Below are positions 1 through 39,829 of a stretch of DNA of 39,829 bases, in pieces. This DNA comes from Bacilli bacterium. GTDB lineage: Bacteria; Bacillota_I; Bacilli_A; RF39; UBA660. The translations under genes and the position numbers were made by a program. The number at the start of each line of letters is the position of its first letter. Positions within the stretch are counted from its first letter, which is position 1. The notes below the pieces were generated by a model, which was not told where the DNA came from, ran no database searches, and saw nothing but the letters and a program-made list of their open reading frames with translations. The stretch lies in the NCBI GenBank assembly GCA_017398945.1, contig JAFQES010000016.1, positions 1 to 39,829 on the forward strand. Direction: 5' to 3'.

Positions 1-105
1 GAATATGTTGATGATATAGTTTATGATAATAATTATTTAAGACCAAGTTATGCATTAAATTATAAAACCCCAATTGAATATAGAATTCAATTAGGGTTTA
101 ACTAA
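1..105 (+). CDS. IS3-family transposase (OrfB/integrase), C-terminal fragment, 5' truncated by window edge
   Basis: The frame is open from base 1 to a TAA at 103-105 and encodes 34 residues. They include the RPSYALNYKTPIEY segment, the usual end of the DDE integrase domain of IS3-family (IS150-like) transposases, where RPH.(A/S)LNY.TP..Y is typical. Only the tail after the last catalytic region is visible, so the element cannot be judged intact. Insertion-sequence copies often break assemblies, which would explain the window starting here. The family call rests on this short motif. Confidence 0.72.
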   Translation, partial: EYVDDIVYDNNYLRPSYALNYKTPIEYRIQLGFN

Positions 106-116
106 AAGTTTTTATG

Positions 117-135
117 TGTCTACTTTTTATTGACA
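117..135. repeat. Probable right terminal end of the IS3-family element
   Basis: TGTCTACTTTTTATTGACA lies 11 bases after the transposase stop, ends in CA as IS3-family ends do, and has short complementary tips (TGTC/GACA). The left end is outside the window, so the terminal inverted repeat cannot be verified. Confidence 0.4.
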
Positions 136-193
136 ACTTCATTTAAGCTAGCTTTTTTATTTGTTTTTTTATATAATAATTTTTGTGGTAAAT

Positions 194-2734
194 ATGAAAA
201 GAAATGAAGTAGATCTTAATAAAATTAGTCCAATGATGCGGCAATATATGGAAATAAAAGATTCATATGAAGAAGAACTTTTATTTTTTCGCTTAGGCGA
301 TTTTTATGAACTGTTTTTTGAAGATGGGATAATTGCTTCTAGAGAATTAGAACTCACCTTAACAGGGAAAAATGCCGGTTTAGATGAACGTATACCAATG
401 TGTGGAGTTCCTTTTCATTCGGTAAAACCTTATATTGAAAAATTAGTAAATAAAGGATACAAAGTAGCTATATGTGAGCAGTTAGAAGATGCTAAAGAAG
501 CTAAGGGAGTTGTTAAACGGGGCGTTATTGAAGTAATATCCAAAGGAACTATTGCTGATTATGAAATGTTAAAAGAACATGATAATAGTTATATATGTGG
601 CGTCTTAGATTTCAATTATATATATATTTTGACTTATGCAGATATTTCAACAGGAACTATTAATTCTTTAACTATAAACCATGATAAAGAAAAATTAGTT
701 AATGAACTACTATCTTTAAATGTTAAAGAAGTTATTTTAAAAGATAATTTAGATAGTGAACTTATAAATATTTTAAAAAATAACTATGGAATTGAAATAT
801 CTTTTAGTAGTGAATTATTAGAAGATAGATATAATGATTTAACTGAATCTGTTAATGATGTAAGATGCAAGATGGGCGTTAAACATTTACTTTATTATTT
901 AGTAGTTAAAGAATTAAAAGATATGTCTCATTTAGATAAAGTAAATATCATTGATAAAGAAGATTACTTACAAATGGATGTTCATACAATCAGAAATCTT
1001 GAATTAGTTGAAACACTTCGCTTAAAAGAAAGAACTTATTCTTTAATATGGTTATTAGATAAAACGAAAACTGCCATGGGTAGTAGATTACTAAAAGATT
1101 GGATGTTAAAACCCCTAAAAAGTTTAGCTAAAATAAATGAGCGATATGATAAGATTGAAATTTTAAATAATGAATTTATTTTAAAAGAAGAATTAAGAAA
1201 TAATTTAGCAGAAGTTTATGATATCGAAAGATTATGTGGAAAAATAACTTGTGGTAGTATTGGAGCTAGAGATTTATTACAACTTAAAAATAGTTTAAAA
1301 GTATTACCCTTAATTAAAAATATTATTAAAGATTTAAAATTTGGTTATGAGATAGATACTTTTGATGATTTATATAATTTATTAGAAAAGGCCATTTATG
1401 AAAATCCTCCAGTCGGAATAAAAGAAGGTTATTTAATTAAAGATGGTTACAGTGATGAGTTAGATGAATTAAAAGCTATTCGTAGTGGTGGAAAAGACTT
1501 TATTGCTTCTTTTGAAAAAGAAATTAAAGAACAAACAAATATTAAAAATCTTAAAGTTGGTTATAATAGAGTATTTGGTTATTACATTGAAGTAAGTAAA
1601 GGTCAAGTATCGGAAATAAAAGAAGAATATCATTGGGAAAGAAGACAAACTTTGGCTAATTGCGAAAGATATATTTCACCATTATTAAAAGAAAAGGAAG
1701 CTTTAATTTTAAATGCGGAAGAAAAAATAATTGATTTAGAGTACAAGTTATTTATTGAGATAAAAGAAGTAGTTAAAAAAGATATTTTAAAACTAAAGCA
1801 AACGGCTTTAATGTTAGGTGAACTTGATGTCTTAGCAAGCCTAGCAGTTGATGCTGAAGAATATGGATTAGTAAGACCATCACTTAATAATGAAAATAAG
1901 TTGGAGATTATTGATGGACGCCATCCGGTAATTGAAAAAGTAAGTAAAGAAGAATATGTTGCTAATGATTGTGTAATGCCGAGTAATATAAATACTCTTT
2001 TGATTACAGGACCTAATATGAGTGGTAAATCAACATATATGAGGCAGCTTGCTATAATTGTTATTATGGCGCAATTAGGATGTTTTGTGCCAGCCAAAAA
2101 AGCTAATATTCCAATTATTGATAAAATATTTACAAGAATTGGAGCAAGTGATGATTTAGTAAGTGGAGAATCTACTTTTATGGTCGAGATGAATGAAGCT
2201 AGAAATGCCATTTGTAATGCTACTAAAGATAGTTTAATTTTATTTGATGAGTTAGGAAGAGGAACAGCTACATATGATGGGATGAGTCTTGCTCAAGCTA
2301 TATTAGAATATATAAGTAAGAATATTAAATGTAAAACTTTATTTTCGACTCATTATCATGAAATAACATCTTTAGAAAGAAAATTTACTAATATTAAAAA
2401 TGTACATGTTGCAGCTCTAGAAGAAGGAAATAAGATAACGTTTTTGCATAAAATAAAAAATGGAGCAGTTGACAAAAGTTATGGTATTCATGTTGCAAGG
2501 CTAGCAAAAATGCCAGATGAGATAATCAATAAGGCAAGTGAAATTTTAGTTGGGTATGAAAATGCTGCTAGGAGTAAAAAAATAGAAAAAGTTCAGTTAA
2601 CAATGGATTTTGAAGAAGATAAACCGAACATCAAAGACGATTTAAGAGATAAATTAAAAAATATTGATCCATTAAATATTACTCCTATCGAAGCGCTTAA
2701 CTTAATGTATGAATTAAAACAACTAGACAAATAA
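194..2734 (+). CDS. mutS: DNA mismatch repair protein MutS
   Basis: MutS recognises mismatches and small loops and, after ADP-ATP exchange, recruits MutL. The frame is open upstream to 161, but ATG 194 gives the usual MutS N-terminus and follows a weak GTGGT ribosome site; this yields 846 residues, a normal MutS1 length. The mismatch-wedge motif is DFYEL, with Phe37 and Glu39. The lever/clamp region follows, then the ATPase: Walker A GPNMSGKST near 606-614, Walker B LILFDELGRGT, and the STHYHE switch. The C-terminus ends in the family's ALNLMYELKQL helix. No mutL follows, unlike the common mutS-mutL pair. A strong hairpin terminator lies just downstream. Confidence 0.97.
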   Translation: MKRNEVDLNKISPMMRQYMEIKDSYEEELLFFRLGDFYELFFEDGIIASRELELTLTGKNAGLDERIPMCGVPFHSVKPYIEKLVNKGYKVAICEQLEDAKEAKGVVKRGVIEVISKGTIADYEMLKEHDNSYICGVLDFNYIYILTYADISTGTINSLTINHDKEKLVNELLSLNVKEVILKDNLDSELINILKNNYGIEISFSSELLEDRYNDLTESVNDVRCKMGVKHLLYYLVVKELKDMSHLDKVNIIDKEDYLQMDVHTIRNLELVETLRLKERTYSLIWLLDKTKTAMGSRLLKDWMLKPLKSLAKINERYDKIEILNNEFILKEELRNNLAEVYDIERLCGKITCGSIGARDLLQLKNSLKVLPLIKNIIKDLKFGYEIDTFDDLYNLLEKAIYENPPVGIKEGYLIKDGYSDELDELKAIRSGGKDFIASFEKEIKEQTNIKNLKVGYNRVFGYYIEVSKGQVSEIKEEYHWERRQTLANCERYISPLLKEKEALILNAEEKIIDLEYKLFIEIKEVVKKDILKLKQTALMLGELDVLASLAVDAEEYGLVRPSLNNENKLEIIDGRHPVIEKVSKEEYVANDCVMPSNINTLLITGPNMSGKSTYMRQLAIIVIMAQLGCFVPAKKANIPIIDKIFTRIGASDDLVSGESTFMVEMNEARNAICNATKDSLILFDELGRGTATYDGMSLAQAILEYISKNIKCKTLFSTHYHEITSLERKFTNIKNVHVAALEEGNKITFLHKIKNGAVDKSYGIHVARLAKMPDEIINKASEILVGYENAARSKKIEKVQLTMDFEEDKPNIKDDLRDKLKNIDPLNITPIEALNLMYELKQLDK

Positions 2735-2740
2735 ATTTAC

Positions 2741-2781
2741 AAAAAAATATACAAAAAGCAAAGAATTTGTATATTTTTTTT
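2741..2781. terminator. Intrinsic terminator after mutS
   Basis: A perfect 15-bp stem (2741-2755 with 2766-2780) has a 10-base loop. The right arm ends in a T run and the left arm starts with an A run, so it could work in both directions. It separates mutS from the WXG cluster. Confidence 0.8.
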
Positions 2782-2809
2782 GATATATATATATATAATG
2801 TGATAAAAT
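2780..2809 (+). promoter_or_regulatory. Predicted sigma-A promoter of the WXG-like cluster
   Basis: -35 TTGATA (2780-2785), 18-base spacer, extended -10 TG-A-TAAAAT (TG 2801-2802, hexamer 2804-2809). The TGnTAWAAT form recurs through the window. It lies 23 bases before the first cluster start codon. Confidence 0.6.
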
Positions 2810-2831
2810 AATTATTATAGAGGTGGCTTAT

Positions 2832-3125
2832 ATGAAGGTTATAGTAAAGTATGAAGAATTAGAATCAAAGATTGCTATTATTCAAAAAAATATTGATTGC
2901 TTAAAGGAAGAAATAACTAATTTTAAGAATATTGCAAAATTTGATAAGTCAGAATGGTCTGGTACTGCTTCTAAAGTTTACAACAATTCTGTTGTCAAAG
3001 AATTCCCAACTTATTTAAATAATTTTTTAGTAGCAATAAATCAATTAAATAAAGATTTAAAGACTACTAGTCGAAAATATCAACAAATCGATAGATTGGT
3101 GGCGAGAAGTACAGATGGCGAATAA
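2832..3125 (+). CDS. WXG100-like (ESAT-6 superfamily) small protein
   Basis: A 97-residue, mostly helical protein without signal peptide. It has the two features that define WXG100 type VII secretion substrates: a WSG turn at residues 42-44 between two predicted helices, and a C-terminal Yxxx[D/E] motif (Y83-QQI-D87). The frame is open to GTG 2823, but AGAGGTGG at 2819-2826 sits 6 bases before ATG 2832, which decides the start. The gene overlaps the next by 11 bases and leads a four-gene transcription unit. The family call comes from length, helical pattern and motifs; overall similarity to known WXG100 proteins was not tested. It may be the small partner that heterodimerises with the larger WXG protein encoded next. 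Confidence 0.65.
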   Translation: MKVIVKYEELESKIAIIQKNIDCLKEEITNFKNIAKFDKSEWSGTASKVYNNSVVKEFPTYLNNFLVAINQLNKDLKTTSRKYQQIDRLVARSTDGE

Positions 3126-4221
3126 TACTAATAATAATCTAGTAGGCGAATTTACAGTTGCTCCTGAAGCTTTAGTGGACAAAGCAAAACAAATTAACGA
3201 TAGTTTATCTATGATTTCACTTTTTATGAAAATGATAGAAGATTGCTTTAAATCGCTTGAAGAAGGAGAAATATGGCAAGGTCCGTTAGCCGAAAAATAT
3301 TGTGAAAATGCCAGAGCATTTTTTGAACGTGGAGCATCTTTCTCGGAAGGGTCAACAAATAATGGTTATAATACATATAGTAATAATGTTAGAACTTATG
3401 CAACCACAATTTCTAATTTATTAAATGATGCTAGTAAAGGTTACTTAAGTACTGATGAAGCAATAGAAAGATCTATATCTGGTGAAAATAGTAGTTCTGA
3501 AACTTCCCAAGATGCAGAATCTAATAATCAAGAGGCAACTAAATCTACTACTGAGCCTGCTACTGAACCTGCTACTCAACCAACAACAGAACCAACAACC
3601 CAATCTTCAACACAAGTTGAAGAACCAACAACAGTTCTCGAAACAACAACAACAGCAGCTACTACTAAAAAAACAACAGAATCTTCAACCACAAAAAATC
3701 AAAATTCTGATGTGAGATATGAAGTCCCTCAAGGTGAAACTTATGCCAAACAAGTCCAATCTATAAATTCTTTGTCGGAAGAAAAGAATGCTGATGGTTC
3801 TTATTATTATAAAGCGAGTGCTATTGCTTATGGAGGGACTGATTCAAGCGGCAAAAAATGGAATACTAAAACAGAAGAAGGAACCGGATTGCGTTATGTA
3901 GAAGAAGATGGTGAAAAATATTATTGTGCCGCTATGGGAACGGTATATGGTGAAGCTGGTGATAAAGTAAAAGTAACAACAGACACCGGTCAAACATTTA
4001 ACGTTATTATAACCGATTCAAAAAGTGTAAAAGATGCAGAAACCGTAAATGTTAACGGCGAAACATATTCACAATATCATTATTGGAGTCCTGGAGTAAA
4101 AGACTTGGTTGAATTAAATTGTGAATATAGTAAGATTCCAGCAAATGTGCGTAACATGGGTAGTTGGCATGTTTTAGAACAATTTAGTGGGAATGTAGTT
4201 TCTATTGAACCAATTAATTAA
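3115..4221 (+). CDS. WXG-like domain, Thr/Pro-rich linker and C-terminal wall-associated-type domain
   Basis: A 368-residue modular protein without signal peptide or membrane segment. Residues 1-120 form a helical WXG-type module with W54-Q55-G56 and a Yxxx[D/E] motif (Y110-LST-D114). Residues about 125-200 are a low-complexity Thr/Pro/Glu linker encoded by imperfect ACN-CCN repeats. The last about 165 residues resemble an unnamed beta-rich domain that I associate with the ends of Gram-positive peptidoglycan hydrolases (motifs AAMGTVYG, GDKVKV, IITDSKS, VELNCEYSKIP); a double-psi barrel is possible. This design fits a secreted wall protein using a type VII signal. ATG 3115 overlaps the previous stop, implying coupling. 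Domain identity of the C-terminus is uncertain. Confidence 0.6.
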   Translation: MANNTNNNLVGEFTVAPEALVDKAKQINDSLSMISLFMKMIEDCFKSLEEGEIWQGPLAEKYCENARAFFERGASFSEGSTNNGYNTYSNNVRTYATTISNLLNDASKGYLSTDEAIERSISGENSSSETSQDAESNNQEATKSTTEPATEPATQPTTEPTTQSSTQVEEPTTVLETTTTAATTKKTTESSTTKNQNSDVRYEVPQGETYAKQVQSINSLSEEKNADGSYYYKASAIAYGGTDSSGKKWNTKTEEGTGLRYVEEDGEKYYCAAMGTVYGEAGDKVKVTTDTGQTFNVIITDSKSVKDAETVNVNGETYSQYHYWSPGVKDLVELNCEYSKIPANVRNMGSWHVLEQFSGNVVSIEPIN

Positions 4222-4235
4222 GGAGGAAATAAACC

Positions 4236-5582
4236 ATGAGTTGGAATGTAAAGACAAACGCTGAAGAATATAAAATTGACACTGATGGTCTAAGTGATAA
4301 ATTAAATATTCTTATTAATGTTTCTAAAATAGATTTAGAAGAGTTAAAGGCTAAGTTAGATAGTTCAGGATATGCAAGTTTAGCCACATTGGCAGATGGT
4401 TCATCGGTTGCTTTTCCTGATAAAGTTAATAGAACTAAAGATAAAATAACTAAATTACAAGAAGCTTTAAATAAATTAATAGATAAAGCTCAATATCATA
4501 GCGATAATATTACCGCTTTTGAAAGTGGTCAACCAGTAACAATTGAAGAAGTCTCTTCAACAGCAACTCCTACGCCTAGTAGTGAAACTATAACAATTCA
4601 AAAAGGTGATACTTTGTGGAATCTAGCTATTAGCAAAGGTCATGAAGGATCAGAATGGAATAAAGTGTTCAAAACAAAAGATGGTCAAACTATTACTTCG
4701 CAACAAGCAATTGCTCTTAGTGCTGGGGATGAAATAATGTATGTTGGAAATAATCAAGAAACTACATCAAATATAGCCTATACTACAATTGACCCAACAA
4801 CCTTAACAAGCGTAGCAGCTTTAGAAGCAATACCTTTAGTTGATTATAATAATTTGCCCAAAAATGTGCCTTCGGATTTATTTGTAACAACGTATGGTGG
4901 GTATGATGATTTAGAAAGACCATTTTCAAATCCAAGGATGGTAGTTACAGATCATGCTAATGGATATTATTCGGATGGAAATAAACATTGGGGAAGTGAT
5001 TGGAATTCTTTGGATGGTGGATCTGCAGATCATGGAGAATCAATTACACCTATTGCCTCAGGAATTGTTGTCGAAAAAGGGACAAATAAAAATAAAGGGT
5101 TAGGATATTATGTTACTATTTTATCAGAACATGTCAATCCTGAAACTGGAGAAACTGAATATATGTTAACTAGTTATGGCCATATGGATAAAGTAAGTAA
5201 TTTAGAGGTAGGTCAAGTTGTTACAACTGACACCCTGGTGGGAGAAGTAGGAAAAAGTGGTAATTCTGATGGATATCACTGTCATGTAGAAACAGAGATG
5301 CATTTACAACCTAATGAAAGATATAATAACAATTTTGTTAAGGTTTCTAATGGCTCAACTTATACAATTGATGAGATAGAAACTGAGGTGCGAGAAGACG
5401 GTAATACTTATGTAACGGAAGAAAGTATGCAAAAATTATATGGAGAAGATGCTATGTTTGAAAGACAAGCATATTCTAGTGAATTATCTGGTCACTTTAA
5501 TAGAAACCCACAAGATTATGATAAGTATATGGCTGAAAATAATATTAATTATCAATATCCAGAATGGTTTAAGGAGGCGTAA
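4236..5582 (+). CDS. LysM and M23 peptidase (LytM-type endopeptidase) with helical N-terminal secretion-type domain
   Basis: A 448-residue predicted peptidoglycan endopeptidase. Residues 1-105 are helical and lack a classical signal peptide, a clear WXG and a perfect Yxxx[D/E]. After a short Thr/Ser/Pro linker, residues about 115-165 form a LysM domain (ITIQKGDTLWNLA) that binds glycan. Residues about 245-355 are an M23 domain with both zinc motifs: H251-xxx-D255 (HWGSD) and H348-C-H350. The intervening GLGYYVTI and SYGHMDKV strands fit the fold. About 90 residues follow. AGGAGG at 4222-4227 precedes the ATG. Its setting between WXG-type genes suggests export by the same non-Sec route; that is inference. 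The hydrolase assignment is firm. Confidence 0.85.
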   Translation: MSWNVKTNAEEYKIDTDGLSDKLNILINVSKIDLEELKAKLDSSGYASLATLADGSSVAFPDKVNRTKDKITKLQEALNKLIDKAQYHSDNITAFESGQPVTIEEVSSTATPTPSSETITIQKGDTLWNLAISKGHEGSEWNKVFKTKDGQTITSQQAIALSAGDEIMYVGNNQETTSNIAYTTIDPTTLTSVAALEAIPLVDYNNLPKNVPSDLFVTTYGGYDDLERPFSNPRMVVTDHANGYYSDGNKHWGSDWNSLDGGSADHGESITPIASGIVVEKGTNKNKGLGYYVTILSEHVNPETGETEYMLTSYGHMDKVSNLEVGQVVTTDTLVGEVGKSGNSDGYHCHVETEMHLQPNERYNNNFVKVSNGSTYTIDEIETEVREDGNTYVTEESMQKLYGEDAMFERQAYSSELSGHFNRNPQDYDKYMAENNINYQYPEWFKEA

Positions 5583-5584
5583 TA

Positions 5585-6016
5585 ATGAAAAGTTTAGTTG
5601 AAAAGATAAAAACAACGCTTAATAATTTTAGTCTTGGTTACGGCCAAGACAATATTTGGAGCGGAAATGCTAAAATAAAATTCAGTGATGAATTCGCATC
5701 TTTAAAAGATAGTAGAAGTTATATGTCTCAAAAAACAATTACAGCTGTAGGATATTGTATTACTAATTTAGAAAGTGCTAAAAAATGTTATGATGAATTT
5801 AACGCTATATATTATAATGTTGAAAAATTAAAAAATGAATATGAAATGGCCAACAGTTATTATAGAAGCGTAATGAGTAATCCTGATTCTTCAGTAAGTG
5901 AAAGAAATATGGCCCGATCTTCTCGGGACAGAGCTCAAGCTGCATATACTAATAAACGTCAAGAAGCAAACGATAAAAAAAGAGAGCTTAGAACATTTTT
6001 AAGTAACATAAGATAA
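5585..6016 (+). CDS. WXG-like helical protein, last gene of the cluster
   Basis: 143 residues, charged and helical, with a WSG turn at residues 25-27, a Yxxx[D/E] match (Y76-YNV-E80), and a long predicted coiled coil over about 60-140. It starts 2 bases after the peptidase stop and uses the GGAGG that ends the peptidase gene, so the two are translationally coupled. The coiled-coil tail is longer than in a standard 100-residue WXG protein; it may be an LXG/WXG variant or a chaperone-like partner for the peptidase. No specific function is recognised. Confidence 0.5.
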   Translation: MKSLVEKIKTTLNNFSLGYGQDNIWSGNAKIKFSDEFASLKDSRSYMSQKTITAVGYCITNLESAKKCYDEFNAIYYNVEKLKNEYEMANSYYRSVMSNPDSSVSERNMARSSRDRAQAAYTNKRQEANDKKRELRTFLSNIR

Positions 6017-6020
6017 AACT

Positions 6021-6045
6021 AAAAAACCAAAAAATTGGTTTTTTT
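6021..6045 (+). terminator. Intrinsic terminator after the WXG-like cluster
   Basis: 10-bp stem (6021-6030 with 6035-6044), 4-base A loop, T run. It closes the four-gene unit. Confidence 0.8.
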
Positions 6046-6046
6046 A

Positions 6047-6075
6047 TTGTTAATATATAGTAAAAATGTTATAAT
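6047..6075 (+). promoter_or_regulatory. Predicted sigma-A promoter of nusB-xseA-xseB
   Basis: -35 TTGTTA (6047-6052), 17-base spacer, extended -10 TG-T-TATAAT (hexamer 6070-6075). It begins immediately after the terminator and lies 25 bases before nusB. Confidence 0.65.
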
Positions 6076-6100
6076 TTTAAAAGTTATAGAGGTGAAATAA

Positions 6101-6499
6101 ATGGCTTTAACAAGATCAGAATTAAGAAAAAAAATAATGATAATCTTATATCAAATAGATATCTTAAAAGGAAATAATGTTTCTTATGACATAGAAGAGG
6201 TAATGAAGGATAATATTGAAACTGAAAATGAATTTGTAAAGACAATTGTATATGGAGTAGAAACATATAAAGAACAAATCGATGAAATCGCTAATAAATA
6301 TATGGTCGATTGGGATATTAATCGTTTAGATAAAACAGGAGCAATGATTTTACGTATGGGAATTTTTGAATTAATGTACACAGACACTCCTCAAATTGTT
6401 GTTATTAACGAAGCTATAGAATTAGCTAAACAATATAGTGACGATAAAGTAAAAAATATTATTAATGCGGTTTTAGACAAAATAAAAAAGAGTTTATAA
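6101..6499 (+). CDS. nusB: Transcription antitermination factor NusB
   Basis: 132 residues, a typical NusB length. NusB binds boxA RNA with NusE/S10 and supports rRNA antitermination. The N-terminal RSELRKKIMIILYQIDIL helix, the central IDEIANKYMVDWDINRLDK segment, and the end INEAIELAKQY...NAVLDKI are characteristic. The start is fixed by AGAGGTGA 8 bases upstream. It is followed 10 bases later by xseA, the same nusB-xseA-xseB order seen in many Firmicutes. Confidence 0.95.
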   Translation: MALTRSELRKKIMIILYQIDILKGNNVSYDIEEVMKDNIETENEFVKTIVYGVETYKEQIDEIANKYMVDWDINRLDKTGAMILRMGIFELMYTDTPQIVVINEAIELAKQYSDDKVKNIINAVLDKIKKSL

Positions 6500-6509
6500 A
6501 GGATAAACT

Positions 6510-7712
6510 ATGGATGAAAAGTATTTAAAAATTAGTGAACTTAATAATTATGTTAAATCTTTAATTGATAGCGATTCATTTTTAAATAAAGTTTATTTAA
6601 AAGGAGAAATATCTAATTTTAAAAACCATACGAGAGGACATCTTTATTTTACATTAAAAGACGAGGAATCTCGTTTAAGTGCAGTTATGTTTGCTAGCAG
6701 TGCTACAAAACTTTTATTTACTCCAGAAGATGGGATGAATGTTCTGGTTACAGGACGTATTTCATGTTATCCAGCTGCTGGTACTTATCAAATATATGTT
6801 GAGAAGATGGAACAAGATGGAGTAGGAAATTTATATGTTTTATTTGAACAATTAAAAGAAAAATTAAGTAAAGAAGGCTTATTTGCTTTAGAACATAAAA
6901 AACAAATACCTAAATATCCGCAACGAATTGGGGTAATTACCGCCCCAACAGGAGCTGCTATAAAAGATATTTTAAGTACCATAAAAAGAAGATATCCTTT
7001 ATGTGAAACAATTTTATTTCCTGCATTAGTTCAGGGTAAAGATGCTGCTCCAGATATTGTAAAACAAATAAAAAAAGCTCAAGAATTTGAATTAGATGTT
7101 TTAATTGTAGGTCGAGGTGGCGGCTCTATTGAGGATTTATGGGCATTTAATGAAGAAATTGTTGCAAGAGCTATTTATGAATGTACAATCCCTACAATCA
7201 GTGCTGTAGGGCACGAAATAGATTATACTATTAGTGATTTTGTAGCAGATCTTCGAGCCCCAACTCCAACAGGAGCCGCTGAGATGGCAGTACCGACAAT
7301 TTTAGAAATGGATAATGCTTTAAAGTATTATCAAGTCAGATTAAATAAGTCAATAAAAAATCTAGTTAATGAAAAATATATTGCTTTAAGAAATATTAGA
7401 AATTCATATATATTGAAAAATCCTTTATCATTATATGAAATTAAAGACCAAAAGTTGGATCAATTAATTGATAAAGTAAATGTTTTATATAAAAACATTA
7501 TAAATAAAAACGATATTAAATTAAATAATTTAATTCGTCATATAGAATCTTTAAATCCAATCAGCACCTTAAAAAGAGGATATGCTATAGTAAAAAAAGG
7601 CCAAAAGATAGTTACCGATGCTAGTAATTTAAAAATAAATGATAAGATTACAATATCAATGGATAAATATGAATTAACTAGTAAGATAACTAATGTTAAG
7701 GAGGAATTATAA
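6510..7712 (+). CDS. xseA: Exodeoxyribonuclease VII large subunit
   Basis: XseA is the catalytic subunit of ExoVII, which degrades single-stranded DNA from both ends. The 400-residue protein has the N-terminal OB fold (YLKISELNNYVKSL, VYLKGEISNFK) over about 1-100, then the catalytic region with RIGVITAPTGAAIKD, VGRGGGSIEDLWAFN and PTPTGAAEMA, then a long helical segment and the C-terminal LKRGYAIV strand. It is slightly shorter than the E. coli enzyme, as usual in Firmicutes. The TAA stop shares its last base with the xseB ATG. Confidence 0.96.
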   Translation: MDEKYLKISELNNYVKSLIDSDSFLNKVYLKGEISNFKNHTRGHLYFTLKDEESRLSAVMFASSATKLLFTPEDGMNVLVTGRISCYPAAGTYQIYVEKMEQDGVGNLYVLFEQLKEKLSKEGLFALEHKKQIPKYPQRIGVITAPTGAAIKDILSTIKRRYPLCETILFPALVQGKDAAPDIVKQIKKAQEFELDVLIVGRGGGSIEDLWAFNEEIVARAIYECTIPTISAVGHEIDYTISDFVADLRAPTPTGAAEMAVPTILEMDNALKYYQVRLNKSIKNLVNEKYIALRNIRNSYILKNPLSLYEIKDQKLDQLIDKVNVLYKNIINKNDIKLNNLIRHIESLNPISTLKRGYAIVKKGQKIVTDASNLKINDKITISMDKYELTSKITNVKEEL

Positions 7713-7939
7713 TGAAAGAAGAAAGTTTTGAAAATTCTTTAATTAAATTGGAAAATATTGTTAAGGAATTAGAAAGTGGAGAAACTCCGCTTGATAATGC
7801 TATTCTAAAGTATACAGAAGCAATGAAATTAGCTAAATTTTGTAGTGAAAAAATTTCTAAGGCAACAGAAAGTGTTAATAAAATATTAAAAGATGATGGT
7901 ACAGTAGAAGAATTTAATGCTGATAATGGTAATAATTAA
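7712..7939 (+). CDS. xseB: Exodeoxyribonuclease VII small subunit
   Basis: A 75-residue two-helix protein with the family signature FENSLIKLENIVKELESGE and PLDNAILKYTEAMKL. Several copies bind the helical part of XseA in ExoVII. The one-base overlap with xseA (TAATG) and GGAGG just upstream indicate coupled translation. Its stop codon lies inside the terminator stem. Confidence 0.94.
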   Translation: MKEESFENSLIKLENIVKELESGETPLDNAILKYTEAMKLAKFCSEKISKATESVNKILKDDGTVEEFNADNGNN

Positions 7940-7957
7940 ACCAATTATTACCTTTTT
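7928..7957 (+). terminator. Intrinsic terminator overlapping the end of xseB
   Basis: 10-bp stem GGTAATAATT/AATTATTACC (7928-7937 with 7943-7952), 5-base loop, five Ts. The left arm includes the last xseB codons. Confidence 0.8.
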
Positions 7958-7999
7958 AAATGTACATTTTTTTACCATACTAATAAAGGTGATGTATAT

Positions 8000-8968
8000 A
8001 TGAAAAAATATATAATTTCAATATTGTGTGGTTTACTGTTATTTCCAAAAATCTCCTTAGCTTATTCTGATTATATTATTCCAGGCGGAGAAACTCTTGG
8101 GATTGATATTAAAAGTAATGGAGTTATGGTTATCGGATTTTATAAAATAAATGGAAAATACAATAAGGGTGATTTAAAAGTAGGAGATTATATTACTAAA
8201 ATTAATGGACAAAACACAGAAGATTTAGAAACATTAACAAGAAAAATTGAGGAAGCCGTTTCAAGTAAAAAGGTAAATATAACTTTTAAAAGAAATAATA
8301 AAGAACATACAACTACAATCGAATTAATATATGATAATAATACATATAAAACGGGTTTATATGTAAAAGATAATATAACGGGTATTGGTACACTAACTTA
8401 TGTTGATCCTAATACAAAGATATATGGTGCTTTAGGACATGAAATAATAGAAAGTTCTTCTAATTCTATTGTAGAAATTAAAACTGGAACAATATTTGAA
8501 AATAAAATAACATCAATTAATAAAAGTGCTAATGGTGCTCCAGGAAGTAAAAATGCCAAATTCTATTTTGATAATGTATATGGGGATATAAAAAAGAATA
8601 CTAAATATGGAATATATGGAAATTATAGTACAACTCTTCCCAATAAAGAACTTTTAAAAGTCGCTGAAAATAAAGATATAAAAGTAGGAGAAGCATATAT
8701 ATATACTGTTCTAGAAGACCAAAGTGTAGAAAAATTTACGATAAATATTAATAGTATAAATGAAGATTCGTATATCAAAAACCTAATTTTTACTATAACG
8801 GATGAACGCCTAATTTCTAAAACTGGAGGTATTGTTCAAGGGATGAGTGGCAGTCCTATTATGCAAGAGGATAAAATCATTGGAGCAGTTACTCATGTTA
8901 TGATAGACGATGTGTCTAGTGGCTATGGAATATTCATAACAACAATGTTAAAAGAAGGAGAAAGTTAA
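8000..8968 (+). CDS. spoIVB: SpoIVB-type serine peptidase (S55) with PDZ domain
   Basis: In Bacillus, SpoIVB is made in the forespore and activates sigma-K processing by cleaving SpoIVFA. This 322-residue protein has an N-terminal signal/anchor (about 1-21), a PDZ domain (about 30-110), and an S55 domain with GALGHEI (His147), an Asp at 268 and GMSGSP (Ser283). The 15-residue Asp-Ser spacing matches that between Asp363 and Ser378 of B. subtilis SpoIVB as I recall it. GIVQGMSGSPI and GAVTHVMIDD are close to the family consensus. The protein is shorter than the about 425-residue Bacillus enzyme. CATACTA at 7976-7982 resembles a sigma-G -10, but I see no convincing -35. Other sporulation-type genes (yqfC, yqfD) occur in the window. 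Confidence 0.9.
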   Translation: MKKYIISILCGLLLFPKISLAYSDYIIPGGETLGIDIKSNGVMVIGFYKINGKYNKGDLKVGDYITKINGQNTEDLETLTRKIEEAVSSKKVNITFKRNNKEHTTTIELIYDNNTYKTGLYVKDNITGIGTLTYVDPNTKIYGALGHEIIESSSNSIVEIKTGTIFENKITSINKSANGAPGSKNAKFYFDNVYGDIKKNTKYGIYGNYSTTLPNKELLKVAENKDIKVGEAYIYTVLEDQSVEKFTININSINEDSYIKNLIFTITDERLISKTGGIVQGMSGSPIMQEDKIIGAVTHVMIDDVSSGYGIFITTMLKEGES

Positions 8969-8980
8969 TTCTCTTTTTTT
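8958..8980 (+). terminator. Weak terminator at the end of spoIVB
   Basis: A 5-bp core stem (8958-8962 with 8969-8973), extendable by wobble pairs, followed by seven Ts. It lies between convergent genes. Confidence 0.45.
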
Positions 8981-8987
8981 GACTAAC

Positions 8988-9011
8988 AAAAAAGAACTTT
9001 TATAAAAGTTC
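8988..9011 (-). terminator. Intrinsic terminator of the PilB-like gene
   Basis: Reading on the minus strand, the palindrome GAACTTTTATAAAAGTTC (8994-9011) is followed by six Ts (8993-8988). It overlaps the gene's stop codon. Confidence 0.75.
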
Positions 9012-10280
9012 TACATCTTGTTCGAGCTTTTCGTTTTCTAAATTCATGCTTCCTAGTAAAGCACGTTTTAATTCTTCATCATTTTCATCAATGTCTTCAG
9101 CTATATCTATTAAATTAATTATTTCTTCAAATGAAGTAAGCCCATTAGCTACCTTTTCTAATCCATCTTGTAACATCGTGATAGTCTTACCTTCTTCATA
9201 AACTAATTCTCTTAATTCTTGTTTTTTGACATTGTTTACAATAGCATCTTTCATACTTTGATCGATGCTTAATACTTCATGAACTGCGATTCTTCCTTTA
9301 TAACCATTGAAACATTCGTTGCAACCATGAGGAGAGTAAATATATTCAACATCTTTTTTTAAGACTTTCTTCAAAACACTTTTTTCATAAGCAGTAGTAA
9401 ATGTTTTTTCACGACATTTTGGGCACAAACGTTTAGCTAGTCTTTGGGCGATTACAGTATTTAAAGCTGATCCTAATAAATATCTTTCAACTTCCATATC
9501 TAGTAATCTTTCAATGGTAGTAAGGGCATTATTGGTGTGGATAGTAGATAATACCAAGTGACCAGTAATAGATGCACGTACAGCAATTCTAGCAGTTTCG
9601 TCATCACGAATTTCCCCGATCATAATAGTGTCAGGGTCTTGACGTAAAATGCTTCGCAAAGCCGCTGAAAAGGTTAGACCAATTTCACTCATAACTTGAA
9701 CCTGATTAATCCCTGAAATTTTCATCTCTACGGGATCTTCAACAGTAATAATATTAGTTTTAACATCATTTAATCTTTGTAAAATTGAATATACAGTAGT
9801 TGATTTACCACTACCAGTAGCTCCGGTGACTAATATAATTCCGTTTGGACTATTTATAGCTTTAAGAATCTTTTTTAAGTTTATTTCCGAAAAATGCAAA
9901 CTTTCTAATCCTTCTAAACTTTTACTATAATCTAAAAGACGAATAACAATTTTTTCACCATCTACAATAGGAAGGGAAGAAACACGCATATCTACAGAGT
10001 ACGTATCTATACTACCTTTAATAGCACCATCTTGAGGTAATCTTGTTTCAGTAATATTCATTCCTGAAATAATTTTAACTCTCGTCAAAAGATTTTTTTT
10101 GACAGCGTCAGGAACTTTAGTATATTCATGTAATTCGCCATCAACTCTGATTCGAACATTTAAAACATCGGGTGTTGGATCAAAATGAATATCTGATGCT
10201 CCAAATTTGTTGGCATCAGCCAATATTTCGTCAACAATTTCAACTATGGGACGATTTTCAAAATCAAATTCACGAAACAT
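9000..10280 (-). CDS. GspE/PilB-family secretion/pilus assembly ATPase
   Basis: A 426-residue hexameric ATPase of the type II secretion/type IV pilus/competence class. It has the N-terminal SDIHFDP segment (about 30), Walker A GATGSGKST (about 153-161), the Asp-box ITVEDPVE, Walker B DTIMIGEIRD, the His-box TGHLVLSTIHTN, and a C-terminal tetracysteine zinc site (LCPKC and GCNECF). The frame opens at GTG 10292, but that GTG is part of the AAGGTG ribosome site, so ATG 10280 is preferred. It is the only minus-strand gene and stands alone, without the usual GspF-type membrane protein or pilins, so partners must be elsewhere or the gene has another role. ComGA and PilB are both possible orthologues. 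Confidence 0.9.
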   Translation of the reverse strand: MFREFDFENRPIVEIVDEILADANKFGASDIHFDPTPDVLNVRIRVDGELHEYTKVPDAVKKNLLTRVKIISGMNITETRLPQDGAIKGSIDTYSVDMRVSSLPIVDGEKIVIRLLDYSKSLEGLESLHFSEINLKKILKAINSPNGIILVTGATGSGKSTTVYSILQRLNDVKTNIITVEDPVEMKISGINQVQVMSEIGLTFSAALRSILRQDPDTIMIGEIRDDETARIAVRASITGHLVLSTIHTNNALTTIERLLDMEVERYLLGSALNTVIAQRLAKRLCPKCREKTFTTAYEKSVLKKVLKKDVEYIYSPHGCNECFNGYKGRIAVHEVLSIDQSMKDAIVNNVKKQELRELVYEEGKTITMLQDGLEKVANGLTSFEEIINLIDIAEDIDENDEELKRALLGSMNLENEKLEQDVELL

Positions 10281-10312
10281 AAAAATCAACACCTTCTTTT
10301 TATTCTAAAAAT

Positions 10313-10341
10313 ATTATATAACATAGATAATAATATCTCAA
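10313..10341 (-). promoter_or_regulatory. Predicted sigma-A promoter of the PilB-like gene
   Basis: Minus strand: -35 TTGAGA (10341-10336), 17-base spacer, -10 TATAAT (10318-10313). It diverges from the promoter at 10369. Confidence 0.65.
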
Positions 10342-10368
10342 GTAAAGATAATAATTTTTTTCCATTAA

Positions 10369-10397
10369 TTTACATTAAAATTTATACATGGTATAAT
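10369..10397 (+). promoter_or_regulatory. Predicted sigma-A promoter of the CmpB-family gene
   Basis: -35 TTTACA (10369-10374), 17-base spacer, extended -10 TG-G-TATAAT (hexamer 10392-10397). Confidence 0.65.
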
Positions 10398-10418
10398 ACT
10401 ACTTATAGGAGAGTTTTT

Positions 10419-11129
10419 ATGGTACTTATTGAATGGTTTATTTATTTTATTATATATAGCTTTATAGGGTATATAGTTGAAGTTATGTTTATGAGCATTT
10501 TAAATAAAAAAATAATTAATAGAGGTTTTTTATGTGGCCCTATATGTCCAATTTATGGAATGGGAGCTGTTGGCATGCTTTTATTTTTAAAAAGATATAG
10601 ACATGATTATGTTGCTTTATTTATTTTTGGAGCATTAATTGCTAGTGTTTTAGAATACGTAGTAAGTTACACTTTAGAAAAAGTATTTCATAATAAATGG
10701 TGGGACTATAGCAACAATAAGTTTAATATTAATGGTAGAGTATGTTTGCTAAATGCTTTTTTATTTGGATTATGTAGTGTAGGATTAATTGAATTTATTC
10801 ATCCGTTTATTTCAAAATTTGTTTTAATAATCCCCAAAAACTTATTAGTCATTATATTTATAATTTTAATTGTTGTATTAATAGCCGACACCATTTTTTC
10901 CTGCATTGTAGCATATAATTTAAGAAGCAGATTAATAATTGTAGAAGAATTAAAAAATGAGAAATTAAGTATGTTACCAAATTTATTTGAGGATAAACTA
11001 AAACAGAAAGTTGATAATTTAAAAATGTATCCGAATAGATTATTAAAAGCTTTTCCAGATGTTTTAACTAATTATAAAGATGAATTTGATATTATGAAAA
11101 AACATAAAAGTAAGAAACTTAAAAAATAA
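10419..11129 (+). CDS. Multi-pass membrane protein, putative ABC-transporter type IV (CmpB, PF06541) family
   Basis: 236 residues with about five hydrophobic segments and a basic C-terminal tail. The motifs GFLCGPICPIYGMG and WWDYSNNKFNINGRVCL are hallmarks of the family annotated as putative ABC-transporter type IV (ABC_trans_CmpB), common in Firmicutes but of unproven function. The first 20 residues (EWFIYFIIYSFIGYIVEV) also fit. GGAG lies 6-9 bases before the ATG. It is monocistronic, between its own promoter and a terminator, so no partner is suggested. Confidence 0.82.
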   Translation: MVLIEWFIYFIIYSFIGYIVEVMFMSILNKKIINRGFLCGPICPIYGMGAVGMLLFLKRYRHDYVALFIFGALIASVLEYVVSYTLEKVFHNKWWDYSNNKFNINGRVCLLNAFLFGLCSVGLIEFIHPFISKFVLIIPKNLLVIIFIILIVVLIADTIFSCIVAYNLRSRLIIVEELKNEKLSMLPNLFEDKLKQKVDNLKMYPNRLLKAFPDVLTNYKDEFDIMKKHKSKKLKK

Positions 11130-11137
11130 AAAATCTA

Positions 11138-11164
11138 AACAAATCTAAAAAAGATTTGTTTTTT
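11138..11164 (+). terminator. Intrinsic terminator after the CmpB-family gene
   Basis: 9-bp stem AACAAATCT/AGATTTGTT (11138-11146 with 11152-11160), A5 loop, T run. Confidence 0.8.
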
Positions 11165-11213
11165 AAAGGAAATCTCCTTCCTTCTTGGCAATATAACTAA
11201 TGAAGGGAGAAAA

Positions 11214-13262
11214 ATGAAAAGAAAAGATATTATTTATCAAAGAGATTTAAAAGATTGTGGTCCTTGTTGTTTATTAAGTATAATTCGACATTATAATGGT
11301 AATGTTCCATTAGAGAAAATAAGATTAGATACTTATGCCGATGATCGGGGGACTAGTGCATATCATCTAATTCGAGCAGCTAAATCGTATGGTTTTGAAG
11401 CAAATGGGATTAAATGTCAAGATTTTAAAAATATAAAAAAATTACCAGTTATAGCTCATATAATTCTAGAAAACGGACTCAACCATTTTATAGTAATTTA
11501 TAAAATAAAAAATGATAAATTAACCATTATGGATCCGGCTAAAGGAAAAGTAGTTATAACTAAAACACAATTTCTTAAACTATGGGACAATATAATTATA
11601 AATTTTCGTCCCAAACATGAAATAATAAATTATCCAATGCAAATAAATGTAGTAAGCTTCTTTTTTAAAATTTTGTTTAAAGAAAAACAAAAATACCTTC
11701 TATTAATCATATTAAGTCTTTTAATAATGTTTTGTAACTTATTAAATGGCTTTTACTTAAAATTTGGTGACTTTCTCATCCATAATAATAGAACAAACTT
11801 AATATTAAAATTATTTATATCATTCATAATAATTACAATTTTTAAAACACTAATAACATTTTGGCATAATGGATTATACATTAATTTAAATAAGAATATT
11901 CATAAAAGTTTAATATCAGATTTTGTAAGTCATATCTTTTTTCTTCCTTTAAATATATTACATAATAAGACATCTGGTGAAATAATAACTAGGGTTAATG
12001 AACTAAAAGAAATAAAAGAATTTTTTTCAGAGATGTTTATTAATTTATTACTTGATGTTTTATTAGTAATAGCGAGTTGTGGTATGTTAGCATTAATCAA
12101 TTTAAAATTATTTTTAATTATTATAATTACATATTTGTTGTATACGATAATTTCTTTACTTTTTGCAAATAAAGTAAGCTCTAAAATTAGACAATGGATG
12201 GATACTGAATCTGAGTATAATACTTGTTTAATTGAGAAAATTGAAATGGCTACTAGTATCAATAACTTACAAATTAAACCACAAATAAATTTATGGCTTG
12301 ATTATAAATTATCAGAAGTAATTAAAACTGATGATAATTTAAAAAGGTTATTGAACACTGAACACGTTTTAAAATCAATTTTTAAAGATTTAGGTTTTTT
12401 GCTATTAAATACATATGCATTATATCAACTATTATTAAACAAGTTTGATTTAATAAATTTAATTACCTTTAATTCTCTAACAAATTGGTTTTCAACATCT
12501 TATGAAAATATCATAAGAATTATTCCTCAATTCTATTATCTAAAAAATTCAATATATAAAGTAAGTGAATTTAGAAATTTACCAAAAGAAAAAGATAATG
12601 GAATTTTTATTCCTGAATTTAATAGTATTCAAATTAAAAATTTACAAGTTTCCTATGACGATACCACTATAATTAATAATTTTAATTATAAAATAATGCC
12701 TGGAAAAAGTTATTTTTTAAAGGGCTTATCTGGTTGTGGTAAAAGTACTTTAATAAAGTGCTTATATAAAGAAATCAATCATTATCAAGGAGATATTTTA
12801 CTAGGAAAATTAAATTATAAAGATATTAGTGCTAAATGGATTAAAGATAACTTTACAATTATTAATCAAAATGAAAGTCTTTATTCTGATACTATCTATC
12901 AAAATATTATTTGTCATCGCAACATATCTAAAAAACAATTTAAAAGAGTTTGCCAAATATGCTTGATAGATAAAATAGTTGCTAAAAAAACTTTACGCTT
13001 CTTAAGTAACGTAGCTGATAGTCTTACTAATCTTTCTGGAGGTGAAAAACAACAAATTATTTTAGCAAGAAACTTACTTAAGAAAGGAAGTGTAATTATC
13101 ATTGATGAAGCCTTAAGTGAAGTTGATCTTAAAACAGAAATAGAAATTATTAGAAATCTAAAAAAACATTATAAAAATCAAACAATTATTTATGTAAGTC
13201 ATAAGAATTTAAGTGAACATTTTGATTTTTGTATAAACATGCCAAAAAATATTAATAAGTAA
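11214..13262 (+). CDS. Peptidase-containing ABC transporter (PCAT), C39 bacteriocin exporter
   Basis: 682 residues in the order C39 peptidase, transmembrane domain, ABC ATPase. The peptidase (about 1-130) cleaves double-glycine leaders; Cys15 (DCGPCC), His91 (LNHFIV) and Asp107 (MDPAKG) form its catalytic set. Residues about 155-440 hold hydrophobic membrane segments. The nucleotide-binding domain has Walker A GLSGCGKST (504-512), signature LSGGE (607-611) and Walker B IIIDE (Asp631, Glu632). Two double-glycine precursor genes follow immediately, which strongly supports bacteriocin processing and export. GAAGGGAG lies 5 bases before the ATG. No accessory protein or immunity gene is seen. Confidence 0.95.
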   Translation: MKRKDIIYQRDLKDCGPCCLLSIIRHYNGNVPLEKIRLDTYADDRGTSAYHLIRAAKSYGFEANGIKCQDFKNIKKLPVIAHIILENGLNHFIVIYKIKNDKLTIMDPAKGKVVITKTQFLKLWDNIIINFRPKHEIINYPMQINVVSFFFKILFKEKQKYLLLIILSLLIMFCNLLNGFYLKFGDFLIHNNRTNLILKLFISFIIITIFKTLITFWHNGLYINLNKNIHKSLISDFVSHIFFLPLNILHNKTSGEIITRVNELKEIKEFFSEMFINLLLDVLLVIASCGMLALINLKLFLIIIITYLLYTIISLLFANKVSSKIRQWMDTESEYNTCLIEKIEMATSINNLQIKPQINLWLDYKLSEVIKTDDNLKRLLNTEHVLKSIFKDLGFLLLNTYALYQLLLNKFDLINLITFNSLTNWFSTSYENIIRIIPQFYYLKNSIYKVSEFRNLPKEKDNGIFIPEFNSIQIKNLQVSYDDTTIINNFNYKIMPGKSYFLKGLSGCGKSTLIKCLYKEINHYQGDILLGKLNYKDISAKWIKDNFTIINQNESLYSDTIYQNIICHRNISKKQFKRVCQICLIDKIVAKKTLRFLSNVADSLTNLSGGEKQQIILARNLLKKGSVIIIDEALSEVDLKTEIEIIRNLKKHYKNQTIIYVSHKNLSEHFDFCINMPKNINK

Positions 13263-13275
13263 GGAGGTTTTAAAA

Positions 13276-13422
13276 ATAGCAAAGTTAACAGAACAAGAAT
13301 TGATGGTAGTTGAAGGAGGCGGGATTAAAGTTAGTGTATTAGCTGCAATAGCTGGATTTGGAGTATTCATTATAGGAGTTTTTGATGGTTTAATAAGACC
13401 ATTAAAATGTCTAAAAAGATGA
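13276..13422 (+). CDS. Double-glycine leader bacteriocin precursor 1 (apparent AUA start)
   Basis: A 48-codon frame right after the exporter. If ATA 13276 is the start, the peptide is (M)AKLTEQELMVVEGG followed by GIKVSVLAAIAGFGVFIIGV and a short basic tail ending RPLKCLKR. The leader matches the C39-processed L..(E/Q)EL..V.GG pattern. The mature part, about 33-34 residues, is hydrophobic with a GVFDG (GxxxG) motif, as in class IIb two-peptide bacteriocins. A strong AAGGAGG (13261-13267) lies 8 bases before the ATA; the only ATG in frame (13303) would delete most of the leader. So either AUA is used, or an ATG has mutated or been misread. Function is inferred from leader and context. Confidence 0.7.
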   Translation: MAKLTEQELMVVEGGGIKVSVLAAIAGFGVFIIGVFDGLIRPLKCLKR

Positions 13423-13577
13423 AAAGATTAAATAAAAATGAATTAATGCAAATAAATGGAGGAGCCATCTCAGCATCATTTATTAATGCTTTATCCAGAG
13501 CAGCATCAACACTTTTAAATCTCGGCCAAATTGTTGGAACAACAATAAGAAGATTCTTTTCTAAAAAATATTGTTAA
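13419..13577 (+). CDS. Double-glycine leader bacteriocin precursor 2
   Basis: 52 residues from ATG 13419, which overlaps the preceding TGA as ATGA; an in-frame ATG at 13407 would add four residues. The leader MKRLNKNELMQINGG is a textbook C39 substrate. The mature peptide has 37 residues, starts AISASFINALSRAASTLLNL, contains GQIVG (GxxxG) and ends in a basic segment with a terminal Cys. It is cationic and amphipathic. Together with precursor 1 it fits a two-peptide (class IIb) bacteriocin. The ATGA overlap and absence of a strong own ribosome site suggest coupled, roughly equimolar synthesis. No immunity protein follows before the terminator. Confidence 0.78.
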   Translation: MKRLNKNELMQINGGAISASFINALSRAASTLLNLGQIVGTTIRRFFSKKYC

Positions 13578-13579
13578 AT

Positions 13580-13604
13580 AAGATATCCGTAAAGGATATC
13601 TTTT
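13580..13604 (+). terminator. Intrinsic terminator of the bacteriocin operon
   Basis: Stem AAGATATCC/GGATATCTT (13580-13588 with 13594-13602), GTAAA loop, short T run. Confidence 0.8.
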
Positions 13605-13608
13605 CAAT

Positions 13609-13637
13609 TTGACAAAATGATTTTATACCACTAAAAT
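13609..13637 (+). promoter_or_regulatory. Near-consensus promoter not assigned to a gene
   Basis: -35 TTGACA (13609-13614), 17-base spacer, -10 TAAAAT (13632-13637). Its transcript would begin near 13644 and contain AAAGGTGAT, a 7-codon frame (ATG 13663 to TAA 13684-13686, MIQTLEG) and the AACCCTCGAGGGTT palindrome before reaching the rpsU promoter. Confidence 0.55.
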
Positions 13638-13670
13638 AAAAATCGCTTTAAAGGTGATTGAAATGATTCA

Positions 13671-13684
13671 AACCCTCGAGGGTT
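13671..13684. repeat. Perfect 14-bp palindrome upstream of rpsU
   Basis: AACCCTCGAGGGTT is the most GC-rich stretch of this intergenic region. It lies about 43 bases before the rpsU -35 box. It could be an operator for a dimeric regulator or a small RNA hairpin with a UCGA loop; no T run follows, so it is not a terminator. Confidence 0.5.
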
Positions 13685-13726
13685 AAAACAAATCCATAAA
13701 AACATAAAAAATGTCATTTTTAATTA

Positions 13727-13755
13727 TTGTCAAAGAAAACATTAAGTGTTATAAT
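13727..13755 (+). promoter_or_regulatory. Predicted sigma-A promoter of rpsU-yqeY
   Basis: -35 TTGTCA (13727-13732), 17-base spacer, extended -10 TG-T-TATAAT (hexamer 13750-13755), 28 bases before rpsU. Confidence 0.7.
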
Positions 13756-13783
13756 GTTTTGTGAAACGAAGGGAGGGAAATAA

Positions 13784-13972
13784 ATGACAAAAGTAGTGGT
13801 TAAAAACAATGATGTTGAAAGCGCTTTAAAGAAATTTAAAACAAAAGTAGCACGTAGTGGTGTCCCTTCTGAAATAAAAAAGAGAAAACATTATGAAAAA
13901 CCAGGCGTAAAAAAACGTAATGAAAAAAAAGAAATGATCAAAAATTCTCGTAAACATAGAAAAGGAGAATAA
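13784..13972 (+). CDS. rpsU: 30S ribosomal protein bS21
   Basis: 62 residues, very basic. The N-terminal VVVKNNDVESALKKFKTKV strand-helix and the Arg/Lys-rich helical tail are typical of bS21, which binds near the 16S rRNA anti-Shine-Dalgarno platform. GGGAGG lies 7-12 bases before the ATG. yqeY starts 2 bases after the stop, an arrangement conserved in Firmicutes. Confidence 0.94.
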   Translation: MTKVVVKNNDVESALKKFKTKVARSGVPSEIKKRKHYEKPGVKKRNEKKEMIKNSRKHRKGE

Positions 13973-13974
13973 TA

Positions 13975-14409
13975 ATGAATGATAAAATTGCTAATGATTT
14001 TAAAGAAGCAATGAAAAGCCAAGATAAGTTCTCATTAAGTGTTTTAAGAATGTTAAAAAGTGCCATTCAAATGGATGCCATAAATAAAAAACATGAACTT
14101 AATGATGAAGAAATAATTGGTGTAATTAAAAAGCAAGTTAAAATGCGAAAAGATTCTGTAGAAGAATACAAAAAATATCAAAAACTTGATGAAGTTGAAT
14201 CTTTACAAAAAGAAATTGCAATTTTAAGTGAATACTTACCAGAAGAAGCTTCAAAAGAGCAAATTATCGAAGCTATAAATAAAGCATTTGAAATAATTAA
14301 TCCGACATCGATGAAAGATATGGGTGCTATTATGAAAGAAGTATCTTCAATGTTACCAAATGCTGATAAAAGTTTAGTAAGTAAACTTGTTAAAGAAAAA
14401 TTAAATTAA
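13975..14409 (+). CDS. yqeY: YqeY (GatB/YqeY domain) protein
   Basis: 144 residues, the usual length. The family shares its helical domain with the tRNA-binding tail of GatB; the cellular role is unsettled. Recognisable parts are LSVLRMLKSAIQ, EEIIGVIKKQVKMRKDS, EIAILSEYLPE and DMGAIMKEVSSMLP. AAAGGAG upstream of the ATG overlaps the end of rpsU. Confidence 0.92.
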   Translation: MNDKIANDFKEAMKSQDKFSLSVLRMLKSAIQMDAINKKHELNDEEIIGVIKKQVKMRKDSVEEYKKYQKLDEVESLQKEIAILSEYLPEEASKEQIIEAINKAFEIINPTSMKDMGAIMKEVSSMLPNADKSLVSKLVKEKLN

Positions 14410-14439
14410 AAATCTTTCAGTTTTTTGAAAGATTTTTTT
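14408..14439 (+). terminator. Intrinsic terminator after yqeY
   Basis: Stem of at least 10 bp (14410-14419 with 14426-14435; AATCTTTCA/TGAAAGATT core), T-rich loop, T run to about 14439. Confidence 0.8.
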
Positions 14440-14472
14440 ATGTTCATTCATATATATTTATAGGTGAGTATA

Positions 14473-14715
14473 ATGCTAATGATTAATAATATCAAAAATT
14501 ACCTATATGATAAAAAGTATTTTATTAATCTTTTTGATAATTACATTCATGTCTTTAACTATCTTAAATTACTAAAGTTTAGTAATGAAGAAATTAATTT
14601 GCAAGTAGAAAATTTTACTTTAAAAATAAAAGGTCAAGGTTTATTTATCACCAAAATGACTAATAATGAACTTTTAATAAAAGGCGAAGTACTAGGTTTG
14701 GAGATTGATAAATGA
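14473..14715 (+). CDS. yqfC: YqfC/YabP-family sporulation protein
   Basis: About 80 residues. Small size, the beta-rich end (FTLKIKGQGLFITKM then LLIKGEVLGLEI) and position directly before yqfD identify YqfC, a sigma-E-controlled coat/engulfment-associated protein in Bacillus. The frame opens at GTG 14464, but that GTG is part of the TAGGTGAG ribosome site, so ATG 14473 (or 14479) is the start. The last 4 bases overlap yqfD (ATGA). Sequence identity to YqfC is low; context carries weight. Confidence 0.75.
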   Translation: MLMINNIKNYLYDKKYFINLFDNYIHVFNYLKLLKFSNEEINLQVENFTLKIKGQGLFITKMTNNELLIKGEVLGLEIDK

Positions 14716-15872
14716 ACGAAGGATTAATTTGGGTAAAAGCAAAATGTGATAATTATTATAACTTTATTTTAAAAATTAGTGCTATTAGTATTACAATTTT
14801 AGAAATTAAATATAAAGATAATTTTATCTGTTTAAAAATAAATAAAAATGATATTTCTAAATTAAAAAAATATTTGCCTAGTTATTCATTTAAAATAGAT
14901 CGTTATTTAGGCATAGATAAATTATTTATCTTATTAAAAAAATATTTATTTTTTATTGTTGCAATAGTAATAGGGACTATATTCTTATATTTTGCAACTA
15001 ATGTTATAGTTAGTGTTGAAGTAATTCATTCCGATGCTGAAATTAGAAAATTAGTTACTAATGCCTTAGAAGATGAAGGAATAAAAAGATTAACTTTGAA
15101 GAAAGATTACAAGACAATTACAAAAATAAAAGAAAATATTTTAAATAGATATAAGCAAAATTTAGAGTGGATTGAAATAGAAACTCATGGAATGAAATAT
15201 ATAGTTAGAGTGGAGGAACGTATTATTACTATCCCTGAAGAAGAAAAAACATCATGTCATATCATTGCCAAAAAAAGTGGTGTTATTACTAAAGTGTTTA
15301 CGGAAAGAGGAGTAGCTAATGTTGCATCAGGAACATATGTCTCTGAAGGGGATATTTTAATAAATGGTAATATTCTCCTAAACGAAGAAATCAAAAACAC
15401 TGTTTGTGCTAGTGGAGAAGTAAAAGCTGAAGTTTGGTATACTGTTAAGGTAAGCTTACCCCTTAATTATGAAAAGTCTAATTTAACAGGTAAGAAATGT
15501 TATAATTTTTCTTATAAATTAAATGGTCAAAAACAAAAAATATTTCGTAGTAGATTAACAAATTATGCGAATGAAAGTAAGAAACTATTTAGTTTTTTAG
15601 GTGTTGAATTTTATTTGGAAGAAGAAAAAGAATTAGATGTTAAATCTTTAAAATATTCTGAAAAAGAAGCTTTAGAAAAAGGTATAGAATTAGCTATAGA
15701 AAAAATGAATATAAAAAGAAAAGATTATGATCGAATTTTGACGCAAAAAGTTTTGAAAAATACCCTAAATGATAGTACAATGGATTTAGAGATATTTTTT
15801 GCCATTGAAGAAGATATTGGCAAAACAGTTGAATTTGAACCAGAAATAATTGAAGAAGGAATTGGGGAATAA
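14712..15872 (+). CDS. yqfD: Sporulation protein YqfD
   Basis: 386 residues, the normal YqfD length. The N-terminal domain (about 1-70) is cytoplasmic, a membrane segment lies at about 77-100 (KKYLFFIVAIVIGTIFLYF), and an extracytoplasmic beta-rich region follows with the family segments LEWIEIETHGMKYIVRVEER and KSGVITKVFTERGVANV. In Bacillus YqfD is needed for normal spore morphogenesis. The ATG overlaps the yqfC stop. In Bacillus phoH comes next; here a VanZ-like gene follows. Confidence 0.9.
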   Translation: MNEGLIWVKAKCDNYYNFILKISAISITILEIKYKDNFICLKINKNDISKLKKYLPSYSFKIDRYLGIDKLFILLKKYLFFIVAIVIGTIFLYFATNVIVSVEVIHSDAEIRKLVTNALEDEGIKRLTLKKDYKTITKIKENILNRYKQNLEWIEIETHGMKYIVRVEERIITIPEEEKTSCHIIAKKSGVITKVFTERGVANVASGTYVSEGDILINGNILLNEEIKNTVCASGEVKAEVWYTVKVSLPLNYEKSNLTGKKCYNFSYKLNGQKQKIFRSRLTNYANESKKLFSFLGVEFYLEEEKELDVKSLKYSEKEALEKGIELAIEKMNIKRKDYDRILTQKVLKNTLNDSTMDLEIFFAIEEDIGKTVEFEPEIIEEGIGE

Positions 15873-15874
15873 AT

Positions 15875-16495
15875 ATGATATGGAATGTAGCAAATAAAAC
15901 AATTAATAGTATATGGCCAATGTTAGTAATATTTTTAGTAGTAATAATTACAACAAGAATAACTTATATAATGACCCATAAAGAAAAGTTTTGCTTTTAT
16001 AAAGAGTTTTGGACATTATTTTTTATTTGTTACATCTTATTACTTTTCCAATTAGTAACAAGTACTGATATAAGTAATAATGGTGGGATTAATTATATTC
16101 CTTTTACGGAAATATTCCGTTATGAAATAGGAAGCAAACTATTTATGTTAAACGTCATCGGCAATATTGCTATGTTTATTCCATTTGGTTACTTTATATC
16201 ACATTATTTAAATGCCAAAAAAATATCTTCCATATTCATTGTTACTTTAATAGCTAGCGCATGTATCGAAATTGTTCAACTAAACATTGGTAGAAGTTTT
16301 GATATTGATGATATTATTTTAAATTGTATTGGTAGCATAGTTGGATTTTTAATATATATTGCCCTTGGTGCCATAAAAAGACATTTACCTAAATTTTTGC
16401 AAAGTGACTTCTTTTATAATATAATATGCTTATTAATTTTAATTGCAGTTGTATTATATTTTAAAGGATACATTAATTTAGGGGCGTTAATATGA
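15875..16495 (+). CDS. VanZ-family membrane protein
   Basis: 206 residues with about five membrane segments. The VanZ-like signature is clear: NVIGNIAMFIPFGYF, ACIEIVQL and GRSFDIDDIILNCIGSIVGF. VanZ confers low-level teicoplanin resistance in enterococci, but most homologues are uncharacterised. It starts 2 bases after yqfD and overlaps ybeY by 4 bases, so it belongs to this operon. It sits where phoH and yqfF occur in Bacillus; replacement is inferred from order only. Confidence 0.88.
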   Translation: MIWNVANKTINSIWPMLVIFLVVIITTRITYIMTHKEKFCFYKEFWTLFFICYILLLFQLVTSTDISNNGGINYIPFTEIFRYEIGSKLFMLNVIGNIAMFIPFGYFISHYLNAKKISSIFIVTLIASACIEIVQLNIGRSFDIDDIILNCIGSIVGFLIYIALGAIKRHLPKFLQSDFFYNIICLLILIAVVLYFKGYINLGALI

Positions 16496-16932
16496 TAAAT
16501 TATGAAATAAACAATTTAGTAAATTATGAAAATTATGATTATTTAGATAGCGTAATAAAAGCTACTTTAAAACTTGAAAAAGTTGAAAATGCCATTTTTT
16601 CTATTATTTTTGTCGATGAGAATGAAATTCAAAAGATAAACAAAGAATATCGCGGAATTGATAAAATTACGGATGTTATATCATTTGCATTTGAAGATAA
16701 TGCGAATGTAGTGTATAATGATATACGGATTTTAGGAGATATCTATGTTTGTATCCCTAGAATGATTGATCAAGCAAAAGAATATGGTCATAGTGAAAAA
16801 AGGGAATTATCTTTTTTAATTGTACACGGCTTACTTCATTTACTTGGTTATGATCATCAGACAAAAGAAGATGAAGAAATAATGTTTAATAAACAGGAGT
16901 TGGTTTTAGATGGTGAAAATATCACGCGATGA
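16492..16932 (+). CDS. ybeY: Endoribonuclease YbeY (rRNA maturation factor)
   Basis: 146 residues, a metal-dependent RNase involved in 16S rRNA 3'-end maturation and ribosome quality control. The zinc signature HGLLHLLGYDH is intact, preceded by TDVISFAFE and LGDIYVCIP. The ATG overlaps the vanZ-like stop (ATGA) and the 3' end overlaps dgkA by 23 bases. Confidence 0.96.
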   Translation: MINYEINNLVNYENYDYLDSVIKATLKLEKVENAIFSIIFVDENEIQKINKEYRGIDKITDVISFAFEDNANVVYNDIRILGDIYVCIPRMIDQAKEYGHSEKRELSFLIVHGLLHLLGYDHQTKEDEEIMFNKQELVLDGENITR

Positions 16933-17314
16933 ATTAAAGAAAAAAGGTTTTAAACGATTTTTAAATAGTTTTAAGAACTCTTTTGATGGTTTAGTGCATG
17001 CATACAAAAATGAACAAAGCTTATGGATTCATGGAGTATGTTCAATTTTTTGTATTATCTTAGGATTAGCATTTCAATTAAGATTTTCAGAATGGGCAAT
17101 TGTTTTAATTGGTTTAGGTGTAACTTTAGGGATGGAACTTGTAAATACCGCTATTGAAGCAGTAGTAGATTTAGTTACTTTAGAAATTCATCCTTTAGCT
17201 AAAGTTGCTAAAGACTGTGGAAGTGCAGCTGAATTCGTTTGTGCAATGATAGCTGTAGTTGCTATTTCGATTGTTTTTGCTCCTTACATTTATAACTTAA
17301 TCTGTTCTTTATAG
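16910..17314 (+). CDS. dgkA: Undecaprenol/diacylglycerol kinase (DgkA family)
   Basis: 134 residues with three membrane helices. Gram-positive members phosphorylate undecaprenol, feeding lipid-carrier recycling. The active-site segment GMELVNTAIEAVVDLV and ILGLAFQL, plus the late HPLAKVAKDCGSAAEFV, are conserved. The basic start FKRFLNSFKNSFDGLVHAY is typical. ATG 16910 lies inside ybeY, with AGGAG about 14-18 bases before it; spacing is long, so GTG 16913 is an alternative. Its stop TAG is part of the era ribosome site. Confidence 0.94.
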   Translation: MVKISRDELKKKGFKRFLNSFKNSFDGLVHAYKNEQSLWIHGVCSIFCIILGLAFQLRFSEWAIVLIGLGVTLGMELVNTAIEAVVDLVTLEIHPLAKVAKDCGSAAEFVCAMIAVVAISIVFAPYIYNLICSL

Positions 17315-17323
17315 GTGATAATA

Positions 17324-18208
17324 ATGAAGAGTGGGTTTGTAAGTTTAATTGGGCGTCCTAATGTTGGTAAAAGTACTTTAATTAATTCTTTAGTAAATTA
17401 TAAAGTAGCAATTACTTCGGATAAAGCTCAAACAACAAGAAATGTAATTCAAGGTATATATAATGAAGAAGGATATCAAATTGTATTTGTCGATACTCCT
17501 GGTATTCATAAACCATCTAATAAATTAGGAAGAGCTTTAAATAAGCATGCATATGCTTTTATGAAAGATGTTGATGTTGTTTTATTTGTTATCGATGTTA
17601 AAGAGGGTATCGGTAAAGGCGATCGATTTATTATGGAAAATCTAGCTAAGACCAATGCTCCAGTTATTTTAGTAATTAATAAAATAGATAAAGTTAATGA
17701 TGAAGCTTTAATGTATTCGATTAATGAATACAAAGATGAATTTCCGTTTGCTGATATAGTACCTGTATCAGGACTTAAAAACGATAATACTGATAGACTA
17801 ATTGAAGTAATCAAAAAATATATCAAAGATGGGGTTAAATACTTTGATGATGATCTAGTAACAAGTAGTTCAATGCGCTTTATGGTTGGCGAAATAGTTA
17901 GAGAAAAACTATTAAATGTTACAATTGAAGAAGTACCACATAGTATTACTTGTTATTGTACTTCTTATGAAGAAAAAAAAGATATTATTAATATGAATGT
18001 TGATATTATCGTTGATCGTGATTCCATTAAAAAAATTGTGATCGGCAAAAATGGTGCTCGTTTAAAAGATGTCGGCACCAAAGCCCGTAAAGAATTAGAA
18101 GAGATGACGGGTAAAAAAGTATATTTAGAACTATTTGTTAAAACAATTAAAAATTGGAAAGATAAAGAAAGATATTTAAATGAATTAGGTTTTTTAGATT
18201 TTGAATAG
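17324..18208 (+). CDS. era: GTPase Era
   Basis: 294 residues. Era binds the 3' end of 16S rRNA and supports 30S assembly. GTPase motifs in order are GRPNVGKST (10-18), the switch TTRN, DTPGIH, NKID and the SGL G5. The C-terminal KH domain carries VIGKNGARLKDVG and ends KKVYLELFVK. The frame extends to GTG 17315, but TAGGTGAT is the ribosome site and ATG 17324 the start. Position after ybeY-dgkA and before yqzL-recO matches Bacillus, except that cdd is missing. Confidence 0.97.
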   Translation: MKSGFVSLIGRPNVGKSTLINSLVNYKVAITSDKAQTTRNVIQGIYNEEGYQIVFVDTPGIHKPSNKLGRALNKHAYAFMKDVDVVLFVIDVKEGIGKGDRFIMENLAKTNAPVILVINKIDKVNDEALMYSINEYKDEFPFADIVPVSGLKNDNTDRLIEVIKKYIKDGVKYFDDDLVTSSSMRFMVGEIVREKLLNVTIEEVPHSITCYCTSYEEKKDIINMNVDIIVDRDSIKKIVIGKNGARLKDVGTKARKELEEMTGKKVYLELFVKTIKNWKDKERYLNELGFLDFE

Positions 18209-18232
18209 AATTTTGTATAAAAATTCTTTTCT
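18207..18232 (+). terminator. Probable terminator after era
   Basis: 8-bp stem AGAATTTT/AAAATTCT (18207-18214 with 18220-18227), GTATA loop, TTTC-interrupted T run. The stop codon overlaps the left arm. Confidence 0.6.
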
Positions 18233-18265
18233 TATATCATAATTATTTTAGAAAGAAGGATAATT

Positions 18266-18352
18266 ATGGATAGAAAAGAAGCTTGGGAAATGTTTAAAAA
18301 AACTGGAAAGATAGAATATTATTTATTATTTAAAAAACAAGAAAAGAAGTGA
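18266..18352 (+). CDS. yqzL: YqzL-like small protein
   Basis: A 28-residue frame, MDRKEAWEMFKKTGKIEYY followed by a short basic tail. The W..F..TG.I..YLL core matches the YqzL family, a tiny protein of unknown function encoded between era and recO in Bacillus; position and sequence agree here. AAGAAGGA lies 6 bases before the ATG. The stop TGA (18350-18352) overlaps the GTG candidate start of recO. Confidence 0.72.
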   Translation: MDRKEAWEMFKKTGKIEYYLLFKKQEKK

Positions 18353-18357
18353 TTTTC

Positions 18358-19086
18358 TTGCTAGAAGAAGTAGAAGGTATAATCTTAAAAGAAACTCCTT
18401 ATAAAGAAAAATCTAAAATAATTCAATTATTTACGAAAGAACATGGTTTAATAAGTGTTATTTGTAAAGGAGTTAAAAGCCCTAAAAGTTCTCTTAGGGC
18501 TCTTACTATACGCTATACGTATGGTGTTTTTCAAATTAGTTATAAAAAAGATAAACTATCTACTTTAATTAATGCAGACTTAATTAATGCTTTAGAAAAC
18601 ATTAAAAGTGATATTATTAATATAAGTTATTTAGGTTATCTTGCTGAGTTGACTTTGCAAGTTTTAAAACAAAGTAATTCAAGTGATATATATGATATGT
18701 TTATAGGTACCATCTTAAAAATGAATGAAGAGCATGATCCTTTAATTCTAACTAATATAATAGAATTAAAATACTTACCATATTTAGGAGTAGGAATAAG
18801 TTTAGACGAATGTGTTTTATGCGGGTGTAAAAAAGATATTATTACGATAGATGCCGATGCTGGTGGACTTATTTGTAAATCTTGTTTTACTAATGAAATA
18901 CTAGTAGATTTAAAAACGATTAAATTACTTAGAATGTATTATTATATTGATATAAAAAGCATATCATCTATTAAGATAAGTGAAGAATTAAAAAAACAGA
19001 TAAACTTTTTTGTTGAAAGATATTATGATAGATATACAGGCCTATATTTAAAAAGCAAAGAGTTTTTAAAAAAGATGATTAATTAG
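18358..19086 (+). CDS. recO: DNA repair protein RecO
   Basis: About 242 residues. RecO works with RecR to load RecA on SSB-coated DNA. The N-terminal OB fold has VEGIILKETPYKEKSKI and the C-terminal domain carries a CVLC...CKSC zinc site. The start is ambiguous: GTG 18349 overlaps the yqzL stop, while TTG 18358 gives the usual short lead into VEGI and stands 4 bases after AAGTGAT. TTG is slightly preferred. Confidence 0.92.
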   Translation: MLEEVEGIILKETPYKEKSKIIQLFTKEHGLISVICKGVKSPKSSLRALTIRYTYGVFQISYKKDKLSTLINADLINALENIKSDIINISYLGYLAELTLQVLKQSNSSDIYDMFIGTILKMNEEHDPLILTNIIELKYLPYLGVGISLDECVLCGCKKDIITIDADAGGLICKSCFTNEILVDLKTIKLLRMYYYIDIKSISSIKISEELKKQINFFVERYYDRYTGLYLKSKEFLKKMIN

Positions 19087-19133
19087 TAGATGTTTAATTA
19101 AAATTTTTGTATAATTAGATAGAGGTGTTATAA

Positions 19134-20510
19134 ATGAAATTAACAATGGAAGAATTAGTAAACTACTGTAAGCAATATGGATTTGTATTTCAAGGTAGTG
19201 AAATATATGGAGGACTTGCTAATTCTTGGGACTATGGTTCTTTAGGAGTAGAATTAAAAAATAATATTAAAAAAGCTTGGTGGCAAAAATTTATCCAAGA
19301 AAATCCTTATAACTATGGATTAGATAGTGCTATTATTATGAATCCAGAAGTATGGGTAGCAAGCGGACATGTAACCAGTTTTAATGATCCGTTAATTGAT
19401 TGTAAAAAATGTAAAAGTCGTTATCGTGCGGACAAACTAATAGAAGATCATTCTAAGGGAGAACTTACTTGTGATGGATGGACAAATGAGGAATTAGAAA
19501 ACTATATTCAGGAAAATAATATTGCTTGTCCAAAATGTGCTAATACTGAATTTACGCCAATTAGAAAATTTAATTTATTATATGAAACATATCAAGGAGT
19601 TACTGAAGATAGTAAAAATAAAGTGTATTTAAGAGGAGAAACAGCGCAAGGAATTTTTGTGAATTTCCTAAATGTTCAAAGAAGCATGCGCCTTAAAGTT
19701 CCTTTTGGAATTGGTCAAATAGGTAAAGCTTTCCGTAACGAAATAACTCCAGGAAATTTTATATTTAGAGTAAGAGAATTTGAACAAATGGAATTAGAAT
19801 TCTTCTGTAAACCAGGAACTGACTTAGAATGGTTTGGATACTACAAAAATTTCTGTATTGATTTTCTAAAAGAATTAGGAATCAGAAAAGAAAATTTAAG
19901 ATATCGTGATCACGCAAAAGAAGAATTATCTTTCTATAGTAAAGCTACAACTGATATTGAATACTTATATCCAATGGGATGGGGAGAACTTTGGGGTATA
20001 GCGGATCGTACTGATTATGACCTATCAAAACATATTGATCATTCTAAAGCCGATTTGAGATATTTAGATCCAGAAACTAATGAAAAATATATTCCTTATG
20101 TAATTGAACCATCATTAGGAGTTGATCGTTTATTCTTAGCTGTTTTAGCAGATGCTTATACTAAAGAAAAATTAAGCGAAACAGACGAAAGAATCGTATT
20201 AAAAGTAAAACCAAGTCTAGCGCCAATAAAAGCAACAATACTACCATTGATTAAAAAAATTCATGCAGATAAAGCTAATAGTGTTTATGCATTGTTGTGT
20301 AAAGAATTTAATACAAGTTATGATGAAACAGGAAGCATTGGAAAAAGATATCGTCGTAGCGATGCTGTGGGAACACCATTTTGTATTACTGTTGATGATG
20401 AAACAATTAATGATAATATAGTTACAATAAGACATAGAGATTCTATGGAACAAATAAAAATACCAATAGATGAAGTAGCTAATTACATAAAAGAAAGCAT
20501 CAAATTTTGA
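19134..20510 (+). CDS. glyS: Glycyl-tRNA synthetase, single-chain (eukaryotic/archaeal-type)
   Basis: 458 residues, a class II synthetase of the alpha2 type found in many low-GC Gram-positives, not the two-subunit GlyQ/GlyS enzyme. Landmarks are [20 protein letters not shown], zinc-ligand pairs CKKC and CPKC, motif 2 region [33 protein letters not shown], motif 3 [11 protein letters not shown], and the anticodon-binding domain with [19 protein letters not shown]. One oddity: the segment usually YLRPETAQGIF reads [11 protein letters not shown], Gly for Pro. TATAAT occurs at 19110-19115 without a clear -35. AGAGGTG lies 7 bases before the ATG. Confidence 0.96.
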
Positions 20511-20517
20511 TGCTTTT
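20494..20517 (+). terminator. Terminator overlapping the end of glyS
   Basis: Complementary arms AAAGCATCAAA/TTTGATGCTTT (20494-20504 with 20506-20516) include the last glyS codons and the TGA stop. The T run is short. Confidence 0.6.
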
Positions 20518-20576
20518 AATTTGCGCGAAAGGGTAAAATTATGATAATATATCATACATGAAAAAGAGGAATAAAC

Positions 20577-21806
20577 ATGACTAGCATAGAAAAACTTGAA
20601 AAAATGCTTATTAATAATAGTATTAACCAAAAATTAGAATTCAATAAATTATTAAAGATAATGAGAGTTATCAAAGAACCATATCCTTTTATATCATCAG
20701 TTAATTTTGATATCATGATTGATGTTTTAGGTGATCTAGGTTTTAGCGAAGAAGAAAAAACTGAAATAGTAGCCTATTATTATAGTAAAACTTTAAATTT
20801 CTACAACAGAGATAAAAGAAATGAATATATTTACAATCTTTCTTTTAAGCAAATCTTAAAAAATCATTTAGTAATAGGACCGTCCTACGAAGAACAGTGT
20901 AAAGCAGTAAATGTAATTAGAATGATAGTAGACGAAGAAGGAAATATATTACCTGCCAAGATGACAATTGACGAAGTAAAAATAATTGTTTTTAAAAATA
21001 TTTGTAGTATAAGTAGGGAATATGTTTTAAAAATATTAAAACTTAGTCAAAAAAAACATAAAGAGTGTCTAAAAAAAGACAGTATTAGAGAGTGCCGCAT
21101 AGAAGAATTGTATAAAAAATTATTTCCTAATGATGTACACGACCACTATTTTTCTGAACAAGAAATAAATGATATAAAAAATAGAATGTTAAAATTAGGA
21201 TATAGTGCAGAAGAAATAGAAAAAATAGTAGATAATATTATAGCGACTAATGGCATTATTGAAAAAAAGACAGAGCCTATTAAAAAAACAGAAGTTAAAG
21301 TCGATTATAAAGCCCTTAGAATGTATAATCACCAATTAAGACAATTCATTGATGAAGGTGATAAACCATATGATTACATGACAGAAGAACAAATTGAAGA
21401 AGTAGTGTATTTATTAAATCAATTAGGATATACTGAAGCAAGAAAAGACACTATTTTAAATAATATAAGAAAACTAAATGAAAGCATAAAACAAAAAGAA
21501 GCAGCAACTAAGTATAAACAACTGCAAACAGAAATATTTGGTGTAATAGATAAAAGAGAGGACAAACCATTTGCGGCCTTATCATTTGAAATATATGAAC
21601 AAGCATTAGAAAGTCAAACAAAATTAGAAGAATTAAATAATAAAATTAATATAGCATTAAACGAAATCCAAAATTCAATTACCACATTAACTAAATCTTC
21701 AGATGAATTTAAATTTTACATTGAATATATAATGGAAAATTTAAGTGAAATAGATCAATGTTTTTCTAATGCAAAAACATGGAATTTAATCAAGGAAAGA
21801 AAATAA
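20577..21806 (+). CDS. Hypothetical lineage-specific helical protein with repeated LG(F/Y)s-type motifs
   Basis: 409 residues, soluble, charged, mostly alpha-helical; not recognised. Three segments share a pattern of a hydrophobic helix, LG(F/Y), a small acidic turn and a second helix: near 50-68 (LGDLGFSEEEKTEIVAYYY), 204-221 (MLKLGYSAEEIEKIVDNI) and 278-297 (LLNQLGYTEARKDTILNNI). The C-terminal 100 residues look like coiled coil. It has its own region: an extended -10 TGATAATAT at 20542-20550 upstream and a terminator downstream. A frameshifted short relative follows. AAGAGGA lies 6-12 bases before the ATG. Function is unknown; the repeats may form an array of helical hairpins for protein binding. 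Confidence 0.6.
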   Translation: MTSIEKLEKMLINNSINQKLEFNKLLKIMRVIKEPYPFISSVNFDIMIDVLGDLGFSEEEKTEIVAYYYSKTLNFYNRDKRNEYIYNLSFKQILKNHLVIGPSYEEQCKAVNVIRMIVDEEGNILPAKMTIDEVKIIVFKNICSISREYVLKILKLSQKKHKECLKKDSIRECRIEELYKKLFPNDVHDHYFSEQEINDIKNRMLKLGYSAEEIEKIVDNIIATNGIIEKKTEPIKKTEVKVDYKALRMYNHQLRQFIDEGDKPYDYMTEEQIEEVVYLLNQLGYTEARKDTILNNIRKLNESIKQKEAATKYKQLQTEIFGVIDKREDKPFAALSFEIYEQALESQTKLEELNNKINIALNEIQNSITTLTKSSDEFKFYIEYIMENLSEIDQCFSNAKTWNLIKERK

Positions 21807-21811
21807 AGAGT

Positions 21812-21832
21812 AAAGCCTACTAGGCTTTTTTA
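21812..21832 (+). terminator. Intrinsic terminator after the helical protein gene
   Basis: Stem AAAGCCT/AGGCTTT (21812-21818 with 21822-21828) with a tiny ACT loop and T run. Confidence 0.75.
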
Positions 21833-21862
21833 TTTACAAAAATATCAAAAGGGGTGTTTTAG

Positions 21863-22127
21863 GTGAATGCTGTCGAAAAATTCAAAAATATTATTAATGA
21901 TGAGGAATTCGTTGTTTATTTAAGTAGAGAATTTAGATTCACTGATGTCATGGCTAAAAGTATAACAAAGATACTTGAATCAAAAAAAGACTTCATATTT
22001 TCCAGATGTTTTTAGGAGTCCAATAACTCTTCTTATTAATGCAAATCTTAGTGAAGAAGAAAAAACTGAAGATGTAAAAACTGAACTATTAAGAGATGTC
22101 CTAGAAAAAAATCCGTCATTAAGATGA
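21863..22127 (+). pseudogene. Frameshifted short relative of the preceding helical protein
   Basis: GTG 21863, preceded by AAAAGGGGTG, opens a frame starting VNAVEKFKNIINDEEF that stops at 22013-22015. Moving +1 at the A7 run near 21985 restores an open frame reading TSYFPDVFRSPITLLINANL, then SEEEKTEDVKTELL, to TGA 22125-22127. The composite of about 88 residues resembles the start of the 409-residue neighbour: .EK(L/F) near the N-terminus and an identical SEEEKTE. The break in a homopolymer means either a real indel (decayed duplicate) or a base-count error in assembly. Confidence 0.55.
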
Positions 22128-22134
22128 ATCAATT

Positions 22135-22163
22135 AAATTGTAGATTAAACTACAATTTTTTTC
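22135..22163 (+). terminator. Intrinsic terminator before the YgjP-like gene
   Basis: 9-bp stem AAATTGTAG/CTACAATTT (22135-22143 with 22150-22158), 6-base loop, T run. Confidence 0.8.
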
Positions 22164-22170
22164 TTTATTA

Positions 22171-22179
22171 TGATAAAAT
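22171..22179 (+). promoter_or_regulatory. Extended -10 element of the YgjP-like gene
   Basis: TG-A-TAAAAT (hexamer 22174-22179), 17 bases before the ATG. No good -35 is visible, consistent with an extended -10 promoter. It implies translation cannot start at the more upstream in-frame ATG 22124. Confidence 0.45.
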
Positions 22180-22195
22180 GAAAACGGTGAAAACA

Positions 22196-22834
22196 ATGAA
22201 ATGTGAACTTTTAGGTAATGAAGTAGAGGTAGTTGTAGTTAGAAAGAAAAATAAAAATGCATATTTTCGGATTAAAGAAGATTTAAAATTATATATAACA
22301 TGTCCAATATTTGTAAAAGAAAAAGAAATATTAAAAATGATTGAAACAAATAAGCCGAGTTTAGAAAAAATGTATTTAAAGCAAAAAGAAAAAACAAATC
22401 CAACTGATTATTTTAAATATCTAGGCGAAAAATATCTATTAGTATTTGAAGAAAACAAAGAAGGTGTTATCATTAACAAAGAAGAAAAAACTATTTATGC
22501 CAAGGACGAAGCGATGTTAGAAAAGTTTGTTAAAGAAGAATGTTTTAATATCTTTAATGAAGAAATTGCTAGCTGTCGTCAATGTTTTAGAAAACTACCT
22601 GAGTTTACTTTAAAGGTTCGCAAAATGAAAACAAGATGGGGAGTTTGCAACAGAAGAGCTAATACCATAACTTTAAATAGTTTATTGTTGGAAAAAGACG
22701 TTGATCTAATTGATTATGTTATCATTCATGAAATGTGTCATTTTTTTGAAGGGAATCACGGAAAAAAATTCTGGGATTTAGTTTCTCAAGCTTATCCAAA
22801 ATATAAAGAAGCCAGAAAAAAATTAAAGGAGTAA
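22196..22834 (+). CDS. YgjP-family (M48-like) metallopeptidase
   Basis: About 212 residues from ATG 22196, preceded by CGGTGA. The zincin motif HEMCH followed by FFEGNHGKKFW is the YgjP/DUF45 signature (HE..H....NH...FW). The preceding MKTRWGVCN and NTITLNSLLL segments are also conserved. The family is SprT/WSS1-like; E. coli YgjP is poorly characterised. The in-frame extension to 22124 runs through a terminator and promoter and is rejected. It is followed 2 bases later by the methyltransferase gene. Confidence 0.88.
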   Translation: MKCELLGNEVEVVVVRKKNKNAYFRIKEDLKLYITCPIFVKEKEILKMIETNKPSLEKMYLKQKEKTNPTDYFKYLGEKYLLVFEENKEGVIINKEEKTIYAKDEAMLEKFVKEECFNIFNEEIASCRQCFRKLPEFTLKVRKMKTRWGVCNRRANTITLNSLLLEKDVDLIDYVIIHEMCHFFEGNHGKKFWDLVSQAYPKYKEARKKLKE

Positions 22835-22836
22835 TA

Positions 22837-23565
22837 ATGGAAATAACTAGTCTAAAAAATAATAAAGTTAAATATTGGAAACAATTAGAAGACAAGAAGT
22901 TTCGTGATAGCGAAAATAAATTCATGGTTGAAGGGGATCATTTAGTTAATGAAGCTTTAAAAAGTAATTTGCTTTTAGAAGTTATAACTACCTTGGATAG
23001 CGATTACCCGGTAGATACTTATCATGTTAATAATGATATTATGAAAAAAATATCCAATCAAAAAAGCGCTCCTAATATTATTGGAGTATGTCAAAAAATT
23101 CAGGAAAAAGATATAACTGGAAATGTTTTAATATTAGATGAAATTCAAGATCCTGGTAATTTAGGAACAATAATAAGAAGCAGTATTGCATTTGACTTCA
23201 AAACAATCATTTTAGTTAATAACTGTGTGGATTTATATAATGAAAAAGTGATTAGATCCAGTGAGGGAATGATTTTTAATAGTAATGTTATTCGTAGTGA
23301 TATAAATTCTATTTTAGCAAAATTAAAACAAAACAATTATATTATATATGGTACTTCTCTAAATAATGGAATTTCCCCTAGAAATATTGCTAAAAACGAA
23401 AATGTGGCTATAATAATTGGTAATGAAGGCAAGGGTATGAGTGAGAAATGTCAAAATTTGTGTGATAAATTTATTACCTTAAAGATGAATGAGTCATGTG
23501 AATCATTAAATGCTGGTATAGCTGCTTCAATTATTATGTATGAAATTTATGACAATAAAGAGTGA
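22837..23565 (+). CDS. SpoU/TrmH-family RNA 2'-O-methyltransferase
   Basis: 242 residues with an N-terminal RNA-binding substrate domain (about 1-85; NKFMVEGDHLVNEAL) and a SPOUT domain with motif 1 DPGNLGTIIRSS, motif 2 IIIGNEGKGMS and motif 3 ESLNAGIAASIIMYEI. This knotted fold binds S-adenosylmethionine and methylates a ribose in rRNA or tRNA; the nucleotide target cannot be read from sequence. AAAGGAG lies in the end of the YgjP gene. It overlaps the open rimM frame. In Bacillus rpsP and ylqC precede rimM; they are not here. Confidence 0.92.
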   Translation: MEITSLKNNKVKYWKQLEDKKFRDSENKFMVEGDHLVNEALKSNLLLEVITTLDSDYPVDTYHVNNDIMKKISNQKSAPNIIGVCQKIQEKDITGNVLILDEIQDPGNLGTIIRSSIAFDFKTIILVNNCVDLYNEKVIRSSEGMIFNSNVIRSDINSILAKLKQNNYIIYGTSLNNGISPRNIAKNENVAIIIGNEGKGMSEKCQNLCDKFITLKMNESCESLNAGIAASIIMYEIYDNKE

Positions 23566-23570
23566 TAAAA

Positions 23571-24065
23571 ATGAAAGAATATTTATATTTTGGAAAAATA
23601 GTTAATACTCACGGAATTAAAGGTGAAATAAGAATAATTAGTAATTTCGAAAAGAAAAAAGCTGTTTTGATTCCAAACTTTAATATATATATCGGTAAAA
23701 ATCATCAAGAATATAAAATTATTTCTTATCGCCACCATAAAAATTTTGAAATGGTTATTTTAGATGGAATTAATGACATTGCCGATGCTTTAAAACTAAA
23801 AAAATTACCTGTATATGTTAAAAGAGTTGATCTAGGTATTAAAGAAAATGATTATCTTTTAGAAGAATTAATCTCTTGTAAAATAATGGAAAATGATAAA
23901 TCTCTTGGCATTATTAAAGATGTGATTTATAATAATGGAAATGATTTGTTATTGGTAGAAGGAACAAAAAACTTTTATATACCTATAAAAGGTAATTATA
24001 TTGAAAAAGTAGATTTAGAAAATAATATAGTTTATACTAAGAATGCTAAGGATTTGATTTTATGA
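23571..24065 (+). CDS. rimM: Ribosome maturation factor RimM
   Basis: 164 residues. RimM helps mature the 30S head and binds uS19. The N-terminal barrel starts EYLYFGKIVNTHGIKGEIRI, and the PRC-barrel part has LLEELISCKIM and FYIPIKGNYIEKVDLEN. The frame extends to GTG 23562, but AAAGAGTGAT is the ribosome site and ATG 23571 the start. The TGA stop overlaps the trmD ATG. Confidence 0.95.
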   Translation: MKEYLYFGKIVNTHGIKGEIRIISNFEKKKAVLIPNFNIYIGKNHQEYKIISYRHHKNFEMVILDGINDIADALKLKKLPVYVKRVDLGIKENDYLLEELISCKIMENDKSLGIIKDVIYNNGNDLLLVEGTKNFYIPIKGNYIEKVDLENNIVYTKNAKDLIL

Positions 24066-24724
24066 GAATAGATATATTAACTTTATTTCCAAATATGTTC
24101 AAAAATATTTTAGAAGAATCAATTATTAAAAGAGCTATCGAGAAAAATTTAATTGAAATAAATATTATAAATTTTCGCGACTATTCACCTTTAAACAATC
24201 AACAAGTTGATGATACTCCTTATGGTGGTGGAAGCGGTATGGTATTAAGATGTGAACCAATCTTTTTAGCTATTGATGATATCAAAACTGAAGAAAGTAA
24301 AGTAATACTCTTAACTCCAGAAGGTAAAACATATAATCAACAAACAGCTAAAGATTTTTCTAAAGAAAAACATTTAATAATTATATGCGGACATTATGAA
24401 GGATTTGACGAAAGAATAAAAACGCTAGTAGATTATGAAATTAGCATCGGTGATTTTATTTTAACTGGTGGAGAAATTCCTGCCATGATATTAATAGATT
24501 CTATTAGTAGATTAGTAGATGGGGTAATTACTAGTGGTAGCTTAGAAAGTGAAAGTTTTGAAAATAATTTATTAGATTATCCAACTTATACTAAGCCAAG
24601 GGAATATCGTGGTTTAACAGTACCAGAAATATTATTAAGCGGAGATCATAAAAAAATAGCCGACTATCGTAAAGAAATGCAAATAAAAAAAACTAAAGAA
24701 AAAAGACCGGATTTATTAAAGTAG
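24062..24724 (+). CDS. trmD: tRNA (guanine-N1)-methyltransferase TrmD
   Basis: 220 residues, at the short end for the family. TrmD methylates G37 next to the anticodon and prevents +1 frameshifting. Diagnostic segments are RIDILTLFPNMF, NFRDYSPLNNQQVDDTPYGG, ICGHYEGFDERI and EISIGDFILTGGEIPAM. It overlaps rimM by 4 bases (ATGA), the conserved rimM-trmD coupling. rplS, normally next, lies 2 kb downstream after three accessory genes. Confidence 0.97.
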   Translation: MRIDILTLFPNMFKNILEESIIKRAIEKNLIEINIINFRDYSPLNNQQVDDTPYGGGSGMVLRCEPIFLAIDDIKTEESKVILLTPEGKTYNQQTAKDFSKEKHLIIICGHYEGFDERIKTLVDYEISIGDFILTGGEIPAMILIDSISRLVDGVITSGSLESESFENNLLDYPTYTKPREYRGLTVPEILLSGDHKKIADYRKEMQIKKTKEKRPDLLK

Positions 24725-24732
24725 GTGGTGCA

Positions 24733-25185
24733 ATGAAAAATTATGTAATTAGAAAGAGCGATGATAAAAAAGAAATAATTTATTACAACTATGATATTAC
24801 AGGTTACAACATGAAATCTAAAAGCTGTGGGAATAACCAATTAAAGATTGATGAAATAATGATTGTAAAACCTAGTTTAGTAGATAAATTAATTACAATG
24901 AAATTCAAAGAAAAATACAAACGTTTAGTAATGATAGTTTTAAGTATCCTTCATGCCAGCGATACTTCAGAAGGTGATTGTATTATTGCTTTAGATGAAA
25001 TAGAAAGGCTAAAAGAAATTTTGTTATATAAATATCATAATAAAATAAAAATAGAAAAAGAAACAATGTTTTTAGAACAACTTGAAGGATTAGAACGATC
25101 ACTAAGTGAAAAATTACTTCAAATAAGAGCTTTCAATAATATGTTTAATTTTGAAAATGAACAAGAAAAATCTAAAGGAAGGTAA
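24733..25185 (+). CDS. Hypothetical protein between trmD and the Cys-His-Asp pair
   Basis: 150 residues, soluble; not recognised. The first half is a mix of strands (MKNYVIRKSDDKKEIIYYNY), followed by a hydrophobic helix (KRLVMIVLSILHA), an acidic loop (SDTSEGD) and a long helical tail rich in Glu and Lys that ends KSKGR. GTAGGTGG lies directly upstream of the ATG, 8 bases after trmD, so it is likely co-transcribed. The terminator that follows ends the rimM-trmD unit. Confidence 0.55.
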   Translation: MKNYVIRKSDDKKEIIYYNYDITGYNMKSKSCGNNQLKIDEIMIVKPSLVDKLITMKFKEKYKRLVMIVLSILHASDTSEGDCIIALDEIERLKEILLYKYHNKIKIEKETMFLEQLEGLERSLSEKLLQIRAFNNMFNFENEQEKSKGR

Positions 25186-25213
25186 AATGTCTAAAAAATA
25201 TAGACATTTTTTT
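25184..25213 (+). terminator. Intrinsic terminator after the rimM-trmD unit
   Basis: 10-bp stem AAAATGTCTA/TAGACATTTT (25184-25193 with 25201-25210), 7-base loop, T run. Confidence 0.85.
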
Positions 25214-25228
25214 ATTTTGTGATAAAAT
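25201..25228 (+). promoter_or_regulatory. Predicted promoter of the Cys-His-Asp gene pair
   Basis: -35 TAGACA (25201-25206, inside the terminator's right arm), 16-base spacer, extended -10 TG-A-TAAAAT (hexamer 25223-25228). Confidence 0.5.
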
Positions 25229-25252
25229 AGGTAACTAAATTGAGGGGTTTTT

Positions 25253-25984
25253 ATGGATTTAATTAAATATGAAGATGATTCAATAGATAATAATAACAAT
25301 CTTAAAGAGCTAGTTTTATCACTTTTAGCTGAACAGACTAATAATTCTTTAGGTATTTCTTTAAGAGAAATCTTGTTACATCCAAACAGTCACACATATG
25401 AAAAACAAATTTTAACTACTTTAACTAATTATAATTTTAATATTTATGATTTTTATAATGAAACGTTAATCGATATTGCTACTGAAGATAATTTAGATAT
25501 AAATAGTTTATTAAAAGGATTATTTATAAAAAATATCAAGAAAGATGGATTATTTGTTTCAATGAGTACAGCACAGGAGACTTTTAGGTTTGCTTTATTA
25601 GCTGAATATATAAAAGATAAAACTTTATTAAACGCTAAAAAAAATTATGAATTAGTTTGCGATTGTCATAAACATACTACTTGGTTATTAGAAACAAAGG
25701 GTCTTCCGGCAGTAACAGCGTTGTGCAAAATGGATTTTGGTGGCTATTATTTACATTCATATAATATTTGTGAAAGAACTAATCAAGTATGGGATGCAAG
25801 CCACAATATGATTATAAATCAAGATCAATACACAAAACTATTTAACCCAATTATTATTAGTAAAGTTACCCAAGAAGAATATATTGCTACAGAAGAATAT
25901 AAAGATTATGATGAAGATAAAGATTTTCCAATATTTACTCTCGCTTTGAAAAAAGCAAAGAAAATAGGTAATATAAATGTATAA
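25253..25984 (+). CDS. Putative Cys-His-Asp enzyme (papain/transglutaminase-like), copy 1 of a tandem pair
   Basis: 243 residues, no signal peptide. I do not recognise a named family, but comparison with the next gene reveals aligned polar residues in Cys-His-Asp order: C138-H139 (CDCHKHTT), H168 (YYLHSYN) and D181 (VWDASHN), all in the same small-residue and aromatic settings as copy 2. That order and local context (CH, HSYN, D.S.N) resemble transglutaminase/papain-fold active sites. The N-terminal half is helical. TGAGGGG precedes the ATG. It overlaps copy 2 by 8 bases. The enzymatic proposal is inference. Confidence 0.5.
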   Translation: MDLIKYEDDSIDNNNNLKELVLSLLAEQTNNSLGISLREILLHPNSHTYEKQILTTLTNYNFNIYDFYNETLIDIATEDNLDINSLLKGLFIKNIKKDGLFVSMSTAQETFRFALLAEYIKDKTLLNAKKNYELVCDCHKHTTWLLETKGLPAVTALCKMDFGGYYLHSYNICERTNQVWDASHNMIINQDQYTKLFNPIIISKVTQEEYIATEEYKDYDEDKDFPIFTLALKKAKKIGNINV

Positions 25985-26684
25985 AATAGAAAGAATAGAA
26001 TTTAAAGCTTCAATTAACGAAAAAAATAAAATTGATAATGCATATAGAGAAATCAGCTTGCTAACTAATAATAGTGTAGGAAGTAACATTGAAGCAGCAT
26101 TAACTAATCCAAATATAAAAAAATATGAATCAGAAGTAGAAGAAATATTAAAAAAATATGGTTTTAATTTTAAAAGTTTTTATGCAACACTATTTAATCG
26201 GTTAGCGCTATATAAACAATTTCCTCTTTATATTTATAGTAGCGGTTTATTTGTTAAAGAAGCTAGAAGAGAAGGAGCTACTATGATTTTAGATACTAAA
26301 GATGGAGTATTTAAAGCTATGGAAGCCGCTGAAACAATAGATAGTCAAATATTAAGAATTAGATTAGCAAAAAATATTTTAAATGAGGATTGCCATACTA
26401 TATCTCAAGAATTGACTGAAACATTAGGAGTTGGTCTTTGTACTTCCTTTTGCCATAGCTTATTTAATAATCGCTACATTCATAGCTATAATACAACATC
26501 TGATAACTTTGTTATTGATGGATCAAACAACTTAGTTTTTGACGAAAATACTTTTAATGAATTATATAATCCAACTTTAATATCCCAAATGACAGAAGAT
26601 GAATATTTATATCATTCTATACCTGGAGAGACTCCAGCTGCCTTATTGATAGATAGAAAAAAAGGCGAATCAATGAAGTTCTAA
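25977..26684 (+). CDS. Putative Cys-His-Asp enzyme, copy 2 of a tandem pair
   Basis: 235 residues, diverged paralogue of the preceding gene. Shared features: an N-terminal LLTNNSVGSNIEAALTNPN segment matching NNSLGISLREILLHPN in copy 1, a YGFNFKSFY/YNFNIYDFY pair, GLFVKEARREGA against GLFIKNIKKDGL, then C139-H140 (EDCHTIS), H169 (YIHSYN) and D181 (VIDGSNN). Spacing from Cys to His is 30 residues in both copies; His to Asp is 13 in copy 1 and 12 here. Retention of the triad in two otherwise divergent copies argues for function. No partner is apparent. Confidence 0.5.
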   Translation: MYKIERIEFKASINEKNKIDNAYREISLLTNNSVGSNIEAALTNPNIKKYESEVEEILKKYGFNFKSFYATLFNRLALYKQFPLYIYSSGLFVKEARREGATMILDTKDGVFKAMEAAETIDSQILRIRLAKNILNEDCHTISQELTETLGVGLCTSFCHSLFNNRYIHSYNTTSDNFVIDGSNNLVFDENTFNELYNPTLISQMTEDEYLYHSIPGETPAALLIDRKKGESMKF

Positions 26685-26691
26685 ATATAAC

Positions 26692-26721
26692 TTGATTTAT
26701 TATAATATATTATGTTATAAT
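26692..26721 (+). promoter_or_regulatory. Predicted sigma-A promoter of rplS
   Basis: -35 TTGATT (26692-26697), 18-base spacer, extended -10 TG-T-TATAAT (hexamer 26716-26721). The transcript would have a leader of about 75 bases. Confidence 0.6.
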
Positions 26722-26737
26722 TACCTTGCTTCAAATT

Positions 26738-26771
26738 TGTAATCCGCTTTTAATTTATTATTATGATTACA
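26738..26771 (+). promoter_or_regulatory. Leader hairpin upstream of rplS, possible L19 autoregulatory leader
   Basis: Complementary arms TGTAATC (26738-26744) and GATTACA (26765-26771) enclose a 20-base AU-rich loop, with further A/U pairing outside. It lies wholly within the predicted 5' UTR of rplS, where a structured L19 leader is known in some Firmicutes. I cannot show that it matches that RNA family. Confidence 0.4.
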
Positions 26772-26802
26772 TTTAATTTATTTTTTAGAAAGGAAGAATC
26801 GT

Positions 26803-27144
26803 ATGACAAATTTAGTTGACAAAATAGCTAAGAAGCACATGAGAAAAGATATACCTGAATTTCGTGTAGGTGATACTGTACGTGTTGATGTTTGGGTAAA
26901 AGAAGGAAAGAAAGAAAGAATCCAAGCTTTTGAAGGCTTAGTAATTGCTAAAAAAGGCGGCGGAGTATCAGAAACTTTTACTGTACGTAAAAAAAGCGGT
27001 ACTGTTGGTGTAATTAGAGTATTCCCAGTTAATGCTCCTACAATTGACAAAATTACTGTTGTTAAAAAAGGTATGGTTAGAAGAGCTAAACTTAACTTTA
27101 TCAAGAAAATGCGTAAAGAATATAAAGTTAAAGAAAGAAATTAA
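26803..27144 (+). CDS. rplS: 50S ribosomal protein bL19
   Basis: 113 residues, at the 30S-50S interface (bridge B8). Diagnostic segments are IPEFRVGDTVRVDVWVKEG, RIQAFEGLVIAKKGGGVSE, FTVRKKSGTVGVIRVFPVN and VVKKGMVRRAKL. AGAAAGGA lies 9-16 bases before the ATG. It is transcribed separately from trmD, unlike the classic rimM-trmD-rplS operon. Confidence 0.97.
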   Translation: MTNLVDKIAKKHMRKDIPEFRVGDTVRVDVWVKEGKKERIQAFEGLVIAKKGGGVSETFTVRKKSGTVGVIRVFPVNAPTIDKITVVKKGMVRRAKLNFIKKMRKEYKVKERN

Positions 27145-27166
27145 GGTAATCAACCTTAATTTTTTT
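27141..27166 (+). terminator. Intrinsic terminator after rplS
   Basis: 7-bp stem TTAAGGT/ACCTTAA (27141-27147 with 27153-27159), AATCA loop, seven Ts. It overlaps the stop codon. Confidence 0.8.
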
Positions 27167-27183
27167 AAATTGAAAGGAATCTT

Positions 27184-27669
27184 ATGAAAAAAATATTAAA
27201 GGAAATCTATCCTTATATAATTATTGTAATAGTGGTTGTTTTAATCAGAACATTTATTGTAACACCTATATTAGTTAGTGGAAAAAGTATGTTTCCGAAC
27301 CTTTCCGGTGGAGAATTAATGATTTTAAATAAATTTTCTAATAAGATAGAAAGATACGATATCGTAGTGGTTTCTTCACCAGAAGAAGATCATATCATTA
27401 AAAGAGTGTACGGACTTCCTGGAGATAGAATATTATGTAAAGACAATACAATTTATATAAATAATAAAAAAATAGAAGATAAATATGGTTATGGTACAAC
27501 TGAAGATTTTGATTTAATTAAATTAGGTAAAGACGAATACTTTGTTTTAGGAGATAACCGGACTATTTCGAAAGATAGTAGGATGATTGGACCAGTAAAA
27601 AAAGAAAATATTAAAGGAACAACTAGTTTAGTTATTTATCCATTTAATAAAATTGGTTTTGTAAAATAA
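27184..27669 (+). CDS. lepB: Signal peptidase I
   Basis: 161 residues with one N-terminal membrane segment (about 9-25), the small Gram-positive (SipS-like) type. It removes signal peptides from Sec/Tat-exported proteins. The catalytic dyad is Ser35 (GKSMFP) and Lys73 (IIKRVYGLPGD); the late LGDNRTISKDSRMIG box is conserved. TGAAAGGA precedes the ATG. rplS-lepB adjacency followed by ylqF-rnhB is common in Firmicutes; here about 6 kb of accessory genes intervene before ylqF. Confidence 0.95.
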   Translation: MKKILKEIYPYIIIVIVVVLIRTFIVTPILVSGKSMFPNLSGGELMILNKFSNKIERYDIVVVSSPEEDHIIKRVYGLPGDRILCKDNTIYINNKKIEDKYGYGTTEDFDLIKLGKDEYFVLGDNRTISKDSRMIGPVKKENIKGTTSLVIYPFNKIGFVK

Positions 27670-27682
27670 AAACGAGGCAAAT

Positions 27683-28450
27683 ATGGATTTAGTAGATTTA
27701 ATGTATCGTTATATTAATAAATTTATTAATAGTGATGAGTTATTTGAGAGTTTAAAAAATATTGATTTAGCTAAATACAATGAAGAAGAAAAGTTGAGTA
27801 TCAAAGAGTTAATTTTAAAACTAAAAAATATTAAAGATACAATTCATAACGAAATAGATGAGATAGAGAAAAAAAGAATTTCGGAAATTAACCATTTATT
27901 AGGATTATTTGAAGATGGAATAAATAATGAAAAAACTAATGAAGAAACAAGAGAGTTTCTTTCCAAACAATATCAAAACATTTCAAAAAACAAGGAAAAT
28001 ATTCGAGATGGTGGAGAACTTTATGAAAAGATATTTACCCTAATGACGCAAAATGATTTAGTATGTAAGTATGCAGGAGAAATGGATGATAAACAACTTT
28101 TAAAATTTATTACAAAATACATATCAGTACCATTCCCGCCCGTAATTAACCAAGAAGCATTTAATGATTTGGTAAAAGCTGGAATAGAAGACGATGAGAA
28201 AGAAGCATTATGGCGTCTAGCTGTTAATTATCATTATAAGAGCATGGATTTTTCTCTTATCGAAGATTATTTCATTTCAAAAAAAGATGCTTATTATTTA
28301 GTAGAATTAATAAGTGCTGTTAGAGAAAATTTGAATTTTAAAAGGTTAATTTCCAAAATCAAAAAAACTGAAGATAAAATGTTTATTGATGATGTAAAAA
28401 AAAGATTAAAAGATATATATTTAGATATTGGCTTTAATAAAAGTAATTAA
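27683..28450 (+). CDS. Hypothetical helical protein downstream of lepB
   Basis: 255 residues, soluble, not recognised. It is almost entirely predicted helix with a Glu/Lys-rich central coiled coil (about 35-100). A conserved-looking loop, YISVPFPPVINQEAFNDLV, lies near 145-165, followed by EKEALWRLAVNYHYK. It starts 13 bases after lepB with a weak GAGGCA ribosome site and ends at a hairpin terminator, so it is probably co-transcribed with lepB. Confidence 0.55.
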   Translation: MDLVDLMYRYINKFINSDELFESLKNIDLAKYNEEEKLSIKELILKLKNIKDTIHNEIDEIEKKRISEINHLLGLFEDGINNEKTNEETREFLSKQYQNISKNKENIRDGGELYEKIFTLMTQNDLVCKYAGEMDDKQLLKFITKYISVPFPPVINQEAFNDLVKAGIEDDEKEALWRLAVNYHYKSMDFSLIEDYFISKKDAYYLVELISAVRENLNFKRLISKIKKTEDKMFIDDVKKRLKDIYLDIGFNKSN

Positions 28451-28475
28451 GAGTAGATACAAACGCTACTCTTTT
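28450..28475 (+). terminator. Intrinsic terminator after the lepB unit
   Basis: 7-bp stem AGAGTAG/CTACTCT (28450-28456 with 28466-28472) and T run. Confidence 0.75.
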
Positions 28476-28476
28476 A

Positions 28477-28485
28477 TGTTATAAT
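28477..28485 (+). promoter_or_regulatory. Extended -10 element of the P-loop kinase gene
   Basis: TG-T-TATAAT (hexamer 28480-28485), 21 bases before the ATG. No clear -35; the terminator hairpin occupies that position. Confidence 0.5.
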
Positions 28486-28506
28486 AATTTAGAAAAGAGG
28501 TGCCTA

Positions 28507-29043
28507 ATGAAAAATATTTTTATTGCTGGAGTAGCTCGTTCTGGTAAATCAACATTAGCAAAAAAACTAAAAGAAGGCAAAGAATACAATCATATTCCCT
28601 TAGATTATTTTACTTCATCATTAAAACATAATTTTCCTGATACTAAAATTGTTAGCAACGTAGTTATTGATCCTTTAAGTAGTAAAAATTTAAGTTTATT
28701 ATTATCTCGAGTAATTGAAATAATGAACAACCAAGAAGAAAAATTTATTATTGATTCAGCTCACGTATTACCTCAAGATATTATTAAATATTTAGATAAG
28801 GATAAATGGGATATTTATTTTGTAGGATATCCTAATATTCCTGCTGAGGAAAAACTAGCAATAATAAGAAAATATGACAACGAATTTGACTGGACATTTA
28901 AAAAAAGTGACGAAGAATTATTAGATATATTGGAACAATTAATAGAACTTAGTAAAGATATTGAAAGTGAATGTAAAAAACATAATATCAATTTTATTGA
29001 TACTAGTGAAAGTATAACAAAATCAGTTAATGAGATTAATTGA
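28507..29043 (+). CDS. P-loop NTPase, nucleotide/adenylate-kinase-like
   Basis: 178 residues starting MKNIFIAGVARSGKSTLAKKL, a Walker A motif near the N-terminus (GVARSGKST, residues 8-16). A basic/aromatic segment DYFTSSLKHNFPD and a Walker-B-like hydrophobic strand FIIDSAHVLP follow, then WDIYFVGYPNIPAEEKLAIIRKY, typical of small-molecule kinases. The phosphoryl acceptor cannot be told. AGAGGTG precedes the ATG. It is the last gene before the proposed cassette region and does not belong to the usual lepB-ylqF neighbourhood. Confidence 0.7.
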   Translation: MKNIFIAGVARSGKSTLAKKLKEGKEYNHIPLDYFTSSLKHNFPDTKIVSNVVIDPLSSKNLSLLLSRVIEIMNNQEEKFIIDSAHVLPQDIIKYLDKDKWDIYFVGYPNIPAEEKLAIIRKYDNEFDWTFKKSDEELLDILEQLIELSKDIESECKKHNINFIDTSESITKSVNEIN

Positions 29044-29097
29044 ATTATTTAAAATAAAAATAAAAATTGTATCTTAAGGGAAATTTACCATAAAAAG

Positions 29098-29156
29098 GAG
29101 AAATAAGATGATAAATAATATGTATATAAAAAATATTAATAACAAAAAAAACTAGT
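29098..29156 (+). repeat. Possible decayed ylqF 5' remnant (R0)
   Basis: AAAGGAG (29096-29102) precedes ATG 29109 and a 15-codon frame (to TAG 29154-29156). It contains AATATTAATAAC (29132-29143), which equals the two arms of the R1 site (AATATT and AATAAC) with the 8-base centre missing. The rest does not align clearly. In such AT-rich DNA this could be chance. The remainder of 29044-29250 shows nothing else recognisable. Confidence 0.25.
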
Positions 29157-29250
29157 AAAAAATAGTGAAAATGTACAAATTTTAATAAAAAATAGGTAAG
29201 AATTATAAAGGTTATTACACCGTTTAAGAACATATGAAAAGGAGGTAAAC

Positions 29251-30306
29251 ATGAAGAAAAAAAATGAAATAACAATTAGATCTAGTGCGGCCGAATATTT
29301 AACTTTTATTGCTGCAACAGGTGATGATAAAGAAGCAATCGAAGTAAGATACGAGGATGAAAATATTTGGCTTACTCAAAAAATGTTGTCTACTTTATAT
29401 AATGTAGAAATTAATACAATAAACTATCATATAAAAAAATTATATAGTGATAATGAATTAACAGAAGATTCAACTATTCGAAAATTTCGAATAGTTCAAA
29501 AAGAAGGAAACAGAGAAGTAGCAAGAGATGTTGTTCATTATAATTTGCAAATGATTATTGCTTTAGGGTTTAAAGTTGATAATGAAAGAGCTATTCAATT
29601 TAGAAAATGGGCAAATGAAATAGTTAAAGAATATACTATCAAAGGCTTTGCAATGGATGATGAAAGACTTAAAAATAGTGGTTCGATTTTAACTGAAAAA
29701 TACTTTGATGAACTGCTTGAAAGAATCAGGGAAATTAGACTATCTGAAAGAAGATTTTATCAAAAAGTAACAGATATTTATGCTACTAGTATTGATTATG
29801 ATAGAAATTCTAAGACAACTATAGAATTCTTTAAAAAAGTCCAAAACAAAATGCACTATGCTGTAACTGGCAATACAGCAGCTGAGATTATATACAATAG
29901 AGCTGATTCAAATAAAGACCATATGGGTCTTACTAATTGGTCTGATGCTCCAAATGGAAAAATAATTAGAAGCGATGTTGTAATTGCTAAAAATTATTTA
30001 AGCGAAGAAGAATTATACTCATTGAGAAGAATTGTATCAGCTTATCTTGATTTAGCTGAAAGTAGAGCAATGAGACATATACCAATGACAATGGAAGATT
30101 GGTCAAATAGATTAGATGAATTTTTAAAACTTACTGATAGAGAAGTATTACAAGATGCTGGAAAAATATCACATAAAATCGCTTGTGATAAAGCAGAATC
30201 TGAATTTGAAAAATACAGAATTATACAAGATCAAACTTATCTTAGTGATTTTGATAAATATATAAATGAACTTGAAAAACTTGATGTAAGTGAAAAAGGT
30301 GAATAA
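29251..30306 (+). CDS. RhuM-family protein
   Basis: 351 residues matching the RhuM family (PF13310), named after a Salmonella pathogenicity-island gene and common in mobile and defence islands; biochemical role unknown. Typical segments are IWLTQKMLSTLYNVEINTIN, the VARDVVHYNLQMIIALGFKV core, RAIQFRKWANEIVKEYTIKG, and a C-terminal part with YNRADSNKDHMGLTNW and YLDLAESRAMRHIPM. The N-terminal half resembles a winged-helix/Bro-N-like DNA-binding module. AAAGGAGG lies 6 bases before the ATG. It is the first gene of the island segment ending at the R1 repeat. Confidence 0.9.
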   Translation: MKKKNEITIRSSAAEYLTFIAATGDDKEAIEVRYEDENIWLTQKMLSTLYNVEINTINYHIKKLYSDNELTEDSTIRKFRIVQKEGNREVARDVVHYNLQMIIALGFKVDNERAIQFRKWANEIVKEYTIKGFAMDDERLKNSGSILTEKYFDELLERIREIRLSERRFYQKVTDIYATSIDYDRNSKTTIEFFKKVQNKMHYAVTGNTAAEIIYNRADSNKDHMGLTNWSDAPNGKIIRSDVVIAKNYLSEEELYSLRRIVSAYLDLAESRAMRHIPMTMEDWSNRLDEFLKLTDREVLQDAGKISHKIACDKAESEFEKYRIIQDQTYLSDFDKYINELEKLDVSEKGE

Positions 30307-30325
30307 TTGTAATTTGATTTTTAAT

Positions 30326-30343
30326 TCCGTCGAATTCGACGGA
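30326..30343. repeat. Perfect 18-bp palindrome after the RhuM gene
   Basis: TCCGTCGAATTCGACGGA is much richer in GC than its surroundings and carries no T run downstream, so it looks like a protein-binding site and not a terminator. The half-site AATTCGAC recurs at 31153-31160, inside R1. Confidence 0.6.
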
Positions 30344-30438
30344 TTATGAAAAGATAAAATTATTAGGAGATAGTAAAGAATATAAACAACAAGTATAATA
30401 TAAAAGAATTAGAAGAAAAAATTAATAGATGTAGAAAT

Positions 30439-30660
30439 ATGAAACTTGAAGATATTAATCCTGATGATGTAGATGAAATAAGTTCCATTAAAATAGATAG
30501 AAGAAAATCAAGCAATGAAAGAATATTAGATTTTTTAACACAAGTAAAAAATCCTTATATATTTAAAGTAAATGGAAAACTTGTTAGAATGGGTTTTTCA
30601 GAAAATGGGCCAACAGCTGATGACTGTCTTACGAGGGTATTGGAAAATTTATATAGATAG
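30439..30660 (+). CDS. Small DUF6870-like protein
   Basis: 73 residues from ATG 30439: MKLEDINPDDVDEISSIKID, then RILDFLTQVKNPYIFKVNGK and a short tail. The pattern (V.I..IKID.....ERI.DFL.Q.KNPY.FK.....VR..F) matches small proteins I know as DUF6870, common in Firmicutes mobile regions, function unknown. The frame is open upstream to 30367 and could add about 20 residues, with AGGAG at 30365-30369 and an ATA at 30382, but there is no ATG/GTG/TTG in that part. Family call is from memory of the pattern. Confidence 0.5.
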   Translation: MKLEDINPDDVDEISSIKIDRRKSSNERILDFLTQVKNPYIFKVNGKLVRMGFSENGPTADDCLTRVLENLYR

Positions 30661-30676
30661 AATAAAGGAGATGCTT

Positions 30677-31123
30677 ATGAATAAAAAAACAAGAAAAGCA
30701 GTTCGAACTTTTTTAATTAATGATAATAAAGTTGTTGCAACAAAATACAAAACAGAGAAAAATTTAGATTATTACGATATTCCAGGTGGAAAAATTGAGG
30801 ATGCAGAAACTTCAACAGAAGCATCAATAAGAGAATTCAAAGAGGAAACAGGAATACAAATAATTAGCCAAGAATATAAAGGGAATGTTATTATTGAATA
30901 CCCTAATATGATATTTGATTTTGATGTATATGTAGCAAAAGAATATGATGGTATACCGATGGAATTTAAAGAAAATTATTCAATGTGGATTAATATAGAT
31001 AAATTATTAAATCAAGATAAAAAAATTCCTAGTATAGAAATTTTGAAATATTTAAATGTAGAAAACATTAAATTGAAAATCTATGTAGATGAAAATCATA
31101 ATATATTAAAAATTACAGAGTAA
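30677..31123 (+). CDS. NUDIX hydrolase
   Basis: 148 residues. The NUDIX box is complete: GKIEDAE, seven residues, then REFKEETGI (Gx5Ex7REUXEEXGU), which binds Mg and cleaves nucleoside diphosphate-X bonds. The preceding YYDIPGGKI strand is typical. The substrate is not predictable. An in-frame extension to 30572 overlaps the previous gene; AAAGGAG (30664-30670) placed 6 bases before ATG 30677 decides the start. The stop TAA abuts the R1 copy of the ylqF 5' end. Confidence 0.9.
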   Translation: MNKKTRKAVRTFLINDNKVVATKYKTEKNLDYYDIPGGKIEDAETSTEASIREFKEETGIQIISQEYKGNVIIEYPNMIFDFDVYVAKEYDGIPMEFKENYSMWINIDKLLNQDKKIPSIEILKYLNVENIKLKIYVDENHNILKITE

Positions 31124-31315
31124 AGGAAGAGATAAAAATGGATAATCGACAAAATTCGACAAAAACCAATATTAACTGGTTAATAACAACTTAAGTTAAC
31201 TTCCTTAGAAAACCTTTATTTATAAGGGTTTATATACAAAAACTATTTACATTATATTTAGAAAAATCGAGGAAAAACAAGTTAATATTGAGGTAATAAC
31301 GCTCTTAATTAACTT
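31122..31315 (+). repeat. R1: ylqF 5'-end remnant plus downstream arm with paired repeats
   Basis: AAAGGAAGAG, ATG 31138 and an 18-codon frame (to 31194) reading MDNRQNSTKTNINWLITT. Through ATTAACTGG (31171-31179) it parallels the start of ylqF at 33812-33871 (ribosome site, ATG, 12 codons, then the same nine bases encoding INW). After that point the ylqF sequence is lost and a 113-base segment follows, collinear without gaps with the one in R2. It ends in GTAATAAC (31293-31300), which restates the TTAATAAC (31180-31187) at its start. A hairpin AAACC.../GGGTTT lies at about 31210-31231. The region upstream of the next gene is otherwise featureless. Confidence 0.65.
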
Positions 31316-31336
31316 TTTTAAAATATATAATATAAT
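31309..31336 (+). promoter_or_regulatory. Possible promoter of the dehydrogenase gene
   Basis: -35 TTAACT (31309-31314, inside the right repeat of R1), 16-base spacer, -10 TATAAT (31331-31336). If real, the mobile arm supplies the cassette's promoter. Confidence 0.4.
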
Positions 31337-31362
31337 TAATTGTAACGAAAGGGTTGAATTTT

Positions 31363-32259
31363 ATGTTTGAAAAAATTGTAGTTTTAGAACCTATTTTAAT
31401 TACTGCTGAAGGTAAAGAAGAATTAAAATCATATGCGAAAGAAATTATATATTATGATACTAAGCCTGCATCAGAAGAGGAAGTTATTGAAAGAATTAAA
31501 AGTGCAGATTGTGTTCTTCTTTCTTTTACAACTAAGATAACAAAAAACATTTTAGAAAAGTGTAATAATATAAAATATATAGGTATGAGTTGTTCTTTCT
31601 ATGGAGAACAATATTCGAATTTAGATATGGCAACTGCTAGAGAAAAAAATATAACAGTTAAATATTTAAAGGACTATGGTGATGAAGGGGTTCCTGAATA
31701 TATTGTTTCTGAGCTAATAAGGTTACTGCATGGATTAGGTGAACATCAATGGAGAAAAAGACCTTATGAATTAACAAATGTAAACATAGGAATAATTGGT
31801 TTAGGAAAAATAGGGACAATGGTTGCTAATGCTCTTAATTATTTTGGGGCAAATGTTTATTATTATAGTAAAACTAGAAAAGACTCTGAAGAAGAAAAAG
31901 GAATTAAATATTTACCACTTGAAGACTTATTAAAACAATGTGATATAATTTCTACGCATTTAAATAGAGATGTAGTTTTATTAAAGGAAAAAGAATTTGA
32001 AAAATTTGGAAACGGTAAAATATATATTAATACAACAATTGGCTGCTGTTATGAAGTTAGCGCCTTGAAACGATGGTTAGATACAGGAGAAAATTATTAT
32101 ATTTGTGATAAGGTAAGTAATTTACCACAAACGCAAGAAATAATTAATCATCCTAGAACTATTTATACAAACAAAATTTGTGGTAATTCAAAACAAAGTG
32201 ATATTAGAGCAACAAATCAAACATTAAATAATATAAAAGAATATTTAATGATGTTATAA
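31363..32259 (+). CDS. D-isomer-specific 2-hydroxyacid dehydrogenase family protein
   Basis: 298 residues. The N-terminal substrate domain is followed by the NAD-binding Rossmann domain with NIGIIGLGKIGTMVANAL (GxGxxG), the family hallmark, and CDIISTHLN plus KIYINTTIG that match the usual catalytic-domain strands. The active-site His region near the C-terminus (typically H.A..T) is not obvious (ICGNSKQSDIRATNQ), so activity may be altered. The frame begins at TTG 31354, but GAAAGGG placed 9 bases before ATG 31363 decides the start. Only gene between R1 and R2; its stop abuts R2. Confidence 0.82.
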   Translation: MFEKIVVLEPILITAEGKEELKSYAKEIIYYDTKPASEEEVIERIKSADCVLLSFTTKITKNILEKCNNIKYIGMSCSFYGEQYSNLDMATAREKNITVKYLKDYGDEGVPEYIVSELIRLLHGLGEHQWRKRPYELTNVNIGIIGLGKIGTMVANALNYFGANVYYYSKTRKDSEEEKGIKYLPLEDLLKQCDIISTHLNRDVVLLKEKEFEKFGNGKIYINTTIGCCYEVSALKRWLDTGENYYICDKVSNLPQTQEIINHPRTIYTNKICGNSKQSDIRATNQTLNNIKEYLMML

Positions 32260-32450
32260 AGAGGAAGTGATAACAATGAGTGAAGAAAAGTTAACTAAAA
32301 CCGTTATTAACTGGGAAATAACGAGTTATGATAAACCTTCCGCAAATGCTTATTTTACAAAGGGGTTTTGTTAATTGCTTTTTACATTTTTAATTAAAAT
32401 CTTAATAAAAAACCGATTAAATTATATGTAATAACGACTCATGATAAAAT
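32260..32450 (+). repeat. R2: ylqF 5'-end remnant plus downstream arm with paired repeats
   Basis: GAGGAAGTG, ATG 32276 and a 32-codon frame (to 32374) starting MSEEKLTKTVINW. CGTTATTAACTGG (32302-32314) is identical to ylqF 33859-33871. Past it, 113 bases run collinear with R1 (shared TTTACATT at the same offset), ending in GTAATAACG (32428-32436). That right repeat, AATAACGACTCATGATAAA, mirrors the left one, AATAACGAGTTATGATAAA (32317-32335), 17 of 19 bases. Arms CGTTATT and AATAACG (32302-32308, 32317-32323) flank an 8-base centre. Together with the two hairpins below, this accounts for the 317 bases without a sizeable gene. Confidence 0.7.
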
Positions 32451-32474
32451 ACAAAGATCTAGTAAAAAGTGTTG

Positions 32475-32499
32475 AACTAATTCCAAAATGGAATTAGTT
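32475..32499. repeat. Perfect 11-bp hairpin upstream of the nucleotidase gene
   Basis: AACTAATTCCA/TGGAATTAGTT (32475-32485 with 32489-32499) with an AAA loop and no T run. A second, weaker hairpin AGTGATAA/TTATCATT occupies 32529-32552, just before the ribosome site. Either may act as a 5' UTR control element. Confidence 0.5.
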
Positions 32500-32576
32500 T
32501 GAAAAGAGATAATAAAAAGATGATATTTAGTGATAATATTTTTGTTATCATTGAAAATGAAAGGAATTACTGATTT

Positions 32577-33155
32577 ATGAAAATTGGTGTAGATATTGAT
32601 GATACATTGGCACAAACTACTAATTATTTAATGCCGTTAGCAATTAAATTTGATAAGGATATTTTACATAAAAATGGAATTGTAGATTCTACCAAAGATT
32701 TACCAAGATGTTTTGACTGGAATAATGATGAATTACGTCTGTTTTTTAGAACAGTTTTTGAAAATGAAGTATTAAATATTCCTCCGATGGATGAAGTGAA
32801 GAAAGTAATAAAAAAATTAAAAGAAGATGGAAATCATATTATTATAATTTCTTCAAGAAATAATATACAATTATCTAATCCCTATGATATAACACAAAAG
32901 TGGCTAAGTATCAACGAAATTGAATTTGATAAATTGATTGTTAATGCAAAGTATAAAGGACCAGTTGTTGAAGAAGAAAAAATTGATTTATTAATTGATG
33001 ACAGTATTGGGCAGTGTACATTTATTGCAGACAATAATAAAATACCTGTCGTATTGTATGCTAAAGATACTAATCAAATTGAATATCAAGGTATAATTAG
33101 ATTAGAAAGTTGGGAACAAATATACAATTATATATTAAATTTAGAAAATAAATAG
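32577..33155 (+). CDS. 5'(3')-deoxyribonucleotidase-like HAD phosphatase (NT5C family)
   Basis: 192 residues. HAD motif I is DIDDTLA (Asp6 and Asp8) at the N-terminus; motif II is IIIISSRN; motif III/IV are the late Lys in NAKYKG and IDLLIDDS. The arrangement matches the 5'-nucleotidase, deoxy (pyrimidine) type C family, dephosphorylating (deoxy)nucleoside monophosphates. AAAGGA stands 11 bases from the ATG, longer than usual. It is the first of two genes between R2 and ylqF. Confidence 0.83.
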   Translation: MKIGVDIDDTLAQTTNYLMPLAIKFDKDILHKNGIVDSTKDLPRCFDWNNDELRLFFRTVFENEVLNIPPMDEVKKVIKKLKEDGNHIIIISSRNNIQLSNPYDITQKWLSINEIEFDKLIVNAKYKGPVVEEEKIDLLIDDSIGQCTFIADNNKIPVVLYAKDTNQIEYQGIIRLESWEQIYNYILNLENK

Positions 33156-33182
33156 CAAAAATAATATATATTTGTTATTTTA
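33150..33182 (+). terminator. Possible terminator after the nucleotidase gene
   Basis: AAATAGCAAA/TTTGTTATTT (33150-33159 with 33171-33180) pair with one G-U, with an 11-base loop; the T run is short. Confidence 0.45.
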
Positions 33183-33207
33183 AATTTATAGCGAAAGGGA
33201 AGTATTT

Positions 33208-33813
33208 ATGAAATTATCAGAAGTAGATAGTAGTAAATTAAATAATAATATAATCAAAAAAATTTTTTTCAACATAAAGAAAGAAAATTATAAATATGCA
33301 GATTATGTGGTTATATATGGTTGCCATATTAAAGAACTGTTGAACGAAAGATTACAACATGCTTTAAAAATTTTAAAAGAACATGATTACGGGAAAATTG
33401 TGTTAACCGGTGGTATTGGTGTCAATGGTGATTTTAATGAGTCTGAATATATGAAAAAATTTTTAGTAGCTAACAATATTGATGAAAGTAAGATAATTAT
33501 TGAAAATGAATCTACTACAACAGAGGAAAATAATATCAATATAATGAATATGCTAAATTTAAATAGTATACAAAATTTTACTAGTATAGCTTTAATAACT
33601 CATGAATTTCATTTATTGCGTATTATTCTACAATGGGCAAAGATTTTAAACAATAATAATATTTATTTTTATTATGATTTTGTTGATAATACTAAATTAT
33701 CTTATGATAAAATAATAAATACTCCTGAATTAATAGAATCAATAAGAAAACAATTAGAAAAAACTAAACAATTTATTAAAGAAGGACAATACATAGATAT
33801 AAATATAGATTAA
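33208..33813 (+). CDS. YdcF/ElyC-SanA (DUF218) family protein
   Basis: 201 residues. The DUF218 pattern is clear: ADYVVIYGCHI, RLQHALKILKE, GKIVLTGGIGVNG, SEYMKKFLVANNI, then ENESTTTEENNINIM and LITHEFHLLRI. Members include envelope-biogenesis proteins (ElyC, SanA) and YdcF; this copy lacks a membrane segment, so a cytosolic role is likely. GAAAGGGAAG precedes the ATG. Its stop (33811-33813) directly precedes the ylqF ribosome site, so ylqF is now probably co-transcribed with it. Confidence 0.83.
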   Translation: MKLSEVDSSKLNNNIIKKIFFNIKKENYKYADYVVIYGCHIKELLNERLQHALKILKEHDYGKIVLTGGIGVNGDFNESEYMKKFLVANNIDESKIIIENESTTTEENNINIMNMLNLNSIQNFTSIALITHEFHLLRIILQWAKILNNNNIYFYYDFVDNTKLSYDKIINTPELIESIRKQLEKTKQFIKEGQYIDINID

Positions 33814-33829
33814 AAAGGAAGTGAAAATT

Positions 33830-34699
33830 ATGAACGATGAAAAAAGTTTATCAAAAGTCGTTATTAACTGGTTCCCAGGCCATATGCAAAAAACAAAAAG
33901 ATTAATTAGAGAAAAATATGATTTAATTGATATAGTATATGAAGTAATAGATGCCAGAATACCATATTCGTCAAAAATAAAAGATATTGATGAAATTATT
34001 AAAAATAAATTAAGACTTCTTATTATGACTAAGAAAGATTTATGTGATTTAAATGTAACTTTAAAATGGAAAAAATATTATGAAGAAAAAGGTTATCGTG
34101 TTTTATTGGTTGATCTAAGTAATGATAATGATTATAAAGAAATAATAAAAGTTACTCATGAAATGTTAGAGCCTATCCAATCCAAAAGAACTGATAAAGG
34201 ACTAAAGACAAAAGAGATAAAAGCTTTGGTTATTGGAATTCCAAACGTTGGCAAAAGTACTTTAATTAATCGCTTGGCTTCTAAAAAAGTGGCTACGGTG
34301 GGCAATAAGCCAGGGGTAACAACATCTCTTTCTTGGTTAAAAACTAAAAGTGATATAATGCTTTTAGATACCCCAGGTATTTTATGGCCAAAATTTGATG
34401 AAGAAAAAGTAGCATTAAATTTAGCCGCTACTGGAGCAATTAAAAGTGAGATTTTAAATGTCGATGATATTGCAGTCTATATTTTAGAATTTTTAGCTAA
34501 TAATTATCCAACTATCTTAAAAGAAAGATATAAAATTGATAACGTTGATGATTTTGAAGAAGTTTATGATACAATAGCGAAGAACATTGGGGCAATGCAT
34601 CATGGTGAAGCTGATTATGAAAAAGTAAGTTTAAAAGTATTAAATGATTTAAAAAATGAATATATTAAGGGAGTAACATTTGATAATGACATTGAATAA
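33830..34699 (+). CDS. rbgA: Ribosome biogenesis GTPase YlqF/RbgA
   Basis: 289 residues. RbgA is a circularly permuted GTPase needed for late 50S assembly. INWFPGHMQKTKRLI opens the protein; then TKKDL (G4), GIPNVGKSTLINRL (G1), PGVTT (G2) and DTPGI (G3), in permuted order, followed by the RNA-binding helical domain. The frame begins at GTG 33821, but AAAGGAAGTG is the ribosome site and ATG 33830 the start. The first 12 or so codons (before NW) are longer than in Bacillus, whose protein starts near IQWFPGHM, and are the part repeated in R1 and R2; they may derive from an inserted cassette. It overlaps rnhB by 20 bases. Confidence 0.95.
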   Translation: MNDEKSLSKVVINWFPGHMQKTKRLIREKYDLIDIVYEVIDARIPYSSKIKDIDEIIKNKLRLLIMTKKDLCDLNVTLKWKKYYEEKGYRVLLVDLSNDNDYKEIIKVTHEMLEPIQSKRTDKGLKTKEIKALVIGIPNVGKSTLINRLASKKVATVGNKPGVTTSLSWLKTKSDIMLLDTPGILWPKFDEEKVALNLAATGAIKSEILNVDDIAVYILEFLANNYPTILKERYKIDNVDDFEEVYDTIAKNIGAMHHGEADYEKVSLKVLNDLKNEYIKGVTFDNDIE

Positions 34700-35333
34700 T
34701 TTAGAGTATGAACAAAGGTTATATAAAGAAGGGTATAATTTAATTGCTGGAGTTGATGAAGTAGGAAGAGGACCACTAGTTGGTCCTGTTGTTGCCTGTG
34801 CGGTAATACTTCCTAAAAACTATCAGTTAGATGGATTAACAGATTCAAAAAAATTATCTGAGAAAAAAAGAAATGAGTATTATGACATCATTTTAAAAGA
34901 TGCCATTAGTGTGGGAATTGGTGAAGTATCTGCTGAAGAAATTGATGAAATTAATATTTATGAAGCTAGTAGAAAGGCCATGAAACTTGCTATATCCAAT
35001 CTTTCCATACAACCAGAATACATTTTAAGTGATGCTATGAAATTAGAAGGAGATATTCCTTGTGAACCAATTATTCATGGTGATTTACTAAGCATTAGTA
35101 TATCAGCTGCTAGTGTTGTAGCTAAAGTAACTAGAGATAATATGATGATTGAATTAGATAAAAAATATCCTATGTATGAATTTAAATCTCATAAAGGATA
35201 TCCGACTAAAAAACATTTAGAAAATATAAAAAAATATGGAGTTTTAGAAAATTATCGATTTACTTATAAGCCAGTTCGTGATTTAATATTACAAGAAGGA
35301 AGCGAAGAGAATGAAAAAATTATTAATAAATAA
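34680..35333 (+). CDS. rnhB: Ribonuclease HII
   Basis: 217 residues. RNase HII cuts RNA in RNA-DNA hybrids and single ribonucleotides. The DEDD core is visible: GVDEVGRGPLVGP (Asp-Glu), YILSDAMK (Asp) and the later SISAASVVAKVTRD (Asp). FKSHKGYPTKKH is the usual C-terminal motif. TTG 34680 is favoured because AAGGGAG lies 6 bases upstream of it; ATG 34686 would be 12 bases away. The ylqF-rnhB pair is conserved. It overlaps the next gene by 23 bases. Confidence 0.95.
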   Translation: MIMTLNNLEYEQRLYKEGYNLIAGVDEVGRGPLVGPVVACAVILPKNYQLDGLTDSKKLSEKKRNEYYDIILKDAISVGIGEVSAEEIDEINIYEASRKAMKLAISNLSIQPEYILSDAMKLEGDIPCEPIIHGDLLSISISAASVVAKVTRDNMMIELDKKYPMYEFKSHKGYPTKKHLENIKKYGVLENYRFTYKPVRDLILQEGSEENEKIINK

Positions 35334-37344
35334 ATGGCTAAAAAATCACATTATCTTACTTAGTGTCTTTTTTTTGGTTGAAATTATATTTAATCTATTA
35401 GAAGGATTTTCTATATTAAGTTGGAGTATTTTAAGAATATTATTATTCAATAATATTTTAGCCTTATTATTGAGCTTCTTTATCAGTTTTGCTAAAGACA
35501 AAATAGCCATGATAATAAATTTAGTTTTAACTTTCTTGTTATCATTTTATGCTTTTGCACAACTAGGATTTTTTAATTATTTAGGAGTTTATATATCATT
35601 AAATACTAGTAGTCAGTTAGGAGCAGTAGTTGATTATATTGGAGAGTATTTCCGCAGTTTTAAATTAACTTATTATCTAGTATTTATCCCATTTGTTTTG
35701 TTATTGGTTTATTATTTGATTTTAAAGCAAAGTAAAACAAAAGATGACTTTAAAGAACATAAATTGTATAAAAGATTTGCTATCCTTATATCTACTATAT
35801 TAATATCTTCATTATTATATTATGGTAGCTTAACGATAGACTTTATGAAAAATAAATTACAACTAGTTAGTAATCTAATGCTATTTAAAAATCCAACTCC
35901 ACCAAGCATGGCTGTTAAACAACTAGGGGTATTTGCTTTTGGGGCCACAGATGTAAAAATTTATTTTTTACCTTACAAAGAAACGGATGGATTAGTAAAT
36001 TACGAAAAAAAGGAACAGGAAAAAACTGATTATTCAAGAGAAATAGATGATACAGCTTTTAATAAAGTAATTGAAAATGAAAAAAGTAATACTTATAAAA
36101 ATTTAAATAATTATTTTATAAATCAATCAATTACTCCCAAAAATGAGTATACTGGTTTATTTGAAGGCAAAAATCTAATTGTTATTATGTTAGAAAGTGT
36201 TAATGATATTATTATAAATAAAGATTTATATCCAAACTTTTATCGTTTATATAATGAAGGTTGGCATTGGGAAAATAACTATAGTCCAAGAAATAGCTGT
36301 TCAACTGGAAATAATGAATTATCTGGAATGATTAGTTTATATTCGATTTATAATTCTTGTACAGCTAACACTTATAAAAATAATACTTATTTCACAAGTA
36401 TCTTTAATCTATTTAATAATAAGAATTATTATACTTCATCAATGCATAATTATACAGAAGCTTACTATCGTAGAGAAAAAATTCATACTAATCTTGGTTC
36501 TCAAAAATATTATGGTGTTCAAGATTTAGGAATATCTTATCAAAATGAATATCGAAATTGGTCAAGCGATGCCGATTTTATGAGTAAATACTTAGAAATT
36601 ATAGCCGAATATGATGAAACAGTTCCTTTTATGAGTTGGCTTACAACAGTTAGTTCTCATCAACCATATAGTGTATCTTCAATTTTAGGAGATAAACATT
36701 TATCTTTATTTAAAGATACTGATTATCCTAGTGACTTAAAAAGATATATGTCAAAACTAAAAGAGTTAGATAACGGATTAGGTATTTTAATAGAAGGTTT
36801 AGAAGCTCAAGGGATCCTAGACGATACTGTTATAGTTATGTATGGGGATCATCATCCTTATGGGCTTAGTAAAAAAACTATTAATAAAGTATTAGATTAT
36901 GATTTAGAAGATTATGAAGTAGAAAGAGTACCTTTTGTTATTTATAATAGTACGCAAGAAGCTAAATCATTTTCAGAATATACATCATACATAAATGTTT
37001 TACCAACGCTTGCTAACCTATTTAATTTAGATTATGATCCTAGACTATATATGGGCAATGACTTATTATCAGAAACATATGAAAGTAAAGTAGTGTTTGC
37101 TGATGGTTCTTGGAAAAATGAAAAAGCTTATTATAATGCCGCTACGGGAAGTGTTACCAATTTTGATGAGAAAAATCCTTATACAAGTGAAGAAATACTA
37201 AGAATTACTACCGAGGTTCAAGACCAAATTGATATTAGTAATAAAGCAATAAAAAATAATTATTTTAGTTATTTAGAAAAAAACTTAAAGAAATATGAAG
37301 TAGTAGAACAACCTGAAGTAAAACCAGAAGAAAATACGAATTAG
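35311..37344 (+). CDS. LtaS-like lipoteichoic acid synthase / sulfatase-fold membrane protein
   Basis: 677 residues. The N-terminal part has about five membrane helices (to about 180), then an extracellular alkaline-phosphatase-fold domain. Predicted catalytic and metal-binding residues are Glu295 (IVIMLES), Thr332 (CSTGNNE) and Asp513/His514 (MYGDHHPY). LtaS polymerises glycerol phosphate from phosphatidylglycerol onto a glycolipid. The nucleophile motif differs from the GKTSD of Staphylococcus LtaS, so another phosphoglycerol transferase activity is possible. The tail ends in an acidic Pro-rich extension. The ATG lies inside rnhB. Confidence 0.88.
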   Translation: MKKLLINKWLKNHIILLSVFFLVEIIFNLLEGFSILSWSILRILLFNNILALLLSFFISFAKDKIAMIINLVLTFLLSFYAFAQLGFFNYLGVYISLNTSSQLGAVVDYIGEYFRSFKLTYYLVFIPFVLLLVYYLILKQSKTKDDFKEHKLYKRFAILISTILISSLLYYGSLTIDFMKNKLQLVSNLMLFKNPTPPSMAVKQLGVFAFGATDVKIYFLPYKETDGLVNYEKKEQEKTDYSREIDDTAFNKVIENEKSNTYKNLNNYFINQSITPKNEYTGLFEGKNLIVIMLESVNDIIINKDLYPNFYRLYNEGWHWENNYSPRNSCSTGNNELSGMISLYSIYNSCTANTYKNNTYFTSIFNLFNNKNYYTSSMHNYTEAYYRREKIHTNLGSQKYYGVQDLGISYQNEYRNWSSDADFMSKYLEIIAEYDETVPFMSWLTTVSSHQPYSVSSILGDKHLSLFKDTDYPSDLKRYMSKLKELDNGLGILIEGLEAQGILDDTVIVMYGDHHPYGLSKKTINKVLDYDLEDYEVERVPFVIYNSTQEAKSFSEYTSYINVLPTLANLFNLDYDPRLYMGNDLLSETYESKVVFADGSWKNEKAYYNAATGSVTNFDEKNPYTSEEILRITTEVQDQIDISNKAIKNNYFSYLEKNLKKYEVVEQPEVKPEENTN

Positions 37345-37357
37345 AAAGGATACAAAA

Positions 37358-39382
37358 ATGAAAAAATTAGTAATTGTTGAATCCCCCGCTAAAAGTAAAA
37401 CTATTGAAAAATATTTAGGCAGTGATTATAAAGTAGTTTCTAGTAAAGGACATATTAGAGATTTAGCCACAACCGGGAAATTTGGATTAGGAGTAGATGT
37501 TGAAAATAATTTTGCTCCTAATTATATTCCTATTAAAGGTAAGTCAAAAGATATAAAAGCCTTAAAAAAATTAAGTAAAGAATCTGATATGGTTTATTTG
37601 GCAACCGACCCTGACCGTGAAGGAGAAGCAATCAGTTGGCATTTATTTGATGAATTAGATTTAAAAGATAATGCTTATGAAAGAGTTGTATTTAATGAAA
37701 TTACCAAAGATGTTGTTATTGATGCTATTAATAATCCTCGTAAAATTGATATGGATTTAGTAAAAAGTCAAGAAACAAGAAGAATATTAGATCGAATCAT
37801 CGGCTTTAGATTAAGTAAATTAATGCGTAGCAAAACTGGAGGAAAAAGCGCTGGACGTGTTCAAAGTGTAGCTTTAAAATTAATCGTTGATCGCGAAAGA
37901 GAAATAGAAAATTTTATTCCTGAAGAATATTGGACTATTGAAGCAGACTTTAAAGACTTTAAAGCTGAACTTGCTAAGTATCAAGGTAAAAAGATAGAAA
38001 TAAAAAATGAATTAGAAGCTAATGAAGTTTTAGAAAAACTATCAAAATCATTTACTATTGATGACATAACGGAAAAAGCCAAAAACAAAAAATCTAAAGA
38101 ACCATTTAGAACTTCAACTTTACAACAAGTTGCCTCAAATAAATTAAACTTTGCTTCATCTAAAACGATGAAACTGGCTCAAAAATTATATGAAGGTATA
38201 GATTTAGCTAATGAAACTGTCGGACTTATCACTTATATGAGAACAGATTCAGTTCGTTTATCGCCAATCTTTATAAATGAAACTTTTGCTTATATCAAAA
38301 ATGAGTTTGGAGTAGAATATGTCGGAAATGTTAAAGTAGGCAAACAAACTGGCAACATTCAAGATGCCCATGAAGCTATTCGTCCAACTAGTATTAAAAG
38401 AACGCCTGAAAGTATCAAAAAATACTTAACAGCCGACGAATACAAAATATATAAATTAATTTATGATCGTGCGTTGGCTTCTTTAATGAGTGATGCTAAA
38501 TTTAATACAACGACAATTTCTTTAGATAATAACGGGTATTTATTTAAAGTAAGTGGAAGTATCTTAACCTTTGATGGTTATTTAAAAGTATATAAAAATT
38601 ATGAAGACAGTGAAGAAGTTATTTTGCCAAATTTAAAGGACTATCAAAGTAATATTTTAATAAGCGATGAAATAACTAAGACACAACACTTTACAAAGCC
38701 TGCAGCAAGATATACTGAAAGTTCTTTAATTAAAGAATTGGAAAGCCTTGGAATCGGAAGGCCTAGTACTTATGCCACAATTATGCAAACGATTAAAGAT
38801 CGTAATTATGTGACTTTAACGGAAAAGAAATTTATTCCAACTGAAATGGGCTTTGTTATAACAGATAAATTACAAGAGTTCTTTAGTGATTTAGTGAATG
38901 TGGAATACACAGCTTCAATGGAAAGTGATTTAGATAAAATAGCTTCACAAGAAATTGATAATATTAAATTATTAAAAGAATTTTATGAAGATTTTGAACC
39001 ACTTGTAGAAAAAGCTTTTACTAATATGGAAAAAGAAGCTGCTAAAACAACTGGGGAATATTGTCCTGAATGTCATAGCGAATTAGTTGTGAGAAATGGA
39101 CGCTATGGGCAGTTTGTTGCTTGTAGTAACTATCCAAATTGTAACTACATCAAAAAAGAAGAAATAAAAGTCAAGGAATTTATGAAATGTCCTAAATGTG
39201 ATGGAACTATAGTTGAGAAAAAAACGAAACGCAACAAAGCTTTTTATGGATGTAATAACTATCCAAAATGTGATTTTGCCACTTGGTATTTACCGGTGAA
39301 AAATTGCCCTAGTTGCAATAATATAATGGTTAATAAAAAAGGTGTTATAAGTTGTTTAGAATGTGGTCAAGAAGATAAATAA
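37358..39382 (+). CDS. topA: DNA topoisomerase I
   Basis: 674 residues, a type IA enzyme that relaxes negative supercoils. The TOPRIM domain has KLVIVESPAKSKTIEKYLG, the SSKGHIRDL segment and ATDPDREGEAISWH. The catalytic Tyr293 is in GLITYMRTDSVRLS. GIGRPSTYATIMQTIKDR is the late core motif. The C-terminus holds three four-Cys zinc-ribbon modules (CPEC...C...C; CPKC...C...C; CPSC...CLEC). AGAAAGGA precedes the ATG. dprA, usually between rnhB and topA, is missing and an LtaS-like gene occupies its place. Confidence 0.97.
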   Translation: MKKLVIVESPAKSKTIEKYLGSDYKVVSSKGHIRDLATTGKFGLGVDVENNFAPNYIPIKGKSKDIKALKKLSKESDMVYLATDPDREGEAISWHLFDELDLKDNAYERVVFNEITKDVVIDAINNPRKIDMDLVKSQETRRILDRIIGFRLSKLMRSKTGGKSAGRVQSVALKLIVDREREIENFIPEEYWTIEADFKDFKAELAKYQGKKIEIKNELEANEVLEKLSKSFTIDDITEKAKNKKSKEPFRTSTLQQVASNKLNFASSKTMKLAQKLYEGIDLANETVGLITYMRTDSVRLSPIFINETFAYIKNEFGVEYVGNVKVGKQTGNIQDAHEAIRPTSIKRTPESIKKYLTADEYKIYKLIYDRALASLMSDAKFNTTTISLDNNGYLFKVSGSILTFDGYLKVYKNYEDSEEVILPNLKDYQSNILISDEITKTQHFTKPAARYTESSLIKELESLGIGRPSTYATIMQTIKDRNYVTLTEKKFIPTEMGFVITDKLQEFFSDLVNVEYTASMESDLDKIASQEIDNIKLLKEFYEDFEPLVEKAFTNMEKEAAKTTGEYCPECHSELVVRNGRYGQFVACSNYPNCNYIKKEEIKVKEFMKCPKCDGTIVEKKTKRNKAFYGCNNYPKCDFATWYLPVKNCPSCNNIMVNKKGVISCLECGQEDK

Positions 39383-39404
39383 ATCTTCTTGATTTATTTT
39401 TTTT
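39369..39404 (+). terminator. Terminator after topA with two mutually exclusive stems
   Basis: Stem B, AAATAAATC/GATTTATTT (39377-39385 with 39391-39399), is followed by a T run and is a good terminator. Stem A, AAGAAGAT/ATCTTCTT (39369-39376 with 39383-39390), shares its right arm with the loop of B and cannot coexist with it. Confidence 0.75.
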
Positions 39405-39457
39405 GAAAATATATAATAAATAACACCAATTTAGATTTTAAAAAAGGAGATATGATA

Positions 39458-39496
39458 ATGAAAAAATTTAATGCTATGATAAATGAAAGTGACTAA
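39458..39496 (+). CDS. 12-codon frame with a strong ribosome site
   Basis: AAAAAGGAGA (39441-39450) precedes ATG 39458, which encodes MKKFNAMINESD before TAA. It may be the original start of a gene now broken, since the open frame that follows (39510 on) is in a different phase. It is unlikely to be functional by itself. Confidence 0.25.
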   Translation: MKKFNAMINESD

Positions 39497-39509
39497 GTGG
39501 GAAACATAG

Positions 39510-39829
39510 TTGATTGAAGAAACAAAACTAGAATTACAAACTAAATTGCAACATATAAATTCTATAAAGATTCAAAATAATATTAAAAAAAATATTGAGA
39601 CACAAAAAAACTTACAGGAGGATAATGAAATTTTAAATAATTTACTGGATAAAGATTTTGGTTATGAACCAATAAATTTTATAAATGATGCTGAAATAAA
39701 TATTGATGAAGAAAAAGCTCTTAAATGGTTAAATAATGGAGCTATCCCAACTGATACAGTTAAGAATTTATTTTCTAAAGCTGGAATCAATGCTAAATTT
39801 GCTGAATCTAAAGTAAAAAAAGCAGCTAA
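39510..39829 (+). pseudogene. bS16 (RpsP) C-terminal half joined to an unrelated N-terminus, 3' cut by window edge
   Basis: The frame opens after TAG 39507-39509 and runs to the window end. The first about 55 residues ([20 protein letters not shown] onward) are a Lys/Glu-rich helix of unknown origin. From about 39657 it reads [20 protein letters not shown] then [20 protein letters not shown] and AGINAKF, matching the last half of ribosomal protein bS16 (Bacillus: ...[26 protein letters not shown]). The N-terminal half of bS16 (AVKIRL..G....P.YRIVVAD) is absent. There is no ATG and only TTG 39510 with a poor ribosome site. A rearranged duplicate is likely; a fused functional gene is possible. 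Confidence 0.5.

Follow-up and report, generated by a model that had tools for sequence, protein, structure and literature searches.

What do two very short genes encode that lie directly behind a peptide exporter gene in the genome of an uncultured member of the Bacilli? An earlier note on this DNA had read them as a compact two-peptide (class IIb) bacteriocin system with no immunity or accessory protein. In this study, the locus and its relatives were analysed computationally. The window, i.e. the whole stretch of 39,829 nucleotides that was analysed, belongs to a genome of 1.21 Mb (35 contigs, 95% complete). Its nearest same-genus record, referred to below as the sister species, is a 'Bacilli bacterium' from goat rectum (L011 and L013, which are one locus). 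The genomes compared are metagenome-assembled, and some truncated reading frames may be assembly errors.

The exporter gene and the two peptide genes

The features of the locus are collected in Table 1. The exporter gene is intact, as had been claimed, with all three expected domains (Peptidase_C39, E = 5e-34; ABC_membrane, 1.6e-17; ABC_tran, 3.9e-21). Comparison with PDB entries revealed full-length matches to PCAT1 (4ry2; E = 2.4e-81) and ComA (8hf4; E = 5.7e-60), and alignment with these two proteins showed that the peptidase residues Cys15, His and Asp are all kept. The ABC motifs are complete (Walker A GLSGCGKST, signature LSGGEKQQ and Walker B VIIIDEAL). From its family, the exporter would be expected to cut off double-glycine leaders and to export both peptides. 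The window's genome carries one such exporter and one peptide pair; no second copy of either was found in it.

Table 1 Features of the exporter-peptide locus, with positions in the window
Feature	Position	Strand	Basis
PF06541 (ABC_trans_CmpB) membrane protein; a neighbour, not clearly part of the system	10419..11129	+	
C39 peptidase-ABC exporter, PCAT/ComA type, 682 aa	11214..13262	+	Pfam domains, PDB alignment
Shine-Dalgarno site AAGGAGG of peptide A, 8 nt ahead of the ATA start	13261..13267	+	sequence, start-codon survey
Peptide A precursor, 48 aa, probable ATA start; leader IAKLTEQELMVVEGG, mature part GIKVSVLAAIAGFGVFIIGVFDGLIRPLKCLKR (13321-13419)	13276..13422	+	
Peptide B precursor, 52 aa, ATGA overlap with A; leader MKRLNKNELMQINGG, mature part AISASFINALSRAASTLLNLGQIVGTTIRRFFSKKYC (13464-13574)	13419..13577	+	
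Intrinsic terminator ending the exporter-A-B operon	13580..13602	+	1 found vs 0.3 expected

The description of the two short frames given in the earlier note held throughout. Both carry double-glycine leaders (LTEQELMVVEGG in peptide A and LNKNELMQINGG in peptide B), the mature parts comprise 33 and 37 aa, as estimated, and the two genes overlap at 13419-13422. Each mature peptide has a GxxxG motif (GVFDG in A, GQIVG in B), one Cys near its C-terminal end and a basic C-terminus, with net charges of about +3.8 (A) and +4.8 (B). Mature A is laid out as a hydrophobic helix with the GxxxG motif, followed by DG-RP-Cys. Single-sequence models predict one helix in each precursor (residues 16-46 in A and 6-50 in B, the latter cationic and with GxxxG). 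The inverted repeat of the terminator recurs in the sister species, and in the window's genome no third gene lies between B and the terminator.

These features are shared by the homologues (n = 87 for A and n = 84 for B), which were found as A followed by B in nearly all complete loci and which have leaders of uniform length. The leader ends in GG (rarely AG) in all A homologues and in GG in all B homologues, the two glycines of GxxxG are conserved in 98 and 99% of A and in 96 and 99% of B, and the Cys is conserved in 94 and 95% of A and B, respectively. The signatures of the two groups are F-x-x-G-x-x-DG-x-x-RP-x-x-C (A) and LGR-x-x-G[ST]-x-IRR-x6-C (B). Homologues lacking the GG site or GxxxG had been named as evidence that would speak against the pair; the homologues retain both.

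The start of peptide A raises the suspicion that these are chance small frames or a decaying pseudo-locus whose A gene has lost its start codon, since no ATG, GTG or TTG lies at the proper place in the window, and the locus is also reduced compared with those of many relatives. The codon found 13 codons before GG is ATA (13276), and the same leader position is occupied by ATG in 69 of the 87 homologues. The sister species, however, shares the ATA start, with an intact Shine-Dalgarno site and without the internal TTG and ATG. At this leader position L025 and L084 also have ATA, L102 has ATT, and a further 13 homologues have TTG or GTG. The ATA and ATT starts (the window, L011, L025, L084 and L102) always stand behind a Shine-Dalgarno-like site. 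A begins with a codon other than ATG more often (18/87) than B does (5/84; P = 0.006), and ATA at 13276 is probably the best start for peptide A. Codon differences between the window and the sister species point the same way: 4 synonymous and 2 nonsynonymous in mature A, the leader of which drifts, and 7 synonymous and none nonsynonymous in mature B. Over 11 pairs pN/pS was 0.25-0.42, and by these codon comparisons selection on mature A and B is purifying, strongly so between the window and its sister. With the exporter, A and B also recurring together across the family, decay or chance is a very improbable explanation. The non-ATG starts of A show a reason why annotation misses such pairs.

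Relation to known two-peptide systems and to pheromones

A precursor search against class IIb families, which the earlier note had proposed as a check, succeeded for one peptide of the two. Peptide A passed NCBIfam TIGR03949 (class IIb, lactobin A/cerein 7B; cut-off 21.5) with 24.0 bits, and this model is matched at E <= 0.1 by 36 of 37 A homologues; peptide B reached 19.4-19.6 bits, below the same cut-off, and passes no class IIb family cut-off. A GxxxG or similar motif in the helices of both peptides is a class IIb criterion (PMC8538875). The locus combines such motifs with further defining features of the class, namely adjacent co-transcribed genes, GG leaders and an intact C39 exporter. 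Class IIb systems are also marked by full activity only from the two peptides together, at a ratio of about 1:1, and by a membrane-associated immunity protein encoded alongside; an adjacent membrane immunity protein is absent from the window.

The resemblance to the TIGR03949 systems extends to GG leaders of about 15 residues, a dedicated C39 exporter and short helical peptides of cationic/hydrophobic character from neighbouring genes, with GxxxG in both. Unlike them, the system described here has a single conserved C-terminal Cys in both peptides, is near-universal and vertical within one family, and has no recognisable classical immunity gene, with B under the model cut-off. Of 37 A homologues, 30 match the beta-peptide model of lactococcin G/enterocin 1071 (NF038034, NF038035) with E <= 0.1, the best with 1e-7, and in the window's peptide the match spans from the leader into the mature part, but no A homologue reaches membership (15.2 for the window's A, compared with a cut-off of 37). 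The immunity protein of lactococcin G is the multi-pass LagC (PMC8538875), and no LagC-like multi-pass protein was found here. A further likeness is to Mycoplasma Mbov_0121 (NF045998) and MAG1140 (NF045999): the former is the top NCBIfam model of the exporter (319 bits, below the cut-off of 500) and the latter is matched by an accessory protein of relatives. As the two models bear adjacent numbers, this suggests a related exporter module in Mollicutes. Unlike there, the A/B pair is confined to one family among the sampled genomes, and the window has no MAG1140-like gene.

The exporter class is shared with ComA, which exports the competence pheromone ComC (8hf4), and this brings up the possibility that A and/or B are C39-exported signals sensed by a kinase. 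ComC and BlpC are likewise processed by C39 exporters, and 6 of 37 A homologues match ComC in Pfam, though weakly. In contrast to ComC, there are two conserved hydrophobic partners here, paired and both with GxxxG, and, unlike pherotypes, they keep their mature sequences from genus to genus. Among the recurring neighbours in 90 loci, neither a kinase nor a LytTR regulator was seen; an adjacent sensor kinase in relatives, which had been suggested as grounds for abandoning the bacteriocin reading, did not emerge. Among the matches listed, HATPase_c occurs on contigs C3 and C28 of the window's genome, not on the window's contig, and away from the locus in relatives. With no kinase seen nearby, a pheromone role is disfavoured and appears improbable.

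As regards the literature, none of the papers listed for RF39 and bacteriocin deals with this system, to judge by title or abstract. The portion of the IIBacFinder atlas of gut class II bacteriocins considered here (PMC12648078) names no such family-wide system, and members may be included in it. The class IIb-like plan is already known; judged from the sequences, what appears to be new is the paired Cys, the third protein resembling B and the core, vertical distribution.

Distribution, inheritance and genomic surroundings

The exporter was detected (E <= 1e-50, E-values being per genome) in 168 of 193 family genomes, one in each, and wherever the sequence behind the exporter gene reaches far enough, peptide A is present. 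Among 288 genomes drawn from the order, every one of them a member of this uncultured Bacilli family, 270 have peptide B. The family is probably to be placed in the uncultured order RF39 or close to it. A class-wide draw (n = 296) yielded full-length B in 35 family genomes, and outside the family the same draw gave no full-length B and only six leader-only matches. None of the sampled genomes from other families showed an A/B pair. The system is therefore a family-restricted, near-universal trait, and it is kept even in very small genomes of 0.5-0.6 Mb (exporter in G056, B in G060). The outside-family relatives were rejected as pairs, since the loci inspected (in f4 genomes) show instead a 139-aa protein with a GG leader near rplU. 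This conserved frame, a putative cargo with a leader of the double-glycine type (MQKLKDNELKDIKGGAASGALL...), lies at 4539-4958 in L188, 1443-1862 in L189 and 4614-5033 in L190, all in genomes of about 0.8 Mb from the same class.

In 34 of 39 testable cases the best match of the exporter is a member of the same genus. Many genera carry the locus upstream of rpsU-yqeY (of 90 loci, 32-36 have rpsU, encoding S21, on the downstream side and 22-25 have yqeY). These observations argue that the locus has been passed on vertically, at a chromosomal position of long standing. A mobile origin was rejected, B having no match in plasmids or phages. The neighbours in the window are PF06541, S21, YqeY, YqfD and a T2SSE ATPase. 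The last of these, PulE-like, is encoded at 9000-10292 on the minus strand, and pseudopilin-like genes (MKxKNGFIAxSLIYSFFLVF...) often follow the peptide genes in relatives (L018, L019, L021, L027, L037, L039, L047 and L051). The PF06541 gene lies directly upstream of the exporter gene, as it does in about 10-12 of 90 loci; its product is a possible but unsupported immunity candidate. No lanthipeptide-type or other modification enzyme was found among the recurring neighbours of the 90 loci. Other upstream genes recur in relatives that we take, by eye and not from a database, to be SpoIIIAH-, GerM- and GerE-like.

A bacteriocin locus is typically mobile, scattered in its distribution and diversifying. 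The locus described here is, by contrast, near-universal, vertical and under purifying selection, and a recognisable immunity gene is missing in the window and in more than half of the relatives. That the pair is kept in almost every sampled family genome hints at a core trait rather than a transient weapon, and with a distribution so unlike that of the usual bacteriocin locus, killing activity should not be assumed. Near-universality and little diversification leave room for a core, non-antimicrobial role, in which the exported pair would assemble on or within the envelope of the producing cell itself, perhaps as a small pore of paired helices or as a spore/envelope factor; the third protein would then be a partner in the membrane instead of an immunity protein. 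Retention even in very small genomes, purifying selection on the mature parts, the many loci without any immunity gene and the housekeeping and sporulation-type surroundings (rpsU, yqeY, yqfD and the genes named by eye above) are in line with such a role. On the other hand, the neighbouring genes vary, so that a link to sporulation is not supported; the leader, the exporter, the GxxxG pair and the TIGR03949 match are all of the class IIb type; and in some genera (g45) the pair has been duplicated and diversified, as weapons are. On balance, an envelope role is unlikely, albeit one that deserves to be kept in mind.

Additional proteins in relatives and a model of the pair

The claim that neither an immunity nor an accessory protein is present is right for the window and its sister species. 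It fails for the family, in which the fullest loci read exporter, accessory protein, A, B and third protein. The accessory protein, one-pass and about 140 aa long, occurs in 47-56 of 90 loci, and it matches MAG1140 weakly but repeatedly (11 of 18 cases, best 1.6e-5); a MAG1140-like gene is absent from the window and its genus. The third protein comes from a short leaderless ORF, present in about 29 of 76 loci, which adjoins the B gene at its end or overlaps with it. The protein is built of a basic N-terminus and one hydrophobic helix followed by NLGRxxGTxxR, and it ends in the GxxxG segment known from B. When ORFs were chosen by position alone, without regard to the motif, the strict motif was present in 25 of 45 ORFs starting at the B end, compared with 0 of 466 control ORFs (small, of membrane type and from other parts of these loci). 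Profile comparison matched the third protein to the C-terminal half of B (94% probability, P = 1.5e-7) and gave no match to A. An immunity gene elsewhere in the window's genome was sought with the third-protein profile and rejected, the search finding nothing beyond peptide B (E = 0.0025) and some weak matches of partial length. From this likeness we infer that the third protein may be a membrane-held mimic of B that occupies A in the producer, and thus an immunity candidate. A helix that mimics one partner's GxxxG would be a simple and directly testable immunity mechanism.

Among loci having both A and B, the Cys is present in both peptides in 80 of 83, and one of the three exceptions (L094) is a truncated B frame. 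Cys-free pairs were seen among the loci fetched to look for exceptions. In genus g45, one A/B pair of the tandem loci L162, L179 and L184 is Cys/Cys and the next is Cys-free, and single Cys-free pairs occur in L159, L160, L170, L174 and L177; in genus g8, one locus (L045/L185) has no Cys in either peptide. The A-B-A-B arrays of g45 (L162, L179, L184 and also L016) represent local duplication and divergence of the peptides. The Cys is lost from A and B together, in at least two events, and this pairwise loss suggests a disulfide between A and B, which is the simplest reading, two loss events being too few for certainty. It points to a covalent two-peptide toxin.

The best explanation, and one that we regard as probable, is a class IIb-type pair that is processed and exported by the C39 protein, acts on membranes and forms a core trait of the family. 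The exporter, the GG leaders, the paired adjacent peptides and GxxxG in both across the family argue for the class IIb part of the original proposal, and the near-universal, vertical distribution argues against it. The exporter peptidase would cut after GG and release A and B, whose GxxxG faces would hold the two together, perhaps with a disulfide between the conserved Cys residues as a lock. The paired A-B would then enter the membranes of competitors, which are probably relatives, and cause these membranes to leak. In about a third of loci, the leaderless one-pass protein would sit in the membrane of the producer and occupy A, giving immunity; the window's genome, having neither the third nor the accessory gene, would be protected otherwise, e.g. 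by lacking the target. For the steps up to export we draw on the sequence and on what is known of the protein families; we infer pairing and killing. Class IIb immunity is in general poorly understood, and its mode of action is unknown (PMC8538875). The more specific version, in which a disulfide-linked heterodimer is a core family trait and self-protection, where present, comes from a membrane-tethered GxxxG helix of the B type capturing A, is possible though doubtful.

If the class IIb-type reading is true, nearly every member of a small-genome lineage of gut Bacilli would secrete the same two-part peptide, and this would be an unusually widely shared secreted peptide trait.
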